Shown piece after piece: positions 1-58,991 of a stretch of DNA of 58,991 nt. The DNA is from Spirulina subsalsa FACHB-351 (lineage in GTDB: Bacteria > Cyanobacteriota > Cyanobacteriia > Cyanobacteriales > Spirulinaceae), in contig NZ_JAIHOM010000015.1 in the NCBI RefSeq assembly GCF_026130165.1, positions 1 through 58,991 on the forward strand, given 5' to 3'. How positions within the stretch are numbered: position 1 is the stretch's first letter; each line of letters opens with the position of its first letter. Below the pieces are notes generated by a model that was given only the letters and a program-made list of their open reading frames with translations, was not told the origin of the DNA and did not search any database. The translations under genes were made by a program, and so were the position numbers.

Positions 1-72
1 GGTGGGGCGCGCCCGAATTCACGCATCGGGAGAGATTCCCTCTTGGTTGGTTGGAGAAATCCTGTCAGCTAA
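1..72 (+). pseudogene. Possible C-terminal end of a TnpB-type protein (partial)
   Basis: An open frame enters from the left edge and ends at a TAA at 70-72, about 20 bases before a hairpin of the IS200/IS605 right-end type. The 23 visible residues are basic and Gly/Arg/Ser rich, like the low-complexity tails of cyanobacterial TnpB proteins. Nothing catalytic is inside the window, so the assignment rests on position next to the hairpin and is an inference. Confidence 0.3.
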
Positions 73-91
73 CGGAGACTCGTAGAACGAT

Positions 92-127
92 GAATCCCCC
101 TGCCTTCAGGCGGGGGAGAACGTCAAT
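92..127 (+). mobile_element. IS200/IS605-type right-end hairpin
   Basis: A C5 tract, GCC, a short loop, GGC and a G5 tract form a strong hairpin followed by AGAACGTCAA. Hairpins of this layout mark right ends of cyanobacterial IS200/IS605 (TnpB-type) elements and form the scaffold part of omega RNA. A second, related hairpin sits at the end of the complete element near 4.5 kb. The element's body lies left of the window. Confidence 0.55.
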
Positions 128-131
128 TTCC

Positions 132-1937
132 TCAGCCTAGGTTATATAACTGGGCTTGAGTGTGGAAAAGACGGGCATAGGTGCCATTGTGGGCGATTAG
201 TTGGTCATGGGTGCCAATTTCGCTAATTCTCCCCCCTTCTAAGACGACAATCCGATCGGCGAGTTTAACGGTGGATAGACGATGACTAATTAACAGCGCG
301 GTGGTGTTTTGGGTGAGGTGATGAAATTGCTGTAATACTTCTGCTTCAGCTTGGGGATCGAGGGCGCTGGTGGGTTCGTCTAAGATGAGGAGAGAGGCAG
401 GACGCAGAAAACAACGGGCGATCGCAATTTTTTGCCATTCCCCTACACTTAACTCATTGCCTTCGGCGAATTGGGTGCCTAGGATGGTGTCGTATTTTTG
501 GGGGAGTTGTGCGATCGCCTCCTCAATCCCCGTCGCTTGGGCCACCTGTTCTATCTCTCCCTCAGAGGGAAGACTATCCCAATTCCCCAGTTGGATATTT
601 TCCCGCACCGTTAAATGATATCGCCCAAAATCTTGAAATACCACACTAATTTGTTGTCGTAAATCCCAATAATTCACCGCTCGTAAATCTACCCCATCCC
701 ATAAAATCCTCCCTCCCTTGGGATCGTATAAGCGGCACAACAACTTAACTAAGGTAGTTTTTCCGGCCCCATTTTCCCCCACTAAGGCAATAGTTTCACC
801 CGGTTTAATCTGTAAACTCACATTCTCTAAAACCGGGCGGGAACTATGGGGATAGTGAAACTGTACATTTTCTAACGTAATCCCTCGTTGTAAGGGGATG
901 GGCAAAACTTGAGGATTAGGGGGATTGATCACCCTATTGGGCAAGTTCAAAAAATCATAAAACTGCTCTAAAAATAAGCTATTCTCATACAATGTGCCTA
1001 AACTACGCACAGCATCCTGTAAAACCTGTTGACCCCGTTGAAAAGCTTGGTAATATAACACCAAACTCCCGACAGTTAGCTGATTATTATAGGTTTGATA
1101 AACTAAATAAGTGAGCAGAACAAATAATAAGATTGTAATCAGACTTTGACTCATACTTTCCGCCAGAGAACGCTGGAGTAAAATCCTGCGTTTTTGTTGA
1201 AAAATATCTTGGCGAATCCCTTGATATTTTTGTTTAAAATATCGCCCCAAATTAAATAACCTTAATTCTTTGGCATAGTTTTCCTCAATGAGGATAGAAT
1301 GAAAATAAACCGCTATTCTCTCTTGGGGTAGCCATTTCTTCCACTTTTGATAAAGTTTTTGGGCAAACTTCAAGCGAATGATTAATAATGGAAGACTCAC
1401 CCCTACTAATAACAGTGTGATTTGCCAGTTGACCAACAATAATAAACTAGAGAGTCCAATCAGCGATAAATTGCTTTGCAACAGTGTAATTAAGCTAGTA
1501 AAAATAATGCCCGGACGATAGGGCGCTTCTTGTTGGGTGAGGTGGAGAATATCGTAATATTGAGGATTTTCGTAATATTGCAAATCCACAGTAATCGACT
1601 TATCATGGATTTTGTTCTGTACATAATCCACAATTTTCTGCTGGTGTAATTCGTTTAAATAATGGCTACTAGCCAGTAAAATACTATTGACAAAACTAAC
1701 AAATGATGCTAGGCAAATTAAAATAAAAACCGGGTAAAAATTCCCGACTTGAGAGGACTGTAAACTCAGGACGACTTGATCAATAATCAGTTTGCTGAGG
1801 TAGAGAGCCAGTAAAGGTAACAGCCCTTGTAAAACCACCAATAGCGCGCTAATGATTGTCCAGCTTGGGCTACTATTCCAAACCAAAACTAACGCCTTTT
1901 TGAGCCGTCTAATGTAAAGCAAAATTAGGGCAGGCAA
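132..1937 (-). CDS. ABC exporter half-transporter (fused membrane and ATPase domains)
   Basis: 601 residues in the layout of a type I ABC exporter half-transporter: a membrane domain with about five or six hydrophobic segments over residues 25-330, then an ATP-binding domain from about 350. Visible motifs are Walker A GENGAGKTT near 388, the signature LSVGEWQ near 496 (a variant of LSGGQ), Walker B LLILDEP near 517, and the H-loop in LLISHRLS. It should act as a dimer exporting a substrate that the sequence does not reveal. The gene stands alone and its stop lies directly beside the insertion-sequence end. An upstream unknown gene on the same strand is only 13 bases away, so the two may be cotranscribed. 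Family is certain, substrate unknown. Confidence 0.9.
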   Translation of the reverse strand: MPALILLYIRRLKKALVLVWNSSPSWTIISALLVVLQGLLPLLALYLSKLIIDQVVLSLQSSQVGNFYPVFILICLASFVSFVNSILLASSHYLNELHQQKIVDYVQNKIHDKSITVDLQYYENPQYYDILHLTQQEAPYRPGIIFTSLITLLQSNLSLIGLSSLLLLVNWQITLLLVGVSLPLLIIRLKFAQKLYQKWKKWLPQERIAVYFHSILIEENYAKELRLFNLGRYFKQKYQGIRQDIFQQKRRILLQRSLAESMSQSLITILLFVLLTYLVYQTYNNQLTVGSLVLYYQAFQRGQQVLQDAVRSLGTLYENSLFLEQFYDFLNLPNRVINPPNPQVLPIPLQRGITLENVQFHYPHSSRPVLENVSLQIKPGETIALVGENGAGKTTLVKLLCRLYDPKGGRILWDGVDLRAVNYWDLRQQISVVFQDFGRYHLTVRENIQLGNWDSLPSEGEIEQVAQATGIEEAIAQLPQKYDTILGTQFAEGNELSVGEWQKIAIARCFLRPASLLILDEPTSALDPQAEAEVLQQFHHLTQNTTALLISHRLSTVKLADRIVVLEGGRISEIGTHDQLIAHNGTYARLFHTQAQLYNLG

Positions 1938-1950
1938 AGAGATTTATCAC

Positions 1951-3030
1951 TTAATTAGACTGATAGACTTGAGCATAGAGATCCAACACCCGACGAATAG
2001 CTTTTGTTCGTCGCATTTGATCCATATGGACACATTCCCACTCCGTCACAGCCCGGCCTTCTCGGGAACAGATGCCGAGGAGTCCACTGGCGACATTGCG
2101 GCCCCGTTGTAAGTCGAGTTGTTGATTGCCGTTGACATAAAAAGAAGCCGTGCGCGCCCAGGCCATAGCTTCTGTCCCCTGAAGTCCGGCCCGATAGGCA
2201 ATGGCCAAGGCATAGGGGAATAAACGGGAGTGAATGGGACTGGCTTGATTATACAAATCGGCTGTATTGAGTAAGGCCTCAATATCTTGATCGGGATTAA
2301 TCCCGGCGGCGTTTAAATCGGTTAAGTTGGTGGGTAGTCGTTCAAGGGAACGGGCTAAACACATTTTTTCCGCTAGACTAATATCCCCGCCACTGCGTCC
2401 TTGATCACTACAGGGGCCGAAATTGGTGACACGCTGGCCCCAGGAGAGATTGCCGGGGTCTACATGGCCAAAATAGTTGGGCGTTTGCTCCACATAGAGG
2501 GTGCCTTGTTCGGCGAAAACGCGATAGTTGCCCTCGGCCACCCCAATGGCCAACATCCCCAAGGAAATGGGGGTAGCAAAGAGGCGGGAATGGCGGGTTA
2601 CGCTGTCGTTGATATCAAAGTTCGGGTTACTTTCGAGATCCTCTCCCCCTTGACGATAGGCGGCTTGTTGGTCAGCCGTGGGGGGGGGTGGGGTGTTGCT
2701 CGTGGGTCGATTGGAGTTTTGGGGGGTGGGGGAGTTGGTGGGGGTTTCCTCCCCTTCTGTTTCTAGGGCTTCGTAGTCTTCTGGAGGGCGCAGAGAATCC
2801 AGACGACTCATGGGGAGGGTCGGTAAAGCTGGAATGTTAGCGGTGGGCTGATAGCTTTGGCTGGGGTCGTAGCCTGATGGGAGGAAGTATTCTGGATTGA
2901 TGGCGATCGCACTCCCAGCTGGGGAAGTTGTAGCCGAGTCGAGGGGAACAGAACGCACCATAAACCATGTGCCGCCAATTCCCAATAACCCAAACAAAGC
3001 CATCCGTGCTAACCAAACCCAATAAGACAT
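1951..3030 (-). CDS. Cyanobacterial conserved protein with N-terminal membrane anchor
   Basis: 359 residues that I cannot place in a named family. Residues 7-25 form one hydrophobic segment, probably an anchor or uncleaved signal. A Pro/Ser/Thr/Glu-rich linker (about 85-125) leads to a soluble domain of about 230 residues with several conserved-looking Trp, Cys and Arg positions (WGQRVTNFGPC, GICSREGRAVTEWECVHMDQMRR). The three Cys in the soluble part may form a disulfide outside the membrane. It lies 13 bases upstream of the ABC exporter gene on the same strand. The ATG at 3030 precedes the hydrophobic segment naturally. Function unknown. Confidence 0.7.
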   Translation of the reverse strand: MSYWVWLARMALFGLLGIGGTWFMVRSVPLDSATTSPAGSAIAINPEYFLPSGYDPSQSYQPTANIPALPTLPMSRLDSLRPPEDYEALETEGEETPTNSPTPQNSNRPTSNTPPPPTADQQAAYRQGGEDLESNPNFDINDSVTRHSRLFATPISLGMLAIGVAEGNYRVFAEQGTLYVEQTPNYFGHVDPGNLSWGQRVTNFGPCSDQGRSGGDISLAEKMCLARSLERLPTNLTDLNAAGINPDQDIEALLNTADLYNQASPIHSRLFPYALAIAYRAGLQGTEAMAWARTASFYVNGNQQLDLQRGRNVASGLLGICSREGRAVTEWECVHMDQMRRTKAIRRVLDLYAQVYQSN

Positions 3031-3202
3031 AGTGATTTTTTGCAGAATTACACCAACGAAACAAGATACTTAAATTGCTGATTGACCATTTTATTGTTTT
3101 GTAAATCACCCTGATGGGCTTGTGGGCTGTTTTCCCGGCAAGCCTGATGCCAAATTTTAGTTTATGTCATACTGTAACAGATGTTTAACAAAATGTTGCG
3201 GA

Positions 3203-4533
3203 ATTCCCCTTCCTCGCTTGCAGGGAGAGGGGATGAATAGCAACCAATAAACCAACTGAGCGATCGCGAATCCTCGGATGAGCAGCTACAATGTGATCGG
3301 CAACAGCAAATAACCATAATGTATAAGGCATACAAGTATCGCATCTACCCGACCGACGACCAAAAAGCCTCTCTCGCCAAGGCCTTTGGATGCTGTCGTT
3401 GGTATTGGAATTTTGCACTCAACCTATGCCAAGAAACCTATCTCAAGACAGGCAAAGGATTATCTCGTAGATATATCCAGAGTCTGTTACCAGGGTTAAA
3501 AAAGGAATACCCTTGGCTAACGGATGCCTATTCCCAGTCCTTGCAAGTTGTTGCTCTCAATCTTTCCACTGCCTACAAAAACTTCTTTGAGAAGCGGGCG
3601 CAATTGCCCCGTTTCAAGTCAAAGCATGGTCGGCAGTCCTTAAGTTATCCCGCCAACGTTAAGTTTGAGGGAGACTATATCAAACTACCGGGGAAGATTG
3701 GGCTAGTCTACTGCCATCGTCATCGAGAATTTGAAGGGACAATCAAAACTGTCACTGTCTCCCAGAATTCTGATGGCAAATACTATGCTTCGGTATTGGT
3801 GGATGATGGGCAAGAAACTCCCAGTCAGTCTACCGAAGGTAAAGCGGTTGGCATTGACGTTGGATTGACTCATTTCGCCATTACCAGTGATGGGTCAAAG
3901 TATGATAATCCCCGTCATTTCGCCAAACATCACCGTAACCTTAAACGCCAACAACAAAAACTATCCCGGAAGCAAAAGGGGAGTCAGAATAGAACTAAAG
4001 CGAAACAAAAAGTAGCTAAGGTTTATAGCAAGACGGCCCGTTGCCGTGAAGACTTTCTACACAAACTATCCCGCAAGATAGTCAACGAAAACCAAGTTAT
4101 TGCTGTAGAGAATCTGAATGTGAAAGGGATGGTAAGAAACCACAAACTAGCCAAGGCAATTAGTGATGTGGGCTGGGGAATGTTCACCACAATGCTTAAA
4201 TATAAAGCGGAGTGGGAAGGAAAAACCTATATTGAGGTTGACCGTTTCTTTGCCTCCTCTAAAACCTGTCACCTTTGCCTCAACCGAGTAGAGAGTTTGC
4301 CGTTAGATATGCGTCAATGGCAATGTCAACATTGTGGGACTTGCCACGATCGAGATATCAATGCGGCCCAAAATATCAGAAATGAAGCCTTGCGGATATT
4401 GTCGTTGGGAACCAGCGATACTGCCTGGGGAGGGAGTGTAAGACAACCTGGCAAAACATCGGTTTTGTTAGATGCAGTTCCCGTTGAATCAGGAAGCCCC
4501 ATCCTCGCCAACGGCAGGGTGGGGTAGTTCACG
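3203..4533 (+). mobile_element. TnpB-only IS200/IS605 (IS1341-type) insertion sequence
   Basis: One tnpB gene is flanked by two end hairpins: a left one at 3206-3232 (CCCCTTCCT ... AGGGAGAGGGG) and a right one at 4497-4524 (CCCCATCC ... GGGTGGGG), which overlaps the tnpB stop codon. No TnpA (Y1 transposase) is present, so the element would depend on a TnpA supplied in trans. The right end and tnpB 3' part should encode the omega RNA scaffold. The exact element borders are approximate because no empty site is available for comparison. Confidence 0.7.
3319..4527 (+). CDS. tnpB: RNA-guided endonuclease TnpB
   Basis: 402 residues, full length for the family. TnpB is an RuvC-type nuclease guided by an omega RNA made from the element's right end; it cuts DNA at the donor site and favours retention of the element. 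The three RuvC segments are visible: Asp180 in GIDVGL, Glu264 in AVENLNV, and the C-terminal Asp in CHDRDINAA (344/346). The zinc finger is intact with Cys317/Cys320 and Cys336/Cys339. The N-terminal part has the usual helix-turn-helix-like start (YKYRIYPTDDQK). The ATG at 3319 fits this conserved start. There is no frameshift, so the protein may be active. Confidence 0.93.
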   Translation: MYKAYKYRIYPTDDQKASLAKAFGCCRWYWNFALNLCQETYLKTGKGLSRRYIQSLLPGLKKEYPWLTDAYSQSLQVVALNLSTAYKNFFEKRAQLPRFKSKHGRQSLSYPANVKFEGDYIKLPGKIGLVYCHRHREFEGTIKTVTVSQNSDGKYYASVLVDDGQETPSQSTEGKAVGIDVGLTHFAITSDGSKYDNPRHFAKHHRNLKRQQQKLSRKQKGSQNRTKAKQKVAKVYSKTARCREDFLHKLSRKIVNENQVIAVENLNVKGMVRNHKLAKAISDVGWGMFTTMLKYKAEWEGKTYIEVDRFFASSKTCHLCLNRVESLPLDMRQWQCQHCGTCHDRDINAAQNIRNEALRILSLGTSDTAWGGSVRQPGKTSVLLDAVPVESGSPILANGRVG

Positions 4534-4614
4534 TTTAGTCAAAAAAACCTGTGACCTTCGAGGTCTAACAGCCCCCTGTATGGGGGGGGTAAACCTGTTA
4601 TCGTCTGAGGAATT

Positions 4615-6330
4615 ATGCAGATTTTCCAACGTTTTCGTTTCCCGGTGATCCTTCGACGCTTGAAAGGAAGCTTTTTCCTCTTGCTCTTTACTCTCACCTT
4701 GGTGTTGACTGGGGTGGGAATGCCCAGTGCGATCGCCCAACTCCCCCTAGAACGCCTAACGACTCAATTTCCCGAAGTTTTCACCCAAATCAGTGACGAG
4801 GAAACTGTCCGCTTGGCTTGGATTCGCCTCGACGGTCGTCCCCTCTTTCAAATTGCCGAGGGTAGCACCCCCCTCGCCCAACGTCAGCGCGCCATTCAAC
4901 ACAACCTGCGCCTCATTTTAGAAGACTATCTCAGTCAAAACGACCCCCAGCTACAAATCGCCATTCGCCCTCAACAAGACACCTCAGACTCCCTCAACGT
5001 TCCCTACGAATCCCAAACCATCATTATTGAGGTTAACAACCAGGAACTAGCTAAAATTCTGCCCCAAGATGCCAGACAGCAATATAGTGACCCCCTATCC
5101 TATGCCGAAACCATTCGGAGCGCCCTGCTTGATGCCCTTCCTCGTGCCAGACGAGAACGAGAAGCCCAGTCCTTACAACAACAACTCTGGCGCGCTTTCG
5201 CCATCCTGGGTCTGACAGTTGCCCTCAGTTTTGCCGTCCATCATCTCAATCAACGCCTGCCCCATTTACGTCCGATTCAACAGCCTAACGCTGATACCCC
5301 CATCACCACCCAACTCACTCGGCAACGACAGGACAACCTGAAGGCCGTGCAGAAAATTCTCGGACGACTCGCTCAAGTTCTCCTGTGGGGGGTTTCTGGA
5401 CTATTGTTGCTTTCCCTCTTCCCCTATACTCGTGGGGTTCAGGTCTGGCTGACTAGCCAACTGCGGATTTATTTCTTCGTCAGTCTGATTATCCTGTTGA
5501 CCTATGTTGCCATTCGTTTGGCCTATATTCTCATTGACCGCTTTATTGAAACCTTTGTCATTAGCGCTCAATTAATCCCCCGACGAGATCAACGGATGAA
5601 TCAGCGTGTTTCCACCATTTCCGGCGTAACCAAGGGGATTACGACCATTGTGGTGAGTATTATCGGCATTTTCGCCATTTTGATTCAATTAGGGGTAAAT
5701 ATTGGTCCACTGGTTGCTGGGGCTGGGTTGATCGGGGTTGCCATTTCTTTGGCTTCCCAAAACTTAATTAAAGACGCTATCAACGGGTTTCTAATTTTGG
5801 TTGAAGATCAGTACGCTGTGGGGGATGTGATTGGGGTGGGATCTGTGGCGGGTATGGTGGAAAAAATCACCCTGCGCATTACTCAACTCCGAGATACGGA
5901 ACAGCGCTTGATTACGATTCCTAATAGTGAAATCCGCATTGTTTCTAATCTCTCTAGTCGTCATTCCCAAGCGGATATTAAAATCCCGGTGGCCTATAGT
6001 GCTAATGTTGACCAAGCCCTAGAGATTGTGAAACAAACCAGTTGGGGGATGCGTAATGATCCAGACTGGCAAAGCTGTATTCTCTCGGATCCGTTAATTT
6101 TAGGGCTGGATGAGTTCACGATTCAGGGCATGATTATTCGGGTGTGGATGCGCACTGAACCCCTGCAACAGTGGAATGTGGCCCGGGAGTTTCGACGACG
6201 GATTAAACAGGAATTAGATCGGGCGGGGATTCCTTTAATGGTGTCTCAGTACGAGTTTTTAAACCGTGAGGGGAGTTCTGAGGGGATGAGTGCGATCGCC
6301 GGATTTAACAATCATCACGGTTCAGATTAG
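4615..6330 (+). CDS. MscS-family mechanosensitive ion channel
   Basis: 571 residues. A hydrophobic N-terminal segment (about 20-42, ending near AIAQ) looks like a signal peptide. An external region follows to about 190, then four or five membrane segments between 195 and 385. The MscS pore helix and start of the beta domain are clear: the Gly/Ala-rich stretch GAGLIGVAISLASQNLIKD and ILVEDQYAVGDVIGVG. The C-terminal alpha/beta part follows. Such channels open on membrane tension and release solutes during osmotic downshock. The ATG at 4615 follows the end of the tnpB element by under 100 bases, so the promoter region may have been changed by the insertion. Confidence 0.9.
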   Translation: MQIFQRFRFPVILRRLKGSFFLLLFTLTLVLTGVGMPSAIAQLPLERLTTQFPEVFTQISDEETVRLAWIRLDGRPLFQIAEGSTPLAQRQRAIQHNLRLILEDYLSQNDPQLQIAIRPQQDTSDSLNVPYESQTIIIEVNNQELAKILPQDARQQYSDPLSYAETIRSALLDALPRARREREAQSLQQQLWRAFAILGLTVALSFAVHHLNQRLPHLRPIQQPNADTPITTQLTRQRQDNLKAVQKILGRLAQVLLWGVSGLLLLSLFPYTRGVQVWLTSQLRIYFFVSLIILLTYVAIRLAYILIDRFIETFVISAQLIPRRDQRMNQRVSTISGVTKGITTIVVSIIGIFAILIQLGVNIGPLVAGAGLIGVAISLASQNLIKDAINGFLILVEDQYAVGDVIGVGSVAGMVEKITLRITQLRDTEQRLITIPNSEIRIVSNLSSRHSQADIKIPVAYSANVDQALEIVKQTSWGMRNDPDWQSCILSDPLILGLDEFTIQGMIIRVWMRTEPLQQWNVAREFRRRIKQELDRAGIPLMVSQYEFLNREGSSEGMSAIAGFNNHHGSD

Positions 6331-6351
6331 TGTTTTCCAAGTTGATGAGCC

Positions 6352-6383
6352 AAGCTCCCCACGCCTTGGTTGCCGGGGAGTTC
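6352..6383 (+). terminator. GC-rich hairpin after the MscS gene
   Basis: CTCCCC at 6355-6360 pairs with GGGGAG at 6375-6380 around a GC-containing loop, 25 bases after the mscS stop. There is no clear U-run after it. It may be a terminator, or a remnant of an IS200/IS605-type end, whose hairpins look similar. Confidence 0.35.
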
Positions 6384-6477
6384 CAACATTCTTAGCTCCT
6401 GTTGAAATCACTCTGATTCAGCAAATCGTGCTACAACTCACCCAAGTGAGAATTGTAATTTTTAGAGACACAGCACA

Positions 6478-6891
6478 ATGGCGCAATACGAACAGTTACT
6501 GGCAATGGCCGAAGATGAACTGACCCAATACAGCACCGATGCCCGGAAAATCGAGAAACTGCGGCGCAAAATTGCCCTTACCATTCCCTTTGCCCAACAA
6601 CGGGAGATTCAAGCTCGACTGGAGCAAGAACTTCCCCAAAAAGGGAGCGCAGCTTGGGTAGAAAAAGAACGGCAAACCATCGCCCTCCCCTTTTGGGGTG
6701 TAGCTGGATTGGGCTTATTGTTAGGGATTTCCCTCTCTCAGCCCTTTGATTTTATCGCCACCGTGGGCGGCGTTGCGATCGCCTACAGCGTCCAAAAATG
6801 GGGCTGGCGCCTACAAGCCAAACGTCTCCTCCTCACCACCCTCCAAGACATCGAAGCCAAAAGCACCACCCCCTCCACATCAGGAAAGTAA
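6478..6891 (+). CDS. Small membrane protein with N-terminal coiled coil
   Basis: 137 residues, family not recognised. Residues 1-60 are charged and helical with heptad-like spacing (ELTQYSTDARKIEKLRRKIALT, QQREIQARLEQELPQK), suggesting a short coiled coil. Two hydrophobic segments follow (about 70-85 and 90-104, IALPFWGVAGLGLLLG and FIATVGGVAIAYSVQK), then a basic tail. It would be a two-pass membrane protein with a cytoplasmic helical domain. It is followed within 70 bases by the rhomboid gene in the same direction and may share a transcript with it. Confidence 0.65.
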   Translation: MAQYEQLLAMAEDELTQYSTDARKIEKLRRKIALTIPFAQQREIQARLEQELPQKGSAAWVEKERQTIALPFWGVAGLGLLLGISLSQPFDFIATVGGVAIAYSVQKWGWRLQAKRLLLTTLQDIEAKSTTPSTSGK

Positions 6892-6957
6892 AAAACAACC
6901 CAAAAAACAATTGTTATCTTGGAAAAGATACCCTATCTTTTCGAGCTAACCATCATC

Positions 6958-7608
6958 ATGACTCATCCTGAAGAACCCTCCATTAGCAGTATCGTTAAAC
7001 AACAAATCGGCATTTTAGCCACCTTTGTCATCATCTTCTGGGCTATCGAGATCATCAACGTCTCAGGCCTCAGTTGTCTCGTCGGCAATACGGGTGCAGT
7101 AGGACGCTGTGCAACAAGACTCATCGGCAGTTGTAACCTCATTCGTTTCGGCATTATTCCCCATAATCTCATCGGATTACGGGGCGTTTTATTGGCTCCC
7201 TTTATTCACGGAGGATTCCCTCACTTAATCGCCAACACCATCCCCTTTATCGTCCTAGGATGGTTAGTCATGTTACAAGAAACCCGCGATTTTTGGATTG
7301 TTACCGCCTTTACTATGGTCGTCGGTGGCTTAGGCACTTGGGTCTTCGGAATGCCCTGTTCCTTCCATATCGGGGCCAGTATTTTAATTTACGGTTACTT
7401 AGGCTTTCTCCTTTTCCGAGGCTATTATGAGCGCAACTTTATGTCTATTTTGCTCTCTATTGTCGTTTTTTCCCTTTACGGGGGCGTAATTTGGGGGGTT
7501 TTACCCACTCAACCCGGAGTATCTTGGCAAGGCCATTTATTTGGCTTGATTGGGGGGATTCTCGCCGCCAAATATATCGGCAAAGCCAGACGTGCCTTGA
7601 ACGATTGA
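6958..7608 (+). CDS. Rhomboid-family intramembrane serine protease
   Basis: 216 residues from the ATG at 6958, chosen over an in-frame upstream start at 6919 because MTHPEEP begins a normal soluble leader. Rhomboids cleave membrane-spanning substrates within the bilayer using a Ser-His dyad. The HGGFPHLIANT motif (H, H and N of the oxyanion region), the serine in FHIGASILIYGYLG and the histidine in SWQGHLFGLIGG are all present. The usual GxSG is GASI here, so the glycine after serine is replaced; the nucleophile itself is kept. Six hydrophobic segments are visible. Substrate unknown. Confidence 0.88.
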   Translation: MTHPEEPSISSIVKQQIGILATFVIIFWAIEIINVSGLSCLVGNTGAVGRCATRLIGSCNLIRFGIIPHNLIGLRGVLLAPFIHGGFPHLIANTIPFIVLGWLVMLQETRDFWIVTAFTMVVGGLGTWVFGMPCSFHIGASILIYGYLGFLLFRGYYERNFMSILLSIVVFSLYGGVIWGVLPTQPGVSWQGHLFGLIGGILAAKYIGKARRALND

Positions 7609-7672
7609 CACTTTGAGCGAATTTGCGTCAAGATAAGCAATAGAAGTAAATTTTTGTAAAGGCGAATACTGG

Positions 7673-8308
7673 ATGTCGTTTGAATTATTATCACTGGAAA
7701 ACATCCAAGAGATTGCAGATCACTACGGTTATTGGGCAGTATTTGGTGGCATTGCCCTAGAAAATACAGGCATTCCCCTACCCGGTGAAACCATTACCCT
7801 TGTTGGTGGTTTTTTAGCGGGCAGTGGTGAACTCAATTATTGGTGGGTATTAGCCAGTGCAATGGGCGGTGCAATTGTAGGCGATAATTTTGGCTACTGG
7901 ATTGGCAAATTTGGCGGGTGGCCTCTCTTAAAACGTCTTGGTCGTTTATTTCGCATCTCAGAACACCAATTAGAGAAAGCTAAAGCCCAGTTTAGTCAGA
8001 ATGCCGGACGGGCTGTTTTTTTCGGACGCTTTGTGGCACTGTTGCGGATTTTCGCCGGACCGATGGCAGGCATTGCCCAGATGCCCTATCCTCAGTTTTT
8101 ATTGTATAACTCCGGCGGGGCAGCCCTTTGGGCTTCCGTCATGGTGACATTATCCTTTTTTATTGGTCGAGTAGTTCCCCTCACTCAAATGGTGTCCTGG
8201 GTGGCTGATTTTGGCATTGTAGTATTAGTGGGGATTGTGGGCTGGGTGATTATTTCCCTATTGTTGGAGTCAAGAAAAAATCGCTTAGAATCCTCACCAT
8301 TAGAGTGA
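7673..8308 (+). CDS. DedA-family membrane protein
   Basis: 211 residues with the DedA/SNARE-associated pattern: an amphipathic N-terminus, a re-entrant motif ENTGIPLPGETITLVGGFLAG, a glycine-rich segment GAIVGDNFGYWIGK, and the second motif FFGRFVALLRIFAGPMAGIAQM with the conserved arginines. DedA proteins are half-transporter-like membrane proteins; some members flip undecaprenyl phosphate or phosphatidylserine/ethanolamine lipids. The ATG at 7673 lies 64 bases after the rhomboid stop. Exact lipid or ion substrate cannot be read from sequence. Confidence 0.88.
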   Translation: MSFELLSLENIQEIADHYGYWAVFGGIALENTGIPLPGETITLVGGFLAGSGELNYWWVLASAMGGAIVGDNFGYWIGKFGGWPLLKRLGRLFRISEHQLEKAKAQFSQNAGRAVFFGRFVALLRIFAGPMAGIAQMPYPQFLLYNSGGAALWASVMVTLSFFIGRVVPLTQMVSWVADFGIVVLVGIVGWVIISLLLESRKNRLESSPLE

Positions 8309-8737
8309 CCGACTCCCAAAGTTGAATCCTGTCCATTCGTTACACCCTCCCGACGCTGACTGCAACGGTACAGCGCGGGCTTCCCCACATCACTATGAGG
8401 CTTTCCTGATTCTACAAAAGGCCCTAGACATCTTGTTAGGGCTTGCTGAATAACTCGGGGAGTCGGGGAGCAGGGGAGAGGGTTAGATATTGCCCGACAA
8501 GAAATCGAAAATAAACATAGCAAAAGCAGCAACTGGATTAGACTTGCGTTGAACTTCCTCGTGTCGTTGAGACTGGCTAGAGGCTAACCGCACTTAGGAG
8601 TACAGGCTTCACACTCTCTGCGGGCTAATTAGAGGATGTTATCGCGTTCTGAATCAGTTGCTGCCCTTGCGTTCGTCGAGACAGATATGAAGGGTAACAG
8701 CTTTTTTACCTCTCTATGCTATTTGGACTCGAACTTG

Positions 8738-8832
8738 GCTGTTTTATCTGCCAGGGAAGCTTGATTAGCTTCAATTACTAATGTAGGAGAGTTAACTGGA
8801 AAAAACAAGGGTTTGTTACTAAAGTTAACTAA
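8738..8832 (-). pseudogene. Decayed copy of a duplicated small coding sequence
   Basis: The minus strand here reads NFSNKPLFFPVNSPTLVIEA and then NQASLADKTAK before a stop. This matches the small ORF at 9107-9304 over about 30 residues (NFSNKNLCF..., IEAIKASLADKTAK). The frame has no ATG, GTG or TTG at the equivalent start position, so this copy looks dead. No family is recognised. Confidence 0.4.
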
Positions 8833-9106
8833 AAAAATCAGACCGGATGAACCCTAAAAATTTATTTTAAAACTAACTTAACTATGATGCTTTACCCAGA
8901 CATAACCCCAAAAAATTCCAAGCAAAAGCGGTAACTACATAGACTTGCTCAACCTTTCTCCTCATCTTTAGTGACTGAATGGAGTGGGTACAGATTTCAT
9001 AAATCCAAGTTTACGAATCTAGCCCATTGCTCCCTTCTGCTAGGTGGGGAAATCAAAGCTTTCTTCTGAGTTACCGCTTTTACCGTTCAACGAGACAGAT
9101 ATGATT

Positions 9107-9304
9107 TTAAACAGCGCTTTTTACCTCTCTATGCGTATTGTCTATGCGTATTCGATGTAACTTGCTTAACGTCAATAGCCTATGGATTTTTTCTAGACTA
9201 TTGGGCTTGGCTGTTTTATCTGCCAGGGAAGCTTTAATTGCTTCAATTTCTACTGTAGGGAGGTTCTGAGAAAAACACAAGTTTTTGTTACTAAAGTTCA
9301 TCAA
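9107..9304 (-). CDS. Small ORF with a related decayed copy nearby, unknown
   Basis: 65 residues beginning MMNFSNKNLCF. The first 32 residues match the translated minus strand at 8738-8832, but the two then diverge because this copy carries extra sequence of about 45-60 bases. The shared reading frame suggests descent from a coding sequence rather than noise, but no domain is recognised, the ribosome site is weak, and the gene may itself be a truncated remnant. Its promoter would lie in the spacer before purN. Confidence 0.3.
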   Translation of the reverse strand: MMNFSNKNLCFSQNLPTVEIEAIKASLADKTAKPNSLEKIHRLLTLSKLHRIRIDNTHREVKSAV

Positions 9305-9573
9305 ACAAGGGAAAAAAAACCATTTTGTTTAGTTTGAGCTTGTTTTCGTTTACTAAAGTTAATACATAAAAGATTAATCGCTCATCTTTTGATGAAAGTG
9401 TTTTACAGCGAACAGTTGAACCGTTGGGCGGGGGTTCTCTGCACTTGGAAAAATAAAAAAATGCCGTGAGAAGGGCTGAAATTGTCCTTAAAGGCTTATC
9501 CTAGTCTAGCTAGCCCTTGTCATAGGCTGCTTGCCATTGAGTTGTCCTGTCGTTATAGACCCGAGCTTTTTTT

Positions 9574-10215
9574 ATGATGGAGCAAACGCCGAGTTTTATC
9601 TCTCCTCCCCTAATCCCGGAAGACTTACGACTACCGGAAACCCTCAAGTTGGGAGTTCTGGCCTCGGGCAGTGGGAGTAATTTTGAGGCGATCGCCCATT
9701 CCATCGCCCAAGGTCAACTTAACGCCCAAATCCAAGTCCTGATCTACAACAAACCCAAAGCCAAAGCCCGAGAAAGAGCCGAGCGTTTAGGTATACCGGC
9801 CATTCTGCTCAATCACCGCCATTTCCGCAGTCGAGAAGCCCTCGATCACGAGATTGTCAATACCTTTAAACAGCATGACGTGGAATGGGTGATTATGGCC
9901 GGGTGGATGCGCATTGTCACCCCCGTATTATTGGATGCCTATTGCGATCGCGTCCTCAACATTCACCCCAGCCTACTCCCCAGTTTTCCCGGCGTAGATG
10001 GTGTAGAACAAGCCCTAGCCGCCGGAGTGAAAGTAACAGGCTGCACCGTCCACATCGCCAAAGAAGAAGTCGATAGCGGTCCCATTCTCATGCAAGCCGC
10101 CGTTCCCATCCTCCCCGACGACACATCCGAAACCCTTCACGCTCGGATTCAAGTGCAAGAGCATCTCATCTTCCCCCGTGCGATCGCCCTTGCCGCCTTG
10201 CAATACAGTGAATAA
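9574..10215 (+). CDS. purN: Phosphoribosylglycinamide formyltransferase
   Basis: 213 residues. PurN transfers a formyl group from 10-formyltetrahydrofolate to GAR, the third step of purine synthesis, in the cytoplasm. The phosphate-binding loop LASGSGSNFEAI, the active-site block NIHPSLLPSFPG, and GCTVHIAKEEVDSGPIL carry the catalytic Asn, His and Asp. About 25 residues precede the usual family start (LKLGVLASG); the ATG doublet at 9574/9577 is the only good start, and such leaders are common in cyanobacterial PurN. Confidence 0.95.
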   Translation: MMEQTPSFISPPLIPEDLRLPETLKLGVLASGSGSNFEAIAHSIAQGQLNAQIQVLIYNKPKAKARERAERLGIPAILLNHRHFRSREALDHEIVNTFKQHDVEWVIMAGWMRIVTPVLLDAYCDRVLNIHPSLLPSFPGVDGVEQALAAGVKVTGCTVHIAKEEVDSGPILMQAAVPILPDDTSETLHARIQVQEHLIFPRAIALAALQYSE

Positions 10216-10322
10216 CGCCATTATGATAGTCTTAAAACCAGTCTTCGGTTGAGTCAACCTTAGCCCCAAACTTCCCCCCTCAGCCCCATCGGCCATCGTG
10301 GATTACTAGGAGAACCAGAGCA

Positions 10323-10916
10323 ATGGAAGGATGTTTACGAGTCGGACAACTCGCCCCAGAATTTAGCGCAACAGCCGTCATCGACCAAGAATTTAAAACC
10401 ATTAAACTCTCCGACTACCGGGGTAAATACGTCGTTCTATTCTTCTACCCCCTTAACTTCACCTTCGTTTGTCCCACCGAAATTACAGCCTTTAGCGATC
10501 GCGCCAGCGAATTCACCACCCTGAAAACCCAAATTCTCGGCGTATCCGTCGATAGTGCCTTCTCCCACCTCGCCTGGATGCAAACCGAACGCAATCAAGG
10601 CGGCATCGGCAACATCACCTATCCCCTGATCTCCGACATCAAAAAAGACATCAGCACCGCCTACAACGTCCTAGACCCCGATGCTGGCGTAGCCATGCGC
10701 GGCCTCTTCATCCTCGACAAAGACGGCATCATCCAACACTCCACCATCAACAACCTCTCCTTCGGTCGCAGCGTAGACGAAACCCTCCGCACCCTCAAAG
10801 CCATTCAATACGTCCAAACCCACTCAGACGAAGTATGTCCAGCCGGATGGCAAGAAGGAGACAAAACCATCGTCTCCGACCCCAAAAAATCCAAAGTCTA
10901 TTTTTCCGCCATCTAA
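10323..10916 (+). CDS. Typical 2-Cys peroxiredoxin
   Basis: 197 residues. It reduces hydrogen peroxide and organic peroxides using thioredoxin as electron donor. The peroxidatic Cys50 is in [11 protein letters not shown] with the conserved Pro43 and Thr47, and the resolving Cys172 is in DEVCPAGW. Both GGIG (93-96) and a C-terminal YF pair (193-194) are present, features linked with sensitivity to over-oxidation in eukaryote-like 2-Cys peroxiredoxins. The ATG at 10323 follows an AGGAG-like site (actaggagaacc). A second peroxiredoxin-like gene follows in the same direction. Confidence 0.95.
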
Positions 10917-10961
10917 AAACCAGAGCCGAAAATCTACCCAAAATATCCCAAAAATACCCCC

Positions 10962-10988
10962 ACCCCCACTTGAGTCCAGTGGGGGCAG
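10962..10988 (+). terminator. Hairpin after the 2-Cys peroxiredoxin gene
   Basis: CCCCCACT and AGTGGGGG form an eight-pair stem around a seven-base loop about 50 bases after the stop. No U-run follows, so it may stabilise the transcript end rather than terminate by itself. Confidence 0.4.
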
Positions 10989-11044
10989 TTCAACTACAAT
11001 AAAAAGGATGAACAGCCCATTGCCCCCATCCTATTAACCACTCT

Positions 11045-11584
11045 ATGCTCACATCCACCGACTTCCGAGGTCTACTCAACCCCCGCTTCTTCTCCAACTT
11101 CCTACCCATCCCCGCCACCAGTCCCCTCCTCATCGGCCGCCAACCCCCCGACTTTTTGCTCCCCGATGTCCGCAACAAAACCACCCTAAGACTCTCCGAC
11201 TACAAAAACAAACAAACCGTCATCCTCGCCTTTACCCGCATCTTTACCGAAAAACAATACTGTCCCCTCTGTTATCCCCACATCAAAGCCCTCAACGAAA
11301 CCTACGAACAATTCACCGCCCAAGGCACCGAAATCCTCATGATTACCAGCACCGATAATCGACAAAGCCAAAAAGTTGTTCAGGATCTCAACCTAAAAAT
11401 GCCCCTCCTCAGTAACCCCAGTTGCGACGTCTTCCGCAGTTACCAAGTCGGTCAAGCCCTAGGCGCACCCCTTCCCGCCCAGTTCATCATCGACAGCCAA
11501 GGCATCCTACGCTACAAACACCTCTTTTCCTTCCTAGAACCCAACGCCAGCATCGAGAAACTCCTCAGCCTCCTAAAGCCATAA
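11045..11584 (+). CDS. AhpC/TSA-type peroxiredoxin with CxxC active site
   Basis: 179 residues of thioredoxin-fold AhpC/TSA type. The expected start of the fold (GRQPPDFLLPDVRNKTTLRLSDY) is followed by QYCPLCYPH with Cys73 and Cys76, then a peroxiredoxin-like GTEILMITSTDNRQSQ and the final GILRYKHLF strand. The CxxC spacing differs from the TPGCT signature of PrxQ/BCP, so it may work as a thiol-disulfide reductase or atypical peroxidase. The first 28 residues are an extra leader. It lies 128 bases after the 2-Cys peroxiredoxin gene. Confidence 0.8.
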   Translation: MLTSTDFRGLLNPRFFSNFLPIPATSPLLIGRQPPDFLLPDVRNKTTLRLSDYKNKQTVILAFTRIFTEKQYCPLCYPHIKALNETYEQFTAQGTEILMITSTDNRQSQKVVQDLNLKMPLLSNPSCDVFRSYQVGQALGAPLPAQFIIDSQGILRYKHLFSFLEPNASIEKLLSLLKP

Positions 11585-11699
11585 TTTCCCCCAATCTAAA
11601 GTCAGCAGGGGTCGCCCGTTATACCCGTAGGGTTAGCGGGGGAGAACTTCACTATCCTCCTCCCTTGCCGCCAAATCAAAAATTGAGTAAGATAAAAAG

Positions 11700-11927
11700 A
11701 AGCGTTTGCTGAAACGTTGGTGACTGCCCATTCAGTTTGTTGATCTATGCTTGAATGATACGGGAATCAATGCGTTTGCGGCGGTAGACCGAGCTTAGGT
11801 ACTCGGAAACCTAAAGTAGAACCAAAGGTACCCACCTGGTTTATCCAGGTCAAAAACTGGGGTAAAACGGCGTTCCGGTGAGCCAAAAGCATAAAGTCCC
11901 TTTTATCTAACGGTAAAAGGGATTTTT
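11700..11927 (+). ncRNA. ssaA: Candidate 6S RNA
   Basis: No ORF covers this stretch, yet it is rich in short self-complementary segments and ends in a good intrinsic terminator. The arrangement resembles 6S RNA: a purine-rich 5' half, an internal CTCGG-containing arm, a terminal hairpin CACCTGG..CCAGGTC and a closing GGCGTTCCGGTGAGCC, all comparable in order with the E. coli RNA. 6S RNA binds RNA polymerase holoenzyme as a mimic of an open promoter. The borders are estimated, and I did not establish the closing stem by folding, so this is a recognition call rather than a proof. Confidence 0.55.
11895..11927 (+). terminator. Intrinsic terminator of the candidate 6S RNA
   Basis: TCCCTTTTA and TAAAAGGGA form a nine-pair stem around TCTAACGG, directly followed by TTTTT. 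It is separate from any protein gene end (the peroxiredoxin stops 310 bases earlier), which supports an independent RNA gene upstream. Confidence 0.8.
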
Positions 11928-12061
11928 AATGACCCATTGACAATTATTTCCGACTCCTCGTCCGTAAAAGATAGTTCCTCTTGTGTTTTTGTAGAGTAGA
12001 ATCAGAACATTCGAGGCTGTAGCCCGTTCCAGCTAGCTGGACTCAACCTAGGATTTTCCGA

Positions 12062-13573
12062 ATGAGTAGTATGGGCCGTAATATGTTTATGAAACAGGCA
12101 GTAAACCTATCGAGGGAGCATCAAACTGCTTTGGAGTCACCCCAAGATACAGAAGAACTTCAGGAAACCATCTTTCGGTTTTTCTTAGACTTAGTACGGC
12201 ATTTTCCCCCGGCCGATGCCCTACAGGAATTTTGCCGCATCTTTTTTGAATATGAATCCTCCCCCAGCAATATTCAAGTCTTTCGTGCGGTAACAGCCTT
12301 AATTTCCCATGACAACAAATCAGAGTTTTTAAATACCTTCAAACGTTGTTGTTATATTTTAATTAATAATTGGGAATCCAATCGTAGTTTTGAGGCAATT
12401 CAAGACCTCATTGATGTCTTTGAATTTACCAACTTTGAAGAAGCACAAAGTCGCACCTCCCGTTTAACTCATCGCTACAACTCCCCCTCTGCCAAAATTA
12501 CCCGGCGGCTCAATTCTTGGGTTCAAGAGTTTAAAAATGGTCAAGATTACCAAGACTTACAACTCTTTATTGCCAAAGTTGATCCCCAATTAAAGCATCA
12601 TCACGAATCCCTTTTACAAAAACACGCTGATGAACAAAATCGTCCTCTCCGCAAAGCTAGAATTGAGAGCAAAAGTTTACACTGGAGTAAACGTTACACC
12701 TCTTATTTACTGGTTCCCCAATACATAAACACACAAAACTCACCTGAACAGCGAGAAGCCGCTAGACAACTTTCCCATGAACTGAAACAACAGTTCAAAT
12801 TTGATCTCGCAATGTATACAGCCCTTTCCCAGTCTGAGGTTGGTCGTCAAGACCTACCCGATAATCCCACAGGCTTAGGAGAAGAAGCCGTCCGCCTAAT
12901 TAAGAAAATTGTCGCTAAACGAGGGAAATTTAGCTACAGCAACTTAGCGCATATTTTTACCAAACAAGTTGAGGGATTGTACTACCAAGAATTTAAAGAA
13001 GCCTTAAAAAACTATTTAACGGGTTATGCTGACTATCAAGGGAATGAAAAAAAACCTGAACTTGGCTCATTCCAACACAAAGTCAGTGAGTATATTGATA
13101 ACATCTATCCAGACTATGAAGAAGAAATTCTCAATGACTCACTCCTTTTGAGAACTTGTAATCGTCTCGTTGATGATTTAACCACAACCGATCAAAATGT
13201 ACCATCAGAACTGTTTGCCCGTTTCCTTTCCCAAGGGCGTCCCCTTACCTTAGTGATTGTTTTATTAAAGTTAATTCTGATCTGTCCTTCCGCACGAATG
13301 CACTTAGATCATCAGATTGCTTGTCTCATTCGTTACTATATGCAGTTTCCCGAGGAAGAGTGTCAATGGGCTGTACAGTTCTTTGAGATTTTCAATATTA
13401 CGTTTGCGATTTATGCCGATAAAGATGTTAAGTATGAGTTAATCCGACGATCCTCCAACAATCAATCTGCTAACACAGATGAGGATGGTCAATGGGATGA
13501 CTATTGTATTTTTTCTCAATCTAAAGGAGAGTCTTCTAGGACAAAGCAGCAAGGCACAAAGAATCAATCTTAA
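12062..13573 (+). CDS. Cyanobacterial conserved protein of unknown function (503 aa)
   Basis: A soluble, mostly helical protein without signal or membrane segment, not matched to a named family. It has several Phe/Leu/Asp-rich helical repeats in the first 170 residues and a long charged middle (about 190-220, HADEQNRPLRKARIESKSLHWSKRYTSYLLVPQY). Residues 260-340 include a Lys-rich stretch (IKKIVAKRGKFSYSNLAHIF). The C-terminal 30 residues are polar and probably disordered. The ATG at 12062 gives the full frame; internal ATGs at codons 4, 8 and 10 are also possible. It stands alone after the candidate 6S RNA. Confidence 0.7.
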   Translation: MSSMGRNMFMKQAVNLSREHQTALESPQDTEELQETIFRFFLDLVRHFPPADALQEFCRIFFEYESSPSNIQVFRAVTALISHDNKSEFLNTFKRCCYILINNWESNRSFEAIQDLIDVFEFTNFEEAQSRTSRLTHRYNSPSAKITRRLNSWVQEFKNGQDYQDLQLFIAKVDPQLKHHHESLLQKHADEQNRPLRKARIESKSLHWSKRYTSYLLVPQYINTQNSPEQREAARQLSHELKQQFKFDLAMYTALSQSEVGRQDLPDNPTGLGEEAVRLIKKIVAKRGKFSYSNLAHIFTKQVEGLYYQEFKEALKNYLTGYADYQGNEKKPELGSFQHKVSEYIDNIYPDYEEEILNDSLLLRTCNRLVDDLTTTDQNVPSELFARFLSQGRPLTLVIVLLKLILICPSARMHLDHQIACLIRYYMQFPEEECQWAVQFFEIFNITFAIYADKDVKYELIRRSSNNQSANTDEDGQWDDYCIFSQSKGESSRTKQQGTKNQS

Positions 13574-13581
13574 ACAACCCC

Positions 13582-13780
13582 ATAGGTTTGACACTCCCAT
13601 CGCTAAAAGCGAGGGATTCTTGGTTCAACGAGTTTCCTTAACTTGGCAGGACGTATCCAACCAAGCCAGAGGGAATCTCTCCCCAAGCGTGAGTTCCGGT
13701 ATGCCCTACCGTACTTAGTCCCCTTTTCAAAATGTAAAACCGAGGGTCTTCACCCGACATTGCAGATAAAGCAGGGAATT
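13582..13780 (+). mobile_element. Remnant of an IS200/IS605-type left end
   Basis: TTTGACACTCCCATCGC, TAAAA and GCGAGGGATTC form a hairpin followed by TTGGTTCAACGAG. The layout matches a second site near 53.55 kb. The downstream bases up to about 13780 resemble the leader usually found between such a hairpin and a tnpB gene, but no tnpB follows. It is best read as a solo left end or a deletion remnant. Confidence 0.5.
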
Positions 13781-13781
13781 T

Positions 13782-14375
13782 TCAGTGACTTTTCCCTAGG
13801 TATTTCCGTAAATAGGGGGAAAAGACCTCATAAATCAGCGTGAGGGGTTGTCCACTGTGCCAAAACAGGTAATGACGACCCCAAAATGGGCCTTTCTCCT
13901 CAAAAGCCTCTTCTAAAGGTTCAGAATGCCCAAAGTAAACCCCTTGAATATCTCGATATAACTCACTATGGAGGTGTGAGAGATTATCCCAAATAGGGAG
14001 AGCGCGGTTTTGGAGGTAATCATCCACTTGGCTACCATCCCACCAAGAGGTCGCATAGGCCAAACGTTGACCAGAGGCCGTGCGTAACCAAACTTGTCGC
14101 CGTAAGCGGGGGCCAGGTACCGCCTCAATTAGGAGCGGAGCGTTGTCATTGTCCATGCCAATGAGGGACATATCAATCACATCGACTTCGATTTTCTCCC
14201 GAGTCAGTAGGGTGAGGTGGCGGGTAGGTGAACCATCACCCAAGAGTAAAATCTGCCACGCGGGGGCGAGTCGATTATGGGGAAGTCCTTGTTGAATGAC
14301 TTCCGCCCCCCCTTGCCACAGGGGACTGAGGGGGTGCCAAGTGGTTTCTAGGATTAGGCTGCTTTGGGGTTTCAA
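13782..14375 (-). CDS. Chorismate lyase (4-hydroxybenzoate synthesis)
   Basis: 197 residues of the chorismate pyruvate-lyase (DUF98) family used by cyanobacteria. It converts chorismate to 4-hydroxybenzoate and pyruvate, the first committed step to plastoquinone. The recognisable blocks are LLGDGSPTRHL, VPGPRLRRQVWL, LAYATSWW and NRALPIWDNLSHLHSELYRDI with the conserved Arg and Glu residues. Its stop overlaps the end of the neighbouring insertion-sequence remnant. The ATG at 14375 fits the family start. Confidence 0.85.
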   Translation of the reverse strand: MKPQSSLILETTWHPLSPLWQGGAEVIQQGLPHNRLAPAWQILLLGDGSPTRHLTLLTREKIEVDVIDMSLIGMDNDNAPLLIEAVPGPRLRRQVWLRTASGQRLAYATSWWDGSQVDDYLQNRALPIWDNLSHLHSELYRDIQGVYFGHSEPLEEAFEEKGPFWGRHYLFWHSGQPLTLIYEVFSPYLRKYLGKSH

Positions 14376-14501
14376 GATTCTTGCTCAGTTTAGTTACAAA
14401 ACTTCACGTTTTGCCTTTATGATAACCTTGTTTGCCGATTCCTGTGGTTGAATCTTGACGATTAGAGGCTAGGATGGGAGAAATGTCCTAACTCCTGTGC
14501 T

Positions 14502-15290
14502 ATGGTTAATCTCACCCCAAGGCAGAAAACCCTGCCCACGATGTACGATCTACCCAGTGAAGAAGTAGGAGAACCGGGTTTGCCCGACCAATTCCACCCC
14601 CTACAAGCTGAATTACTGCGTCTGACGTTTCGGCCGGGCAATTATGACCCAGAACAGGTTTTTTCGGCGATGGATCTCAATGTTTATTACGATGAGAACC
14701 AGACCAGACGATATAAGCGTCCGGATTGGTTTGGAGTGGCGGGGATACCGCGCTTGTACGAAAATCGGGAGTTGCGCTTGAGTTATGTGGTGTGGCAAGA
14801 AGGGGTTAGCCCATCTGTGGTGGTGGAATTGTTGTCTCCGAGTACCCAAGCTCAGGATTTAGGACAAGTGGAGGATGAGCCTGATGGGACTCCGACGAAG
14901 TGGGCGGTTTATGAGCAAATTCTGCGGATTCCTTACTATGTGGTTTATGACCGCACTCTAGAGCATTTTCGGGCGTTTCATTTAGAATCCTCGGGTTATG
15001 TAGAGGTGGAAGTAATAGATGATCGTTTGTGGCTGGAAGAATTACAGTTAGGACTGGGATTATGGCAGGGGAGTTATGAAAACGTCAATCGCTTATGGTT
15101 GCGTTTTTATGAGGGTTCAGGGGATTGGATTCCTACTCCTGCGGAACGGGCTGAACGAGAACGACAAGCCAGAGAAGCTGCCGAACAACGGGAAGAACAA
15201 GAACGACAAGCCAGAGAAGCTGCCGAACAACGGGCGGAACGTTTCCGGCGCTTGCTGCTTGAAAATGGCATTAATCCCCATGAGGTTTAG
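14502..15290 (+). CDS. Uma2-family (DUF820) PD-(D/E)xK-like protein
   Basis: 262 residues. The Uma2 fold is related to restriction-endonuclease-like PD-(D/E)xK enzymes; members are numerous in cyanobacteria and their cellular role is not known. The core carries YKRPDWFGVAG (the Asp), VVVELLSPSTQ (the Glu) and PYYVVYDRTLEHFRAF. The C-terminus (212-250) is an Arg/Glu/Ala-rich coiled coil coded by two exact 42-base repeats (QAREAAEQR twice), a common unstable tail in this family. Start at 14502 ATG is preceded by a weak ribosome site; a later ATG at codon 14 is also possible. Confidence 0.85.
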   Translation: MVNLTPRQKTLPTMYDLPSEEVGEPGLPDQFHPLQAELLRLTFRPGNYDPEQVFSAMDLNVYYDENQTRRYKRPDWFGVAGIPRLYENRELRLSYVVWQEGVSPSVVVELLSPSTQAQDLGQVEDEPDGTPTKWAVYEQILRIPYYVVYDRTLEHFRAFHLESSGYVEVEVIDDRLWLEELQLGLGLWQGSYENVNRLWLRFYEGSGDWIPTPAERAERERQAREAAEQREEQERQAREAAEQRAERFRRLLLENGINPHEV

Positions 15291-15360
15291 GCGGATTTAA
15301 CGCCTATCGTTAGGGTCTAATCATCCCCTTAGAATTGAGCGTTCAACTGGCCTGAGTGTC

Positions 15361-16005
15361 TCATAGAACGCCTTTAGAACTGGGAATCTGACTGGCACGA
15401 CGAGGGTCAATTTCAATGGCCATGCGGAGGGCGCGGGCAAAGGCTTTGAAGGTGGCTTCAATAATATGGTGGGAGTTGATGCCGTCGAGTTGGCGAATAT
15501 GCAGGGTCATTTGACTGTGATTGACGATGGCGACGAAGAATTCTCGCACTAATTGGGTGTCGTAGGTGCCGACGCGCTGGGTGGGGATGTCCAGACCATA
15601 AGTGAGATGGGGACGACCGGAGAAGTCGAGGGAGACTTGAATGAGGGCTTCATCTAGGGGGGCGATGAAATGACCAAAACGGTGGATTCCTTTGCGATCG
15701 CCTAATGCTTTCCCCAAGGTCTGACCTAACGTAATTCCCACATCTTCGTTGGTATGGTGATCATCAATTTCAATGTCTCCCGTGGCGGCAATTTCCAAGT
15801 CAATTAAACCGTGGGAGGAAATCTGATGCAGCATATGATCTAAAAACGGCACTCCTGTTTTGATCTGACAGACCCCTGTGCCGTCTAAATTGACCCGCAC
15901 TTCTACATCTGTCTCCCCAGTCGTGCGTCGCACAGAAGCGGTGCGGAAGGGGTGAGAATGGCTCATTTCTTGGGTTTCAAGGGGCTTATCACTTAGCTGC
16001 ATCAA
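15361..16005 (-). CDS. hisB: Imidazoleglycerol-phosphate dehydratase
   Basis: 214 residues. HisB dehydrates imidazole glycerol phosphate in the sixth step of histidine synthesis, using manganese. The two His-rich motifs [11 protein letters not shown] and [18 protein letters not shown] are intact, and [16 protein letters not shown] precedes them. The fabI gene lies 55 bases upstream on the same strand, so they probably form an operon. An ATG at 16002 gives nearly the same product. Confidence 0.95.
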
Positions 16006-16060
16006 TAGTTCTCCTTAAGAATTGATAATTGACAATTGATAATTGATCATTAGAACAGGT

Positions 16061-16837
16061 TTACATCCCCATGATCTCATAACCAGAATCGACATAAATC
16101 ACCTGTCCGGTGATGCCGCTTGAGAGATCACTACACAAAAAGGCGGCGGTATTGCCCACTTCAACCTGTGTTACAGTGCGACGGAGGGGAGCAGTGGCTT
16201 CTACATGGTGAATCATGTCCAGAATCCCACCGACAGCCGAGGAGGCAAGAGTCCGAATTGGACCGGCCGAGATGGCATTAACTCGGATATTATGGGGGCC
16301 GAGTTCTGAGGCTAAATAGCGCACACTACATTCTAGGGCGGCTTTAGCAACCCCCATAACATTGTAGTTGGGAATGACTTTCACGCCCCCTAAATAGGTG
16401 AGGGTAACAATAGCTCCCCCGTCAGTCATCAGAGGTTTAGCACTGTGGGCGAGTCGGGTAAGGGAATAACTGCTAACATCAAGGGCGGTGTTGAAACCTT
16501 GGCGAGAGGTGGCGCTGAAGTCTCCTGAAAGGTCGTCTTTTTGGGCAAAGGCTAAACAGTGAATGAGGATGTCGAGTTTTCCCCATTTTTCGGCGATCGC
16601 ACTAAAGGTCTCATCTACCTGTTGATCATTCTGAACATCACAGGGCAAAAACACTGTCGGGGCAAGAGGTTCAACTAACTCCCCCACTTTTTTCTCGAAA
16701 CGCCCTTTATCATCGGGTAAATAAGTGACTCCCAACTCGGCCCCAGCTTGGTGTAGTTGTTGAGCAATCCCCCAAGCAATAGACCGATTATTGGCAATGC
16801 CAGTTACCAGAGCTTTTTTTCCCGTCAAATCTAACAT
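16061..16837 (-). CDS. fabI: Enoyl-[acyl-carrier-protein] reductase (NADH)
   Basis: 258 residues from the ATG at 16837. A longer in-frame extension to 17011 exists but is repeat-derived and atypical. FabI reduces enoyl-ACP in the last step of each fatty-acid elongation cycle. The nucleotide-binding start (GKKALVTGIANNRSIAWGIAQQL), the catalytic Tyr and Lys in NYNVMGVAKAALE, and the C-terminal TGQVIYVDSGYEIMG are present. It is a short-chain dehydrogenase of the cytoplasm and lies upstream of hisB. Confidence 0.95.
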   Translation of the reverse strand: MLDLTGKKALVTGIANNRSIAWGIAQQLHQAGAELGVTYLPDDKGRFEKKVGELVEPLAPTVFLPCDVQNDQQVDETFSAIAEKWGKLDILIHCLAFAQKDDLSGDFSATSRQGFNTALDVSSYSLTRLAHSAKPLMTDGGAIVTLTYLGGVKVIPNYNVMGVAKAALECSVRYLASELGPHNIRVNAISAGPIRTLASSAVGGILDMIHHVEATAPLRRTVTQVEVGNTAAFLCSDLSSGITGQVIYVDSGYEIMGM

Positions 16838-17175
16838 AAGTTTCAATAGTTGGTGTGAAGACCGGACAACACTACACCTTACCAAAAAACTGGATCTAAA
16901 GCCCCGCCCTTTAGAACTGGACTTCGCAAGGAATCCTAGGTAGGGTCTGCTGAAAAAGCCCAACGCTAGACTCAACAAGGGAATAGGGAATTGATAATTG
17001 ATAATTGACAATTGATAATTATTCCCGACTGCCCCTCTCCTCTGCTCCCCTGCTCCCCGAGCTATGCCTACGGCACACTACGTGAACGCTAACGCGGAGC
17101 GTGCCGTTAGGCAGATGAGTCCGAGAGTCGGGAATCGGGCATCGGAAATAATATCAATTATCAATTTCTCATTCC
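16838..17175. repeat. Repeat-filled spacer upstream of fabI
   Basis: No gene is present. It contains a run of TTGATAATTGA-type short repeats (about 16988-17021), a CTCC-rich tract, and an imperfect palindrome at 17061-17114 built from GCTATGCCTACGGCAC and its near reverse complement GTGCCGTTAGGCA. These are dispersed cyanobacterial repeats; the same TTGATAATTGA motif occurs near 16019, 18825, 27060 and 53605. Confidence 0.75.
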
Positions 17176-18408
17176 CTATCCTGTTAAATAGAAGAAAACC
17201 CCTTGTAATCCTCCAATTAAAAAGCCTAAAATGCCCCCTAAATTTACAATGGCTTGTAATTCACTTCTCACAATTCCTTGTACCGCTTCTTCTAATTGGG
17301 CGGGAGAAGTGGCCATGACTCGATCAACAATCAGTTGATCTAAGGATAAGATGGGGATTAATTGGGTGACTAAATGCTCTAGGTCTTCTTCTAAATAACG
17401 TTCTAGAATGAGGGCTAATTCTGCACTAATTACGGTCAGAGACTCATTGACCACTTGGGAATTGCGCAAGCGTTTAATTAGGATGGTCGAAAGTTTATCC
17501 CAGTCTACGGTATCGCCTAAACGTCCCAAGAGTTCGCCGCCTTTTTCTTGAACATAGAGACGCACGGTTTCCCGGGTGGTTTTGCGTAGTTGTCGGACGG
17601 TGGAGAGGGGGATATTTTGGAGAGAGAGGTTTTGTAACCAGACTCGAATGCGATCGCGCACTTCCAAGGATAAGATTAACTCTTTTAAGCGAGCATTAGC
17701 GACTTCTTTCTCTTCCACACAGAAAGAACGCAGACGGACTAAGGAATTCCGCACCCCAAACAAATTGGCGACGACCCAAGTGCTGCCACTGGTTTTTTCC
17801 CGAAATCCCTCGTCAATGACTTGAATATTGCGTTCTGTCAGGAAATCGACTAAGGCAATGCGCAAGACATCCGGGGGTAATACTACTTGCAAAATCCAAT
17901 CGGCAAAGGTGCGCGCTTGGATATCATTCAGGCGAAAATCTAATAGAACTTGGTCAAAAATATGGTTAATTTGATCCTCTAAAAAATCTTCCCGTCTCGA
18001 TAAAACCCGCAACACTCGCGGTAAGGATTCCCCAAATAAATCCCGCAAAATTTCGGCCAAAATTTTGGCGGTTTTTTGGTCTTTATCCGCTTGGAGTTGC
18101 TTAATGGCTAAACGTAATAACCATAACAGGGCGGCCTCGACTCGTTCCGGTTGTAAGAGTCTACGGGTGAGGTGTTGAAGTTCCCCGGGGGTTAAGAGGG
18201 AATTCATGATGGTATCAGAAACCCGTCGCGCTAAACGTTCTTGATTGCGGGGGATTAAACCGGGGGTAAAGGGGAGACGATATTTCCCAAGAGCGATCGC
18301 CTTATAGGGACGAAACAACATCTGGATGGCGATATCATTGGTGAAATAGCCAATAATCCCACCAGCAATCGGGGGGAGCGTGATGCGGAGTAGGGTAGGC
18401 AAGTCCAA
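17176..18408 (-). CDS. DUF445-family membrane protein
   Basis: 410 residues of the DUF445 (YheB-like) family. Hydrophobic segments lie at both ends (about 5-25, [24 protein letters not shown], and 385-409), with a long helical middle rich in Arg and Glu. The conserved N-terminal block [25 protein letters not shown] is intact. Function is unknown; some relatives bridge membranes in spores. It is monocistronic here, with a start at 18408. Confidence 0.85.
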
Positions 18409-18945
18409 GGTTTCAATCTAGGATAAGTGTGCGTTCTGGGGTGATCTCACCCGAATTCAGGGCTACTTTGATCCTAACATTGCCTCCTCCCTTTGCGGGA
18501 GTTTAGAGGGATAGCCTTGTAAAGAGTTTAATCTAACCAGTCCCCATGTCGCGGTCGGTGATGGTATTGACTTAGCTCTTGATATCAAGGGCGTTTCACA
18601 ATCTATGACCTCAGACCCCACACCCCCTAGAGTGGGATTGTTGGAATAATGGGGGATAATTATTAAGATCAGCCCACAATGATTGATGATGATGGGCGGG
18701 TGAATACACCCTAGGAAAGAGGGTAATTTTTCACCCTTGCCAATGAAAGAACGATGAGAGAGTAACAGGGTTTCTGGGGAATGGATGATTGATCAATGGT
18801 GGAGTCTATCCTTTCCCTAGGCTGATAATTGATAATTGAGCATTGATAATTGATTATTAATTGTCCCCTTTTGTTCCAGAGTAGGATGGAACTTGTACAA
18901 TTTATTGGCAGTGGTCGTTTAATGCAGTGCCATTGAACGGAATTT
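18409..18945. other. Intergenic stretch between divergent DUF445 and NACHT genes
   Basis: No gene or RNA was recognised. A hairpin-forming CTCCCTTTGCGGGAG lies near 18486-18500, and TTGATAATTGA short repeats lie near 18822-18865. The promoters of the two divergent genes must be within this stretch, but I cannot point to a clear -10/-35 pair. Confidence 0.5.
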
Positions 18946-21360
18946 ATGAAATCTTTTTTGAGCGCTGACATGGCACAACCCGCAAAGCAATTGCTCAAAG
19001 CAACGCCAGATGGCATTCAACAGGCGAAGTTAGCGTGGTTGGCTTCTGCGAATCAGATCATGAGAAATTTGGAGTCTGCCCCTTACTTTATTTCTCAAAA
19101 GACGATTCATCATTTTTTTGAAGGTCAACCGATTGAGTCTCAAGATTTTCAGAAAATTTGTATTGCTTTGGGTCTGAAATGGAGAGAAATCGCGGGATTG
19201 CCCCAAAAACCTCGACCGATTCCCCCTCCCCCGGCGGCTCCTCCTCGGGTTAATTCTTCGTTGCGTGCGATCGCCGATTCGGTAAGGGAACGCCTCTATA
19301 CCAAGCTACAAGAACGTTATAGTCAAATTACACTCCTGAACCACCGACTAGCCCCAACTAGCGGGGTAGAGTTTGATGTGTATCGGGTGAGTCGTGTCTC
19401 TCGGGAAACCTACCTAGACTTAACGGAGTTTGTTAACCATCCCCATGAACGTGCAGAAGTCGAACGTTTAGGACTCGGAGAACGTCAAGATCGTTTAGGG
19501 GGATTGCAAGCGGTGCAAACCTCGCCGCGTCTGATTTTACTCGGTCCGTCGGGAGCGGGGAAAACGACTTTTTTATCCCGTGTTGCGATCGCCTGCACTC
19601 AAGGAGAACTCCCAGAACATTGGATTCCAGTGTATATCTGTTTACATGACTTTCCCGACACAACCCTAGAAAGTCCCAATTTTTTACGCGCTACCATTCA
19701 ACAAATTTTAGATACGGAAGAAAACAAGCAAACGGAATATCTACTCAATGCTGGACAGCTATTGATTCTAATCGATGGCATGGATGAAGTTCCTCTAACT
19801 ATCCGCAGACATTTACAATATCAAATTCGCTCTCTTCTGCAACGCTACTATAAAAACCGTTTTCTCCTCACCTGCCGCACCCAAATTACAGAATATACTT
19901 TCCCCACGTTTGAATATATCGAATTGGCAGAATTTAACCGTTCCCAATTGCAAAAGTTTGCTGATGTTTGGTTCACATCTCAAAATATTGAGAAGCCGAA
20001 AAGTGTCCTCAAACAATTTTTAGCGGAGTTAGACTTGCCCAAATATCATAAGGTGGTTCCCCTCTTCAATACGCCCCTTTTCCTTAGCTTTGCTTGTTGG
20101 ATCTTCCAAGACCTGAACAAACTCCCTAAGCGCCCTTTTGATTTTTATGAGCAAGGTTTAGATCGTTTATTAGAGCAGTGGAATCTAGTGTATCCACGCT
20201 TTCAAAGTTATATTTATCAAACCCTTGACAAAGCTCATAAGCTTAAGTTATTAAGTCTTTTATCTTCTTTACTCTTCCAAAAACAAGAATTGTTGGTTGA
20301 GTATGATGTCATGTGTCAATATCTCTATAGCTATGTGACAGAAGTCTTGCAGATTCCCGCCCATCCCCAAGAATTATTAAAAGAAAGTCAGCAAATTTTA
20401 CAAAGTATTGAAGGACAACATGGGTTGATTATTGAAAAATTACCGAGTATCATGTCTTTTGGCAATCATGGCATTCACGAATACTTAACCAGTGAACTGA
20501 TTTTGGAACATTTTAAGGCAGATGATCTCGATGCTATTATTAATCCCTTTATTAAAATTCAATGGCAGAAATATCTATTATTTGCAGTCAATCATCTGGA
20601 AAATGTCAATGATTTGTTAATGCGATTAAAAAAGAAAATTGATTATTTGTTGGTCAACGATCCTAAGATTCAAATCTTTTTATCTTGGGTGAATCAAAAA
20701 TCTTTGTTAGTCAAGGTTCCCTACAAACCCGCGGCCGTTCGTGCCTTTTATTTTTCCCAAGCTTTGGCTCGTATTTTTGAACCTAAATTAGCCCGTCCGT
20801 TGGACTTTTCCCACGCAGTTGATCGGGTGTTACGGTCTTCTTTGCATGATCGGACTTTAGCTTGTGAATTGGACGAAAAGTTAGATCAAGCTTTCCGACG
20901 GTATCCTCTGAGAAATTTAGATTACGATTTATTGATTGATTTAGTTTTAGATTGTTTATTGGGAACTTTTGCCAATGACTTGGGGTTGTTTATCACATTT
21001 ATGCAGGATCGTCAACTCAAATTAGATCCAGATTTGCGAGCCGCTTTGAATCGGTTTAAGGAACAAATTCCTGACGCGACCCAAGACCGCAGTAAGTATC
21101 AAAAATGGTGGCAGGCTAATAATAAAATTTGGACAAGAAATTTAAGGTTAGTAATTATTGAGTCTAGGAATATTGGCTATGATTGGCAGTTTAGTAAAGC
21201 ACAGCAGGAGTTGCTAAAGCAGTATTACGAGGCGAATAAGTTGTTAGTTGCTTGTTTGTATAGCAACCCCAAAATTAGTCCTGATGTGATTCAAGAAATT
21301 GAGGATACTTTAATTCTTTCGGTGGCGGAGTTGGAGTCCCGATATCATGATGAAATCTAG
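18946..21360 (+). CDS. NACHT-type STAND NTPase with N-terminal helix-turn-helix-like domain
   Basis: 804 residues. Residues 20-85 form a small helical domain common to cyanobacterial NACHT and VMAP-type proteins (QKTIHHFFEG, FQKICIALGLKWREI), resembling a DNA-binding HTH. A Pro-rich linker follows, then the NTPase: Walker A GPSGAGKTT at 200-208, Walker B LLILIDGMDE at 272-281, and the sensor RFLLTCRTQI near 305. After about 480 come helical segments without obvious WD40, TPR or LRR repeats. NACHT proteins are signal-transducing ATPases; several bacterial ones act in phage defence. No effector domain such as a nuclease or TIR is visible. The ATG at 18946 (or at codon 9) fits. Confidence 0.85.
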   Translation: MKSFLSADMAQPAKQLLKATPDGIQQAKLAWLASANQIMRNLESAPYFISQKTIHHFFEGQPIESQDFQKICIALGLKWREIAGLPQKPRPIPPPPAAPPRVNSSLRAIADSVRERLYTKLQERYSQITLLNHRLAPTSGVEFDVYRVSRVSRETYLDLTEFVNHPHERAEVERLGLGERQDRLGGLQAVQTSPRLILLGPSGAGKTTFLSRVAIACTQGELPEHWIPVYICLHDFPDTTLESPNFLRATIQQILDTEENKQTEYLLNAGQLLILIDGMDEVPLTIRRHLQYQIRSLLQRYYKNRFLLTCRTQITEYTFPTFEYIELAEFNRSQLQKFADVWFTSQNIEKPKSVLKQFLAELDLPKYHKVVPLFNTPLFLSFACWIFQDLNKLPKRPFDFYEQGLDRLLEQWNLVYPRFQSYIYQTLDKAHKLKLLSLLSSLLFQKQELLVEYDVMCQYLYSYVTEVLQIPAHPQELLKESQQILQSIEGQHGLIIEKLPSIMSFGNHGIHEYLTSELILEHFKADDLDAIINPFIKIQWQKYLLFAVNHLENVNDLLMRLKKKIDYLLVNDPKIQIFLSWVNQKSLLVKVPYKPAAVRAFYFSQALARIFEPKLARPLDFSHAVDRVLRSSLHDRTLACELDEKLDQAFRRYPLRNLDYDLLIDLVLDCLLGTFANDLGLFITFMQDRQLKLDPDLRAALNRFKEQIPDATQDRSKYQKWWQANNKIWTRNLRLVIIESRNIGYDWQFSKAQQELLKQYYEANKLLVACLYSNPKISPDVIQEIEDTLILSVAELESRYHDEI

Positions 21361-21363
21361 GGC

Positions 21364-21410
21364 AATTGTTGGGTTGCGCTGGCGTTCTACCCAACCCAAC
21401 AATTAAGTTA
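21364..21410. repeat. Dispersed GTTGGGTTGCGCT-type palindromic repeat
   Basis: CAATTGTTGGGTTGCGCT is followed by a loop and ACCCAACCCAACAATT. The same family occurs in tandem near 27.1-27.3 kb and 42.6-42.7 kb, and singly near 35.28 and 43.18 kb. Here it lies between the convergent ends of the NACHT and lepB genes and could serve as a bidirectional terminator. Confidence 0.75.
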
Positions 21411-22445
21411 TAAGGGTTGAATGCGACCGGGGGGAAATACAATTTTATAGGCTTGTCCAATGACGAGATCGGAGGGAAGGAAACCCCACACATGGGAGTC
21501 GAAACTGTCATTGCGGCGATCGCCTAAAACCCAGTATTTATCCTCTGGCACTCTCTGGGCGGCGATGTCATAGTTGGCCGGAGACGTGACATAACGTTCT
21601 GCAATGGCTTGATTGTTGAGATAAACAACCCCATCCCGGACTTGAATGAGTTGGCCGGGAGTCCCCATGACGCGCTTGACATAATAAACTGTATCGTCGG
21701 GATGACTGAGGGGATCCATTGCTTTGACGAAATCGGGGGCCTCAAATACAATGATATCCCCGACTTGGGGCTGATAATTCTTTGATTTGCGGACTAAAAT
21801 CCGATCGTTGACCTGAAGGGTAGGCTGCATGGAACCACTGGGGATCACAAACATTTCCACCTGTTGATTTAACCAGAGGGGGAAGTAATTGCCTAATAAT
21901 TCTAAACTGAATAGAATTCCGGCCAAGATAGCCACTAATCGGCGACCGTTGGAGGTGGTTTTGGCTAGGGGAAAGGCTTGATAGGCATGATAGGAGGCGA
22001 TCGCACTAATGAAAGGTGAGATCGTCAAGAGGGAGGGAAACACCTGATCAAAAATCGACAACAGGAGAAACGCCCCGAGAAAAAACGCCCCCCAGCCCAC
22101 CTTATCCCCGTAAAATTGCCCTAAACCGGGCAAAATGCGCGATAAAAACACTGCAAACCAAGGATTTTTCACCCGACGGGGGATTTTCTCCCCTGTCATA
22201 TCAGTCTCAACGCTGTAGTAAGCGTCAAATAGATTGCCGATGTACACCCCGGCAATTAAGAAGAAACAACTTAACCCTAAAACGGTGTTGCCATTGGCGG
22301 CAAAAATAGACCAAGCGGAAAAGGCAATTAGCCCCATTTGTGCTAGGAACCAAATCCCTCCTTTTACCCATTTACGGGCATACCACTGCCCTATTCCGGG
22401 GAAGAATAGGGACAGATTAATGGCTAGCCAGGGGTCTTGTCTCAT
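21408..22445 (-). CDS. lepB: Signal peptidase I with extra N-terminal membrane domain
   Basis: 345 residues. The catalytic domain is at the C-terminus: Ser205 in IPSGSMQPTL, Lys257 in YYVKRVMGTPGQ, and the later WVLGDRRNDSFDSHVWGFL. It cleaves signal peptides from exported proteins. The first 190 residues hold five or six hydrophobic segments in two similar halves, each starting with a TM2-like motif (FFPGIGQWYARKW and ILPGLGQFYGDK). Ordinary LepB has only one or two membrane segments, so this is a fused form. It lies directly downstream of dapF on the same strand, with a 19-base gap. Confidence 0.9.
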   Translation of the reverse strand: MRQDPWLAINLSLFFPGIGQWYARKWVKGGIWFLAQMGLIAFSAWSIFAANGNTVLGLSCFFLIAGVYIGNLFDAYYSVETDMTGEKIPRRVKNPWFAVFLSRILPGLGQFYGDKVGWGAFFLGAFLLLSIFDQVFPSLLTISPFISAIASYHAYQAFPLAKTTSNGRRLVAILAGILFSLELLGNYFPLWLNQQVEMFVIPSGSMQPTLQVNDRILVRKSKNYQPQVGDIIVFEAPDFVKAMDPLSHPDDTVYYVKRVMGTPGQLIQVRDGVVYLNNQAIAERYVTSPANYDIAAQRVPEDKYWVLGDRRNDSFDSHVWGFLPSDLVIGQAYKIVFPPGRIQPL

Positions 22446-22464
22446 TAGAGGGAATCAAGGGTAT

Positions 22465-23316
22465 TCAACGATTGAGTATCAATTGTCCAGTAAACACTTT
22501 TTGAGCTGGGCCAGTCATATAAATCCGTTGACTCCTTTGATCCCATTCAATGGTTAAACAACCACCGGGTAATTCTACCGTACAAGTGGCCTCGCTGTGA
22601 CCTGTTAACACGCCAGCCACTACCGAGGCACAGGCTCCGGTTCCACAGGCTAAGGTAGCCCCAGCGCCTCGTTCCCAGACGCGCATTTTCAGGTAGTTGG
22701 GGGCGATCACTTGGATAAATTCGGTGTTGGTGCGTTGGGGAAAGACGGAATGATGCTCGAATTGAGGGCCAACGGTGGCAAGGGCGATCTGGTCTACGTC
22801 ATCTACGAAAGTAATACAGTGGGGATTGCCCATGCTCACACAGGTGACAGCCCAGGTTTGTCCGGCGACGTTGAGGGGAATATTAATCACTTTTTGGTCG
22901 GCGGCGTTGAGGGTGGTGGGGATTTGGGCAGCTGTCACCTTGGGAATGCCCATGTCTACCTTAATTTGACCTTCAGGGGTCAGTTGAGGGGTAATTAGGC
23001 CGGCTAGGGTGTGGATAGCAAAGGTTTGGTTGGGGGTGGTATTGCCTGTTAATTCGGCGATGAAGTGGGCGAAACACCGGATGCCATTGCCGCACATTTC
23101 AGGTTCTGACCCGTCGGAGTTAAAGATTCTCATGGTATAGTCGCTACCCTCTTGACCGGGGAGGGCGAAGATCACACCGTCGGCTCCGATGCCAAAATTG
23201 CGATCGCACAAGGGAACCGCTTGTTCTGGGGTAATTAAAGGGTCTGGACTGTGACGATTATCAATTAAGATAAAATCGTTACCGAGGCCGTGATATTTAG
23301 TAAAGGCGATTTCCAT
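22465..23316 (-). CDS. dapF: Diaminopimelate epimerase
   Basis: 283 residues. DapF interconverts LL- and meso-diaminopimelate for lysine and peptidoglycan synthesis, using two cysteines as acid and base. Both are present: [13 protein letters not shown] and [14 protein letters not shown]. The N-terminal [15 protein letters not shown] is typical and sets the start at 23316. The gene diverges from hfq, a neighbour arrangement known in other cyanobacteria, and is followed by lepB. Confidence 0.95.
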
Positions 23317-23397
23317 GATCTTTCTGGGGTGAGTGAACGGGCTACAAACAGAATAGGCTAATTTGAATTGACTATCGTTAAGCTACAAGTTTAAATT

Positions 23398-23610
23398 ATG
23401 ACTGACTTTGACACTGGATTACCGAGTACAAGACAACTCCAAAATTTTAACCGTGAAAAGGTAGAGGTTGAGTTCAAGTTAATGACGGGGGATGTAATCA
23501 CCGGAAAGATGGTCTGGCAAGATGCCCAATGTATCTGTCTACAAGACGCATCGGAACAACTGACGGTCATCTGGCGACAGGCGATCGCTTATCATAAACC
23601 CCTTGGATGA
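23398..23610 (+). CDS. hfq: Hfq-like Sm-fold protein (cyanobacterial type)
   Basis: 70 residues with the cyanobacterial Hfq pattern: a short N-terminal leader (LPSTRQLQNF), then an Sm fold with VEVEFKLMTGDVITGKMVWQD and the second Sm part LTVIWRQAIAYHKPL. Cyanobacterial Hfq lacks the classic RNA-binding residues and, in the studied example, supports motility and type IV pili rather than sRNA pairing. The ATG at 23398 fits. The gene sits next to dapF, which supports the assignment. Confidence 0.9.
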   Translation: MTDFDTGLPSTRQLQNFNREKVEVEFKLMTGDVITGKMVWQDAQCICLQDASEQLTVIWRQAIAYHKPLG

Positions 23611-23743
23611 AGTCCTCTCCGGCCGCGAAGAATCGCCTAGTTGTCTGAGCCAAGAGTAACTAGCGTTTCCTCTCAAGATAGGAGATGATGGAAGATACAT
23701 TTGAATCGTAACAAGTGCATTGACGTAATTTTTCAAAGAAGCA

Positions 23744-24286
23744 ATGAGTAGCATCGAAAAGATTGTGGAACAGGCGCTACGAGATGGTTATTTAACCCCG
23801 ACGATGGAAGCGGAAGTAGGGCGCATCTGCGATACGGCTTCGGAACTGTCCATTGAAGAGTATATGGCCCTCGACCGACTGATGGGGGCGCTGCTCACCG
23901 GAGAAGTTGTTGCGGTACCCCGCAAGCAGTTTATTAACGTGATGGAGGAATTGGTTCTCAGTGAAGCCATTGCTAGAGTGGCAGAAATTGAGGCAACCAC
24001 AGATAAGGTTTTAGATGTGGGGGATATTGCCGCCTATACGTTAAACCGTTTGCCGCCCCTCTATGCTACGACGGAAGAAGGGGCTAGTTATCAGAGGCAA
24101 AAGGCAAAGGAAGAGTTGCAGGAGTTAATTAATCAACAGATTAGTGATGCGATCTCCCGCAGTTTAGAACAACCGGAATTCTACCCCGAACGGACTCCCG
24201 TGGCGAAAACCTCATCAGGAGATGTCCTCAAGCAAGTCAGCAACTTGCTACAATCCCATGCTACCCAGTATGAAACTCAGGATTAG
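23744..24286 (+). CDS. ComFB-domain protein
   Basis: 180 residues. The ComFB domain covers about residues 60-115 (FINVMEELVLSEAIARV then DVGDIAAYTLNRLPPLYATTEEG), matching the late-competence protein family. Cyanobacterial members bind cyclic di-nucleotides and affect DNA uptake and piliation. The N-terminal 55 residues form an acidic helical region and the C-terminal 50 residues are mostly helical. It follows hfq by 134 bases in the same direction; both links to type IV pili make a functional association plausible. Confidence 0.85.
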   Translation: MSSIEKIVEQALRDGYLTPTMEAEVGRICDTASELSIEEYMALDRLMGALLTGEVVAVPRKQFINVMEELVLSEAIARVAEIEATTDKVLDVGDIAAYTLNRLPPLYATTEEGASYQRQKAKEELQELINQQISDAISRSLEQPEFYPERTPVAKTSSGDVLKQVSNLLQSHATQYETQD

Positions 24287-24458
24287 TCGGTGTTATGGGG
24301 GCCAGGAGCGGCAGTAGTGACTTCTCACAGAATTAGTAGTGCTAAGGGTCAATGCTCTCTCCCCATCGCTCTCGAACTTTTGTAACAATCTCGGGAACTT
24401 TCCTGAATCCAGAGGGTCAGAAAAGGAAAAGGATGAAAATTGTTCCTTTGAGAAACCC

Positions 24459-25118
24459 ATGAGTCAGTCAGTTCCTGCAACCTGGTCAACCATTGAGGCG
24501 AAAGTTCCTCAATCTTCGGTGTCTCTCGACAAACTCCCTAACTACGATTTGATTTTACGTTGTCAAGAGGGCGTTAAACCCGATCGCGCAGCGTTTGCCG
24601 AACTTCTCCGTCGGTATCAGTCCCATGTGGAAAAAATCCTGTATCATCTAGCTCCAGATTGGCAGGATCGCGCCGACTTAGCCCAAGAGGTTTGGATTCG
24701 AGTCTACCGGAATATTAATCGTCTTAAAGAGCCGGTTAAATTTAAAAGTTGGTTGAGCCGTATCGCAACAAACTTGTTTTATGATGAGTTACGCAAACGG
24801 AAGCGCGTGGCAAGTCCCCTGTCTCTCGATGCTCCCCGAGCTATGGATGACGGAGAAATGTCTTGGGAACTTCCTTCCGATGCGCCCAGTCCAGATGATA
24901 GTCTAGCGACCCGCGAGTTTTACGAACAGTTACAAACGGCGATCGCAGACCTACCCGAAGCGTTCCGAACCACCATAGTCCTGCGAGAAATTCAAGGCCT
25001 GGCCTATGAAGAAATCGCCGAAATTACTGGGGTTTCTCTCGGAACCGTCAAATCTCGGATTGCTCGCGCCAGAACGCGCCTCCAGTCTGAGTTACAACCT
25101 TACTTGGATGTGGAATAA
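24459..25118 (+). CDS. sigG: ECF sigma factor, SigG-like
   Basis: 219 residues from the ATG at 24459, chosen over a start 40 codons earlier because the extension has no family match and MSQSVPATW leads directly into the domain. Region 2 (AFAELLRRYQSHVEKILYHL, DRADLAQEVWIRVYRNI) and region 4 (LPEAFRTTIVLREIQGLAYEEIAEITG, TVKSRIARARTRLQ) are intact. ECF sigma factors direct RNA polymerase to stress or envelope genes. The following gene encodes a matching anti-sigma factor, so the two form a regulatory pair. Confidence 0.93.
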   Translation: MSQSVPATWSTIEAKVPQSSVSLDKLPNYDLILRCQEGVKPDRAAFAELLRRYQSHVEKILYHLAPDWQDRADLAQEVWIRVYRNINRLKEPVKFKSWLSRIATNLFYDELRKRKRVASPLSLDAPRAMDDGEMSWELPSDAPSPDDSLATREFYEQLQTAIADLPEAFRTTIVLREIQGLAYEEIAEITGVSLGTVKSRIARARTRLQSELQPYLDVE

Positions 25119-25258
25119 GGGGGAACGAACATTTTCTGTGTGGGGAAAAGGTTCAACTATTCCAAAGTCCAAATATTCTAAGACCTTAACAACCTTTCGT
25201 TTTCGTACTATTGGCACAATCAGGGAGCAACCTGAATTAAGAGGTGGGTGATCAAGCC

Positions 25259-25861
25259 ATGACTTCTAACAAGAACAGGGATCAAAATTCTAATCAAGAC
25301 CTGTCTAGCCGCAAGGTCTTCTCAAACCATTCTCACACACATTCCTACAAGGATATGGATACTCGTCAACGCGATCGCTTTGAATTAATTAGTGCTTACC
25401 TCGACGGAGAAGCTAATCCTGCTGAACGCAAACGGGTTCAGCAATGGCTGGACACCGATCCCGAATGTCAACGTCTATATCGCCGTTTACTCAAACTCCG
25501 CAACGGTATCCAATCCCTGCCCACTCCGGCCCCGGCTCAAAGTGCGGAAACCTTAGCCAATCAAGTGATTGCCAAAGTGCGCCAACGGGAACGCCATCGG
25601 GCTTTTGTTTGGGGGGGAAGTGCGATCGCTGCCCTCGTCGTCGGAGCCGTCTCCACCTTATTACCCGGTGAAGGAGCATTTGCCCCTAGAATGGCCTGGA
25701 ATCGCCTCGCAGAACCCGGTCAAACCGAAGAGTTAATGATTGCCCTCAATCAACCCTTAGTTGAAATTCCCGTGGATTCTCAAGCCTTAATGATTCCCCT
25801 CGATCGTCCTTTGGTGGAACTGCACAAACCCACCGTCGCCAGCCCGAGCTATCCTTACTAA
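25259..25861 (+). CDS. Anti-sigma factor for the adjacent ECF sigma
   Basis: 200 residues from the ATG at 25259; an in-frame GTG at 25244 is also possible. The anti-sigma domain is seen around RFELISAYLDGEANPAERKRVQQWLDTDPECQRLYRRLLKLRNGI. The usual HxxxCxxC zinc motif is replaced by a single Cys, as in zinc-free versions. One membrane segment (about 115-135, AFVWGGSAIAALVVGAVSTL) follows, then a short outer part with a repeated LMIxLxxPLVE motif. It would tether the sigma factor to the membrane until a signal releases it. It lies 140 bases after the sigma gene. Confidence 0.88.
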   Translation: MTSNKNRDQNSNQDLSSRKVFSNHSHTHSYKDMDTRQRDRFELISAYLDGEANPAERKRVQQWLDTDPECQRLYRRLLKLRNGIQSLPTPAPAQSAETLANQVIAKVRQRERHRAFVWGGSAIAALVVGAVSTLLPGEGAFAPRMAWNRLAEPGQTEELMIALNQPLVEIPVDSQALMIPLDRPLVELHKPTVASPSYPY

Positions 25862-25869
25862 CGGCCAGT

Positions 25870-26286
25870 CTAGAATTCCCCCCTCTGGGAGTTATAGCTA
25901 GACCAACAGCCAGACGGCAACCACACCCCCTTAAAGCGTCGAATGTTCTGATCCGACATAAAGTAAGTCCAAGCCTTGTCTAGGGGCTGGCCTGACCCAT
26001 CATAAACGATGATTTCCCGCCGTTGGTATTCGTTTTCGTGGGCAGGGCGGTCGGGCGAATAACTCTCCAACTGATCCAACTGTTCTAAAACCCCTTCATC
26101 CTCAAACGTCAAGATCACCCCCTGAATGCGCTCTGTTCCTTCGGCCATCCCCGGATACCCTAGGCAGAGCGCATATAATTTGCCCCAAGCATAGGCCAAG
26201 CGTTCTTGACAAGTTTTCCCGGCACAGTAACGGAAATAATTGATTTCCCCCGGTTTTAAAGTTCCGTAAACAAAAACGTTGAACAA
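25870..26286 (-). CDS. Gamma-glutamylcyclotransferase-fold protein
   Basis: 138 residues of the GGCT/AIG2-like fold: VFVYGTLKPGEINYF at the start, a central barrel with GVILTFEDEGVLEQLDQLESY, and NEYQRREIIVYDGSG holding the presumed catalytic Glu. Family members act on gamma-glutamyl amines or peptides, or are uncharacterised. The stop is 8 bases from the convergent anti-sigma gene. The extra Cys pair near the N-terminus (YCAGKTCQ) recurs in cyanobacterial members. Confidence 0.85.
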   Translation of the reverse strand: MFNVFVYGTLKPGEINYFRYCAGKTCQERLAYAWGKLYALCLGYPGMAEGTERIQGVILTFEDEGVLEQLDQLESYSPDRPAHENEYQRREIIVYDGSGQPLDKAWTYFMSDQNIRRFKGVWLPSGCWSSYNSQRGEF

Positions 26287-26357
26287 AGATCAAACCTCCC
26301 GTACTATGGTGATTAAAATAATGATGACCGCAGGACGTAAGCGAGTGACAACCGATT

Positions 26358-27035
26358 GTGCAAACTCAACGTTTTTCCGAATGCAATCACCCCCTAGTAA
26401 AATCGCTATTCCATCATAGCGATCGCGAACTACTGGCACTGTTTCAACGTTATCCAGAACAGGGCAAGTATTTTGTGGCCATTTTCTGCCGTTATAGTCC
26501 TATTGTCTACACCCTCATTGCCCATTCTGCGCGATCGCCCGTACAAGGAGATTACCTCTTTGCCCTCACCTGGCGACATATTTTCTATGAAATGCGCGGC
26601 TTGGAAATGCGAGGCCTAGAAGAAAACGAAACCAACTCCTTCCAGAATTGGTTAATCAACATGACCGCCATTTGTATTAATCAGGCCAATCTACCCCCCG
26701 TTGAGTCCATTAACTACAAACTTCAGGAAGCCTCACCACCCCTGTGGTGTTACCTAGAACAAGCCCTCGATGCCCTTCCCCCCGTCATCCGTCTGATTGT
26801 CGTCATGGCGCAAACCTTCCACTGGAGCCCCACCCGCATCGCCGCCTACTTACAAGCCGAAGGGGATATGTTCTCACCCGCCCAAGTCCAAGAATTCCTA
26901 GAGCAAGGTTATCACGCCCTAGAGAATAACTTACCCTACGATATTCGCAATATTTACCTAGGAGAAGAACACGATCTCAGTCAGTTATCGGAACAATCCT
27001 CCCCAGATAACCTACTGGTCATTGATTCCGTCTGA
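26358..27035 (+). CDS. Sigma-factor-like protein, degenerate
   Basis: 225 residues. The layout suggests a diverged ECF sigma: a first helical part (DRELLALFQRYPEQGKYFVAIFCRYSPIVYTLIA) like region 2, and LEQALDALPPVIRLIVVMAQTFHWSPTRIAAYLQ like region 4. The normal region 2 DNA-melting and region 4 recognition residues are poorly conserved, and GTVKSR is absent, so it may not bind promoters. A 15-base internal duplication gives EMRGL twice. It diverges from the GGCT-fold gene. Confidence 0.55.
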   Translation: MQTQRFSECNHPLVKSLFHHSDRELLALFQRYPEQGKYFVAIFCRYSPIVYTLIAHSARSPVQGDYLFALTWRHIFYEMRGLEMRGLEENETNSFQNWLINMTAICINQANLPPVESINYKLQEASPPLWCYLEQALDALPPVIRLIVVMAQTFHWSPTRIAAYLQAEGDMFSPAQVQEFLEQGYHALENNLPYDIRNIYLGEEHDLSQLSEQSSPDNLLVIDSV

Positions 27036-27061
27036 GCAACAGCCCTCCCCTCCCTAAACAA

Positions 27062-27302
27062 TTAATAATTGATAATTGTTTCGCCATCCGTAGGTTGGGT
27101 GAAGCGAAGCGCAACCCAACAAAACAATTGATAATTGTTTCGCCATCCGTAGGTTGGGTGAAGCGAAGCGCAACCCAACAAAACAATTGATAATTGTTTC
27201 GCCATCCGTAGGTTGGGTGGAGCAAAGCGCAACCCAACAAAACAATTGATAATTGTTTCGCCATCCGTAGGTTGGGTGAAGCGAAGCGCAACCCAACACC
27301 CC
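27062..27302. repeat. Tandem array: four copies of a 59-base repeat
   Basis: Four units of 59 bases, measured between identical points at 27081, 27140, 27199 and 27258. Each holds CAATTGATAATTG, TTTCGCCATCC and a palindrome GTAGGTTGGGTGAAGC ... GCGCAACCCAAC. The third copy has two changes (GGAGCAAAGC). Each unit can fold as a hairpin. The array lies between the convergent ends of the sigma-like gene and the small protein gene. Confidence 0.9.
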
Positions 27303-27351
27303 TACAATCTAGAAACCCGCTTTCTGGCTACAGCTAATTTTTCACCGCCAA

Positions 27352-27654
27352 TCAAACAATCTTCAATCCGATATAACCGACAATAATTTGGGCAGATTGT
27401 ACCGGAAAAAAGTAAAGCCTCCACGCTCCCGGAGTTAAGCGAAGATGTAAGCTAAACAAGCGTTGTTCCCCATCAGGACAAGGAATGGTCAGCCTGCTAG
27501 TGAATTGCCTCAGTCTTGACTCACTTTCTGGCGTTGCCTTACTAGGCAGCGTGTTTAAATAATCAAAAGCCCCTCCTTTCCACTCTTTAGCCGCCGTTTC
27601 CAGTTCAAATAACCGTTTTCTAACCTGCCCGAACATGGGATTACTCGCTAACAA
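27352..27654 (-). CDS. Small protein, third gene of the DUF262/AAA operon
   Basis: 100 residues from a TTG at 27654, but similar-looking protein sequence (DGEELFPHLEFCRSTEEQLATL) runs on upstream in frame to the end of the ATPase gene without an ATG, GTG or TTG. The true start is therefore unclear: a rare start, translational coupling, or a frameshift are all possible. The protein has charged helical N-terminal half and a beta-rich C-terminal half (CPDGEQRLFSLHLRLTPGAWRLYFFP, IIVGYIGLKI). The same gene order suggests it works with the ATPase. No family was recognised with confidence. Confidence 0.6.
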   Translation of the reverse strand: MLASNPMFGQVRKRLFELETAAKEWKGGAFDYLNTLPSKATPESESRLRQFTSRLTIPCPDGEQRLFSLHLRLTPGAWRLYFFPVQSAQIIVGYIGLKIV

Positions 27655-27728
27655 AGTCGCTAGCTGTTCTTCAGTGCTGCGGCAAAACTCAAGATGAGGA
27701 AATAACTCCTCACCATCTCTAATCTCAT

Positions 27729-28841
27729 CTAATCTTCTCCTAAAGGGGTTAACAAAGCCTCTAAACTCTTATCCCACTCATCAAAAAAACCATCAGGCCA
27801 TTGATCAATTCTCCCCTGTTTATCTATATGGGGTGAAATGACTTTTGTTTTCGATTCTCCCTGACTTTCAAAACGTTCTAAATAATGAAGCTGCACATTA
27901 TCAGGGCTAAGTTTACCGTGATAAACGGCTAAACGAATGCCATTCAAAACATGATCACTATGAGTTTCTACGACAATTTGAATCCCACAACTAGCGGCTA
28001 GGGCTAGTAATTCTCCCATCTTTGCTTGTCCTTTTGGATGTAGATGAGCTTCGGGATTTTCTAATAAAATTAAACTACCAGGTTGTGCGGAGAGAATCGC
28101 CACTATAATGGGTAATGTATAGCTAATCCCAAATCCTACATTAGTCGCACGATAAGGGTTACTTAGGCCATAGGAATATTTTAAGCTGACTAAATCAAGT
28201 TGGGAACTTGCTTGAACATTAATCCTTGTACCGGGGCTAATTTCCCCTAGCCAAGCTTCTACTTGGTTAATAAGCAATAGTGATTCTTGATCCGGATGTT
28301 TTAAGACAGGTGAGGCGATTTCTTGGGAGCGATAAAGAGATAAAAAATAAGCCGTGTATTCTCCTTGACTGCCTAACTGTTTATGCTGTCTTACTTGAAA
28401 GTCCGAGATTTCTAGATACGTTCGAGAACCTATTCTTTCAGCTTGAAGATATTGGAAACTATCATCAAACAAGCTATATTTATAAATCTTGCTATCCAGA
28501 ACGGGGGCATTGAGTTCTAATACATCGACAGCTTTATTGTAGTTAAATGTCCAGTTAGCTACAATGCCATTGTTTAAGGCAAGTTCTAGGCTAATTAGAT
28601 CCTCTCTTGCTCCTTCAAAAAGTGCATCTTGTGCTGTACCAATTCTCACCAGTTCCCCGTTGAGGGCTAAACCCTGATCGGGTAAAAGATTCTGTTGATA
28701 AGATTGACGCAGTAATAAAAGAGAATGGATAATTGAGGATTTTCCACTACTATTTAATCCCGAAAGTAGCGTTAAATTCTTAAAAAGAAAGGCTTGCTGC
28801 TCAAAACATTTAAAGTTTTTCAAGGTCAATTGTTTAATCAT
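27729..28841 (-). CDS. AAA ATPase with C-terminal DUF3696 domain
   Basis: 370 residues of the RecF/SMC-like AAA_15 type with the DUF3696 end. Walker A GLNSSGKSS at 28-36, a signature-like VGFGISYTLPIIVA near 236, Walker B LILLENPEAHLHP at 257-269, the H-loop VETHSDHVLNGI at 291-302, and the DUF3696 block IDQWPDGFFDEWDKSL near 345. Such ATPases are frequent partners in phage-defence and nucleic-acid systems. Its ATG overlaps the stop of the upstream DUF262 gene (ATGA at 28838-28841), showing translational coupling. Confidence 0.9.
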   Translation of the reverse strand: MIKQLTLKNFKCFEQQAFLFKNLTLLSGLNSSGKSSIIHSLLLLRQSYQQNLLPDQGLALNGELVRIGTAQDALFEGAREDLISLELALNNGIVANWTFNYNKAVDVLELNAPVLDSKIYKYSLFDDSFQYLQAERIGSRTYLEISDFQVRQHKQLGSQGEYTAYFLSLYRSQEIASPVLKHPDQESLLLINQVEAWLGEISPGTRINVQASSQLDLVSLKYSYGLSNPYRATNVGFGISYTLPIIVAILSAQPGSLILLENPEAHLHPKGQAKMGELLALAASCGIQIVVETHSDHVLNGIRLAVYHGKLSPDNVQLHYLERFESQGESKTKVISPHIDKQGRIDQWPDGFFDEWDKSLEALLTPLGED

Positions 28842-29965
28842 GGCAAGATATCTTGAACTAATTGTTGAATATTAATAAAGCGAATTTTAACCTGTTCACT
28901 CGCTTGAGAAATAGAGCGTGAAAAATCAGGATCATGATCAATAAGCTCGGTAAATTTATCAAGTAACTCTGTTTTATGTTCAATCAGATAGTCTATTTGA
29001 GAATCATTTAATCTTGCTAAGGTTGTAGACCACGCTTCAAACAATGCTTGATTGAGTGGATAGCGTCTTGAGGCTTTACGGGAAATTTTGCGAAAAGCAT
29101 TATCCCCAAAAATACTATAGGCAGCTTGCATTGCTCGTTTAAAGTCTTGCTTAATCTTTTGGCTTTGTTCTTCAGTCAAATTTTGATTAAGCTGCTTCAT
29201 GGTTTCACTAAAAAACATATCTCGGCTGGCAAATTGGCTATATTTTTCATAACCCTGTAGATAGTAAGCCAAAAAACCGAGAACAAATTCTTGATCAACC
29301 ATGCGTTCTTGTTTCTTTGACTTATCTAACTGGGTGACTGTAATAAATTCTGAAAGTTGGGCTAAATCACGCAAAAGTTTTGTTGATTTGCCTTGGTTTA
29401 GGGCGTTGCGAATTTCTTGGGGAGAGAGAGGAACGCCACCCGTATTAATCCGTCGAAAAATATTATACTTTACGGCGGGTGGAGTCCCCGGTTCAATGGT
29501 TGAGAGGATTAATTCAGTTTCCAGAATACGCCGTTGATATTTACGATGCAGTTGTTCGTAGGTCGTATCTTCAAGTTCCTTGAAATATTGTAATCCAGTT
29601 AATCTTAATGGCTTTTCTGTGTCTAGAAGAAACTGTTTAAGAGCCGTTAATCGTTGTAATCCATCAATCACAACCCACCGATCATCATCCGTAGCATCAA
29701 TATAAAAGGCAGGCAAAGGAATCCGAATGAGGATAGATTCAATGAGTCTACTTTTTGCCTCATTTGTCCAAATTCCCGGTCTGCGCTGAAAATCTGGAGC
29801 GAGGTCTAGTTCATCGTGTTTAATCCGTTGTAAAATTAAATCAATGGTAATTTTGCGAGTATCAATTCTAATTTGAGTAGGATCAAAAAATTCGTTTAGA
29901 CCTTCATCATTGACTTCTATTTCTATATCTAAGTCGCTGGTGTCTGGGGTGATTTCTTCAGTCAT
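28838..29965 (-). CDS. DUF262 (GmrSD N-terminal, ParB-like) protein without nuclease domain
   Basis: 375 residues. The DUF262 domain begins near 38: ILQRIKHDELDLAPDFQRRPGIW, then the hallmark WVVIDGLQRLTAL with DGLQR at 101-105 (the DGQQR motif of ParB-like NTP binding). Many DUF262 proteins, such as GmrSD, carry an HNH (DUF1524) nuclease at the C-terminus. Here residues 200-375 are helical with no HNH signature, so nuclease activity would need a partner. It is the first gene of the operon, coupled to the AAA ATPase by a four-base overlap. Start at 29965. Confidence 0.88.
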   Translation of the reverse strand: MTEEITPDTSDLDIEIEVNDEGLNEFFDPTQIRIDTRKITIDLILQRIKHDELDLAPDFQRRPGIWTNEAKSRLIESILIRIPLPAFYIDATDDDRWVVIDGLQRLTALKQFLLDTEKPLRLTGLQYFKELEDTTYEQLHRKYQRRILETELILSTIEPGTPPAVKYNIFRRINTGGVPLSPQEIRNALNQGKSTKLLRDLAQLSEFITVTQLDKSKKQERMVDQEFVLGFLAYYLQGYEKYSQFASRDMFFSETMKQLNQNLTEEQSQKIKQDFKRAMQAAYSIFGDNAFRKISRKASRRYPLNQALFEAWSTTLARLNDSQIDYLIEHKTELLDKFTELIDHDPDFSRSISQASEQVKIRFINIQQLVQDILP

Positions 29966-30252
29966 CGTGATTTAGCCTCCTACTGCTCATTTTAGGGGCG
30001 ATCGCACTCTGAACCCACTTAACCCACCCCATCACACCACAATCAAGACACCACAAGGGGTCTAAATCGCCTCACACCACATTCAAAACCCCTTCACAGA
30101 CATTCTGCCAGCAACACCCTCTACCCCCTCCCCTGCCCCCAATTCCCGAGGATGCCTGTGGATTCGCTCTAATCTTGTTACAATACTTAACTAAGCAGAG
30201 TTAGATCCCCATAACTCATTACGATTCATTTTATATTTACCCTAAACGCCCT

Positions 30253-32289
30253 ATGCCTCAACCCACACCTTACTCCTCCTCCACAGTTCTAGAACAACGT
30301 TTTGAACCCGATGAGGAGTTCACCCGGCCTGAAAAAATTCGTACTGTCCTAGATACAGATACCCTTTCAGCCAGTGAAATAGGACACTATAATCCAGACC
30401 TCATTATTGCTTACTACCGACGGCATCCCCTACAAGTGATCGGCCGTCTCATCGCTATATTACTGCCCCTTGTCTCCTTTTCCTTCAAAATTTGGTTAGA
30501 CAAAACTCAAGGCAAAGTCGCCAAAAATCAACGCAAACGAGCCGTTAAATTGCGGGAAATTTTAACTCGTTTAGGCCCAACCTATATTAAAGTGGGACAG
30601 GCCCTCTCCACTCGTCCTGACCTAGTACCCCCTCTATATTTAGAAGAATTAGCCTATTTACAAGACCAATTACCCCCCTTTTCTAATGACATCGCCTATC
30701 GTTTTATTGAGGAAGAACTAGGCGATCATCCCCGAGAAATTTACGCAGAACTAAGTCCTAATCCAGTGGCCGCCGCTTCTCTGGGACAGGTTTATAAAGG
30801 GAGATTAAAAACCGGGGAAATTGTCGCCGTTAAAGTCCAACGGCCTGATCTGATTCGTCGCATTACCTTAGATGTTTATATTATGCGCAGTTTAGCGGCA
30901 TGGGCGCAGAAAAATATTAAACGGCTACGCAGTGATTTAATTGCTATTACAGATGAATTTGCGGCGCGTATTTTTGAAGAAATGGATTACGCCCAAGAGG
31001 GACGCAATGCCGAGTTATTCGCCGAACTTTATGGCTATATTCCAGAAATTTATATTCCTCGTATTTATTGGGAATATACGGGTCGTCGTGTCCTAACGAT
31101 GGAGTGGATTGAAGGCACAAAATTGACGAATTTAGAAGCTGTTCAAGCCAAAGGAATTGATGCCACCTATTTAGTCGAGGTAGGAGTTTCTTGTTCCTTA
31201 CGTCAACTCTTAGAACATGGATTTTTCCATGCTGATCCTCATCCCGGCAATCTATTAGCCACTCCTGACGGCAAGTTAGCTTATTTAGATTTTGGCATGA
31301 TGAGCCAAATTAAACCCTATCAACGCTATGGTTTAATTGAGGCGGTTGTGCATCTCGTCAATCGAGATTTTGACTCCTTGGCACAAGACTATATTAAGCT
31401 CGAATTTTTAACCCCAGATACGGATCTAACCCCCATTATTCCCGCTTTATCTAATGTATTTGGCAATGCGTTAGGGGCAAGTGTAGCGGAATTGAATTTT
31501 AAAAGCATTACCGATCAAATGTCGGAAATGATGTATGAGTTTCCCTTCCGTGTTCCCGCTTACTATGCCCTGATTATTCGGTCCTTGGTGACGCTAGAAG
31601 GGATTGCCATTGGCATTGATCCAGATTTCAAAGTCCTAAGCAAAGCTTACCCCTATATTGCTAAACGCTTACTAACAGATCCCTCTCCAGAATTGCGTGC
31701 TTCCTTGCGAGATTTATTATTCCGAGATGGCAATTTTCGCTGGAATCGTTTAGAAAATTTATTACGCAATGCCCGGAATTCCCAAGACTATGATTTTGAT
31801 AAAGTCTTAAACCAAGCACTGGATTTTCTCTTTTCACCTCGTGGGGAATTTATTCGGGAACGCTTGGTTGATGAAATTGTGAAAGCGATTGATATTTATG
31901 GCAGACGGACGTTATTTAATTTCTCTTCTGCTGTGCGTCAACAGGTAGGGATGAAAGCGGAAACCATGCCGTCGGAGTTAGAAGCGAGTGCTAAGGCAGA
32001 TAGCTTGCAACATTTGCAGAATATTTTACAAATGTTGAACGAAACACCGGGTTTTGATGTGATGCGTTTAGTGCCGTTAATTCCTGAACTGATTACGAAA
32101 CCAGAAACCCAAATTATGGGGCAAAAAATTGCGAGTGGTTTGGCGCAGAAAATGGCAGCGAGATTAATTCGTAATTTGCTGTTAGAAGCAGAGGCTAATA
32201 ATAACAAGAAGCAGGAGGGAAAACAAGGGATTCCCTTTCCGTTTACTCCTCCCCGTCTCCCGCTTCCCCCTCAAGCGGCAATGCGGTAA
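30253..32289 (+). CDS. ABC1/UbiB-family atypical kinase
   Basis: 678 residues of the ABC1K/UbiB family. The KxGQ-type motif is in PTYIKVGQALSTRPDLVP, the Ala-rich loop in VAAASLGQVYKGRLKTGEIVAVKVQRP, and the metal-binding site in HADPHPGNLLATPDGKLAYLDFGMM. UbiB relatives support quinone (plastoquinone, tocopherol) metabolism and have ATPase activity. A hydrophobic segment lies near residue 65-85 and probable membrane-associated ends near the C-terminus. The C-terminal 160 residues are a plant/cyanobacteria-like extension. A likely -10 TACAAT lies about 75 bases upstream (30179-30184). Confidence 0.93.
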   Translation: MPQPTPYSSSTVLEQRFEPDEEFTRPEKIRTVLDTDTLSASEIGHYNPDLIIAYYRRHPLQVIGRLIAILLPLVSFSFKIWLDKTQGKVAKNQRKRAVKLREILTRLGPTYIKVGQALSTRPDLVPPLYLEELAYLQDQLPPFSNDIAYRFIEEELGDHPREIYAELSPNPVAAASLGQVYKGRLKTGEIVAVKVQRPDLIRRITLDVYIMRSLAAWAQKNIKRLRSDLIAITDEFAARIFEEMDYAQEGRNAELFAELYGYIPEIYIPRIYWEYTGRRVLTMEWIEGTKLTNLEAVQAKGIDATYLVEVGVSCSLRQLLEHGFFHADPHPGNLLATPDGKLAYLDFGMMSQIKPYQRYGLIEAVVHLVNRDFDSLAQDYIKLEFLTPDTDLTPIIPALSNVFGNALGASVAELNFKSITDQMSEMMYEFPFRVPAYYALIIRSLVTLEGIAIGIDPDFKVLSKAYPYIAKRLLTDPSPELRASLRDLLFRDGNFRWNRLENLLRNARNSQDYDFDKVLNQALDFLFSPRGEFIRERLVDEIVKAIDIYGRRTLFNFSSAVRQQVGMKAETMPSELEASAKADSLQHLQNILQMLNETPGFDVMRLVPLIPELITKPETQIMGQKIASGLAQKMAARLIRNLLLEAEANNNKKQEGKQGIPFPFTPPRLPLPPQAAMR

Positions 32290-32322
32290 GATGATTGGTT
32301 TACCTAGCGCAAGGAGTCTTCT

Positions 32323-32709
32323 ATGAGTGATGGTGTCTTAGTGTTTATTTGTGGTTCCGCTTTGCGCGGACAGCCGGATCATGGCACGATTGCTGATACA
32401 GAGTTTGTGAAAGTTGTCTCGACTCAACCTCGTTATCGTCTGCACTCGGTGGAGGATAAACACCCCGGAGTTTACGAGGTGGCTGAGGGGGGAATTGCTA
32501 TTGTGGGGGAGTTATATCGCATGACTCCCCCACAATATGAGCATCTATTGAGTCATGAACCGCCTCATCTCTATCCGGGGCCGGTGTTGCTGGAGGATGG
32601 GACTGATGCGATCGCCATGTTATACCCTCGGGAGGTCATCGAAGAGCGCCAGTATGTGGATATTTCCCATTACGGGGGATGGGCAGCGTATAAGGCAGAT
32701 AACGGTTAA
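32323..32709 (+). CDS. GGCT-fold protein similar to allophanate hydrolase C-terminus
   Basis: 128 residues. VFICGSALRGQPDHGT, the TQPRYRLHSVEDKHPGVYEV stretch and GIAIVGELYRM follow the pattern of the gamma-glutamylcyclotransferase-like domain found at the C-terminus of allophanate hydrolase. As a free-standing protein its role is unknown. It begins 33 bases after the ABC1K gene and ends 2 bases before nth, so the three genes may be cotranscribed. Confidence 0.8.
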   Translation: MSDGVLVFICGSALRGQPDHGTIADTEFVKVVSTQPRYRLHSVEDKHPGVYEVAEGGIAIVGELYRMTPPQYEHLLSHEPPHLYPGPVLLEDGTDAIAMLYPREVIEERQYVDISHYGGWAAYKADNG

Positions 32710-32711
32710 TT

Positions 32712-33410
32712 ATGAGTATTACGCGCAAATGGGCGAAGCAGCAACAACGGGCGTTAGAGGTATTAGTCCGTCTAAAACGACTTTATCCCGATGCAACTTG
32801 TAGTTTGACCTATAAGACTCCGGTGCAGTTGTTAGTGGCGACCATTCTTTCAGCACAATGTACAGATGAACGGGTTAATCAGGTGACTCCGGCCCTGTTT
32901 GACCAGTTTCCTGATGCGGCCGCTTTGGCCCAGTGCGATCGCGAAGTTCTAGAAAACCTCATCCGATCCACTGGTTTTTATCGCAATAAAGCCAAAAATA
33001 TTCAAGGCGCTTGTCAGAAAATTATGACCGATTTTGGGGGAGAAGTCCCCCAACAAATGGAATTATTACTCACCTTACCCGGAGTAGCCCGGAAAACCGC
33101 TAATGTGGTCTTAGCTCATGGTTTTGGTAAAATTCAAGGCGTTACCGTAGATACCCATGTTAAGCGCCTTAGTCAGCGTTTAGGATTAACGGAACAAAAT
33201 GATCCTGTCAAAATTGAACAGGATTTAATGCGTTTATTACCCCATCCTGACTGGGAAAACTGGTCAATTCGTTTAATCTATCATGGTCGCGCTATTTGTA
33301 AGGCCAGAAAGCCTGATTGTGCGGCCTGTGACCTCGCCGATCTCTGTCCTACAGTTGAACAGCCTCCTAGGGTTTCTGATGCCCTAAAAGCCCGTTTAGG
33401 TCGTGAATAA
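32712..33410 (+). CDS. nth: Endonuclease III
   Basis: 232 residues. It is a DNA glycosylase/AP lyase that removes oxidised pyrimidines. The helix-hairpin-helix LLTLPGVARKTANVVLAHGFG with the catalytic Lys, the Asp in GVTVDTHVKRL, and the iron-sulfur motif C-x6-C-x2-C-x5-C (CKARKPDCAACDLADLC) are complete. The following methyltransferase ATG is 3 bases after the stop, indicating a shared transcript. Confidence 0.96.
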   Translation: MSITRKWAKQQQRALEVLVRLKRLYPDATCSLTYKTPVQLLVATILSAQCTDERVNQVTPALFDQFPDAAALAQCDREVLENLIRSTGFYRNKAKNIQGACQKIMTDFGGEVPQQMELLLTLPGVARKTANVVLAHGFGKIQGVTVDTHVKRLSQRLGLTEQNDPVKIEQDLMRLLPHPDWENWSIRLIYHGRAICKARKPDCAACDLADLCPTVEQPPRVSDALKARLGRE

Positions 33411-33412
33411 GC

Positions 33413-34696
33413 ATGGTTCAAACCCTGAGATTTATTGACCTATTTGCAGGTTTAGGAGGAATGCGAATTGGCTTAGAAAAAGCCTGTACAAGCCTGCAAA
33501 TTAAGAGTCATTGCGTATTTACATCCGAAATAAAATCATCTGCCTTAGCCGTTTATTCCCAGTATTTTTTAGACCAAACAATAGCGGGAGATATTAGCCA
33601 AATTCCCAGTCAAGAGATTCCCAATTTTGATATTTTACTAGCCGGATTTCCTTGTCAACCCTTTAGTAGTGCGGGAACAAGGCAAGGCTTTTTAGACACT
33701 AGAGGAACGCTTTTTTTTGAGATTCAACGGATTTTAAAAGCGAAAAAACCATTAGGGTTTTTATTAGAAAATGTGGAGGGATTGGCAAAACATGACCAGG
33801 GCAGAACATTAAAAACCATTTTATATTGTCTGCAATCCTTGGGCTATCAAGTGACTTGGAAAGTCCTCAATAGTCAAGATTTTGGGGTTGCCCAAAACCG
33901 AAAACGGATTTATATAGTAGGACTCCAACAAAGCGTTATAAGTTGGGATTTCCCCCCATATTTCCCTAAAAGACTCTCAGATATTTTAGACCGCGAACAA
34001 CCGCTTTTAAATAATGCTTTTACTCAGTTACTTTTATCTCATTATCCCCTAGAAGAACTCCAAGGGAAAGCGATTAAAGATAAACGAGGGGGACAGGATA
34101 ATATTCACAGTTGGGATCTTGAATTAAAGGGAAGCGTTTCACCGGAACAAAAGCAGGTATTAAATTTACTCCTTAAGCAACGACGGAGAAAGGTGTGGTC
34201 GGCGAAAAAGGGGATTCAATGGATGGATGGCATCCCTTTAACGGTGGAGGAGATTAACAGCTTTTATCCTCACCCTACATTATCGACTTTATTAGATGAT
34301 TTAGTCGAGAAAGGTTATCTTAAATATGAGCAGCCTAAAGATATTCAGTCTATAGTAAATTCAGAGGGAAATATTGTCAAAAAGCGGCTCTATCGGGAAG
34401 ATTTAGCCAAAGGTTATAATATTGTGGTAGGTAAGCTAAGTTTTCCCATTACAAAAATTCTCCATCCCCATGATGTGACTCCTACTTTAGTGGCGACTGA
34501 TATGCAGAAATTGGCGGTAGTGGATGGGAAAGGGTTGAGATATTTAACCATTCGGGAAGGATTGAGACTTTTTGGGTTTCCTGAAGATTATCAGATTAAT
34601 TTACCCCCAGAAAAAGCCTATGATTTACTGGGAAATACTGTTGTGATTCCAGTAATAGAAGCGATTGTGCAGAAAATGCTGGTGATGTTACTGTAG
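33413..34696 (+). CDS. Orphan DNA (cytosine-5) methyltransferase
   Basis: 427 residues with the ordered C5 motifs: I (FIDLFAGLGGMRIGL), IV (GFPCQPFSSAG with the catalytic Cys), VI (LLENVEGL), VIII (QNRKRIYIVG), and IX-X (RYLTIREGLRLFGFPEDY, LLGNTVVIPVI). The target-recognition region includes a basic helical insert (KQRRRKVWSAKKGIQWMDG). No restriction nuclease is adjacent. In Synechocystis an orphan enzyme of this size methylates CGATCG, the core of HIP1, and this protein is a candidate ortholog; specificity cannot be proven from sequence alone. Confidence 0.9.
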   Translation: MVQTLRFIDLFAGLGGMRIGLEKACTSLQIKSHCVFTSEIKSSALAVYSQYFLDQTIAGDISQIPSQEIPNFDILLAGFPCQPFSSAGTRQGFLDTRGTLFFEIQRILKAKKPLGFLLENVEGLAKHDQGRTLKTILYCLQSLGYQVTWKVLNSQDFGVAQNRKRIYIVGLQQSVISWDFPPYFPKRLSDILDREQPLLNNAFTQLLLSHYPLEELQGKAIKDKRGGQDNIHSWDLELKGSVSPEQKQVLNLLLKQRRRKVWSAKKGIQWMDGIPLTVEEINSFYPHPTLSTLLDDLVEKGYLKYEQPKDIQSIVNSEGNIVKKRLYREDLAKGYNIVVGKLSFPITKILHPHDVTPTLVATDMQKLAVVDGKGLRYLTIREGLRLFGFPEDYQINLPPEKAYDLLGNTVVIPVIEAIVQKMLVMLL

Positions 34697-34779
34697 CCAG
34701 AAAATTGGTTTCTATAGCGTTTCCATTTGAGTTTTGTAAAAGCAAAGGGAACAGTATACCTCTTTCATATTTGTTATTT

Positions 34780-35235
34780 TTAATCCGGTAAATAATCTGA
34801 ATTTAAGGCTTGTTCAATGGAATACGGACAATGGATTGGGAATGTTTCGAGGGGTAATCCAGTTTCATCTGCGGCCTGTGCGCGAGCGTTTTCATAACAG
34901 TCTGTACAAACTTGTTGAAGATAAGGAACTAAACTCGGTGAGTCGTTTAAATCCTCTTTAATCCTTCTGCGATGCTCTCGCAAACTGCCGCGCCAACTTC
35001 CAGTTCTGCCTAGGGGTTGATATTGCCATTTGAGTAGATGAAGGAAAATAATAATCAGATTACTTTTAAGACTTTTCCGCTCTCGTCTTGCCATGTGTTC
35101 TAGTTCTTCCAGCAAGTTTTCCCAGTCCACATGAGTATAATTTTGCTGGCGTAGTTGTTCAACTGTAGTTTCTATCCAGAGTACAAAGTCAGTATTATAA
35201 AGGTTCGTTTGGCTAACTTTAAGTTCAGTTGACAT
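34780..35235 (-). CDS. DUF29-family protein
   Basis: 151 residues of the DUF29 family: NLYNTDFVLWIETTVEQLRQQNYTHVDWENLLEELEHMARRERKSL and HLLKWQYQPLGRTGSWRGSLREHRRRI are the family core. DUF29 proteins are abundant in cyanobacteria and other bacteria with large genomes, often near mobile or repeat regions. Function is unknown. The gene converges on the methyltransferase. Confidence 0.88.
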   Translation of the reverse strand: MSTELKVSQTNLYNTDFVLWIETTVEQLRQQNYTHVDWENLLEELEHMARRERKSLKSNLIIIFLHLLKWQYQPLGRTGSWRGSLREHRRRIKEDLNDSPSLVPYLQQVCTDCYENARAQAADETGLPLETFPIHCPYSIEQALNSDYLPD

Positions 35236-35279
35236 AATGCTCTTTCCTATGTTCTGCCGTCCATTTTTTAACTCCCCGT

Positions 35280-35314
35280 CGGTTGGGTGAAGCGACAGCG
35301 CAACCCAACAAAAC
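35280..35314. repeat. Single GGTTGGGTGAAGCG-type repeat
   Basis: GGTTGGGTGAAGCGACAGCG and CAACCCAAC form a hairpin repeat of the family seen at 27.1 and 42.6 kb. It lies between the DUF29 start and the kinase stop. Confidence 0.8.
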
Positions 35315-35338
35315 CCATCACAAACCCTAGGAGATGTT

Positions 35339-37555
35339 TCAGGAGGAAACGACCAGGGAATCAGGGATCACTTCTGAAAGGGGAGGATTGTTAAAACCTT
35401 GTTTCGGCAACAGGACTATAAATTCAGTATAGACTCCCACTTCACTATTAACGGTAATCTCTCCTTGATGGATGGCTGCGATCGCCTCATAGGTCAAGGA
35501 TAACCCCAATCCTGTCCCTTCCCCCGTCGGTTTGGTGGTGAAGAAGGGGTTAAAAATTTGGTCAATAATCTCCGGGGGGATACCTTCTCCATTATCGCGG
35601 ATCGTCATTTGCACGCGATCGCCTAAATCCATCGTCGTCACCTCCAAACAAGGGCTAAATCCCTCCCCCTCAGCCAACTTCCTACTCCTCAACGTATCAC
35701 AAGCATTACTAAAAATATTCAAAAATGCCTTAGAAATTTCCTTTGGAATCAGTTGCACCTCCCCAATATTCGGATCATAGACCGTTTTAAAGTCAATCAA
35801 TACCGTATTTTGTTTAACCGATAAACTTTGCTGCACTAAACTTAAAGTATCCGCAATCAGTTCATTAAACACCACAAACTCCGGCTTTTCTTTCCCATCA
35901 TGAGCGTGCATCATCATACTTTTGACAATATTCTCAATCCGTTGTCCATGATGTGCAATTGACTGTAAACCCTCCTTAAACAAGCCTAAAATATCCTGAA
36001 TATTTTCAACCGAATCCTCCTCTATTTTTTCATATTGTGGCTCTAACTCTTCCTCTAACTCCTCCGCCAACTCTAACGAACTTCCCGAAAAATTATTAAC
36101 AAAATTAAGTGGATTACGGATTTCATGAGCCACCCCCGCCGTTAATGATCCCAAAAACGCTAACTTTTCCTGAGCAATCATTTGTTTTTGAGTCGTCTGT
36201 AATTTCTGTAACGTTTGCTCTAACTCCTCATTTTTTAACTTAAGTTCTAACGTTCTTTGCTCAACCTTTAACTCCAAATTTGCCGCATAATCTAACAATC
36301 TTTTTTGAGAAATCAAAATATTATCAATCAACGTCCAGATAATATGGGTAATCGCCGCACCATACAAGCCAAATAACGGCGGAACAAAAGGCAGCCAGAT
36401 CCCCAAAATAATTAACAAGTAAGCCGATGTAACTAATCCCGTACTCACTAAAGTTAAATTACTTAACGTCGGAGTAATTAATAACTTTTCTACATTTTCA
36501 ATCGACTTCCAACGACAAACCCAAGTTGTGCCTAAAAGAGAAAATACCAACAAAATCCCCCATTCCACACCCCTAGACAAGGGACGAATAATAGGACGTT
36601 CTTCTAATACCGCACTGATAATCATGCTGGCAATATTGGCATGAATTTCCACCCCAGCCATCATCTCTGGCGTTTCAATAAATGTGCTACTATAAGGAGT
36701 AAAAAATACATCTTTAAGACTGCGTGCCGTTGAACCAATTAAAACCACCCGATCCTCAAATAAATTAGGTTCTATACGACCATCTAAAACATCATGAAGC
36801 GAAACAGTATGAAATGATCCCTGAATGCCACGATAATTAATGAAAACCTGGTAGCCCTCATCTTCAGCGCGCACATATCCCCCATCATTTTGAGAAAAGG
36901 GAGAAAAGCGCGCTGGACCAAAACCGATGGTTGTCTCATCTAACATCTGAGGAGAAATTCCCTCTGCTTCTAAATACTTCCCTGCTAATAGAAAACCCAA
37001 CCCTAAAACAACTTGACCTTGAGCATCACTAACGGACAGAAAAGCACGGCGAATTTTACTATCTATATCAATGCCTAAATCATTCGAGCCAATGCGGTTA
37101 ACATCGTTTAAACTAGGAGGAGGTGCAATAGATGAACCCTGATGATAGCCCACAACGCGACGAATAGCCACTAATTCCGGGGTATTTTGTAACACTTCTA
37201 CCCATTTTTCATGACCCGGTTCTACGGGAAGATCACGGTAGATATCCAAACCAATCGCTCTCGGTTTTTGTTCACGGATAATAGTAACTAACTTAGCCAA
37301 CATTTCATCAGACATCGGCCACCGTTGAAGTTTTTGTAAATCCCTTTCTTCAATGCCAATAATGACCACTCGGTTATCTTGAACTTCCGCAGGTCTTAAC
37401 CGGAGAAGTTGATCATAAGCCCAGAGTTCTAGGAGTTGTAAAATACCTACATAGCGAAATAGAAGCAACCCACTGGTGACGCTTAAGGTGACAATGCCCA
37501 CTCGTCGCCAGGGGGTTAAGACTTTGACTAATTTTTGGGGTAAATTATGCCACAT
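35339..37555 (-). CDS. CHASE2-domain sensor histidine kinase
   Basis: 738 residues. One membrane segment (about 20-45), an external CHASE2 domain (about 50-330, VVIIGIEERDLQKLQRWP, RVVLIGSTARSLKDVFFTPYS), three membrane segments (about 330-410), a coiled coil (425-465), then HisKA with the H-box in GSLTAGVAHEIRNPLNFVNNF and HATPase with DNGEGIPPEIIDQIFNPFFTTKPTGEGTGLGLS. It would sense an unknown external cue and phosphorylate a response regulator that is not in this window. It lies downstream of the chemoreceptor gene, with a 104-base gap. Confidence 0.93.
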   Translation of the reverse strand: MWHNLPQKLVKVLTPWRRVGIVTLSVTSGLLLFRYVGILQLLELWAYDQLLRLRPAEVQDNRVVIIGIEERDLQKLQRWPMSDEMLAKLVTIIREQKPRAIGLDIYRDLPVEPGHEKWVEVLQNTPELVAIRRVVGYHQGSSIAPPPSLNDVNRIGSNDLGIDIDSKIRRAFLSVSDAQGQVVLGLGFLLAGKYLEAEGISPQMLDETTIGFGPARFSPFSQNDGGYVRAEDEGYQVFINYRGIQGSFHTVSLHDVLDGRIEPNLFEDRVVLIGSTARSLKDVFFTPYSSTFIETPEMMAGVEIHANIASMIISAVLEERPIIRPLSRGVEWGILLVFSLLGTTWVCRWKSIENVEKLLITPTLSNLTLVSTGLVTSAYLLIILGIWLPFVPPLFGLYGAAITHIIWTLIDNILISQKRLLDYAANLELKVEQRTLELKLKNEELEQTLQKLQTTQKQMIAQEKLAFLGSLTAGVAHEIRNPLNFVNNFSGSSLELAEELEEELEPQYEKIEEDSVENIQDILGLFKEGLQSIAHHGQRIENIVKSMMMHAHDGKEKPEFVVFNELIADTLSLVQQSLSVKQNTVLIDFKTVYDPNIGEVQLIPKEISKAFLNIFSNACDTLRSRKLAEGEGFSPCLEVTTMDLGDRVQMTIRDNGEGIPPEIIDQIFNPFFTTKPTGEGTGLGLSLTYEAIAAIHQGEITVNSEVGVYTEFIVLLPKQGFNNPPLSEVIPDSLVVSS

Positions 37556-37659
37556 CAGCCGTTATTGAATGAACATAGAAGAAGATAGACAGCATAGGAA
37601 ATACCTCTTTTCTGAAGTAATAGTAATGCCCAACTTCCTTGAGCTTCGGGTATAAAGGG

Positions 37660-39366
37660 CTAGATTTTTACGGCCAAGCGATCCAAATTTTTCATGGTTT
37701 CCACCACCGCTTGAATGGTTTGGGCTTGGACTTGGGTAGAGTCAGTAATTTGCTGAGAACTCTGATTCACTTCTCGAATAGAATGTTGAATTTGGTCTAA
37801 AATCTGTTGTGTTATTTTCATTTGTTCGGTGCTGGTCATCACTTGTTGGTTCCCCTGACCTGTAGTTTTTAAAATTAACCCGCTACAAGTTTGAATCTCG
37901 CTTAATTGTAAATTAATCCGTTCCACAGATTGACGACTACGGTCGGCTAATTTGCGGATTTCTTGGGCAATAACGGCAAATCCTGCCCCATATTTGCCTG
38001 CACGGACGGCCTCAATAGAGGCATTCAGAGCTAATATATTGGTTTGCAGGGCTAACTCATTGACTAACTCGGCGACAATGGCGATTTGTTGGCTATTGGT
38101 ATCTAGAATACTGGTTTGTTGGGCGATCGCATTTACCGTCACCTGCAACGCTTCCATCTCTAGCTGAGTCCCCCCAATGGCTGCTAAACCCTCTTGAACA
38201 GCTACAAAAGCCCCCTGAGCAATCCCCAAAGCATGACCGGAAAAATCCGCCACCTGTTGCGCAGATTCCTTTAACTCATCCATCTGACGTAACACCCCGT
38301 CAATCAGTTGGTTTTTCTCCTGCTCTCGCCTTAAATCCGTCTCCTTCAGCGAAAGCAGCGCCTTTTGATCTGCCATCTGTTGTTCTAGGGTTTCATTCTG
38401 TACAATGGTTTGCTGGGTCAAAGGACGCAATAACAAAACCACCCCAACGGCACCGACTCCCGTTAACCCCACAATCATCAACCCAATGCGCCCTAATTGC
38501 CGATTTAAGGGCTGATAGAGTTCCCGTCGTTCCATTTGTACCGCAATCCCCCAAGGGCTATTTTCCACCGGACTAAAGGCGATTAGATGGCTGTCTTGGT
38601 GATGACGCAGAATTCCCCGATTGCCCTCACTGCCTTGAGTTAAAGCCTCTACCAAACCCTCAGAAAGGGTGGTGCTACCATCCCGCAAGGGAAATAAAGG
38701 GATTAAAGTCTCCCCTTGCTGCACCCCTAACACCATCTCCCCTGTGTTACCCAATCCGGTATAGTCGGCGCTCAGGTTTTCCAAACTTTCTAAGCGATAC
38801 AATAAAACATCGGTTCCGATGCGTTGCTCTTGGGTGTTGAAAATGGGGGCGCTGACGACTAAATAGGAAACTTCCCCCACCTCAACAATGTTGTGCGCTT
38901 GCACTGAGGCTGTACGGGTATCCACCAGTGCTAAAACTTGAGCAGGCATCGCTATCCCCACGGTAATCCGAGGCTGATGGGTGCGATCCAAACGGGTAAT
39001 ACTAGCGATGTCCTCGGACTGCCTCAGAGCATCGTTTAAAATACCTTGGATGAGTTGGACAAATTCCCCTAACTCAATTTCGCCCTGATTAAACTCATTT
39101 AAAATTTCCCTCGCTCGGGTCCGACTAGCAATTTGTCCTGCCACATCTTGGGCTTTTGACAAATATTCCTCCACGACTAATTTCCGCGTTTCTACCGCAA
39201 AAACGAGGTTTTGTTCCTCAGCCCCTCGCAAACGTCGAGCAAGGGGAACAATACTGACTAAAGCGACTAAGGTACTGAGGGTTAAAATCCCCAAGGTAGA
39301 ATAAACCACCAAAACACGCTGTAATTGTTTGGTGGTAGAGTGACCGGAAAAGGCGAAAGAAATCAT
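37660..39366 (-). CDS. Methyl-accepting chemotaxis-like protein with dCACHE-like sensor
   Basis: 568 residues from the ATG at 39366, preferred over a TTG at 39417 that would overlap the next gene. One membrane segment near the start (about 20-40), an external sensing domain (about 45-300) including [14 protein letters not shown]-like strands, a second membrane segment (about 310-335), a coiled coil, and the methyl-accepting signalling tip ([38 protein letters not shown]). No HAMP domain is clear. It should feed a CheA-type kinase for phototaxis or pili control. It lies just downstream of the TPR-CHAT gene. Confidence 0.88.
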
Positions 39367-39400
39367 GATCTCAAGGAGAAACTGGAGGAGAAACTGGCAT

Positions 39401-42400
39401 TTATCCCATTCTGCCAACTAATAGAAATCCTGCCCAGTAGTAGGGATCGGCATAGGGTGAGTAATTACTGCCTTGACGGTTGGCTTTATCTTTGGCTAAA
39501 TCGCTGGAAACCTTGAGGTTATGGAGACAGTGGGGGGGAATTTCTTGCAGTTCGTTTAGTAATTTTTCATATAATTGAATTAATTCTTCATACGTTACCG
39601 TTCTTAACCAATTTTGGGCTTTCTGGAGGGCATGGGCGGGGGGGATTTTTTCCGCCAGTCGTTGATAAAAATACATCATGAACAAGGTGGTAGAAATTTC
39701 CGAGACGCGCCATAAACTGAGCAATACATGATTTGTCCCTTTTGTCAAGAGTGATGCCCCAAATCCTACGAAGTCGTCGGCTATTTGGCTGGTGGTTTTC
39801 AGGTGCGCTTCACAGGCGGATAAACAGACGAAGTTAGGGCTAGGATTGTCTAGGGCGAGCCAATCGGTGAGTTTTAACTCTTCTTTGTTGGCTAGGGTGA
39901 GGGCAGAACGCTCATGGGGGACAGATTGATAGGAATGCCCGGTAAAGTGGAAAAAGTAGGTGGGGGTGGAAAGGGCTTGTAGGAGGTTTTCGGGGGTGGC
40001 TTCGCTGCTGGGGAGGCTGTGGCTGGGGAAGAGTTGCGCGATCGCCGCTACTTCCAAATCGGCGTAGGGCATAAAGCCTGTGGGGTTTTCCACGCTCAAT
40101 AAAGGCCACTGAGCGGGGTTTTCTGCGCCTGTCTGGGGGTGATTTTTTAGGTCAATGGCTAATTTAGCACTGGGGAGATAGGTAATGGTGTAATCCTGCT
40201 CGGTGAAGGGAGTATAAAACAGAATATGTAAGGGCAACAGTTGCAAGTCTTGGTGAGGGACTAACATTAACTGGCTGACCTGTGGGGGAATTTGGGCTAA
40301 AATTTGCGGCAGTTGGAGAATATCGGCTAATTCTTCGAGGGAACTGGTGATTTCCTTGCGCCACTGTTGATTAACGGCTGGATTCGCTGTTTTTTGCCGT
40401 TTGCTTTCATAACTTTGTTGCCATGCGGTTAACCACTGACGGAAACGGCTCAATTGTCGGGGGTGACTGGTGAGGACGGTGAGAGGTTGTTGATACTTTA
40501 AGACAAAAGTAGTAATCGCCGCCGGGCTGATATGCCAGTAAATCATACTGGTTTTCTCATCGAGGGCTTGCTGGATTTGGGGATATTTGGGGCTTATTAG
40601 GCTAGTTTCTGCCTCGTTGGGGTGGGTGTACCAACGAATACAGAGGTTTTTCCGTTCTTCGGCGAGTTCGAGGGCTTGGGTGTGTTGTTTCGGATCTTGG
40701 GTGACGGCCAGATGATCCACTTTCAATTGATGGAGGCCGATAAATTGCCGAGCAATCTCGATTTTGTGGGGAGGATGTTGGGTCCCCAACAGCAATTGAT
40801 TGAGCATAATCAGGGCAATATTGATGTAGTTTTTGGCGTTTAAATAATTGCCCAGTTGATTATGAGTAATGACTAAATCCTGCATCACTTCCAAGTAAGC
40901 CGTTTCTAAGTGGGGCTGATCTTGGAAGGCATCTAAAGCCTTTTGATATTGTTCAATGGCCTTTTCTAAATAGGGGGTAAAATCTTCCGGACGATTGTCA
41001 TTCCGAGACGCTAGGCGATCAGCTTCTCGGTGATGAGCAATGCCTTTATAGTGTAGGAGAGTCCCTTTAGCCTGTCGATAGTCGGCACTGTCTACAGGTA
41101 AATGATTCAGGCCTTCATCCCAGTTGCGGAGGGCGGCCTCGTAGCCTAGGGGGGAGGGAGCATGGTACATCGTCCAGCCACGATTGGCCCAAGCTTGCCA
41201 CAGTTCTGGCTCTCGTTCAATGGCTTGGTCAAAATCGGCGATCGCATCGGTATAACGGCCAATCTTACGCAAGGTCAGGGCGCGTCCGTTGTAAGCAATG
41301 GCATAATCGGGTTTTAAGGCCAGCGCTTCCTTGTAGTCGGCAATGGCTTCACTATATTGACCTAACTCATAATGAGCATTGGCCCGATTATAATAAGCCT
41401 GATAAAAATTCGGTTCAATTAAAATAGCTTGATTAAAGTCTTCCAAGGCTTCCTGACAACGCCCTAATGCCCGTAATACATTGCCCCGATTATGATAGGC
41501 ATCATGGGAATTAGGATCTAAAGCTAAGGCCTCCCGGAAGTCTGCCAGTGCTTCGGTATAGTCCCCTAAATTAGCGTGAGCAATCCCCCGACCATTATAG
41601 GCAAAGGGAAAACTAGGCTGTAGGGTAATGGTTTGATTAAAGTCTGCGATCGCCTCCTTATAGCGTTGCAGGCGCTCCAACGCCATCCCCCGCCCATTGT
41701 AGGCTAAATGGGAATCCGGTTGGAGTTCAATGGCTTGAGTAAAATCCGCGATCGCCTCCTCCAATTCTCCCAACTCCAGATAAACATGACCGCGATTATA
41801 ATAGGCAAAATAAAAATCGCCCTGTTCCTCCAACGAGCGGTTAAAATGCGCCAAAGCGTCCCGATAACGCCCCAAATAAAACAGCGCCGCCCCACAGCCA
41901 TTATGAGCATCCGCAAAATCCGGCTGTAACTCCAGTGCCGCCTCCCACAGCGCCACCGCCCCACTCAACTCCCCCGATACATAGCGCGAGGCCGCCTGAT
42001 TAAACAACTCAATGGGATTATCCGAGGTAATCGTAGGCAAGACATTCTTTTGTAGAGAATGACTCAACGCCACCCGATCCAACAACTCCAGCATCCGCGT
42101 CCCAATTTGTTTCGCCAGATCCCCCAAATCCCCACAATTTGTTTCTCCCAGTCGGACAAAATGTTGCGCCAACTCCCGACTTAACTGATTGGCAGGTTGC
42201 CTCAAAGCACTGCGGCCATAACGTTGTAACCAAGCCACAAACCAAGGATCATAACGGCGTTCCCCCAACTTTTCCAGCACCTGTTCCCGTTGCCATCCCT
42301 TGGCCATCCCTTCAATCAGTTGGAAAAACAGCGACTTATAGCCCTCATTGGTCAGGGGCGGAATCTCCGTCGGGTCAGGAACCCGGGTTTCTGATCCGAA

Positions 42401-42448
42401 CAGGTCATTAAAGAAGTCTTGCAGCCACCGCAAAGTTGTTTCAAACAT
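39401..42448 (-). CDS. TPR-repeat protein with C-terminal CHAT protease domain
   Basis: 1015 residues. Residues 1-120 are an unrecognised N-terminal domain ([31 protein letters not shown]). About eight TPR units follow from 130 to 470, with a typical repeat [31 protein letters not shown]. The C-terminal domain is a CHAT caspase-like peptidase with His838 in FHFTGHSYQ and Cys879 in VCLSACEAH, both intact, plus [21 protein letters not shown]. Some CHAT proteins act in defence as activated proteases (e.g. with gRAMP). Here the neighbour is a chemoreceptor, so a signalling role is equally possible. Confidence 0.9.
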
Positions 42449-42621
42449 CGAGTCGGTGTTATACGAGTTATGAAAATCCCTTTGTTAGCATAACCTAAAT
42501 TTAGGACGAGGTTCTGCGCCAATTCTCCCAAAATTTCCCTCTGGTCGGGATTAGGGGGTGGGGGAGTCGGACTCCCATCACCTCGCTTAAACGCCTCCAG
42601 TAACCTTGTCGTGTGAGTCAG

Positions 42622-42739
42622 AGGGCTTAGGGAATCTCCCGTAGGTTGGGTGAAACGAAGTGCAACCCAACATTTTATCCTGAAGGGCTTAGGGAATCTC
42701 CCGTAGGTTGGGTGAAACGAAGTGTAACCCAACATTTTC
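42622..42739. repeat. Two tandem 62-base units with a GTAGGTTGGGTGAAACG hairpin
   Basis: AGGGCTTAGGGAATCTCCC followed by GTAGGTTGGGTGAAACG and GTGCAACCCAAC occurs twice, 62 bases apart. It is related to the 59-base array near 27.1 kb but with GAAACG in place of GAAGCG. Confidence 0.85.
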
Positions 42740-43157
42740 CTAACTTGTTCAGTGGCGCTCTGCCTTAAATCAATCAACGGAGGGTTAGTATGCCAGAAAC
42801 CGGGTTGATTTTATTGGCTCGTTTGGGGTCTACATCTTAGCAAAAACCCGGTTTCTTGATTGAAAGTTTACCCAACATTTTCCTAAATTGTTAGGTGGCG
42901 CTCTGCCTTAAATCAATCAACGGGGGGTTAGTATGCCAGAAACCGGGTTGATTTTATTGGCTCGTTTAGGGTCTACATCTTAGCAAAAACCCGGTTTCTT
43001 GATTGAAAGTTTACCCAACATTTTCCTAAATTGTTAGGTGGCGCTCTGCCTTAAATCAATCAACGGGGGGTTAGCGTGTCCAGAAACCGGGTTGATTTTA
43101 TTGGCTCGTTTGGGGTCTACATCTTAGCAAAAACCCGGTTTCTTGATTGAAAGTTTA
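42728..43157. repeat. Three tandem copies of a 143-base repeat
   Basis: Units begin at 42728, 42871 and 43014 (CCCAACATTTT) with spacing of 143 and 143, and the next occurrence of the junction is at 43158. Each contains TGGCGCTCTGCCTTAAATC and a long inverted repeat AGAAACCGGGTT ... AACCCGGTTTCT, which can form a stem with a loop of about 40 bases. Copies differ at only a few positions, so duplication is recent. No ORF of note crosses all three units. Confidence 0.92.
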
Positions 43158-43174
43158 CCCAACATTTTATCCTG

Positions 43175-43214
43175 AATTGTTGGGTTGCGCTGTCGCTCCA
43201 CCCAACCTACAGAG
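43175..43214. repeat. Single TTGGGTTGCGCTGTCGCT-type hairpin repeat
   Basis: TTGTTGGGTTGCGCTGTCGC and CCACCCAACCTAC form a further member of the dispersed GGTTGGGT family in opposite orientation to those near 42.65 kb. The stretch to 43320 contains AT-rich sequence with no gene. Confidence 0.8.
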
Positions 43215-43323
43215 TGATGATGAAATATTAAGAAAAGATTGCGTTAATATTAAAACCCCCTTAACTTTGTGGAAAACTCGGAGGAATCTGTGGAAAAGTC
43301 CCCCAAATTGTGGAAAACTTGCC

Positions 43324-44232
43324 CTAAAATGTAATCCGTTCCGATTGATAATCGGGGGGTTCCACATGAATCAGCACACGCACGGGGTCAAAACGAGCTT
43401 TTAAACGGGCTTCTACGGCCTCGGTAATTTGATGGGCGGTTTTCACATCGGTTGCATCTACTATTAAGTGCATTTCAATAAACACTTGTCGCCCCAATAA
43501 TCCTCGGGAGGCAATATCATGACAGTTCATCACCCCTGACTCTTCCATGACAACGCGATGAATGGCTTCAGGTGCGATCGCCATTTCATCCACTAACCAA
43601 GGTAAATTTGCCGTTAATACATCCCAGCCACTCTTAAACACCAACAGCGCCACAGGAAAGGCTAACACCACATCCAGCCATTGCAATTGAGGCAGATTCC
43701 AGACCTGACTCTGCCAAATCCCCACTAAACCCAACAACACGGTAATCGTCACCCACACATCACCCATGGTATGTTTCGCGTCGGCCAAGAGAATGGGACT
43801 CCCCACCCGTTTCCCCTCTGACCGCTCATAAAAGGCAACAAATATATTAATCCCCAAGACAATCAGCAAAATCCATAGTTTGGTCGCCCCAATTTCCATA
43901 TCGGTTAGACCTTGTAAAATCCGTTCAATGGCTCCCTGTAATATCTCAAAGCAGGCAATCCCCAAAAAGGCCGCAATCCCCAAGGCTCCCACGGCTTCAA
44001 ATTTTTGATGGCCATAGGGATGATCTCGGTCGGGGTAAGGGGATGAGAAGCGGGTGGCGACTAAGCCTAATATATTATTCGCCCCATCGGTGACACTGTG
44101 CAGTGCGTCGGCCTGTAAGCTCAGGGAACCGGTCAGAATCCCCACGACGCCTTTAATCACCATCACAATGATATTTAGCACCAAGGTAATTACTAAAACC
44201 CGATTGACGGTTTTTCGGTTGTCTTTGAGCAT
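43324..44232 (-). CDS. Cation diffusion facilitator transporter
   Basis: 302 residues from the ATG at 44232; a longer frame to 44376 is a repeat-derived extension. Six membrane segments, with metal-site motifs ADALHSVTDGANN in TM2 and ADAKHTMGDVWV in TM5, and a C-terminal cytoplasmic domain (HDIASRGLLGRQVFIEMHLIVD). CDF proteins export divalent metals (Zn, Fe, Mn, Co) by proton exchange. The exact metal is not deducible. It is followed by a low-complexity spacer. Confidence 0.92.
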   Translation of the reverse strand: MLKDNRKTVNRVLVITLVLNIIVMVIKGVVGILTGSLSLQADALHSVTDGANNILGLVATRFSSPYPDRDHPYGHQKFEAVGALGIAAFLGIACFEILQGAIERILQGLTDMEIGATKLWILLIVLGINIFVAFYERSEGKRVGSPILLADAKHTMGDVWVTITVLLGLVGIWQSQVWNLPQLQWLDVVLAFPVALLVFKSGWDVLTANLPWLVDEMAIAPEAIHRVVMEESGVMNCHDIASRGLLGRQVFIEMHLIVDATDVKTAHQITEAVEARLKARFDPVRVLIHVEPPDYQSERITF

Positions 44233-44620
44233 AGTTGAACAATAAGTTAATCTGTAGACATCTCCTGAAACCCCATTTAACGTCCCTCTCCCACCTTGGG
44301 AGAGGGATTTAGGGAGAGGGTCAAGTTTTAAGGGACTTCTCAACAAGCGGTAACAGCTTACCCAGGGCGCAAGCATTGCTTACCCAGGGCGCAAGCATTG
44401 CTTACCCAGGGCGCAAGCATTGCTTACCCAGGGCGCAAGCATTGCTTACCCAGGGCGCAAGCATTGCGCCCCTACTAATATTTAGGGGTTTCTCTGACTT
44501 TTTTTTAAAAAAAACTTCCAATCTGTCCCCTTGTCTGGTAAATTCTTTAAGGAAACTACATATTCACCTTAAGTTTCTACTTTCCCTTTGTTAACTTACG
44601 TTAAAAATGACCGTTAAATA
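44233..44620. other. Spacer upstream of the CDF transporter
   Basis: It contains a CCCTCTCCCACCTTGGGAGAGGG hairpin region near 44284-44306, the 22-base tandem array described separately, and an AT-rich stretch from 44490. No gene was recognised. Promoters for the transporter (left) and the 113-residue unknown (right) must lie here. Confidence 0.55.
44357..44466. repeat. Tandem array: five copies of a 22-base repeat
   Basis: Units starting CTTACCCAGGGCGCAAGC occur at 44357, 44379, 44401, 44423 and 44445 and are identical. There are no spacers between them, so it is not a CRISPR. The array is just upstream of the transporter gene. Confidence 0.95.
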
Positions 44621-44962
44621 ATGACCTCTCTCACCCTTAACCTAAGCCAAGGTTCAGTTTCATTTACCTTCTCTCGTGAGTCTGCCCAAGACTTGCAGGG
44701 GCAGGTGGCTGAGTTAGTGCAACGGTTAAAGGCGATCGCTAGTCAAGGGTCAAGCGCGGGTCAAAGACCTAGCCCCCAACCTTCTCTAGAGTATCGCTAT
44801 ACGGGTGATGTGTTTCTGGAACTGTTCTGTAATCCCAATATCTACCCTAGTCCTTTCGCGGCTAAGGTGTTGGTGACAGTCCGAGATGAGCGGATTCGTT
44901 TGACCGCAGAAGCAGAACTCACCCGCTTAATTGAAGACGTGAATCTGTTTCTAGAACAATAA
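44621..44962 (+). CDS. Small conserved cyanobacterial protein, unknown
   Basis: 113 residues, soluble, no recognised family. It has an N-terminal beta-rich part (SLTLNLSQGSVSFTF), a helix (ESAQDLQGQVAELVQRLKAI), a Ser/Pro linker, and a beta C-terminal part (YRYTGDVFLELFCNP, AAKVLVTVRDERIRLTAEAEL). The start at 44621 follows a spacer with the 22-base tandem array. Confidence 0.65.
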   Translation: MTSLTLNLSQGSVSFTFSRESAQDLQGQVAELVQRLKAIASQGSSAGQRPSPQPSLEYRYTGDVFLELFCNPNIYPSPFAAKVLVTVRDERIRLTAEAELTRLIEDVNLFLEQ

Positions 44963-45363
44963 GTGCTAGAAGATTAATCTTCCCATAAGCTGAGTGAGAT
45001 TCCGAGAGTAGAAAATCAAGTGTCCCGGCTAAATCATCAAGACAAGTTAAATCATGAACGTTTAACAGATTCTGTCTTCTAAGTGGGATTGAATGAATGC
45101 CTTTTAAATTTTGGGTTTTTAACTGTTCTGGTTTAAAGTCTCGAATGAAATACAACAATCAAAACCAGCCATGACAAATCAAAACGCTAAATCAAAAACC
45201 TGAGCAGTAACCTTGTTTTAAACAGAAAACATTACTCATGGATTATTCGGTTAGCCGTTAGTTTGGTTATGAGGTAAAATGGGTCAAAAATGCAGATTTA
45301 AAGGAACTAGCCAGATTAAAGTCAACTACAAGATTCTAACTGGAGTCTTAACTAGAATCTAAG
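44963..45363. other. Intergenic stretch of about 400 bases
   Basis: No gene or RNA recognised. A minus-strand open frame overlapping the preceding gene has no supporting features. It separates two convergent small genes. Confidence 0.5.
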
Positions 45364-45615
45364 CTAATCGTTTTCCCATTTTTCCGCGCCAATTAAATCG
45401 CCAATGCGATCGCGCAGTAAATAATCACACTGTTCTAATTCGTATTCCACACCAACCCACTCCCGAGCCGGAATGTATTGGCACAACACATAAATTGGCT
45501 GTTGGCGGCTAACATATCCCTGATCAACTAATTGACGAGCTTCTTCTTGAAGCAAATCAATGGAGTAGCGGATGGGTGCAGTTTGTGGTACAAGCGGTAA
45601 GGTGTTGACAGTCAT
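45364..45615 (-). CDS. DUF4327-family protein
   Basis: 83 residues of the DUF4327 family, which is restricted to cyanobacteria. The core is YSIDLLQEEARQLVDQGYVSRQQPIYVLCQYIPAREWVGVEYELE and the C-terminal LLRDRIGDLIGAEKWEND. Function unknown. Start at 45615; ATG with a weak ribosome site. Confidence 0.85.
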   Translation of the reverse strand: MTVNTLPLVPQTAPIRYSIDLLQEEARQLVDQGYVSRQQPIYVLCQYIPAREWVGVEYELEQCDYLLRDRIGDLIGAEKWEND

Positions 45616-45882
45616 AGTTGATGTTACCTACTATCGAGCTTTTGTGTTAATGCCGAGCAATCCTTAGCGGGATCTTCGTTCTTATTCAGTATAGAGAGTT
45701 ACAGATTCATTGGATACCCAGATAAGAATAACAAAACTTTGGAAATTCATCATTCTGGCTGTAAGTCTCGACAATTTAATCTGCTTAAAATGGCGCACAC
45801 CAGTTTCTAGGTTTAGCGTCCAGGTTTCTCCTGTTTGTTTGTAATTGGCTCAATTTTCTGAGAATTGACTCATTAACAGAAA

Positions 45883-47490
45883 TTATATAAACGCCTGAAT
45901 GTCTTGATCAAGCGAGGCTTTAGAGCTTAACAAAATGTTACAGGCTAAACCTTGGGCTATAGGCATCTGACCATAGGAAAATACCCAAGGCAGATCAGAG
46001 GGCTTATGATGATGAAACCAATCAAGCACATATGGACTACCGTAAATAGCAAGGGCCTTAATTTGCTGGGTTCTTAAGAATCTTTTAAATAAATGTTCAA
46101 ATTCCGGGGTCAAGCCAGCATGGCCTCGGAAAGGATTGCCTCGAATAAACACCTGTAAAATTAGGGGGATATGTTCGGGACAAGAAAAGGTGGACAAAAG
46201 TTCCTGATCAACGCAGTAGGGACTGTAGCCCAATTGTCGAGGCCGAGCAAGAGCGGGAGCTTGTTCCGTTAGGATGTCCTGACACTTAAAGCGATCGCCT
46301 ACTAGCAATAAATTCAGCCCCCCGTGGGGAATAGGTGGCACGGTATAGGGCAAATTCCCCCCCCACTGCATAGACTCCCGTAGAATTTCCTCCACCGTTG
46401 CCGTTGCTTCGGGGGTAGCCACGGCACTTAAATTTAAGGGAATGCCCGCCTCCTGTTTTTTCGGGGAGGAAAATAACCCGAGTTTTTCCTTGGCCCGTTG
46501 AATGCGTTGCCAAGACTCTTGAATGCGACTCACCGCAATGCGCCCCCCTTCCACGGCTCGTAAAATCCCGGCGAGGGCGATTTCTGGATGGGGGGGCATG
46601 AGGAGGATATCGGCCCCGGCTTCCACAGCCCGAATACAAACCTCCTCCGCTGCGGCAAATTGGGCTACACCAGCCATCACGAGGGCATCGGTGACAATTA
46701 ACCCCTCAAAGCCCAGTTTGTGCCGTAATTGCCCTGTTAGGATGGGCTGAGAGAGGGTGGCGGGGGACTCGGCATCCCAGGCGGGAATGAGGAGATGAGC
46801 GGTCATCACCGTATCGACTCCGGCCGCGATCGCTTTTTGAAAGGGGGGAATTTCCAACTCGGCCAAGCGTTGGGTGCTGTGGGGGAGGACAGGCAAGGTT
46901 AAATGGGAGTCCGTCGCTGTATCCCCGTGACCGGGGAAGTGCTTGGCGGTGGTTAAAATGGGGTACTCTTGGCAGCCCGTAATAAAGGCTGTCGTCAGGG
47001 CTTCCACTTGTTCCCGCGTTGAGCCAAAAGCCCGGACATTAATCACGGGATTCTCGGGGTTATTATTGACATCCACCACGGGGCCGAGCAGCCAATTTAA
47101 GCCCAAGGCTACAGCTTCCTGAGCAGTGATTTGACCCATTTTGCGGGCATAGTCTTGGGCTAACTGGGCGTTGGGGATGGCGCTGAGGGTCATGGGGGGA
47201 GGGAACCAAGTGGCACCGGGGAAGCGATGGCCGACCCCTTCCTCAATGTCCGCCGCTAAGAGGAGGGGGGTTTTCGCCCAGGCTTGAAGTTGTTGCGATC
47301 GCACAGCCAACTCGACCGCCGTCCCCCCCAACAAAATCACACCGCCCACATTGAGACGGCTTAACCAATCTTCTAACTGGGCGGCTGTGGCTTCCCATTG
47401 GGGGTAACGGATCTGCTGGTCAAACCAATGGCCAGAAGCCCGTACCACAATCATCTGTCCAATTTGTTCAACGAGGGAGGGATGAGGCAT
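45883..47490 (-). CDS. nagZ: Glycoside hydrolase family 3, beta-N-acetylhexosaminidase-like
   Basis: 535 residues from the ATG at 47490, which overlaps the stop of rbfA (TAATG); an upstream start at 47508 is less likely. The NagZ motif KHFPGHGDTATDSHL (His/Asp dyad) is at about 160-180 and the nucleophile-type region in VTDALVMAGVA at about 240-250. It should remove N-acetylglucosamine from muropeptides during peptidoglycan recycling. The C-terminal 180 residues form an additional alpha/beta domain often present in cyanobacterial members. No signal peptide is visible, in line with a cytoplasmic enzyme. Confidence 0.88.
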   Translation of the reverse strand: MPHPSLVEQIGQMIVVRASGHWFDQQIRYPQWEATAAQLEDWLSRLNVGGVILLGGTAVELAVRSQQLQAWAKTPLLLAADIEEGVGHRFPGATWFPPPMTLSAIPNAQLAQDYARKMGQITAQEAVALGLNWLLGPVVDVNNNPENPVINVRAFGSTREQVEALTTAFITGCQEYPILTTAKHFPGHGDTATDSHLTLPVLPHSTQRLAELEIPPFQKAIAAGVDTVMTAHLLIPAWDAESPATLSQPILTGQLRHKLGFEGLIVTDALVMAGVAQFAAAEEVCIRAVEAGADILLMPPHPEIALAGILRAVEGGRIAVSRIQESWQRIQRAKEKLGLFSSPKKQEAGIPLNLSAVATPEATATVEEILRESMQWGGNLPYTVPPIPHGGLNLLLVGDRFKCQDILTEQAPALARPRQLGYSPYCVDQELLSTFSCPEHIPLILQVFIRGNPFRGHAGLTPEFEHLFKRFLRTQQIKALAIYGSPYVLDWFHHHKPSDLPWVFSYGQMPIAQGLACNILLSSKASLDQDIQAFI

Positions 47491-47903
47491 TATTCTTCCT
47501 CGCCCCATTCATCTTCTGTCTCAAATTCCCCCTCAAACCCGTCCTCGGGATGGTTTTGGTTAATTTGGTTGAGTAAGTTCAACATCCGATCTCCCCGTTC
47601 AATGGAACGATCTTCGAGAAAAATCACCTCGGGAGTGCGTCTTAAACGGATGCGGTGTCCGAGTTCCCGGCGGACGTAACTGGTGGAGGATTTCAACCCG
47701 GCCATAGTTTCGGCTCTCGCTTCGTCGGTGCCGTAAATACTGACAAAAATCTTGGCGTGTTGTAAGTCTCCGGATACGTCTACATCGGTGACGCTGACCA
47801 TGCCTGCTCCTACACGGTCATCTTTAATGCCATTAAATAATAACTGGCTAACTTCGCGTTTAATCAGCGAGGAAACGCGAGAAACACGACGACTGGTAGC
47901 CAT
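47490..47903 (-). CDS. rbfA: Ribosome-binding factor A
   Basis: 137 residues. RbfA matures the 30S subunit. [51 protein letters not shown] and [29 protein letters not shown] are diagnostic. The acidic C-terminal tail (DEWGEEE) is typical of cyanobacterial RbfA. Its stop overlaps the nagZ start. DUF751 lies upstream on the same strand, as in other cyanobacteria. Confidence 0.96.
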
Positions 47904-48067
47904 AATTTTAGTCCTCTTGAAAGAATCAATGCTGGGGTTCGTGGTTTAGGGGGCTTTGTTTCTTCACTCCTGACTGGGGGTTTATTGCCGTTCAAGATGC
48001 GATCGCCACAGTAACCCGTTTCTAGTGTGACACAATCCCCGGTAAAAGGGGATGAGGCCTCTAGATC

Positions 48068-48271
48068 CTAGACCCCACCCAGTCCTAACATTCCCCGCAG
48101 GGTGAGCAGGACAAACACCCCTCCCCCTAGGACAATGCCTAAAAGGGCGATCGCACTGACCGGATTTTTCAACAAGGGCTTTAACCAGCCAAAAATGGAG
48201 AAAAAGATCCCTAAAGTAAAAGTGATAAAGTAACGAGGATAGCGCGAGACGTTTTCCCAAAAATCCTTCAT
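48068..48271 (-). CDS. ycf33: DUF751 / Ycf33-like membrane protein
   Basis: 67 residues with the DUF751/Ycf33 pattern: MKDFWENVSRYPRYFITFTLG, then two membrane segments (about 22-32 and 38-60). Related plastid proteins are of unknown function. It lies 164 bases upstream of rbfA on the same strand, an order conserved in cyanobacteria. Confidence 0.9.
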   Translation of the reverse strand: MKDFWENVSRYPRYFITFTLGIFFSIFGWLKPLLKNPVSAIALLGIVLGGGVFVLLTLRGMLGLGGV

Positions 48272-48379
48272 GGCGGCAGCAAAAAATAGGGTTTTAATCT
48301 AGGACTGTTCGGGCATTGTATCGCATTCTTGCCCCTGGGCAAATGCACCATTGGAAGGAACACAGGAGAACTTGAACAG

Positions 48380-49156
48380 ATGCCGGAATATAGCTTATTT
48401 CTGCTTTTGGGGGGCTTGCTCTCAGGACTTTTAGCCGGATTATTGGGCATTGGGGGGGGCGTGATTCTCGTTCCCATCCTCGTGGCGTTAAATTATCAAC
48501 CTGTACAGGCTACGGCTACGAGTACCCTGGCCATTCTCTGCACCTCCACCTCGGGCAGTATCCAAAATTGGCGCATGGGGTACCTCGATTTCCGCCGAGT
48601 CTTAGCTTTAGAAGGGCCGGCTTTAATCACGGCTCAACTGGGGGTCTTTATTGGCGATCGCATTGCCCCCCACCTTCTCCTCGCCGCCTTTGGTGGTCTA
48701 CTGTGGCTCAATATCTATCTGGTCATGTTGCGCAAAAAACTGGTTCAACAAGCCCCCGATCAGAAAACCTCCCCCCGAATTTCTCCCCTTCTCGCCCGTT
48801 TAGGCACAGGAGCCGCCGCCGGACTCCTAGCGGGCTTATTCGGCATCGGGGGCGGTGTGATCATGGTTCCCTTTCAAATTTTGTTACTAGGAGAACCGAT
48901 TAAAATTGCCATTCAAACTAGCCTAGGAGTGATTGTCATTACCACCTTTTCCGCTTGTTTAGGTCATGCTTACTATGGCAATGTGCTATGGATTCCGGGC
49001 TTACTCCTAGGGGCTGGGGGACTCATCGGCGCTCAAATTAGCACCCGTTATTTACCCCGCCTACCGGATCACGTGGTTGATCTTTCTTTTCGCTCCCTTT
49101 TAGCGCTCTTATCCCTATACTTTTTCTGGCGCGCTTGGCAGATTTATCCCGGTTAA
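48380..49156 (+). CDS. TauE/SafE-family membrane permease
   Basis: 258 residues from the ATG at 48380, which has a good AGGAG site 9 bases ahead; a TTG at 48329 would add 17 unlikely residues. Two similar halves are visible, each with a glycine-rich motif: LLGIGGGVILVP at the start and LFGIGGGVIMVP in the middle. Eight membrane segments are expected. Family members export sulfite, sulfoacetate or related organic anions. The substrate is unknown. Confidence 0.9.
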   Translation: MPEYSLFLLLGGLLSGLLAGLLGIGGGVILVPILVALNYQPVQATATSTLAILCTSTSGSIQNWRMGYLDFRRVLALEGPALITAQLGVFIGDRIAPHLLLAAFGGLLWLNIYLVMLRKKLVQQAPDQKTSPRISPLLARLGTGAAAGLLAGLFGIGGGVIMVPFQILLLGEPIKIAIQTSLGVIVITTFSACLGHAYYGNVLWIPGLLLGAGGLIGAQISTRYLPRLPDHVVDLSFRSLLALLSLYFFWRAWQIYPG

Positions 49157-49646
49157 GGAGGGAAGACAAACCATCACTAATCTCTCGCAAGTCATGGGTT
49201 ATGATTCTAGAAAACAACCCCCAATTCCCTACTCCCAATTCCTAATTGTCAATTCTCCTTTATCAGAGGAAAACTGTATTTAAAGATACAGCAGGACAAG
49301 ACAAAAGGATAGACAATGGAGGAATTTGTGCATAGATTGGGAGAACCTCTCAAGATAGCCGAAATCTTTAGGTGAACAAGAAATTACGATATAAGGCTAG
49401 ACTTTGGAGCTAAACTTTGACATATTAAATCAGTTAATTGTATAAGTTCAGAGTCCATAGTATGGGGTTTAATCAATCTGTCGTCCGTCAATTACGATCC
49501 TTCCTAAGTGATCGTCAACTTCGGTCTAGAAGCCTATTAGGACTTGAACAGTGTGTCACAAATCTCCCCTCGGGGAGTGACTCTGAACCCGCCTTTCTGT
49601 TCAAATCTGTTCCCAGAACGTGCCAGAATTTTGAGAAGTGTCTTCA
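49157..49646. promoter_or_regulatory. Upstream region of amt
   Basis: No gene or RNA beyond the NtcA-like site is recognised in this stretch. It contains a -10-like AGACAAT near 49311, an AT-rich leader, and a short dispersed TTGTCAATT element near 49234. A short TTG-started frame at 49438-49650 overlaps the amt start and is not supported. Confidence 0.5.
49276..49289. promoter_or_regulatory. NtcA-like binding site upstream of amt
   Basis: GTA, eight bases TTTAAAGA and TAC form a perfect GTA-N8-TAC. It lies about 360 bases ahead of the amt start, with a possible -10 (TAGACA) about 20 bases after it. NtcA is the cyanobacterial nitrogen regulator that activates amt genes. About one such 14-mer is expected by chance in 4 kb, so location is the main support. 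Confidence 0.5.
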
Positions 49647-51143
49647 ATGATGTCTAAATCAACCAAAACACCCAGACAACGGACTCGGCAGAGATCCGAG
49701 TCCTCCCCTCTTCTGCGGGAAAACCACTATCTCCAGTCAGTCCAGTGGTTATTGAATCGGTTTTCGCCTTACTGGTTAGCTTGTATTCCCTTAGTGGCCA
49801 TTTTAGTGGTGCTGTGGGATGGCGTAGCCGTTGCTCAACACCTCTATGACTTGGATGAAATGGATCTCACGGATCCCGCCTATCTGAAAGGCACCTTAGA
49901 TGTGATCTTCATCCTAGCCTCGGCCATCTTGGTGATTTTCATGAATGCCGGATTCGGGATGTTGGAAACCGGATTCTGTCGTCAGAAAAACGCCGTTAAC
50001 ATTTTGACCAAAAACCTGATCGTGTTTGCGATCGCCTCCATTGCTTACTGGGCCGTGGGTTTTGCCTTCATGTACGGCTCCGTGGAAAACAATTTCATTG
50101 GTCTACAAGGCTTTTTCCTCGCCAGTGATGACCCCGCCACCTATGGGTTAGATCCCTTCCCCGAAGGTCTACCCATTTCCGTTTCCTTCCTGTTTCAAGT
50201 CGCCTTCGCGGGGACTGCCGCCACCATCGTTTCCGGTGCCGTAGCGGAACGGGTGAAATTCTTGGACTTCCTGATTTTCAGCATCCTCCTCGTCGGCATC
50301 TCCTACCCCATCACGGGACACTGGGTATGGTCCGATGGGTGGTTAGCTGACATGGAATTTCATGACTTCGCCGGGTCCACCGTGGTTCACTCCGTCGGGG
50401 GTTGGGCTGCCTTAATGGGTGCGTCTATCCTCGGCGCTCGTCGCGGCAAATATACCGAAGATGGCAACATCAACGCCATCCCCGGCCATAACATGAGTAT
50501 TGCCACCTTGGGCTGCTTAATCCTCTGGATTGGCTGGTTTGGCTTTAACCCCGGTTCCGAATTAGCCGCCACCCCCAACGTGGCCTACATTGCCGTTACA
50601 ACCAACTTAGCCGCCGCCGCCGGGGGCATTACCGCCACCATCACCTCCTGGACCAAAGATGGCAAACCTGACCTTTCCATGGTCATCAACGGCATCTTAG
50701 CGGGTCTGGTGGGCATTACCGCCGGGTGTGATGATGTGTCCTACTTAAGCGCCGTGATTATCGGCGGCATTGCCGGGGTGCTGGTAGTCTTCTCCGTCGG
50801 CTTCTTCGACAAAATCAAGATTGATGACCCCGTAGGGGCTACCTCAGTTCACTTGGTTTGTGGAATGTGGGGAACCATTGCCGTGGGTCTGTTTGGCAGT
50901 GCCAATCTTGGGGTTCAATTATTAGGCATTGTCAGCATTGGCGGTTTTACCGTTCTCTTTGCCAGCATTGTCTGGTTTGCCCTGAAATTCACCTTGGGGA
51001 TTCGCGTATCCGAAGAGGAAGAGTTCAAAGGGTTGGATATCGGGGAACACGGTATGGAAGCCTACAGTGGCTTTGTGACGCAAACTGACACCTTTGCCGG
51101 GGGAAGTCCCTTGGGCATTAGTGGCAGTAGTGATATACAGTAG
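49647..51143 (+). CDS. amt: Ammonium transporter
   Basis: 498 residues from the ATG at 49647; a GTG at 49638 is also possible. Eleven membrane segments, ammonium-selective pore motifs [18 protein letters not shown] and the twin histidines in [14 protein letters not shown] and [18 protein letters not shown]. The N-terminal 35 residues are basic and precede a segment ending in AVAQH, which is likely a signal peptide. It takes up ammonium when nitrogen is limiting. The NtcA-like site upstream suggests nitrogen control. Confidence 0.95.
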
Positions 51144-51203
51144 TCACGCTCAAGATGGGGGGGAGTTCCCCCCTAGATATCTGTCTCAAGATTACAAGTC
51201 AAT

Positions 51204-51263
51204 CTACCTTTTGCCTTAGAATGTTCAGAAGAATGCAACATCTCGGTAAAAGGTAGTTTTTTT
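51204..51263 (+). terminator. Long-loop hairpin with U-run after amt
   Basis: CTACCTTTTGCC pairs with GGTAAAAGGTAG, one G-U pair, around a loop of about 29 bases, followed by seven T. It lies 60 bases after the amt stop and before the GDSL gene. It may be a terminator of amt or the 3' end of a small RNA. Confidence 0.7.
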
Positions 51264-51303
51264 ACAGTCGTTTTTGTGATCCGTATGGTCTGGGAGAGAA
51301 TCT

Positions 51304-52140
51304 GTGTCCGCCCAATTTAAGCGCTATTCTCAGTTGTCGTTGTTTTCTCTGGCAGCCAATGGCTTGCTGTTATTAGTGTTAGGCTTACTCTGGCAACGGG
51401 ATGGGGCCGTCTCAGAGGTGGCTTTAGCCAGTTTTTCGGGAGCGTCGATGCAGCTATTGGCTAAAACTCCCATTCCCTCAGATGTGGGTCAACAACATAA
51501 GTTAAATTATCAACAGTGGGTAGACTTATTAGGCCAAGAAGCGGCCGTTATTGCAGACAAACGACCGGAAAATTTAGCCATTTTGTTGGGGGATTCCATC
51601 ACCCTCTGGTTTTCTAAGGACTATCTACCGGGGAACTACACCTGGTTGAATCAGGGAATTTCGGGCGAGAATACGGTGGGGTTGTTGCGACGGCTGAACT
51701 TATTAGATACTACCCAACCGCAGGTTATTTATGTGATGATTGGCATTAATGACATTTTGCGGGGAACGGGGGATGAGACGATTTTAGCCAATCACCGCTT
51801 AATTGTGAGTCACTTAAAGCGATCGCACCCCAGAAGCCGGATCGTTCTCCAGTCGATTTTACCCCACAGTGCAGAACAAGCCACTTGGGAAGGGCGCGAT
51901 CGCCTGCTGAAAATCCCGAACCAGCGCATTCGTAACCTCAACCGTCAATTAGAAGCGATCGCCAAAAACGAGCAGATTTACTTCCTCGATCTTTACCCTC
52001 TCTTCGCCGATGCCCAAGGCAACTTAAAAATAGAACTCAGCACCGACGGTTTACACTTAAATGGAGAAGGTTACAAAGTCTGGTCTACTGCCCTACAAAT
52101 TTTTAATCAAGTCACCCATCAACGAACCGCCGGACGTTAG
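51304..52140 (+). CDS. GDSL/SGNH hydrolase
   Basis: 278 residues from a GTG at 51304. A membrane or signal segment lies near 12-30 (SLFSLAANGLLLLVLGLLW), then a SGNH hydrolase: block I LLGDSITLWF (Ser), block II NQGISGENTVGL, block III MIGINDILRG (Asn), block V DGLHLNGEGY (Asp/His). It is probably an exported or membrane-anchored esterase acting on lipids or carbohydrate esters. No operon partner is obvious. Confidence 0.88.
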   Translation: MSAQFKRYSQLSLFSLAANGLLLLVLGLLWQRDGAVSEVALASFSGASMQLLAKTPIPSDVGQQHKLNYQQWVDLLGQEAAVIADKRPENLAILLGDSITLWFSKDYLPGNYTWLNQGISGENTVGLLRRLNLLDTTQPQVIYVMIGINDILRGTGDETILANHRLIVSHLKRSHPRSRIVLQSILPHSAEQATWEGRDRLLKIPNQRIRNLNRQLEAIAKNEQIYFLDLYPLFADAQGNLKIELSTDGLHLNGEGYKVWSTALQIFNQVTHQRTAGR

Positions 52141-52263
52141 CTTTCCCTTGGGAAAATTACCTTTCCATTGAGACAATCCATAAAAACAATAAACATTCAA
52201 TTGAAAATTCTCACATTAAATGAGAAAATCGGTCACACAGTAAGAACATTTTAACCCAAATTT

Positions 52264-53475
52264 ATGGATACTAAAGCCTTTAAAAGAACCCTAAACCAAT
52301 CCGACAAATATCATCGTAAAGGATTTGGACATCAAGAAGAAGTCACCGGACTATTAAACAGCGAATATCAAAGTAATTTAATCCAAGAAATACGTCAGCA
52401 AAACTATACCCTCCAACGGGGCAATGTTACCATTCGACTCGCCGAATCCTTTGGCTTTTGTTGGGGAGTAGAACGCGCCGTTGCAATGGCCTATGAAACC
52501 CGCCAACACTTCCCCTCAGAACGTATTTGGATCACCAACGAAATTATTCATAATCCCGAAGTAAACGAACGTTTACGCCAGATGAATGTCGGATTTATTC
52601 CCGTGGAACAAGGAATTAAAGACTTCTCCATAGTTGAAGCAGGAGACGTAGTAATTTTACCCGCCTTTGGGGCTAGCGTCTCAGAAATGCAGCTTTTAAA
52701 CGATAAAGGTTGCACCATTGTTGATACTACTTGCCCTTGGGTTGCTAAAGTTTGGAACTCCGTAGAAAAGCACAAAAAACGCGACTATACCTCCATTATT
52801 CACGGCAAATATAAACACGAAGAAACCGTAGCCACCAGTTCCTTCGCAGGCAAATATTTAGTCGTCTTGAACTTAGAAGAGGCCGAATATGTGAGCCACT
52901 ACATCCTGAATGGGGGCGACAAACAAGAGTTTTTAACCAAATTTGCCCATGCCTACTCCGAAGGGTTTGATCCTGACATTGATTTAGAACAGATTGGCAT
53001 TGCCAATCAAACCACCATGCTCAAAAGTGAAACCGAATCCATCGGCAAACTCTTTGAAAAAACCATGCTCAAAAAGTATGGCCCCACCGCCTTAAACGAG
53101 CATTTTATGAGCTTTAACACCATTTGCGATGCCACCCAAGAACGTCAAGATGCCATGTTTGGCTTAGTGGATGAACCCTTAGATTTAATGGTCGTCATTG
53201 GGGGATATAATTCCTCGAATACAACCCATTTACAAGAAATTGCCATCGAGAAAAATATTCCCTCTTATCACATCGACTGTGCCGATCGAATTAAAGCCGG
53301 GAATACTATTGAACATAAACCCCTCGGACAAGATTTAGTCCTGACTGAAAATTGGCTACCCGAAGGGGAAATAGTCGTCGGGGTAACATCCGGCGCTTCC
53401 ACTCCCGACAAGGCCGTTGAAGCCGTGATTGAGAAGATTTTCGCCATTAAATCCGCCACTCCCGCCCTCGTTTAA
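52264..53475 (+). CDS. ispH: 4-hydroxy-3-methylbut-2-enyl diphosphate reductase
   Basis: 403 residues, the long cyanobacterial/plant form. IspH makes IPP and DMAPP in the last step of the MEP pathway. The three [Fe-S] cysteines are in [10 protein letters not shown] (66), DTTCPWVAK (157) and NTICDATQ (about 290), and GKYKHEE and [10 protein letters not shown] are present. The N-terminal 50 residues are a family-typical extension. The start is the ATG at 52264. Confidence 0.96.
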
Positions 53476-53491
53476 GCCTATTTCTGGATAG

Positions 53492-53530
53492 AATAATCCC
53501 CCATGCTCCTCTAGGAGGTGGGGGATTATT
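53492..53530 (+). terminator. Intrinsic terminator after ispH
   Basis: AATAATCCCCCA and TGGGGGATTATT, with an inner CTCCT/AGGAG stem, form a strong hairpin 17 bases after the ispH stop. There is no long T-run, but the stem is symmetric and AT-ended, so it may stop transcription from both sides. Confidence 0.75.
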
Positions 53531-53544
53531 GCTGGGATCTCATG

Positions 53545-53595
53545 GGGTTTGACATCCGCCCCGCCGTAAACGGACGGGGATTCCATCTATTTCAA
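53545..53595 (+). mobile_element. IS200/IS605-type left-end hairpin (solo)
   Basis: GGTTTGACATCCGCCCCGCCG, TAAACGGACGGGGATTC and CATCTATTTCAAC match the layout of the site at 13.58 kb. No tnpA or tnpB follows. It is a remnant or a domesticated hairpin, just before the CARF gene end. Confidence 0.5.
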
Positions 53596-53662
53596 CAGGT
53601 CAAAAATTGACAATTGTTGAAATACTCGATGGGGTAAAGGGAAAATGGCGATCGCACCGCCC

Positions 53663-54610
53663 CTAGAAAATACGACCCAGACGTTCCCGCAATTCAGTCG
53701 CTGCGGCTTTCAGGTGTTCTGGGGTGTATCCTGTTGTTTCAATGGAAACAGCAATATGAGATTGATCACTCTCATGCAAATGGAGCCAAAGCACTTTACG
53801 CCCATCATCTAAATCCCGTGGTGAACCTTTAACCCCATTTTTAGGAGCAGAAAAGGCTTGAGCATCAAAACGAACTAAATCAACCCAAGGTAAGTCTTGC
53901 AGAATTTTCTCAACTTTTTTCCAACTTTTTGGACGATGATGACCTTGTTTTTCCCCTTGCACTTGAATCACTGGATTACGAGATCGTCCCGATTCGGGGA
54001 GTTTGCTGCCATAGTTACGCTGAACCCGTCCTTCCGGTTGCCCACTGGTGTTAATATAGGGTAAATAGACTAAAGCCTTATAGGCTTCGTGAATATAGCA
54101 AACAGGCACACCCAAAGCATTTCCCACCAATCCCATCACCATCGTTTGTGCTTTAAATCCCCCCGTTGCTGCTAAAGTGACAATTCCATCCGCTTGTTGA
54201 ATCCGTTCCCGAAGGAGACTGGCCATTTGTTCTAATGCCGAACCCGATTCATCCAGTTCATAATTAATATCAGGAATCGGTTCAATATCAACATAATTCT
54301 GTTCGAGGCAGGTTTTAAAGTAATTTTGTAAAACTTCTGCACATTCTTGACCGGAGGGAGTAGCCGAGTGGAGGAGAAGAATGCGATCATTTTTATCTGG
54401 ATCAAGTCGCCACAGGGTATTAGTTTCTGCACTAATCAGTTCTAATTCAGCCGTTTTCATCCACGTTAAAGGTTGATCAATGCTGTTGAAAATGCGTTGA
54501 TCTTCAAACTTATTTTTGTTTGTAACCCAAGGACGTTTTTGCTCATTGGGTAGATCGCGATCGGAGTTTGTGCGTAGGGATGTGCCTACAGTCATAATGA
54601 TAGTTTGCAT
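53663..54610 (-). CDS. CARF protein of APE2256 type (type III CRISPR accessory)
   Basis: 315 residues. The N-terminal half is a CARF (Cas_APE2256) fold: IIMTVGTSLRTN at the start, the LHSATPSGQEC strand-loop, and TLAATGGFKAQTMV, which bind cyclic oligoadenylate in family members. Residues 200-315 form a separate domain (KKVEKILQDLPWVDLVRFD, VLWLHLHESDQSHIAVSIETTGY) that I could not assign; no HEPN RxxxxH motif is visible. It may be an effector domain or a ring-nuclease-like partner. It lies 14 bases downstream of the truncated HEPN ORF. Confidence 0.8.
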   Translation of the reverse strand: MQTIIMTVGTSLRTNSDRDLPNEQKRPWVTNKNKFEDQRIFNSIDQPLTWMKTAELELISAETNTLWRLDPDKNDRILLLHSATPSGQECAEVLQNYFKTCLEQNYVDIEPIPDINYELDESGSALEQMASLLRERIQQADGIVTLAATGGFKAQTMVMGLVGNALGVPVCYIHEAYKALVYLPYINTSGQPEGRVQRNYGSKLPESGRSRNPVIQVQGEKQGHHRPKSWKKVEKILQDLPWVDLVRFDAQAFSAPKNGVKGSPRDLDDGRKVLWLHLHESDQSHIAVSIETTGYTPEHLKAAATELRERLGRIF

Positions 54611-54624
54611 AGCTTTACAGTGCT

Positions 54625-54729
54625 TTATTTATTAGCTTTTTGGGCTTGAGAACTGGCTGTTTTAACAGCTACTTTAATTTTATTGACTTCTTGATTAAGT
54701 CGAGCGATTAAAACATTATATTTACTCAT
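54625..54729 (-). pseudogene. Truncated HEPN-domain ORF after the MNT gene
   Basis: 34 codons beginning MSKYNVLIARLNQEVNKIK, with its ATG overlapping the TGA of the MNT gene (ATGA at 54726-54729). The sequence resembles the first helix of HEPN/HepT-like toxins (LIARL...EVxxIKxAV), which normally reach 110-150 residues and hold an RxxxxH motif. Here the stop comes before any such motif, so the toxin would be dead. The residue match is a visual comparison, not a search result. Confidence 0.5.
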
Positions 54730-55085
54730 AATTCTTGACCTTGCAAAATCGCCGCTAAAATTTCTGGTCTAGCCGATTGTACTTCTACTAAATCAATCTC
54801 AAATTCACTCAAACCCAAAAGCTTCGATACTGCTTTAAAATAGCTCTTTTCTGGCAGATTCCAAACCGCTAAATCAATATCAGAGTTTTCGTGAAATGTA
54901 GGACTGAGTAATGAGCCAAATAGGACAATGCGAGAGGCTCTAAACTCAGTTTTGAGCATTGCTGCTGCTTGTTGAGCAATTTCTAAACCATGAATTCGAC
55001 GTTTTTCGAGTGCTATGCTGTGTTTGTGTTGCCATTGCTGGGCAGATACAATATATTGCTGCATTTTTTGAATTGAGATGTTCAT
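54726..55085 (-). CDS. MNT-type nucleotidyltransferase (antitoxin-like)
   Basis: 119 residues. The minimal nucleotidyltransferase core is visible: IVLFGSLLSPTFHENSDIDLAVW, with GSxxxP and the DxD of the catalytic site, and EIDLVEVQSARPEI. In HEPN-MNT toxin-antitoxin systems the MNT protein neutralises the HEPN RNase, sometimes by AMPylation. Its stop overlaps the start of a truncated HEPN-like ORF. The module lies between two CARF genes and may have been carried along with the CRISPR accessory block. Confidence 0.85.
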   Translation of the reverse strand: MNISIQKMQQYIVSAQQWQHKHSIALEKRRIHGLEIAQQAAAMLKTEFRASRIVLFGSLLSPTFHENSDIDLAVWNLPEKSYFKAVSKLLGLSEFEIDLVEVQSARPEILAAILQGQEL

Positions 55086-55188
55086 GGGGTGTTTCTTGAT
55101 TTGATCACCTATTGTTTGATTAAATCACTCATTGAGATAGTCCATGCGGATGAAGGGTAAATAGCGGGCGCGATCACTCAATAAGTAT

Positions 55189-56064
55189 TTAGCATCCTAA
55201 ATCTTTTTTAACAGTGTTTATTAGATGATCTTTATCTGTTTCAGAAAGACCATTGGAGTGATCATCTAACAACTCAATTACTTTGATATGATGCGCTTCA
55301 GCAAGCTTACGGTTATCAGAACCAAGCTCTTGATCTAAAATCAAAAATCTTTTTGTATAAGTTCCCAAAAACTCTCTTTGAGTTGCTGTACTTAACTGAT
55401 CAATAGATTCTTTCTTCTTTGCTTTTTTACCAGTTTTTATCTCTGCTATTCCTATTTGATTTTTGCACCGTAGCAGCAAATCAATCTCTAATGATCCCCC
55501 GATACAAATATTCATCATAATTTGACAAACCTCACATTTAAGGGCTAGATGCACCAATTCTTCAAATTCTTCTGCCTTAGAACGTTTTGTATATTTAAGC
55601 CCATGAGCATCTAAGTAATCCTCAATTGAAATATAACTACTTGATTCTTGGTTAGATTGTAATCGAAGTTCACCATCATGAAAAGCATAGTTGTAAACAA
55701 TGCTTTTTCTCTTTTCGCTTTGAAGATAAACAATCTCTGATTTTAATTGTTCTGCAAGCCGAAATGCACCAAGAGACATTGGCTTGGTTCCACCTGTTAA
55801 ATTAAAAACTAAATCGGTAGACTTCCAACATTGAGAATCAACCTCCTTGTTGATTTTAGATTGTATATCCAAAATGTCATATGGAGAAACTTCAAGTGAA
55901 TGAATTTGACAAGAATTCAAAATTGTACAAAGATTTTCATAAGCCTTTTTTGTGGTTTCAGTATAAACCAAAAGAACTTTTTGAGTTTGATAATCTCGAA
56001 TTGCTAATAAATTAGGGATAGGTTGCTCTCCAACCAGGCAAATCATTACATGATTACTATCCAT
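55189..56064 (-). CDS. CARF protein with PD-(D/E)xK nuclease-like C-terminus (DUF1887/Card1-Can2 type)
   Basis: 291 residues from the ATG at 56064, with GAGGA 8 bases upstream; a longer frame to 56223 overlaps the RAMP gene and is rejected. The CARF part (1-160) holds MICLVGEQPIPNLLAI and the cyclic-nucleotide-binding loop VFNLTGGTKPMSLGAF. The C-terminal part has GGSLEIDLLLRCKNQIGIAEIKTGKK, the spaced Asp and Glu-x-Lys of a PD-(D/E)xK nuclease. Enzymes such as Card1/Can2 cut DNA or RNA when cyclic tetra-adenylate binds. It is downstream of the RAMP gene with a 52-base gap. Confidence 0.85.
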   Translation of the reverse strand: MDSNHVMICLVGEQPIPNLLAIRDYQTQKVLLVYTETTKKAYENLCTILNSCQIHSLEVSPYDILDIQSKINKEVDSQCWKSTDLVFNLTGGTKPMSLGAFRLAEQLKSEIVYLQSEKRKSIVYNYAFHDGELRLQSNQESSSYISIEDYLDAHGLKYTKRSKAEEFEELVHLALKCEVCQIMMNICIGGSLEIDLLLRCKNQIGIAEIKTGKKAKKKESIDQLSTATQREFLGTYTKRFLILDQELGSDNRKLAEAHHIKVIELLDDHSNGLSETDKDHLINTVKKDLGC

Positions 56065-56116
56065 ATTTTTGTTCCTCAATAGTTTATTGATGGCAAGAGT
56101 TTGAGTAGATTTTCTT

Positions 56117-58857
<2,741 letters not shown>

Positions 58858-58880
58858 GTTTTTTAAAAAAAATCAATAAT

Positions 58881-58991
58881 TTGATTCTATCCAACTTCCC
58901 TCAAATTGTCAAAAAATGCCTCGGTCATTTACCTCAAGATGACTATCCCGTTTTGGATACCTTTAAATTCGTTTCCATTTGGCTTGAATTT
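58881..58991 (+). CDS. Possible transposase N-terminus (partial)
   Basis: Open frame to the window edge from a TTG at 58881, coding for LSNFPQIVKKCLGHLPQDDY and further PVLDTFKFVSIWLEF. The spacing of hydrophobic and DYPVL residues resembles the N-termini of some cyanobacterial DDE transposases as I remember them, but only 37 residues are visible and no catalytic residue is present. The consensus promoter at 58821 would drive it. Confidence 0.3.
   Translation, partial: MILSNFPQIVKKCLGHLPQDDYPVLDTFKFVSIWLEF

Follow-up and report, generated by a model that had tools for sequence, protein, structure and literature searches.

The window analysed here is a stretch of 58,991 nucleotides from Spirulina subsalsa FACHB-351 (contig NZ_JAIHOM010000015.1, positions 1 to 58,991). 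Its minus strand carries an operon of two intact genes and the remnants of a third. The first gene, nsnA (28838–29965), encodes a 375-aa DUF262 protein (GmrSD_N, ParB/Srx-like), and the second, nsnB (27729–28841), encodes a 370-aa RecF/PtuA-like ATPase with a DUF3696 domain. The stop of nsnA overlaps the start of nsnB in an ATGA at 28838–28841; this overlap and the three open frames lie where the initial annotation of this DNA had placed them. Directly 3′ of the nsnB stop, an ATG at 27728–27726 opens a frame that runs for 22 codons only (27660–27728, minus strand) and is the start remnant of nsnC. The end remnant, a predicted RelE/YoeB-like domain equivalent to NsnC model positions 195–313, occupies 27352–27711 on the same strand, and a deletion junction within nsnC is placed at 27711–27712.

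This locus is a decayed copy of Menshen, a named anti-phage system that is itself already known. PADLOC profiles match NsnA at 1.3e-129 (residues 14–374 of 375) and NsnB at 1.1e-128 (residues 1–364 of 370), and the order nsnA-nsnB-nsnC on one strand is that of Menshen. We take the PADLOC proteins NsnA, NsnB, and NsnC to be the Menshen proteins nsnABC of Millman et al. 2022. The third frame matches the NsnC profile at 7.6e-40, covering just positions 190–303 of 305, and a Pfam search with it gave no match. The nsnA product matches Pfam GmrSD_N (5.6e-22), the DUF262 family, with no Pfam match (E ≤ 1) to DUF1524 or to an HNH family, which bears out the earlier description of a DUF262 protein without its usual HNH domain. 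Within its IDGLQR motif, D101, G102, Q104, and R105 are invariant in an alignment of eight sequences. The nsnB product matches Pfam AAA_15 (3.6e-23), AAA_21, and DUF3696 (4.6e-18), as expected of the RecF-like ATPase with DUF3696 first described. NsnB was also considered as the nuclease of the system and dropped, since no TOPRIM family matched it at E ≤ 1 in Pfam.

The break in nsnC is defined by comparison with a sister species of the same genus and with NsnC homologues. The sister species matches the first 17 bases of the window’s nsnC, and DNA identity stops at base 27712; identity to a second copy in the sister genome ends at the same base. NsnC homology restarts at 27711, equivalent to model position ~195, and the alignment match spans 27355–27711. 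The junction 27712/27711 is thus fixed from both sides, by the end of sister-species identity and by the start of NsnC homology. Across this junction the start and the tail of nsnC lie in different frames, and the window’s nsnC lacks about positions 6–194, so it does not encode a complete NsnC. A 9-base direct repeat was considered as the cause of the deletion and dropped, because the sequence as far as 27712 is accounted for by the nsnC start of the sister species.

Read back from its end at 27352, the tail frame stays open for 138 codons, past 27729. Its first ATG corresponds to residue 32 of the predicted product P0001, and its first listed start is a TTG at 27654. The initial annotation had treated this frame as a small protein in its own right; judged from the sequence, with a match limited to the end of the NsnC profile and no early in-frame ATG, it represents the C-terminal third of NsnC, left over from a broken gene, and is no complete effector. 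A second NsnC acting in trans was also sought in the window genome and the sister genome. For the long type, just the fragments described here were found, and for the short type there was no match in a search that had no positive control.

In the sister species, nsnA and nsnB are intact and occupy the corresponding position next to an ABC1 kinase gene, with protein identities to the window of 87% for NsnA and 96% for NsnB. What survives of the sister nsnC is the first 12 codons, positions ~103–197, and a frame-shifted end; the toxin domain has been lost. This break differs from the window’s, and the part that survives in the window is the part missing in the sister species. The ancestor of both species thus probably carried an unbroken nsnC, which each line then lost on its own. 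A second fragment in the sister genome, at 3.979 Mb, consists of the nsnB end and nsnC positions 1–25 and adjoins a homologue of the window’s left flank, which places the operon end at a rearrangement breakpoint.

The left flank of the operon contains a tandem array of 3.9 copies of a 59-bp unit (27067–27298), which the initial annotation had read as typical of an accessory island. The array is real, but as an island border it was rejected: it reproduces a repeat dispersed through the genome and lies at a synteny breakpoint (27041–27306), and its repeat pattern has 21 exact matches genome-wide on 8 contigs, 5 of them in the window, and 4 exact matches in the sister genome. Further arrays lie elsewhere in the window. 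A 62-bp unit array at 42622–42738, with one exact match to the same repeat pattern at 42641, adjoins a 143-bp unit array at 42727–43191, and a perfect 22-bp tandem array of 5.1 copies (100% matches) occupies 44356–44467. The window also contains type III CRISPR-related genes identified by PADLOC on the minus strand at 53666–58792, encoding a CARF protein (53666–54610), a CARF-PDDEXK protein (55192–56223), and an 891-aa Csm3/Cas7-III-D-like protein (56120–58792). A C5 cytosine methyltransferase gene at 33413–34693 adjoins endonuclease III; its product has 87% protein identity in the sister species, and no restriction partner was found among the scanned neighbouring ORFs.

In relatives, nsnC begins at the nsnB stop or a short distance after it, and its product is either of a long type (296–331 aa, 53 loci) or of a short type (251–283 aa, 10 loci). 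The window tail shares 60% identity with the C-domain of the long-type NsnC of locus L046, for which a predicted model reaches a pLDDT of 93.4. In rows 1–28 of its VIA-align list, 24 of the 28 matches are named RelE, YoeB, YafQ, ParE, or HigB; row 25 is another toxin, and rows 12, 22, and 23 are proteins without such toxin names. Row 25 falls on the C-domain, and the other rows are small proteins matching it at residues 192–310. The best match of the C-domain is 6n90_B (Z 8.5, rmsd 2.6, 85 of 86 residues), where Z 8.5 alone is modest because models without a clear match often reach a best Z of 7–8. Foldseek returns YoeB and RelE at probability up to 0.84, with none at E ≤ 0.001. On this predicted model, the uniformity of toxin naming across the VIA-align list is a stronger point than the score, and the C-domain is assigned the BECR/RelE fold at a Z near the background of 7–8. 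Families missing from VIA-align lists are not counted as excluded. The N-domain of the same model is weakly PIN-like (2mdt, Z 4.7).

Four residues of the L046 C-domain, E252, H279, R288, and Y304, are each conserved in no fewer than 49 of 54 rows, and all are retained in the window tail; a catalytic role for them is a guess. The initial annotation had left the cutting activity to an unknown domain, the small protein, or an added partner. The models favour the third gene, in line with one of these options, and the Menshen effector is most likely its predicted RelE/YoeB-like RNase-toxin domain.

The toxin-like end of NsnC is not the same in all relatives. The short-type C-domain resembles a small chain of the Cupriavidus taiwanensis CDI complex 5t87 (Foldseek probability 1.00, best E 3.3e-3, Z 7.8), and the chain’s residue numbers 169–236 suggest that this chain is the CDI toxin rather than the immunity protein. 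The short-type N-domain matches VapC/PIN chains at Z 5–6. The long-type NsnC of L085 has a Gp49/HigB-like end with an E of 0.0011, below the Pfam cut-off. With RelE/YoeB-like, 5t87-like, and Gp49/HigB-like C-domains among its products, the third gene seems to couple one shared N-domain to toxin-like ends that can be exchanged. In an Okeania locus (L111, 6444–8700), a complete nsnC is followed by extra copies of the toxin-domain end; a selected tandem of NsnC ends was considered there and dropped, as the copies are separated by stops and N runs. Loci L195–L200 form a related branch with a weaker NsnA and an ATPase of 446–469 aa; in five of these six, the third protein is 284–285 aa long, starts with MEIFINEVSL, and has no match to the NsnC sets used.

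The state of the operon in relatives was surveyed with an input of 122 loci, 89 from a first set and 33 from a phylum set, in which the named loci are the best 80 of 175 relatives. Locus L044, which has fragments only, was left out of this input. Ten loci were removed because their nsnA stretch was identical to another’s (L186, which has its own nsnB lesion, was dropped together with L185), and one locus without nsnA (L045), nine with weak nsnA, and eight near contig ends were set aside, leaving 94 complete loci found through NsnA. All three genes are intact in 71 of the 94. The first two genes were scored intact with nsnC broken in 8 loci and with no nsnC found in 1; nsnB was scored broken with nsnC intact in 2, one of them an artefact, and other combinations account for 12. 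L075 was scored nsnB-broken through a split alignment, while its frame is actually 396 aa; the nsnB end of L192 is clipped too, and L077 lacks part of nsnA where its contig begins.

After manual checking, nsnC alone is broken in seven loci (the window, L037, L053, L054, L087, L115, and L172), and nsnB alone in one (L187). Set against gene length, this difference has a p of about 0.02 in a one-sided, post hoc comparison, in which the single stop codons of L054, L087, L115, and L172 are possible sequencing errors. On these weak statistics, single-gene lesions strike nsnC more often than nsnB; nsnA losses are under-counted, as loci were found through nsnA. In L053 (Nostoc sp. UCD121, 8157–8759), nsnA and nsnB are intact and nsnC is cut after about 108 codons; it continues in frame into the apparent end of a next gene, an ending shared with a downstream ORF of L179.

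The initial annotation had called for the three-gene set to be searched across genomes, and this search found conserved co-occurrence. Among 386 phylum genomes, an NsnA match (E ≤ 1e-60) occurs in 27 and a match to long-type NsnC (E ≤ 1e-8) in 15, every one of which is among the 27. The tail finds a match in 6 of 59 relatives, the window genome included. Among these six, exceptions to strict co-occurrence are G055, with nsnB and nsnC in the absence of nsnA, and G027, with fragments only. In the survey, nsnA occurs without nsnB and nsnC in L092 and L097. Locus L045 carries nsnB and a complete nsnC without nsnA at 9202–11278, and its divergent upstream gene is C5 DNA methyltransferase-like by eye. 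The proposal of a candidate defence module therefore stands in that the trio is a conserved set of anti-phage type, intact in most surveyed loci; it requires correction in that the system already has a name and this copy is probably dead or incomplete.

In an intact copy, NsnA and NsnB would act as the sensor of infection and keep NsnC restrained or set it free, and the RelE/YoeB-like C-domain of released NsnC would cut RNA and stop the infected cell. In the window copy, the toxin domain has neither an in-frame start codon nor the PIN-like N-domain, and defence would be lost. It is thus highly likely that this is a Menshen operon whose nsnC was disabled by a deletion of ~188 codons plus a frame shift, and that the locus no longer defends the cell.

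Selection on the two intact genes bears on this reading. Between the window and the sister species, dN/dS is 0.20–0.25 for nsnA and 0.09–0.12 for nsnB, with 0.03–0.16 for four neighbouring genes, which indicates from sequence divergence that nsnA and nsnB were under purifying selection. Such selection speaks against plain decay, which would erode it, but the lesions may just be recent. Other Menshen pairs, including some in which nsnC is broken too, have a dN/dS of about 0.07–0.37 for nsnA and 0.05–0.44 for nsnB, with one saturated value left out. The values for the window and the sister species fall within that range. Dating the nsnC loss by dN/dS was dropped as not decisive.

The same values are compatible with retention of nsnA and nsnB as a two-gene unit, which could, for instance, neutralise Menshen toxins brought in by mobile DNA or act as a regulator. 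Both genes are intact in both species, the eight loci scored with only nsnC broken fit this arrangement, and nsnA persists alone in L092 and L097. However, the dN/dS averages include time in which nsnC was probably intact and are unexceptional among Menshen pairs, and decay that begins with the toxin would look the same; retention of such a unit is unlikely. Equally doubtful is the sequence of events in which the toxin was lost first and nsnAB was then selected, as an antidote or a rewired sensor, in both species of the genus examined.

An alternative that we consider quite improbable is that the tail constitutes an independent gene, encoding a stand-alone RelE/YoeB-like toxin with a weak start under NsnA/NsnB control. 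The tail has 125 codons without a stop, holds nearly the whole toxin domain with its conserved E, H, R, and Y, and could use a rare start codon; the deletion ends near the NsnC domain boundary, and nsnC ends persist in other decayed loci (L044, L063, L110, and L175). Yet no ATG or GTG precedes the first strand of the toxin domain, the TTG at 27654 would remove that strand, and the nsnC ATG opens a frame other than that of the tail. Moreover, the nsnC ends of L044 and L063 contain stops, and the sister species has no toxin domain. An assembly error in the 279-contig draft, with the junction beside a tandem array, is very improbable as the source of the deletion, since the junction lies ~400 bases from the array and the sister species, assembled in 2 contigs, also has a broken nsnC, at other places.

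Reading the locus as a disabled Menshen operon has several consequences. The question of the effector is answered by the third gene, most likely encoding a RelE/YoeB-like RNase toxin that is broken here. As a natural pair, the two species lend themselves to the question of what function NsnA and NsnB have once the toxin is gone. A testable hint from the survey is that Menshen is most vulnerable at its toxin gene, as would be expected if NsnC is costly. For annotation, the presence of nsnA and nsnB does not equal a working Menshen. Among the literature matches listed, which are open-licence papers, no title is on the decay of Menshen.

Several known systems share parts of this locus. The C-domain of NsnC has the predicted fold of RelE/YoeB/HigB toxins, but NsnC is larger, has a PIN-like N-domain, and is neighboured by nsnA and nsnB rather than by a recognised antitoxin gene. 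The DUF262 domain is common to GmrSD, BrxU, and SspE of type IV restriction and Ssp systems, from which NsnA differs in having no DUF1524 nuclease match. NsnB is related to PtuA of Septu, which pairs PtuA with the HNH protein PtuB; here the ATPase has no HNH PtuB beside it and is flanked by nsnA and the nsnC remnant.

Passages of a review place Menshen among DUF262 systems, in which mutation or deletion of the DUF262 gene abolished resistance, and assign it a predicted OLD/TOPRIM nuclease (PMC10952713). In this respect the locus departs from the description in those passages, as NsnB gives no TOPRIM match at E ≤ 1. Gerdes 2025 describes ptuXYZ as a DUF262 protein, a PtuA-like ATPase, and a third protein with PIN-like and YoeB-like parts (PMC11980606). 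Compared by these descriptions, ptuXYZ is most likely Menshen under another name: the gene order, the DUF262 protein, the PtuA-like ATPase, and, in relatives, the PIN-like/YoeB-like third protein are the same, whereas the window retains just the toxin half of the third protein. Apart from the loss of about positions 6–194 and of the reading frame of nsnC, the locus has in common with Menshen its gene order, its DUF262 protein, its DUF3696 ATPase, and a tail of the NsnC family.
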